The notes beneath the pieces are model-generated. The model was not told where the DNA came from. It saw only the letters and a list, made by a program, of their open reading frames with translations, and did no database searches. The position numbers and the translations under genes were made by a program. A stretch of 12,049 nt of DNA from Prevotella sp. UBA3288 (GTDB lineage Bacteria > Bacteroidota > Bacteroidia > Bacteroidales > Bacteroidaceae). The DNA lies in contig DETM01000003.1 in the NCBI GenBank assembly GCA_002361655.1, positions 31,080-43,128 on the forward strand, read 5' to 3'. Positions 1 through 12,049 of this stretch are shown here, piece after piece (within the stretch, counting starts at the first letter, position 1; each line of letters starts with the position of its first letter).

Positions 1-257
1 CGCTCCACCTCGCCGCCGAAGTCGGAGTGCCCCGGGGTGTCGATGATATTGATTTTCGTGCCTTTCCAGTTGATGGACACGTTTTTCGAGAGAATGGTAA
101 TACCGCGTTCGCGCTCCAGGTCGTTGGCGTCGAGCACCTGATTGCTCAGGTTCTGGCCCTCGCGAAAGAGGTTTCCGGCCAGCATCATCTTGTCCACCAG
201 TGTGGTCTTGCCGTGGTCTACGTGTGCTATAATAGCAATGTTCCTAATATCTTGCAT
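1..257 (-). CDS. typA: TypA/BipA ribosome-associated GTPase, N-terminal part (runs off window)
   Basis: A translational GTPase of the EF-G/LepA class that binds ribosomes and affects 50S assembly and stress growth. Only the first 85 codons plus two bases are present; the gene continues past the left edge. The P-loop reads [10 protein letters not shown] (residues 11-20), the switch I region has RERGITI (49-55) and the G3 motif is DTPGH (73-77). The opening [16 protein letters not shown] is characteristic of TypA rather than LepA or EF-G. The ATG at 255-257 gives the usual short N-terminus before the P-loop. A Bacteroidetes-type promoter lies about 28 bases upstream, so the gene probably starts its own transcript. 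Identification is very secure; completeness cannot be judged here. Confidence 0.96.
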
Positions 258-284
258 TTTACTAATACCTTTATTTTTCGGGTG

Positions 285-315
285 CAAAGGTACGAATAAG
301 TGAGAACAATACAAA
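285..315 (-). promoter_or_regulatory. Bacteroidetes-type promoter of typA
   Basis: Read on the minus strand, TTTG (312-315) is followed after 19 bases by TACCTTTG (285-292), matching the Bacteroidetes primary sigma consensus TTTG / TAnnTTTG. The start codon of typA lies 27 bases further on, giving a predicted leader of roughly 20 bases that is A-rich and lacks a Shine-Dalgarno, as is usual in this phylum. Confidence 0.8.
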
Positions 316-343
316 ACAAAAACCGACATTTTTTGTTTTTATT

Positions 344-393
344 CTTGCGTCCCGCTGGTAGCAAGCGACAAAAGTCGAGCGGCCGAACGCAAG
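344..393. other. Nested inverted repeat just after the hypothetical membrane protein gene
   Basis: CTTGCGT (344-350) pairs with ACGCAAG (387-393), CCGCT (352-356) with AGCGG (378-382), and CGAC (366-369) with GTCG (374-377) around an AAAA loop: 16 pairs in three stacked segments with one nine-base bulge. It begins three bases after the stop codon of the minus-strand gene. On that strand the 3' side is A-rich rather than U-rich, so it is not a textbook intrinsic terminator. It may be a 3'-end stabilising structure or a small repeat. Confidence 0.55.
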
Positions 394-396
394 TAC

Positions 397-1458
397 CTAA
401 GACCCATATTCCACCGCCATGCCCTGCCATTTCTCCAGCAGACGGAGCAGAAGCAGGCGGTTGCCAAGATGGGAGATGGACACGCGCAGCCTTTCGCCAT
501 CGGTGGTATGAATGACCAGCACGTAGAATCCGACGCCTATCTCCCTGCTGATATACGACACATCCTCATGCGTCAGTATGCGGTCGCCCACAATGAGTTG
601 ACTGGCATCCAGCGAGATGCTGGGCATGACCCGATATTGACGACTGGCGCGCGGCTGTTTCTGCCCTGTCATGTCAGCAGGCTGACGGAACTCGTAGAAA
701 GTCTGGCGTTCCATCTTCCTCAGATCATCGCCCAGCATGTCCATCAGCCAGTCTGTCCACCGTTCCTCCACCCCACTCCAGAAGTAGAACTGCGGTTCGG
801 GCACGACACCGTTGTCGTAGCGGCGCCAGTGAGTGCCCAGGTCGTAGCCTTCCGAGCGGCACAGTTCGTTAGGATGGCCGAACCTAAGATAGAAGAAGCC
901 GCTCTCAAAGAGCGTCCCGTTGTAGGCCTGTCCGTCTGTGCCTATCCCTTGCCACTCCTCAGTAAGCAGGAAGACATTATAGTCGCGGTAGTGATAGGTC
1001 CAGCGACTGTCCAGCACACGCCGGCGGCCCTTGAAATTCACGATACTGCACCCTAGGTCACCCACAAAATAGTCGGTACCGATAGGGTTCTTCCAAAATC
1101 CGAGGACGGAAAAGAACACAACGAGCGACACCACACTGATGACGCCCCAAAAGGCTAAGGCCGACTTAGCACCGAGATAGGCTATAGGCACGGCGATGCC
1201 CCCCACAACGAGCACAACGATGAGCGTCTTGGTCAGTTTGTTCCATAGCGACGGCGGATTGGCATCCCACCGTAGTGTGTCCACCTTCATGATACGGCCG
1301 ATGTCCTTCGGCATATCGTCGGCAAACAACGACTGGCCTGAGCCCAGTTCCGACATGGCGCGGCGCCGTTGTTCCTCTGCCGGACGGTTCAGTTGGAGGC
1401 GCAGATCCTCCAGTCCACGCAACTTCTCGTCATAACTCTTATTGTCAAACTGTTTCAT
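397..1458 (-). CDS. Hypothetical membrane protein with two adjacent transmembrane helices
   Basis: I do not recognise this 353-residue protein. Residues 1-72 are polar and charged (arginine- and glutamate-rich near 9-35). Two hydrophobic segments follow at about 77-96 and 99-121, separated by only a few residues, forming a hairpin. The remaining 230 residues are soluble and unusually rich in Trp, Tyr and Phe. The final 65 or so residues alternate short hydrophobic strands ending in a leucine-rich helix, which could be a PH-like fold; that is inference only. With a helical hairpin, both soluble parts would lie on the same side, probably the cytoplasm. I chose the ATG at 1456-1458 rather than the one 12 codons upstream, because the promoter -7 box (1482-1489) overlaps the longer version. 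The gene is transcribed divergently from ftsX, and typA follows on the same strand with its own promoter. Confidence 0.75.
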   Translation of the reverse strand: MKQFDNKSYDEKLRGLEDLRLQLNRPAEEQRRRAMSELGSGQSLFADDMPKDIGRIMKVDTLRWDANPPSLWNKLTKTLIVVLVVGGIAVPIAYLGAKSALAFWGVISVVSLVVFFSVLGFWKNPIGTDYFVGDLGCSIVNFKGRRRVLDSRWTYHYRDYNVFLLTEEWQGIGTDGQAYNGTLFESGFFYLRFGHPNELCRSEGYDLGTHWRRYDNGVVPEPQFYFWSGVEERWTDWLMDMLGDDLRKMERQTFYEFRQPADMTGQKQPRASRQYRVMPSISLDASQLIVGDRILTHEDVSYISREIGVGFYVLVIHTTDGERLRVSISHLGNRLLLLRLLEKWQGMAVEYGS

Positions 1459-1481
1459 ACGCCATCGTTCTTTTCCTTTTG

Positions 1482-1512
1482 CAAAGATAATCATTTTACC
1501 CCCAAAAACAAA
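1482..1512 (-). promoter_or_regulatory. Bacteroidetes-type promoter of the hypothetical membrane protein gene
   Basis: On the minus strand TTTG (1509-1512), 19 bases, then TATCTTTG (1482-1489). The predicted start of transcription falls near 1475, about 17 bases before the ATG at 1458. This excludes the longer possible start at 1494, whose codon would lie upstream of the transcript. Confidence 0.75.
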
Positions 1513-1527
1513 AAAAATCTTTTTTTA

Positions 1528-1559
1528 TTTGTTTCTTTGCGCGCTTATTTGTACCTTTG
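1528..1559 (+). promoter_or_regulatory. Bacteroidetes-type promoter of the ftsX cluster
   Basis: TTTG (1528-1531), 20 bases, then TACCTTTG (1552-1559). It lies 34 bases before the ftsX ATG and back to back with the minus-strand promoter; the two -33 boxes are 15 bases apart across an A-tract followed by a T-tract (1510-1526). No other comparable promoter was found before folK, so it may serve the whole plus-strand cluster. Confidence 0.75.
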
Positions 1560-1592
1560 TGCCGATTTTGGCCTCATGGGCCCTATTTGCAA

Positions 1593-2471
1593 ATGGGAAA
1601 AGGAAAAAGTTTTGAACCTCATCGTCGGAGTCTGCAACTGGTAACGCTTTGCATCAGTACGACGATGGTGCTGGTATTGTTAGGCATGGTAGTCCTGTCT
1701 GTGCTGACGGCACGCAACCTTCAGCAAAGCCTCAAGGAGAACGTGGAGATTAGCGTCATTCTCGGCGACACCGTCAGCGTGGAGGAAGGCAAAGACCTGG
1801 GACGATATCTGGAAACAGAACTCTATGCTCGAGAAGTGGTCTATATCAGTCGCGAAGACGCCTTGGAGATGGCCAAGGAGGAGATGGGCATCGACCCCAG
1901 GGAGTTTGCTGGCGGCAACCCCTTCTCAGCGGAACTGACTGTCAAGATGGAGGCCGAATATGCCAATTCCGATTCGCTGGAGACGATTGTCGCCAGCCTG
2001 AAGGATAACGAGAAAGTGGTCGACGTGGCTTATACCAAAGATGAGATAGAGAGCATGAACCGCATCATCGAGCCGATGAATATCGCTCTTCTGGTGCTGG
2101 CAGGACTCTTGATATTCATCTGCTACACGCTTATCAGCAATTCCATACAACTGAGCATCTATTCACGACGGTTCTCCATACACACCATGAAACTGGTCGG
2201 TGCATCATGGGGATTCATTCGTCGGCCGTTCCTTAATCAGGCCATCGCCGTCGGTCTGATATCCGCCGTCCTGACCTGTCTGATTCTGGGTGGCATCGGC
2301 TATGCTGCATGGCCGTATCTGCCCTATATAGATGCGGTCGTCACTTGGCGTGAACTGTCGATTACGGCAGCCTGCGTGTTTGTCTTCGGTTTTGTTATCA
2401 TGGTGTTCTGCACCTTGATTTCCGTGAACAAATACCTGAGGATGAAGGCAAGCGAGTTGTATAATATTTGA
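1593..2471 (+). CDS. ftsX: Cell division protein FtsX
   Basis: The membrane partner of the FtsE ATPase; FtsEX transmits a cytoplasmic signal across the inner membrane to activate cell-wall hydrolases at the septum. The 292-residue protein has the expected layout: a cytoplasmic start, TM1 at about 17-40, a large extracytoplasmic domain (41-160), then TM2 (162-184), TM3 (216-238) and TM4 (256-278). The family motif KLVGAS at 200-205, followed by FI.RPF, lies between TM2 and TM3. I chose the ATG at 1593 over the TTG at 1557 because the latter overlaps the promoter box. No ftsE is adjacent here; in this phylum it is often unlinked. It is the first gene of the cluster, and a heptamer repeat separates it from the next. 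Confidence 0.93.
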   Translation: MGKGKSFEPHRRSLQLVTLCISTTMVLVLLGMVVLSVLTARNLQQSLKENVEISVILGDTVSVEEGKDLGRYLETELYAREVVYISREDALEMAKEEMGIDPREFAGGNPFSAELTVKMEAEYANSDSLETIVASLKDNEKVVDVAYTKDEIESMNRIIEPMNIALLVLAGLLIFICYTLISNSIQLSIYSRRFSIHTMKLVGASWGFIRRPFLNQAIAVGLISAVLTCLILGGIGYAAWPYLPYIDAVVTWRELSITAACVFVFGFVIMVFCTLISVNKYLRMKASELYNI

Positions 2472-2472
2472 G

Positions 2473-2500
2473 AATTGAAAATTGAAAATTGAGAATTGAA
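2473..2500 (+). repeat. Heptamer tandem repeat between ftsX and DUF3098
   Basis: Four units with a 7-base period: AATTGAA, AATTGAA, AATTGAG, AATTGAA. The array starts two bases after the ftsX stop and ends five bases before the next ATG, so it makes up nearly the whole intercistronic spacer. It shares its unit type with the array inside folK. Confidence 0.85.
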
Positions 2501-2505
2501 CATAT

Positions 2506-2727
2506 ATGGACAAGAGAAATCTGGCCTTTGGCCGAACGAACTTCATTTTACTGGCAGTGGGAATGGCCATCGTCATCATCGGTTTTATACTCATGAGCGG
2601 CGGCGGCTCGACTGAACAGGCCTACGACCCTGAGATTTTCAGTGCACGCCGCATCAAGGTGGCTCCCTTGGTGTGTCTCTTCGGTTTTGTATCCATCATC
2701 TATGCTATCGTGTACAAAAGCAAGTAA
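2506..2727 (+). CDS. DUF3098 family small membrane protein
   Basis: A 73-residue protein of unknown function that I recognise as DUF3098, a family found in Bacteroidetes. Two transmembrane helices are visible (about 12-30 and 53-70), joined by a short loop with the family-like pattern YDPEIFSARRIKVAP (40-54). The loop and short ends leave little room for catalysis, so a role as a membrane adaptor or complex subunit is more likely (inference). It sits between ftsX and uppP, three bases before uppP, suggesting translational coupling and an envelope-related job. An alternative name would be hypothetical two-TM protein. Confidence 0.83.
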   Translation: MDKRNLAFGRTNFILLAVGMAIVIIGFILMSGGGSTEQAYDPEIFSARRIKVAPLVCLFGFVSIIYAIVYKSK

Positions 2728-2730
2728 GCG

Positions 2731-3606
2731 ATGGATTGGATAGAGACCATTATCATTGCCGTCGTTGAGGGACTCACTGAGTTTCTGCCGGTGTCGTCGA
2801 CAGGACACATGATCATCACGCAGCACTTGTTGGGACTGGACCCTGCATCGCTGAATGAAAGCGACAAGGCGTTTGTTCATGCCTTTACGTTTATCATCCA
2901 GTTTGGTGCCATCCTTTCGGTGGTATGCCTGTATTGGAAACGCTTCTTCTGCTTTGACCATACGCCGGCACCGGAGGGCAGTTCGACTCTGCAGCAACTG
3001 AAGCACAAGTACTACTTCTACTGGTTGCTCATCGTCGGTGTGTTGCCGGCCGTCGTCATCGGGCTGGCCGCCAAGAAGTCGGGACTGCTCGACTGGCTGC
3101 TCGACAGTGTAGCGGTGGTGGCCATCATGCTGGTGGTGGGCGGTGTCTTTATGCTGTTCTGCGATAAACTGTTCAACAAGGGCACCGACGACAGCCAACT
3201 GAACGAGAAGCGGGCTTTCAACATCGGTCTGTATCAGTGTATCTCGGTCATACCCGGCGTCTCCCGCTCTATGGCAACGATTGTGGGCGGCATGACACAA
3301 GGACTGACCCGCCAGCGTGCTGCCGAATTCTCGTTCTTCCTGGCCGTGCCGACCATGGCTGGAGCCACGCTGCTCGACTTGCTCGACCTGTTGAAGGAAG
3401 ATGCTGCATGGGCCACCCCCCACAACATCGCCATGCTCATCCTTGGCTGTGTGGTGGCTTTTGTCGTAGCGCTGCTGGCCATGAAATGGTTTGTGGCCTT
3501 CCTGACCAAATATGGTTTCAAGGCTTTCGGCATCTATCGCATCATCGTTGGCGGTATCATCATCCTCCTATTGCTGACCGGCCATTCGCTGGCCATGGTC
3601 GACTAA
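2731..3606 (+). CDS. uppP: Undecaprenyl-diphosphate phosphatase UppP (BacA)
   Basis: An integral membrane enzyme that dephosphorylates undecaprenyl diphosphate to the monophosphate carrier used for peptidoglycan and surface glycans; its activity also confers bacitracin tolerance. The 291 residues include the first signature EGLTEFLPVSSTGH (13-26), with the metal-binding glutamates E13 and E17 and the serines S22/S23, and the second signature PGVSRS (175-180) with the catalytic-site arginine R179. Several further hydrophobic segments fill the protein, as expected for the fold. Length is normal for the family. The start lies three bases after the DUF3098 stop; truB follows after 42 bases in which I see no terminator. 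Confidence 0.95.
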   Translation: MDWIETIIIAVVEGLTEFLPVSSTGHMIITQHLLGLDPASLNESDKAFVHAFTFIIQFGAILSVVCLYWKRFFCFDHTPAPEGSSTLQQLKHKYYFYWLLIVGVLPAVVIGLAAKKSGLLDWLLDSVAVVAIMLVVGGVFMLFCDKLFNKGTDDSQLNEKRAFNIGLYQCISVIPGVSRSMATIVGGMTQGLTRQRAAEFSFFLAVPTMAGATLLDLLDLLKEDAAWATPHNIAMLILGCVVAFVVALLAMKWFVAFLTKYGFKAFGIYRIIVGGIIILLLLTGHSLAMVD

Positions 3607-3648
3607 GCGTACAATCGTCACAAACCACTCGTCCACCAGTCAAGAACA

Positions 3649-4362
3649 ATGAACTTCCAAGAAGGAGAATTTATCTATATCAACAAGCCCTATCGGATGT
3701 CGTCGTTCGGTGCGTTGGCCTTTGTCCGCACCAGACTGTCGAAGGCACTGCATGTAAAACGACTGAAGACGGGTCATGCCGGCACACTCGACCCGCTGGC
3801 TACCGGTGTGCTGATACTCTGCACCGGCAAGGCAACCAAACGTATCGAGTCACTGCAATACGCCTCGAAGGAATATACCGCCACACTACAACTGGGCGCC
3901 ACCACGCCCAGTTACGACCGTGAGCATACGGTCAATATGACATACCCTACCCGCCACATCACCCGGGAGAAAATCTGCCAAGTACTCACCCGGTTTGTGG
4001 GTGAGATTCAGCAGACGCCTCCGGAATACTCTGCATGCAGCATCGGGGGGGACCGTGCCTATAAACTAGCCCGCCGTGGTGAGAAAGTGGAGTTGAAGCC
4101 CAAGACCCTGCGTATCGACGAGATGGAACTGACCGCTTTCGACCCCGCGACGATGCAGATGAGCATCCGTGTGGTTTGCGGCAAGGGAACTTATATCCGT
4201 GCTCTGGCCCGTGACATCGGTGAAGCCCTGGGTAGCGGTGCCTTTCTCACCGCCCTCTGCCGTACTCGCCTCGGTGATGTACGCATCGAAGACTGTCTGA
4301 CGCTCGATGCCTTTCCCGCATGGCTGGAGAGACAAGAAACAGAAAAGAAAACAGAAAAGTAA
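3649..4362 (+). CDS. truB: tRNA pseudouridine(55) synthase TruB
   Basis: It isomerises U55 in the T-loop of elongator tRNAs to pseudouridine. The motif KTGHAGTLDPLATGVL (40-55) contains the catalytic aspartate D48. Further family blocks are seen at YTATLQLG and GTYIRALARDIG. At 237 residues it ends shortly after the catalytic domain and lacks the C-terminal PUA-type extension of the E. coli enzyme (about 314 residues), which is usual for Bacteroidetes. The tail RQETEKKTEK is highly charged and comes from a 12-base direct repeat (4337-4359). Six bases separate it from queA, so the two tRNA-modification genes are probably translated from one message. Confidence 0.96.
   Translation: MNFQEGEFIYINKPYRMSSFGALAFVRTRLSKALHVKRLKTGHAGTLDPLATGVLILCTGKATKRIESLQYASKEYTATLQLGATTPSYDREHTVNMTYPTRHITREKICQVLTRFVGEIQQTPPEYSACSIGGDRAYKLARRGEKVELKPKTLRIDEMELTAFDPATMQMSIRVVCGKGTYIRALARDIGEALGSGAFLTALCRTRLGDVRIEDCLTLDAFPAWLERQETEKKTEK
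4337..4359 (+). repeat. 12-base direct repeat at the 3' end of truB
   Basis: AAACAGAAAAG occurs at 4337-4347 and again at 4349-4359, a 12-base period that encodes the in-frame tail ETEK-KTEK. Being a multiple of three, copy change here would lengthen or shorten the tail without a frameshift. Confidence 0.7.
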
Positions 4363-4368
4363 TAATAG

Positions 4369-5511
4369 ATGAAACTATCACAATTCAAATTCAAACTGCC
4401 AGAAGAATTGGTGGCACTCTATCCTGCCCACCGCGCCTTCAAGAATGAAGACGGTACTGTGGAGCGTGTCTATAACCGTGATCAGTGTCGGATGATGGTC
4501 GTACACCGCAAAAGCGGGAAAATAGACATCTTCAAGAAAGATGAAAACGGCAACGATACCGAAGAGCCCATCGTATTCCGCAATATAGTAGACTACTTCG
4601 ACGAGGGCGACACGTTCGTCTTCAACGACACAAAGGTGTTCCCCGCCCGTCTCTACGGTACCAAGGAGAAGACCGATGCCAAGATTGAGGTGTTTCTGCT
4701 GCGCGAATTGAACGAAGAACTGCGTCTGTGGGACGTGCTGGTGGAACCGGCACGCAAGATACGCATCGGCAACAAACTGTTCTTCGATGGTGATGGCCCG
4801 ATGGTGGCCGAAGTCATCGACAACACGACATCTCGTGGCCGTACGCTGCGCTTCCTCTACGACTGTCCGCACGACGAGTTTAAGAGGGAACTGTTCTCCC
4901 TCGGTTCAGCACCATTGCCCCACTATATTGTCGACCACCGACCGGTGGAACCTGACGATACCGAGCAGTTTCAGACTATCTACGCCAAGAACGAGGGTGC
5001 CGTCACTGCGCCGGCCACGGGTCTGCACTTCAGTCGCGAACTGATGAAGATTATGGAGATACGCGGCATAAACTTCGCTTACATCACCGTGCATTGTAGC
5101 CTAGGTTCGTTCGACCCCATCGAGGTGGAAGACCTTACAAAGCACAAGATGAACTCGGAGCAGATGATTGTCAGGGCAGAGGCGTGCCGGACAGTCAACA
5201 GTGCCAAGGCAGAAGGGCATCACATCTGTGCCATCGGCATCAGTACGATGCGTGCCACAGAAACGGCCGTCGGTACTGACGGCATGCTGAAGGAATACCA
5301 AGGCTGGACCAATAAGTTTATCTTCCCGCCATACGACTTCGGTCTGGCCGACACCCTTGTCACCAATTTCTATCATCCTGAATCGACCATGATGATGGCT
5401 ACAGCGGCCTTTGGCGGTTATGACCTGATCACCGAAGCCTACAGTCTGGCCTTACAGCACGAATTCAAGTTCGGCTGCTATGGTGACGCTATGCTTATAC
5501 TGAACGACTAA
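4369..5511 (+). CDS. queA: S-adenosylmethionine:tRNA ribosyltransferase-isomerase QueA
   Basis: It transfers and rearranges the ribosyl group of SAM onto preQ1 at tRNA position 34 to make epoxyqueuosine. Family blocks include FNDTKVFPARL, KIEVFLLREL, LVEPARKIRIGN, TIYAKNEGAVTAPATGLHFS, VEDLTKHKMNSEQ and the C-terminal WTNKFIFPPYDFG, ending with YGDAML. At 380 residues it is longer than the E. coli protein (about 356). The extra length sits in two acidic loops near the N-terminus, around residues 23-35 (FKNEDGTVERVYN) and 55-66 (FKKDENGNDTEE); similar loops are what I recall in Prevotella QueA. The gene ends directly at a heptamer repeat array that leads into folK. Confidence 0.95.
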   Translation: MKLSQFKFKLPEELVALYPAHRAFKNEDGTVERVYNRDQCRMMVVHRKSGKIDIFKKDENGNDTEEPIVFRNIVDYFDEGDTFVFNDTKVFPARLYGTKEKTDAKIEVFLLRELNEELRLWDVLVEPARKIRIGNKLFFDGDGPMVAEVIDNTTSRGRTLRFLYDCPHDEFKRELFSLGSAPLPHYIVDHRPVEPDDTEQFQTIYAKNEGAVTAPATGLHFSRELMKIMEIRGINFAYITVHCSLGSFDPIEVEDLTKHKMNSEQMIVRAEACRTVNSAKAEGHHICAIGISTMRATETAVGTDGMLKEYQGWTNKFIFPPYDFGLADTLVTNFYHPESTMMMATAAFGGYDLITEAYSLALQHEFKFGCYGDAMLILND

Positions 5512-5567
5512 GGTCGAAGGTCGAAGGTCGAAGGTCGAAGGTCGAAGGACGAAGGTCGATGGACGAT
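5512..5567 (+). repeat. Heptamer tandem repeat filling the queA-folK spacer
   Basis: Eight consecutive 7-base units: five GGTCGAA, then GGACGAA, GGTCGAT and GGACGAT. The first unit begins at the base after the queA stop codon. The last two bases of the final unit are the first two of the folK ATG (5566-5568). The last three units are degenerate, the first five identical. A second ATG at 5559, made by the preceding unit, is out of frame with folK. Confidence 0.93.
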
Positions 5568-6072
5568 GTTAAATGTTCAACATACCATATATCTCGGACT
5601 CGGTTCTAATTTAGGCCGGAAAGAAGAGAATATCCGCAAGGCCATCGCCTTGATTGGTGAGCAGATCGGTGCTGTGGTGCGCCAGTCTGCTCTCTATTAT
5701 TCAGAACCGTGGGGGTTCGAATCCGACAGCCCGTTTGTCAATGCCGTCATCTGTGTCAGCACACGGCTGTCGCCTATGCGGCTCCTGCGTGCCACTCAGC
5801 GCATTGAACGACAACTGGGCAAGACCCACGAACATGCCACAGAGCGGAATACGCCGCTTTCAATTCTCAATCCTCAATCCTCAATCCCCAATCCTCAATC
5901 CTCAATCTACCACGACCGTCCCATCGATATCGATATCCTGCTCTACGACGACCGCAAGATAGACCTGCCAGAACTGAAAATCCCTCACCCGCTGATGCAG
6001 GAGAGGGACTTTGTGATGGTTCCGCTTCGTGAAATTCTGTTTACTTACGCAGACCCAGAGCCTTCACGATAG
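5566..6072 (+). CDS. folK: 2-amino-4-hydroxy-6-hydroxymethyldihydropteridine pyrophosphokinase with repeat-encoded loop insertion
   Basis: HPPK transfers pyrophosphate from ATP to hydroxymethyl-dihydropterin in folate synthesis. Visible features are YLGLGSNLG (9-17) at the N-terminus, YYSEPWGF (45-52), FVNAV (57-61) and the signature HDRPIDIDILLYDD (116-129), in which D121 and D123 should bind the two magnesium ions. Residues 99-114 (SILNPQSSIPNPQSSI) are encoded by a heptamer repeat array. By comparison with E. coli HPPK, this stretch lies in catalytic loop 3, just before the metal-binding strand. At 168 residues it is slightly long for the family. The frame is intact, so the enzyme is probably made, although the loop may alter activity. 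The C-terminus (residues 159-168) overlaps the end of rpsO on the other strand. Confidence 0.92.
   Translation: MLNVQHTIYLGLGSNLGRKEENIRKAIALIGEQIGAVVRQSALYYSEPWGFESDSPFVNAVICVSTRLSPMRLLRATQRIERQLGKTHEHATERNTPLSILNPQSSIPNPQSSIYHDRPIDIDILLYDDRKIDLPELKIPHPLMQERDFVMVPLREILFTYADPEPSR
5859..5907 (-). repeat. Heptamer tandem repeat inside the folK coding region
   Basis: Seven units of 7 bases. Read on the minus strand they are GATTGAG, GATTGAG, GATTGGG, three more GATTGAG, and AATTGAA. Because 7 is not a multiple of 3, the array cycles through all three frames and encodes a 7-residue repeat (SILNPQS, SIPNPQS) in folK. The unit matches the AATTGAR array at 2473-2500 except at one base. Confidence 0.93.
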
Positions 6073-6310
6073 CACGATAACGATTGATATCGTTCACATA
6101 GAGATATTTCAGCAACTTACGACGACGGCCTACCATCATGGTCAGCGAACGGGCTGTACTGAAGTCCTTGTGATTATTCTTCAGGTGCTCCGTCAGGTGC
6201 TTAATACGATAGGTGAACAGTGCAATCTGGCTCTCGGCACTACCCGTGTCGGTAGCCGACTTGCCATACTGGCTGAAAATCTCTTGCTTCTTTGCTTGAT
6301 CGAGATACAT
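6041..6310 (-). CDS. rpsO: 30S ribosomal protein S15
   Basis: S15 is a primary 16S rRNA-binding protein that organises the central domain (helices 20-22) and takes part in bridge B4. The protein is 89 residues, the same length as in E. coli. Recognisable blocks are TGSAESQIALFTYRI (22-36), LTEHLKNNHKDFSTARSL (39-56) and GRRRKLLKYL (61-70), which hold the rRNA-binding residues. The ATG at 6308-6310 gives the standard N-terminus for Bacteroidetes. A promoter at 6421-6452 predicts a leader of about 100 bases, long for this phylum and compatible with autoregulation by S15. Its last 32 bases overlap the folK 3' end on the opposite strand. Confidence 0.98.
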   Translation of the reverse strand: MYLDQAKKQEIFSQYGKSATDTGSAESQIALFTYRIKHLTEHLKNNHKDFSTARSLTMMVGRRRKLLKYLYVNDINRYRAIVKALGLRK

Positions 6311-6342
6311 AATGTAAGATGATTAATTTAGTTGTTGCCTAT

Positions 6343-6396
6343 ACATCCTTCCGACGCTCATCGCCTTAATCACAACGTCTTCACGTCATCGGATGC
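6343..6396 (-). promoter_or_regulatory. Possible structured leader (S15 autoregulatory element) of rpsO
   Basis: In the predicted rpsO leader, read on the minus strand, GCAUCC (6391-6396) can pair with GGAUGU (6343-6348). After a 3x4 internal loop, GACG can pair with CGUC. Inside lies a further possible hairpin, ACGU-GAAG-ACGU. rpsO leaders in several phyla bind S15 and repress translation; I know of no described Bacteroidetes version, and folding by eye is weak evidence. Confidence 0.35.
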
Positions 6397-6420
6397 TCCG
6401 GATTTTCCGAAAAGCGGGTG

Positions 6421-6452
6421 CAAAGGTACGGAAAATATTTGGAACTTACAAA
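6421..6452 (-). promoter_or_regulatory. Bacteroidetes-type promoter of rpsO
   Basis: On the minus strand TTTG (6449-6452), 20 bases, then TACCTTTG (6421-6428). Transcription should start near 6414, giving a leader of about 104 bases. The promoter overlaps the oppositely directed promoter of the radical SAM gene by 15 bases, so polymerase cannot occupy both at once. Confidence 0.78.
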
Positions 6453-6469
6453 TTTTTTGTGTACTTTTG
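6438..6469 (+). promoter_or_regulatory. Bacteroidetes-type promoter of the radical SAM gene
   Basis: TTTG (6438-6441), 20 bases, then TACTTTTG (6462-6469). The start codon follows only seven bases after the -7 box, so the message would be leaderless or nearly so. Confidence 0.72.
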
Positions 6470-6476
6470 CAACCCT

Positions 6477-7253
6477 ATGGCAACTATCATCTACCCTTCG
6501 CCCATCTTCGGGCCTGTTCATAGCCGTCGCCTTGGCATCTCGTTAGGTATCAATCTGCTGCCTGCCGACGGTAAGGTGTGCTCGTTCGACTGTATCTATT
6601 GTGAGTGTGGCTTCAACGAAGACCATCGCCCCTCGATGCCTTTGCCAACCCGTGAGCAGGTGGCACGGCGATTAGAGGAAAAACTCCGGCAGATGGCAAG
6701 TGACGGTCAGCGCCCCGACGTGCTCACCTTCGCCGGTAACGGCGAGCCCACCTGTCACCCCCATTTTGCAGAAATCATCGACGACACGATCCGTTTGCGC
6801 AATCAGTATTGTCCCGATGCCAAGGTGTCGGTGCTGAGCAACTCGACGATGATTCACCGTCCTGAGGTTCATGAGGCATTGATGCGGGTGGACAACAACA
6901 TCCTGAAACTTGACACCGTCGACCCTATATATATAAATAAGGTGGACCACCCTGCCGGTACTTACGACGTGGGCAGCATCATAGAACGGATGAAGACCTT
7001 CAACGGCCACATCATCATCCAGACCATTTTTATGTGTGGCGAGTGCAATGGTGAAAGCGTAGACAATACCGGCGACGAATACGTGACGCCGTGGGTCGAA
7101 GTGGTAAAAGCCATACGGCCCCAACAGGTGATGGTCTACACCATCGACCGCGAGACCCCCACCAGAGGTCTTCAAAAAGCAAGTCGCGAACGGCTGGATG
7201 CCATTCGCGACCGTGTCATAGCCGCCGGTATTCCCTGTACGGCCAGTTACTAA
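6477..7253 (+). CDS. Radical SAM protein, TYW1/wyosine synthase-like (COG0731)
   Basis: A 258-residue radical SAM enzyme. The cluster-binding motif CSFDCIYC supplies C35, C39 and C42 (CxxxCxxC), with a further cysteine at C44; the SAM-binding GNGEPT lies at 87-92. The N-terminus YPSPIFGPVHSRRLGISLGINLLP (6-29) is typical of the COG0731 group, which is related to archaeal tRNA-wyosine synthase Taw1. Bacteria lack wyosine, so the bacterial substrate is not known to me. No partner gene gives it away here. The ATG at 6477 was chosen because the promoter box ends at 6469; an in-frame ATG at 6393 would be upstream of transcription. It ends seven bases before the convergent lpxA-like gene. Confidence 0.88.
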   Translation: MATIIYPSPIFGPVHSRRLGISLGINLLPADGKVCSFDCIYCECGFNEDHRPSMPLPTREQVARRLEEKLRQMASDGQRPDVLTFAGNGEPTCHPHFAEIIDDTIRLRNQYCPDAKVSVLSNSTMIHRPEVHEALMRVDNNILKLDTVDPIYINKVDHPAGTYDVGSIIERMKTFNGHIIIQTIFMCGECNGESVDNTGDEYVTPWVEVVKAIRPQQVMVYTIDRETPTRGLQKASRERLDAIRDRVIAAGIPCTASY

Positions 7254-7260
7254 GCACTGT

Positions 7261-8082
7261 CTATTTCTTGCCTACGATGCCCAACTGGGTGCTGCGGAGA
7301 AAAGCAATGATGTTGCGCACCTCAGGACTGTCGGGCACCTGCTGCTCTATCTGGTTGGTCGCATCGAAGAGCGAGGTGTTGCTCAGGAAGAGCAGACGAT
7401 AGGCATTGGCGATATGCTTCAATGTCTTCTCGTCGACACCATAGGCACGGCCCATCGTGAAGTTCACACCACCATATTCCGACCGTTTGGTGCAGACGAT
7501 GTAAGGAGGCACATCTTTCGAGAAGGTGGTGCCGGCCTGAATCATAGCACCGCTACCAACGCGGGTCTTGGCATTGGCAATAACCGATGAAGAGAAGATG
7601 ACACCATCCTGGATGTCGCAGTCGCCGGCAATCTTTGTACCGTAGCCGAACACACAGCGGTTGGCCACTTTGGTGTCGTGACTGATATGGGCACCCTCCA
7701 TCAGCACATTGTCGTTGCCGATGACCGTCTGTCCGCCGGTATGGGTGGCACGGTTGATGACCACATTCTCACGGATGATATTGTTATTGCCGATGACACA
7801 CTCCGACTTCTCGCCACGGAAGTCGAAATCCTGCGGCAGAGCCCCGATGACGCTTCCCTGGTGCACCTTGTTGTGACTGCCCATCCTCGTACCGTCAAGA
7901 ATGCTGACGAAGGGGAAGATGACACAGTTGTCGCCAATCACCACGTCGTCCTCGATATAGACGAAGGGGAATATCTTGCAGTTGTCGCCAATACGGGCTT
8001 TAGGCGAGATATAGGCTAACCCTCCCCCTGCCCCTCCCGAGGGGAAGGGAGTCTGATTACTCGTACTATTGTTAAATTCCAT
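7261..8082 (-). CDS. LpxA-like acyl-ACP--UDP-GlcNAc O-acyltransferase, divergent paralogue
   Basis: A 273-residue left-handed beta-helix acyltransferase resembling LpxA, which puts the first 3-hydroxyacyl chain on UDP-GlcNAc for lipid A. Hexapeptide repeats run from about residue 24 to 185. The catalytic block AHISHD (131-136) keeps H132 and H135, equivalent to E. coli H122 and H125. The helical C-terminus, from about 215 (NAYRLLF at 227-233), also matches LpxA. However, the positions of E. coli H144 and H160 (in AGHV and VHQF) are AGDC (152-155) and IANA (168-171), and the usual GLRRRGF block is replaced by MGRAYGV. In Bacteroidetes a canonical lpxA usually sits with lpxD and lpxC-fabZ, so I read this as a second, divergent copy. 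Residues 11-22 come from an inserted G/C-rich repeat. It follows the efflux genes on the same strand. Confidence 0.83.
   Translation of the reverse strand: MEFNNSTSNQTPFPSGGAGGGLAYISPKARIGDNCKIFPFVYIEDDVVIGDNCVIFPFVSILDGTRMGSHNKVHQGSVIGALPQDFDFRGEKSECVIGNNNIIRENVVINRATHTGGQTVIGNDNVLMEGAHISHDTKVANRCVFGYGTKIAGDCDIQDGVIFSSSVIANAKTRVGSGAMIQAGTTFSKDVPPYIVCTKRSEYGGVNFTMGRAYGVDEKTLKHIANAYRLLFLSNTSLFDATNQIEQQVPDSPEVRNIIAFLRSTQLGIVGKK
8020..8051. repeat. C/G-rich palindromic repeat inserted in the lpxA-like N-terminus, with G-quadruplex motif
   Basis: The core CCCCT-CCCG-AGGGG (8031-8044) is an inverted repeat flanked by further complementary C and G runs (8020-8026 with 8046-8051). On the coding (minus) strand, 8020-8038 reads GGGAGGGGCAGGGGGAGGG: four G-runs with loops of 1, 2 and 1 bases, a strong quadruplex pattern. 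It codes in frame for TPFPSGGAGGGL. Elements of this look are frequent between genes in Bacteroidales, as I recall. Confidence 0.75.
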
Positions 8083-8103
8083 AATTATACTCTTAAACTC
8101 TAA

Positions 8104-8123
8104 TACTATATGTTACTATATGG
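8104..8123 (+). repeat. Short tandem repeat in the leader of the lpxA-like gene
   Basis: TACTATATGT followed immediately by TACTATATGG: two 10-base copies with one difference, in an A/T-rich stretch 22-41 bases upstream of the lpxA-like start codon. No promoter matching the TTTG / TAnnTTTG pattern was found in the 124-base gap. Confidence 0.6.
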
Positions 8124-8156
8124 ATGTGTAACTCCATGAGCCTGCTCCTATGTTTC

Positions 8157-8174
8157 TTGATTCTATAGAATCAA
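8157..8174. repeat. Perfect 18-base palindrome between the efflux and lpxA-like genes
   Basis: TTGATTCTATAGAATCAA reads identically on both strands. It lies 33 bases after the stop codon of the outer-membrane efflux gene and seven bases from a second hairpin. It could be an operator for a dimeric regulator or part of a small repeat element. Confidence 0.75.
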
Positions 8175-8180
8175 TCAATT

Positions 8181-8199
8181 CCCCCTCACTCGGAGGGGG
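8181..8199. repeat. GC-rich hairpin just after the outer-membrane efflux gene
   Basis: CCCCCTC (8181-8187) pairs perfectly with GAGGGGG (8193-8199) around a five-base loop. On the minus strand it starts eight bases after the stop codon of the efflux gene and is followed by AATTGATTGATT rather than a U-run. It may attenuate read-through into lpxA, but it also resembles the C/G-rich repeat at 8020-8051. Confidence 0.65.
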
Positions 8200-8206
8200 G
8201 AGGTGC

Positions 8207-9616
8207 TTATTTTCCTCCGCCGCCCAGTGCTGTGTAGAGGCTGACCACGGCCTGCATCTTGTAGAAGTCGTCGGTGGTCTTGTTGATCTGTGCATTAAGC
8301 AACTGCGTCTGGGCAGTGAGCACCTCCAGGTAGGTGGAGCCAGAGGAACGATAGAGGGCCTTGGTATCCTCCACATTCTTGGTCAGGATGGCCACGCGCT
8401 GCTCCTCCAGTTTCGAGTTGGCGTCATACTGGTTGTAGTTGACCAGTGCGTTCGACACCTCGTTGCCGGCGGAGTAGATAGCGTTCTGCCAAGTGTTGAA
8501 GGCCTGCTCGTATTTCAACTTGCTGACCTTGAGGTTGGCTGTGAGTGCACCGCGCTGGAAGATGGGTTGCAGAAGACTGCCAAAGAGCGTAGTGACCCAC
8601 TTGCCGGGATTCATGGAGCCAGACAGGTTACCGAAGGCTGCCGAAGCCCCGATGGTGATGTTGGGGTAGAACTGCGAACGGGCTGTCTGCACGTCGTGGA
8701 AACAGGCAGCGAGGTTCATCTCGGCATTATGCACGTCGGGACGGTTCTTCAGCAGTGCCATGGCTACGCCGGTAGAGAACTCGGTAGGCAGTGCCTGTGC
8801 CTCAAGCGTAGAGCGGGGAATCTCTTGGCCGGGCTGTCCGATGAGCAGTGACAAGGCATTCTCGGTGGCACGTATCTGGCGGCGCATGTCGTTGGCTTGT
8901 GTCTGGATGCTCAGATAGCCGGCCTCGGCACTCTGTACACCGGTGGAACGGACACGTCCCAACTGATGCTGCAGTTTCATCATCTCCCAAGTCTCCTTCG
9001 ACATCTGGGCCATCTCTTCTACAATAGCCAGTTGGCGATCGAGCATGAGCAGTGTGTAGTAACTGTTGGCGATGCCGCTGATGACCTGTGCCCTGACAGC
9101 CATCTGATAGTCCTTATAGCCCAGCAGTTTCATCTGCGTGCTGCGTTTCTGCGACAGGATATTGCCGAAGAGGTCGAGCGTCCATGTTGCCGACACGGGA
9201 ATAGAATAGGCCTTGGTGGTCTGCGAGGGGTCTGTGTGCACTGTCGTGATGCTGCCCATCGACTGGTTGGTGCCCAGCGTGATAGCCGGCAGGAAGGCGA
9301 GTTTCGATGCTTTGAGCATGGCCTCGTACATCTGTACCGTGAGGGCGGCATTCTGCAGGTTGGCGTTCTTGGCCAGTCCCTGTTCAATGAGGGCCTGCAA
9401 CTGCGGGTCGGTGAATACCTGGCGCCAGGGCAGGTTGCCGAACGATGCGGTGTCCTGCACGGCCAGTGTGTCGCGGTTGGACCACACGTCGCGCACCAAG
9501 CCTTCGGCGTCTACCTCAGGCTGTTCATATTTATTATAGACACCGCAGCCGGTCAGCAGCATAACTGCAATGAGAAAATTAAAATATTTAAAAATCAAAA
9601 AATTGCTTTGCTTCAT
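8207..9616 (-). CDS. Outer-membrane efflux lipoprotein, TolC/OprM (NodT) family
   Basis: The outer-membrane channel of a tripartite RND efflux pump, exporting drugs or other small molecules from the cell. The 469-residue precursor starts with a short signal peptide and lipobox LTGC, so the mature protein should be acylated at C24, as in OprM/NodT-type channels. Two OEP repeats follow, with the long alpha-helical stretches and the GNEVSNALVNY type of helix near the C-terminus (ends LGGGGK). Length is normal for the family. It starts 39 A/T-rich bases after the RND pump gene on the same strand, so the two form an operon resembling the Bacteroides bmeABC order of adaptor, pump, channel. Confidence 0.94.
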   Translation of the reverse strand: MKQSNFLIFKYFNFLIAVMLLTGCGVYNKYEQPEVDAEGLVRDVWSNRDTLAVQDTASFGNLPWRQVFTDPQLQALIEQGLAKNANLQNAALTVQMYEAMLKASKLAFLPAITLGTNQSMGSITTVHTDPSQTTKAYSIPVSATWTLDLFGNILSQKRSTQMKLLGYKDYQMAVRAQVISGIANSYYTLLMLDRQLAIVEEMAQMSKETWEMMKLQHQLGRVRSTGVQSAEAGYLSIQTQANDMRRQIRATENALSLLIGQPGQEIPRSTLEAQALPTEFSTGVAMALLKNRPDVHNAEMNLAACFHDVQTARSQFYPNITIGASAAFGNLSGSMNPGKWVTTLFGSLLQPIFQRGALTANLKVSKLKYEQAFNTWQNAIYSAGNEVSNALVNYNQYDANSKLEEQRVAILTKNVEDTKALYRSSGSTYLEVLTAQTQLLNAQINKTTDDFYKMQAVVSLYTALGGGGK

Positions 9617-9655
9617 AATTTTTACACCTTTACATTTTTAAACTTTTAAAGTTCT

Positions 9656-12049
9656 CTATTTCTGCATCTCATACTCTACCGGCCGGTTGGCATACTGCTG
9701 CAACTCGGTGGTCACATCAGGATTCTCGTCATCGCCTTCGAACTTCATCGGGCGCATTCTCTCCTGCAGACTCTGGAACAGCACAAACAGGGCCGGCACT
9801 ACAAAGAGTTGGCAGACCGTACCAATGAGCATACCGCCCACGGCAGCGGCACCCAGCGTCTGGTTACCGTTCTTGCCTACACCCGAGGCAAACATCATAG
9901 GCAGCAGACCGATGATCATAGCCAGTGAAGTCATCAGGATAGGACGTAGACGCGCAGCAGCACCCAGCACGGCAGCCCATGAGATGGCCATACCCGTCTG
10001 ACGGCGTTCCAGAGCGAACTGCACAATCAGAATGGCATTCTTAGCCAGCAGACCGATCAGCATGATGAGCGAAATCTGCATATAGATATCGTTCGAGTGT
10101 CCGAACAACTGGGTGAAGAGAAAGGCACCGGCCAAGCCGAACGGAACGGAGAGCACCACGGACAGCGGCAGGATGTACGACTCGTACTGTGCCGACAGAA
10201 TCAGATAGATAAAGATGAAGCACAGCATGAAGATGAGGGCGGTAGAGTTGCTCGAGGCAGCCTCAGAACGGGTCAGACCGCTATAGTCATAGGTGTAGCC
10301 GGTAGGCAGCATGGCATCGGCCACTTCCTGCACGGCCTTGATAGCCTCACCCGACGAATAGCCGTCGGCCACTGTTGCCGTGACGTTAATCGATGTAAAG
10401 AGGTTGAAGCGGTTGATGTTCGACGGACCATAGACACGCTCCATCTGGCAGAACTCCTTCACCGGCGACATGCCATTGGGAGTGCGGACATAGACACTAT
10501 TGAGCGACTCCGGCGTCATACGTGTCTCCGGCGAACCCTGAATCATCACACGGTAGAGTTTGCCATAGGCGTTGAAGTTCGAAGCATACATACCGCCATA
10601 GTAACCTTGCAGCGTGGTCAGCACGGTGTTGGGCGAAATGCCGGCTTGCTTACACTTGGCCACGTCGACATGAATCATGTACTGCGGATAGGCAGGGTTG
10701 TACGAGGTCATAGCCATCTGAATCTCAGGACGCTTGTTCAGTTCTGCCAGATAGTCCTTGGTCACCTGGAAGAAGCGGTCGAGCGAACCACCGGTACGGT
10801 CCTGCATCACCAGCGAGATACCACTATTGGCCGAGAAGCCGGGAATCATTGGCGGTGCAAAAGCCAGTATCTGGGCATCCTTGATGTGGGCCGTCTTCAG
10901 ATAGATCTGGGCCAGCACGCCCGTCGACTCATAGGGGTTGAGGAAGAAGCGGTAGATACCGTCGCCCTCCCACAGGCCGCTGATTTTCCACCACAGGCCT
11001 TTCTGACGTTCGGAGAAGGGCTTCAACTTGATGATGAAGGTGGCCTGGTCGGAACCGGCACCGGCAATGAAGTTGTAACCCTGAATCTGCTCACGGCTCA
11101 TGATGGCAGGGTCGGCACCCAGAATGGAGTCCACCTGGCTGATGACCTGTTTGGTACGGGCCACAGATGTGGCTGGCGGCATAGAGATGGTACAGAAGAT
11201 GGTGCCGGTATCCTCGTCAGGCACCAGACCGGTCTTCGTGGTGTTCATCGTGACCACCAGACCTCCGATACCGACCAGCACGGCCAGCATGATGACAATT
11301 GGCTTGCGCACCGTCCACTCAATACCTTTCTTATATTTACCGAGAATCTTGTCGTAGGCCGTATTGAAGGCCGTATGGAAGCGGTCGATGCGCGACATCT
11401 TCACGGCGTGGCCGTTCTTGTCGTGCGGTTTCAGGAAGATGGCACAGAGGGCCGGCGACAGCGTCAAGGCATTCAGGGCCGAGATGAAGATAGCCGTGGC
11501 CATGGTCACACCGAACTCACGATAGAACGTACCTGATGTGCCACCCATGAACGACACGGGGATGAACACCGAAGCCATCACCAGCGTGATAGAGATGATA
11601 GCACCCGAGATCTCGTTCATGGCATCGATAGATGCCGTCAGCGTCGACTTATAGCCCTGGTCCAACTTGGCGTGAACGGCTTCGACCACCACGATGGCAT
11701 CATCGACCACGATGGCGATGGCCAGCAGCAGGGCCGACAGCACCAGCAGGTTGATGGAGAAGCCGAAGAGTTCGAGGAAGAAGAACGTACCGATCAGTGA
11801 CACCGGCACAGCAATCAGCGGGATGAGCGTCGAGCGCCAGTCCTGCAGGAACACGTAGATGACGATGAACACCAGGATGAGGGTGAAGATCAGGGTGAAG
11901 ATCACCTCCTCGATAGAAGCATAGAGGAACTCCGTGACATCGTAGTTGATCTTATAGAACATGCCCGGCGGGAACAGTTTGGCCTGCGACTCCAGTTCGG
12001 CCTTCACCTGCTTGGCTATTTCGTTGGCGTTAGAACCGGCAATCTGCTG
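9656..12049 (-). CDS. RND multidrug efflux pump, inner-membrane subunit (AcrB/HAE1 family), C-terminal part
   Basis: A proton-driven antiporter that takes substrates from the periplasm and inner membrane and passes them to the outer-membrane channel. 797 codons are present and the frame is open to the right edge, so the start is missing. Comparison with AcrB (1049 residues) suggests about 270 residues lie outside. The visible part begins in the first porter region, then TM2 (EEVIFTLIFTLILVFIVIY), and the proton-relay pair DD in VVDDAIVVVEA (fragment residues 116-117). The second porter region follows, and then the C-terminal membrane half with the relay lysine in GLLAKNAIL. It ends in a short charged cytoplasmic tail. 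The HAE1 class fits multidrug rather than metal efflux. The adaptor gene is expected upstream, outside the window. Confidence 0.96.
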   Translation of the reverse strand, partial: QQIAGSNANEIAKQVKAELESQAKLFPPGMFYKINYDVTEFLYASIEEVIFTLIFTLILVFIVIYVFLQDWRSTLIPLIAVPVSLIGTFFFLELFGFSINLLVLSALLLAIAIVVDDAIVVVEAVHAKLDQGYKSTLTASIDAMNEISGAIISITLVMASVFIPVSFMGGTSGTFYREFGVTMATAIFISALNALTLSPALCAIFLKPHDKNGHAVKMSRIDRFHTAFNTAYDKILGKYKKGIEWTVRKPIVIMLAVLVGIGGLVVTMNTTKTGLVPDEDTGTIFCTISMPPATSVARTKQVISQVDSILGADPAIMSREQIQGYNFIAGAGSDQATFIIKLKPFSERQKGLWWKISGLWEGDGIYRFFLNPYESTGVLAQIYLKTAHIKDAQILAFAPPMIPGFSANSGISLVMQDRTGGSLDRFFQVTKDYLAELNKRPEIQMAMTSYNPAYPQYMIHVDVAKCKQAGISPNTVLTTLQGYYGGMYASNFNAYGKLYRVMIQGSPETRMTPESLNSVYVRTPNGMSPVKEFCQMERVYGPSNINRFNLFTSINVTATVADGYSSGEAIKAVQEVADAMLPTGYTYDYSGLTRSEAASSNSTALIFMLCFIFIYLILSAQYESYILPLSVVLSVPFGLAGAFLFTQLFGHSNDIYMQISLIMLIGLLAKNAILIVQFALERRQTGMAISWAAVLGAAARLRPILMTSLAMIIGLLPMMFASGVGKNGNQTLGAAAVGGMLIGTVCQLFVVPALFVLFQSLQERMRPMKFEGDDENPDVTTELQQYANRPVEYEMQK

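Follow-up and report, generated by a model that had tools for sequence, protein, structure and literature searches.

The window, i.e. the whole stretch of DNA that was analysed, comprises 12,049 nt of Prevotella sp. UBA3288 (GCA_002361655.1; contig DETM01000003.1, positions 31080-43128). This genome, referred to below as G000, is represented by a 2.14 Mb assembly of 66 contigs that is 68.6% complete. The window contains an ORF that is assigned to HPPK (FolK) on the basis of sequence profile and fold: the protein matched the Pfam HPPK family (PF01288) with 120.9 bits, and the same identity was obtained from PDB sequence matches and fold comparison. In G000, folK was found once, and a folP-type sequence was also present (PF00809, one match). 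The following features were distinguished at the locus:

5510..5559, + strand: second heptamer array, AAGGTCG x 7.1, in the spacer upstream of folK (TRF, rows up to 5502-5566)
5566..6072, + strand: folK (HPPK) ORF, 168 codons plus stop
5824..5907, + strand: expanded loop 3, residues 87-114, 28 residues (from the loop comparison with relatives, where the commonest length is 8, and from model pLDDT)
5859..5907, + strand: heptamer array, TCAATCC x 6.9, first block of the TCAATTC type (TRF, unit reading, shuffles)
5908..5940, + strand: YHDRPIDIDIL, residues 115-125, presumed metal-binding motif, intact behind the array (alignment)
5960..5962, + strand: stop reached when one unit is lost or two are gained (frame arithmetic)

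A preliminary description, made from the letters of the sequence, had reported seven 7-base units within folK. This count was borne out by TRF, which delimited the TCAATCC array at 5860-5907 with 6.9 copies, 92% matches and 0% indels. Read from position 5859, the blocks are, in order, TTCAATT, three CTCAATC, one CCCAATC and two CTCAATC, the first of these corresponding to a TCAATTC-type unit. The array consists of tandem units alone, over about 49 bases, and its period of seven was above chance according to TRF, self-similarity and shuffling, with a period-7 score of 32 against a best score of 11 among 200 dinucleotide shuffles of the whole window. The array codes for FolK residues 99-114, directly N-terminal of YHDRPIDIDIL. 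The AAGGTCG array makes up the spacer between the upstream ORF (stop at 5509-5511) and the folK start at 5566, and its unit number could influence folK translation.

We take segment 84-89 of E. coli HPPK to be catalytic loop 3, which covers the active site, and YHDRPIDIDIL to be the metal-binding motif of the enzyme. Residues 8-88 of the window FolK paired with E. coli HPPK residues 3-84 in a sequence match (1dy3), and residue 161 paired with E. coli residue 135 in structural matches (e.g. 1hka). By counting, the stretch between FolK residues 88 and 115 corresponds to E. coli 84-89, which is the segment deleted in the solved variant HPPK(V83G/DEL84-89), as named in the titles of 1rtz, 1ru1 and 1ru2; these PDB sequence and structural matches support the earlier placement of the array in the catalytic loop. 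An AlphaFold2 model built from 46 sequences had a mean pLDDT of 83.3, with values below 50 for residues 96-110. The low values in this segment would fit an insert that is probably disordered. In the 46-sequence alignment, K86, R118, D121 and D123, which pair with E. coli R82, R92, D95 and D97 by counting from the PDB matches, were invariant, as were Y115 and D117-L125. Conserved residues were therefore kept on both sides of loop 3, and the loop would tolerate the insert because these flanking residues stay and because the insert, as judged from the model, is probably disordered.

The loop was examined at 109 loci, consisting of 29 relatives from one search and 80 of the 198 from another; one locus, L030, was cut by a contig end, and loop lengths were taken from the other 108. 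The loop was exactly 8 residues long at 44 loci, 9-11 residues at 5 and at least 12 residues at 59, with lengths ranging from 8 to 65 residues among relatives. With the window included and one duplicate removed, 59 distinct long loops were compared. Their self-similarity peaked at offsets of 7, 14 and 21 (z of 17.6, 9.0 and 6.5, respectively), and no other offset up to 24 exceeded a z of 2.1. Codon-level (3n) expansion was discarded, as no autocorrelation peak was observed at 3, 6 or 9. Taken singly, 18 of the 59 long loops were significant with a best offset of 7, 14 or 21, and three further loops were significant at an offset of 15, 18 or 20; the remainder carried other inserts or none that could be recognised. 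The array had at first been regarded as an oddity of one genome, which it is not: other species hold other heptamer units in the same loop. Moreover, in a tree of 108 rows and 126 columns, with 44 of its 105 inner branches open, the firmly placed sister rows L006/L065 and L045/L047 bear different units.

To relate the loops to their genomes, dimers of five folK units, the window's unit not being among these, were counted in 14 genomes. For each of the five units, the richest genome was one that carries that unit in folK, an outcome with a chance of about 1.5e-5 if top ranks were assigned at random. The top carrier held 48 CAAAGTT dimers (next genome, 2), 131 AAGGTCR dimers (next two genomes, 9 and 9), 128 CTCTTCA dimers (next, 39) and 21 CTCAAAC dimers (next, 10), depending on the unit. 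CTCTCAC dimers numbered 76 in a carrier, followed by 50 in the non-carrier G129 and 45 in the carrier G035. Some second carriers ranked low, such as G031, which was fifth for CTCTTCA, and G132, which was level with a non-carrier for AAGGTCR. Because the genome richest in each unit was a carrier, each species seems to fill the loop with heptamers that are dispersed in its own genome. The link of the window's own array to a dispersed family is weaker than for the other carriers. Across 100 genomes, TCAATCC x3 was found only in the folK of G000, which has one more TCAATCC dimer elsewhere, and AAGGTCG x3 was found only near that gene. TCAATTC, present in 24 of the 60 genus genomes, gave 11 dimers in G000 and more in G081, G061, G007 and G080. 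Reversed patterns proved a poor neutral control, the reverse of TCAATTC being common in several genomes. Period 7 was the commonest TRF class in 264 kb of G000 (20 of the 60 rows having 2.5 or more copies of a period no longer than 20). Of the period-7 arrays of G000 (22, window included), 7 lay fully inside ORFs, although ORFs cover 90%. Heptamers were not dense throughout the genus, with 1 period-7 TRF row in 200 kb of G016 and G024, and 1 in 60 kb of G032, G006 and G027.

In the isolate P. communis E15-14 (G124), whose chromosome is complete, the folK unit YTCAGNC gave 50 dimer hits, and the reversed pattern gave 2. Twenty stretches around unit hits, covering 20 of about 29 sites, contained 23 array clusters. 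Sixteen of these, folK included, lay inside ORFs, some being chance occurrences or lying in short ORFs of doubtful status; 13 of these sixteen were read on the coding strand. Heptapeptides of the folK unit were found in L198, L205, L193 and L203 (inositol monophosphatase, isochorismate synthase, a GH97 protein and a UvrD-type helicase). Compared with solved homologues, the heptapeptide coincided with a 10-residue gap just before WVVDPLDGTT in the inositol monophosphatase, and with a 14-residue gap in the isochorismate synthase. The array lay between the N-terminal and catalytic domains of the GH97 protein, between the helicase and nuclease-like domains of the helicase, and near the C-terminal end of L180 (TamB). 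No Pfam family was matched by L191 and L196, two of the eight P. communis ORFs submitted. The array in the L116 ORF (UDP-GlcNAc 2-epimerase-like) showed no clear gap relative to solved homologues, and the L195 ORF (QueE-like) no clear insertion. A larger carrier element was not seen in P. communis, as long flanks were common, among the 23 clusters, only to L200, L202, L204 and L206. The 105-277 bases shared by these four sites perhaps represent a longer dispersed repeat containing heptamers; three other site pairs had 25-28 bases of flank in common.

Since 7 and 3 are coprime, every phase of the unit is read in any frame once an array has three or more units. A unit that lacks stop trinucleotides on the coding strand is open in every frame, so an insertion of 3n total length would be translated as a periodic heptapeptide. 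None of the ten units examined contained a stop trinucleotide when read on the coding strand, and in eight of them TGA occurred on the opposite one. Stops were also counted in 16 of the 18 array loops, L014 and L015 being set aside: there were 3 and 10 (13 in total) in the two coding-strand frames not in use, and 27, 13 and 26 (66 in total) in the frames of the opposite strand. Units with a stop trinucleotide were GGTTAAT in L015 and part of L036 (TTGACAA), both in short arrays.

We consider it probable that, in rumen-type Prevotella, heptamer arrays of the dispersed type landed repeatedly and in frame in an exposed, tolerant loop 3, whose length then moved mainly in frame-keeping steps. A heptanucleotide repeat of a kind dispersed in the genome of the same species would have been inserted in frame into this exposed HPPK loop, each species filling the loop from its own dispersed heptamers. 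With a stop-free unit and a total length of 3n, the insert would be read as a periodic heptapeptide. The unit number would change thereafter, the forms seen differing by three units (21 bases, i.e. 7 residues), presumably because other changes break the enzyme. Such inserts are most likely near-neutral. Their position in the catalytic loop, the spread of lengths from 8 to 65 residues and the differences between sister species are also consistent with loop length altering kinetics or substrate access and being under selection. However, the long loops share no common length, composition or sequence, and the occurrence of a similar peptide in unrelated P. communis enzymes fits passive landing better, which leaves adaptive tuning unlikely. 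Slightly less likely again is a purely local birth, in which the arrays grew by slippage from sequence already present in folK, without copying. It agrees with the confinement of TCAATCC x3 and AAGGTCG x3 to folK of G000 or its vicinity, and the top rank of the carriers could be mimicked if slippage favoured some units throughout a genome; that rank, attained for five units out of five, and the 50 versus 2 hits in P. communis nevertheless argue against it.

As regards the frame-keeping steps that we favour after in-frame landing, the frame arithmetic of the preliminary description proved right: loss of one unit would yield a 129-aa protein ending at the stop at 5960-5962, without DIDIL, and a gain or loss of three units preserves the frame and alters the loop length by 7 residues. 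Gain of one unit would yield a 157-aa protein, also without DIDIL. When folK units were compared across relatives, their number was not constant and differed even among near-identical proteins. The window's species was represented by only four close protein clusters (13 member sequences), among which P0004 (94% identical) corresponds to the window protein plus seven residues, IPNPQSS. Length steps were taken from 240 homologues listed by two protein searches (18 not parsed), in groups with flanks at least 97% alike. One clade exhibited loops of 14, 21, 28 and 35 residues (33 proteins), and other groups had lengths of 7/14 (11 proteins), 30/37 (11 proteins) and 28/35 (4 proteins). Nine of the 25 steps between successive lengths were multiples of seven, versus 3.6 if one in seven were so, and 16 were not. 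At the DNA level, the loops of L063 and L113 differed by a single gap of exactly 42 bases, or six units, with flanks that agreed at 212 of 252 and 115 of 132 bases.

Bacteria have phase-variable tandem repeats at contingency loci, which lie in a reading frame and vary in unit number; repeats of this kind are also named in PMC4679880. The folK array resembles them in both respects, its unit number varying among close relatives, and a single-unit change would truncate the protein, as in a locus where FolK is turned off and on in some cells of a population when one or two units are gained or lost by slippage. Unlike contingency repeats, it lies in a core metabolic enzyme, and phase variation would hardly be expected of a core folate gene. 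Moreover, no folK in two frames was found among the 109 loci, all of which were retrieved by similarity to the intact protein, so that rare OFF alleles in a population could have been missed. Near-identical proteins include the 7-residue ladders, although the protein collection holds open frames only and is hence silent on OFF alleles. Given the lack of two-frame folK at these loci and the presence of the ladders, such switching is very unlikely. Of the two possibilities raised initially, a frameshift switch or an evolving loop, the latter is thus supported by P0004 and the 14/21/28/35 series, and the arrays seem to act by extending the loop seven residues at a time and not as an on-off switch of the gene. 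An assembly artefact of metagenome bins, which might be suspected from the 68.6% completeness and 66 contigs of G000 and from the fact that most named relatives are MAGs, is scarcely credible, since the near-identical P0001-P0004 proteins come from separate contigs, and it is largely refuted by the complete chromosome of P. communis E15-14, which has such a folK array.

Dispersed heptanucleotide repeats have been described in other bacteria, with GGGAATC in Xanthomonas and GGGGA(C/T)T in Nostoc (PMC4692102), and TAACTGA in Beggiatoaceae, some Cyanobacteria and five Bacteroidetes (PMC4679880). In the passages cited, heptamers are the most abundant class among repeats of 5-11 nt in most genomes (PMC4692102, PMC4679880). 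As far as those passages describe them, the Xanthomonas, Nostoc and Beggiatoaceae repeats resemble the Prevotella heptamers in being tandem 7-base units at many sites per genome, with a unit characteristic of the organism and mostly short arrays. They are described there as over-represented in non-coding DNA, whereas the Prevotella units lie in frame, in the same catalytic loop, and species of one genus hold different units at this one loop. In the cited account, Rickettsia palindromic elements are dispersed repeats found in frame in unrelated genes and translated (PMC10969869), and an in-frame position in several unrelated genes was likewise observed in P. communis, among them those for folK, inositol monophosphatase and isochorismate synthase. 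Unlike these elements, which are given there as palindromic and about 150 bp long, the window array is a bare 7-base tandem repeat. Searches of an open-licence collection of papers yielded no report of heptamers in Prevotella genes.

Heptamer repeats are known from bacteria, and how they arise and spread still calls for an explanation. Because related species hold different heptamers in FolK loop 3, this conspicuous site allows the birth, copying and growth of arrays to be traced in one gene. We tentatively suggest, as a possibility that goes beyond in-frame landing, that each of these Prevotella species might have a private heptamer family that is actively copied to new sites, including loops of core enzymes; a gene-less tandem repeat would then supply proteins with in-frame loops as a mobile element does, and FolK loop 3 would be one of the sites where it preferentially lands. 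That the catalytic loop of a core enzyme accepts tens of residues of repeat peptide also provides a natural loop series suited to testing what the HPPK catalytic loop needs.

Several minor features were also observed. A third heptamer array in the window, TTGAAAA x 4.7 (TRF), lies at 2468-2500, at the end of the ORF at 1557-2471. The 3' end of folK overlaps by 32 bases (6041-6072) the 3' end of a convergent ORF at 6041-6310 (89 aa), which we presume to resemble ribosomal protein S15. The C-terminal end of FolK, YADPEPSR, recurs in many homologues, and a period-7 run with a score of at least 14 was also present just upstream of folK in 7 of the 79 named relatives. Among the folK loops of relatives, that of L073 contains a longer direct repeat, those of L013 and L069 contain palindrome-like stretches, and those of L034-L036 contain a repeated non-heptamer block. 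Finally, CCTAACT x3, a reversed control, was abundant in G083 (41 + 41 matches in one genome); other members of the genus thus have an abundant heptamer of their own.
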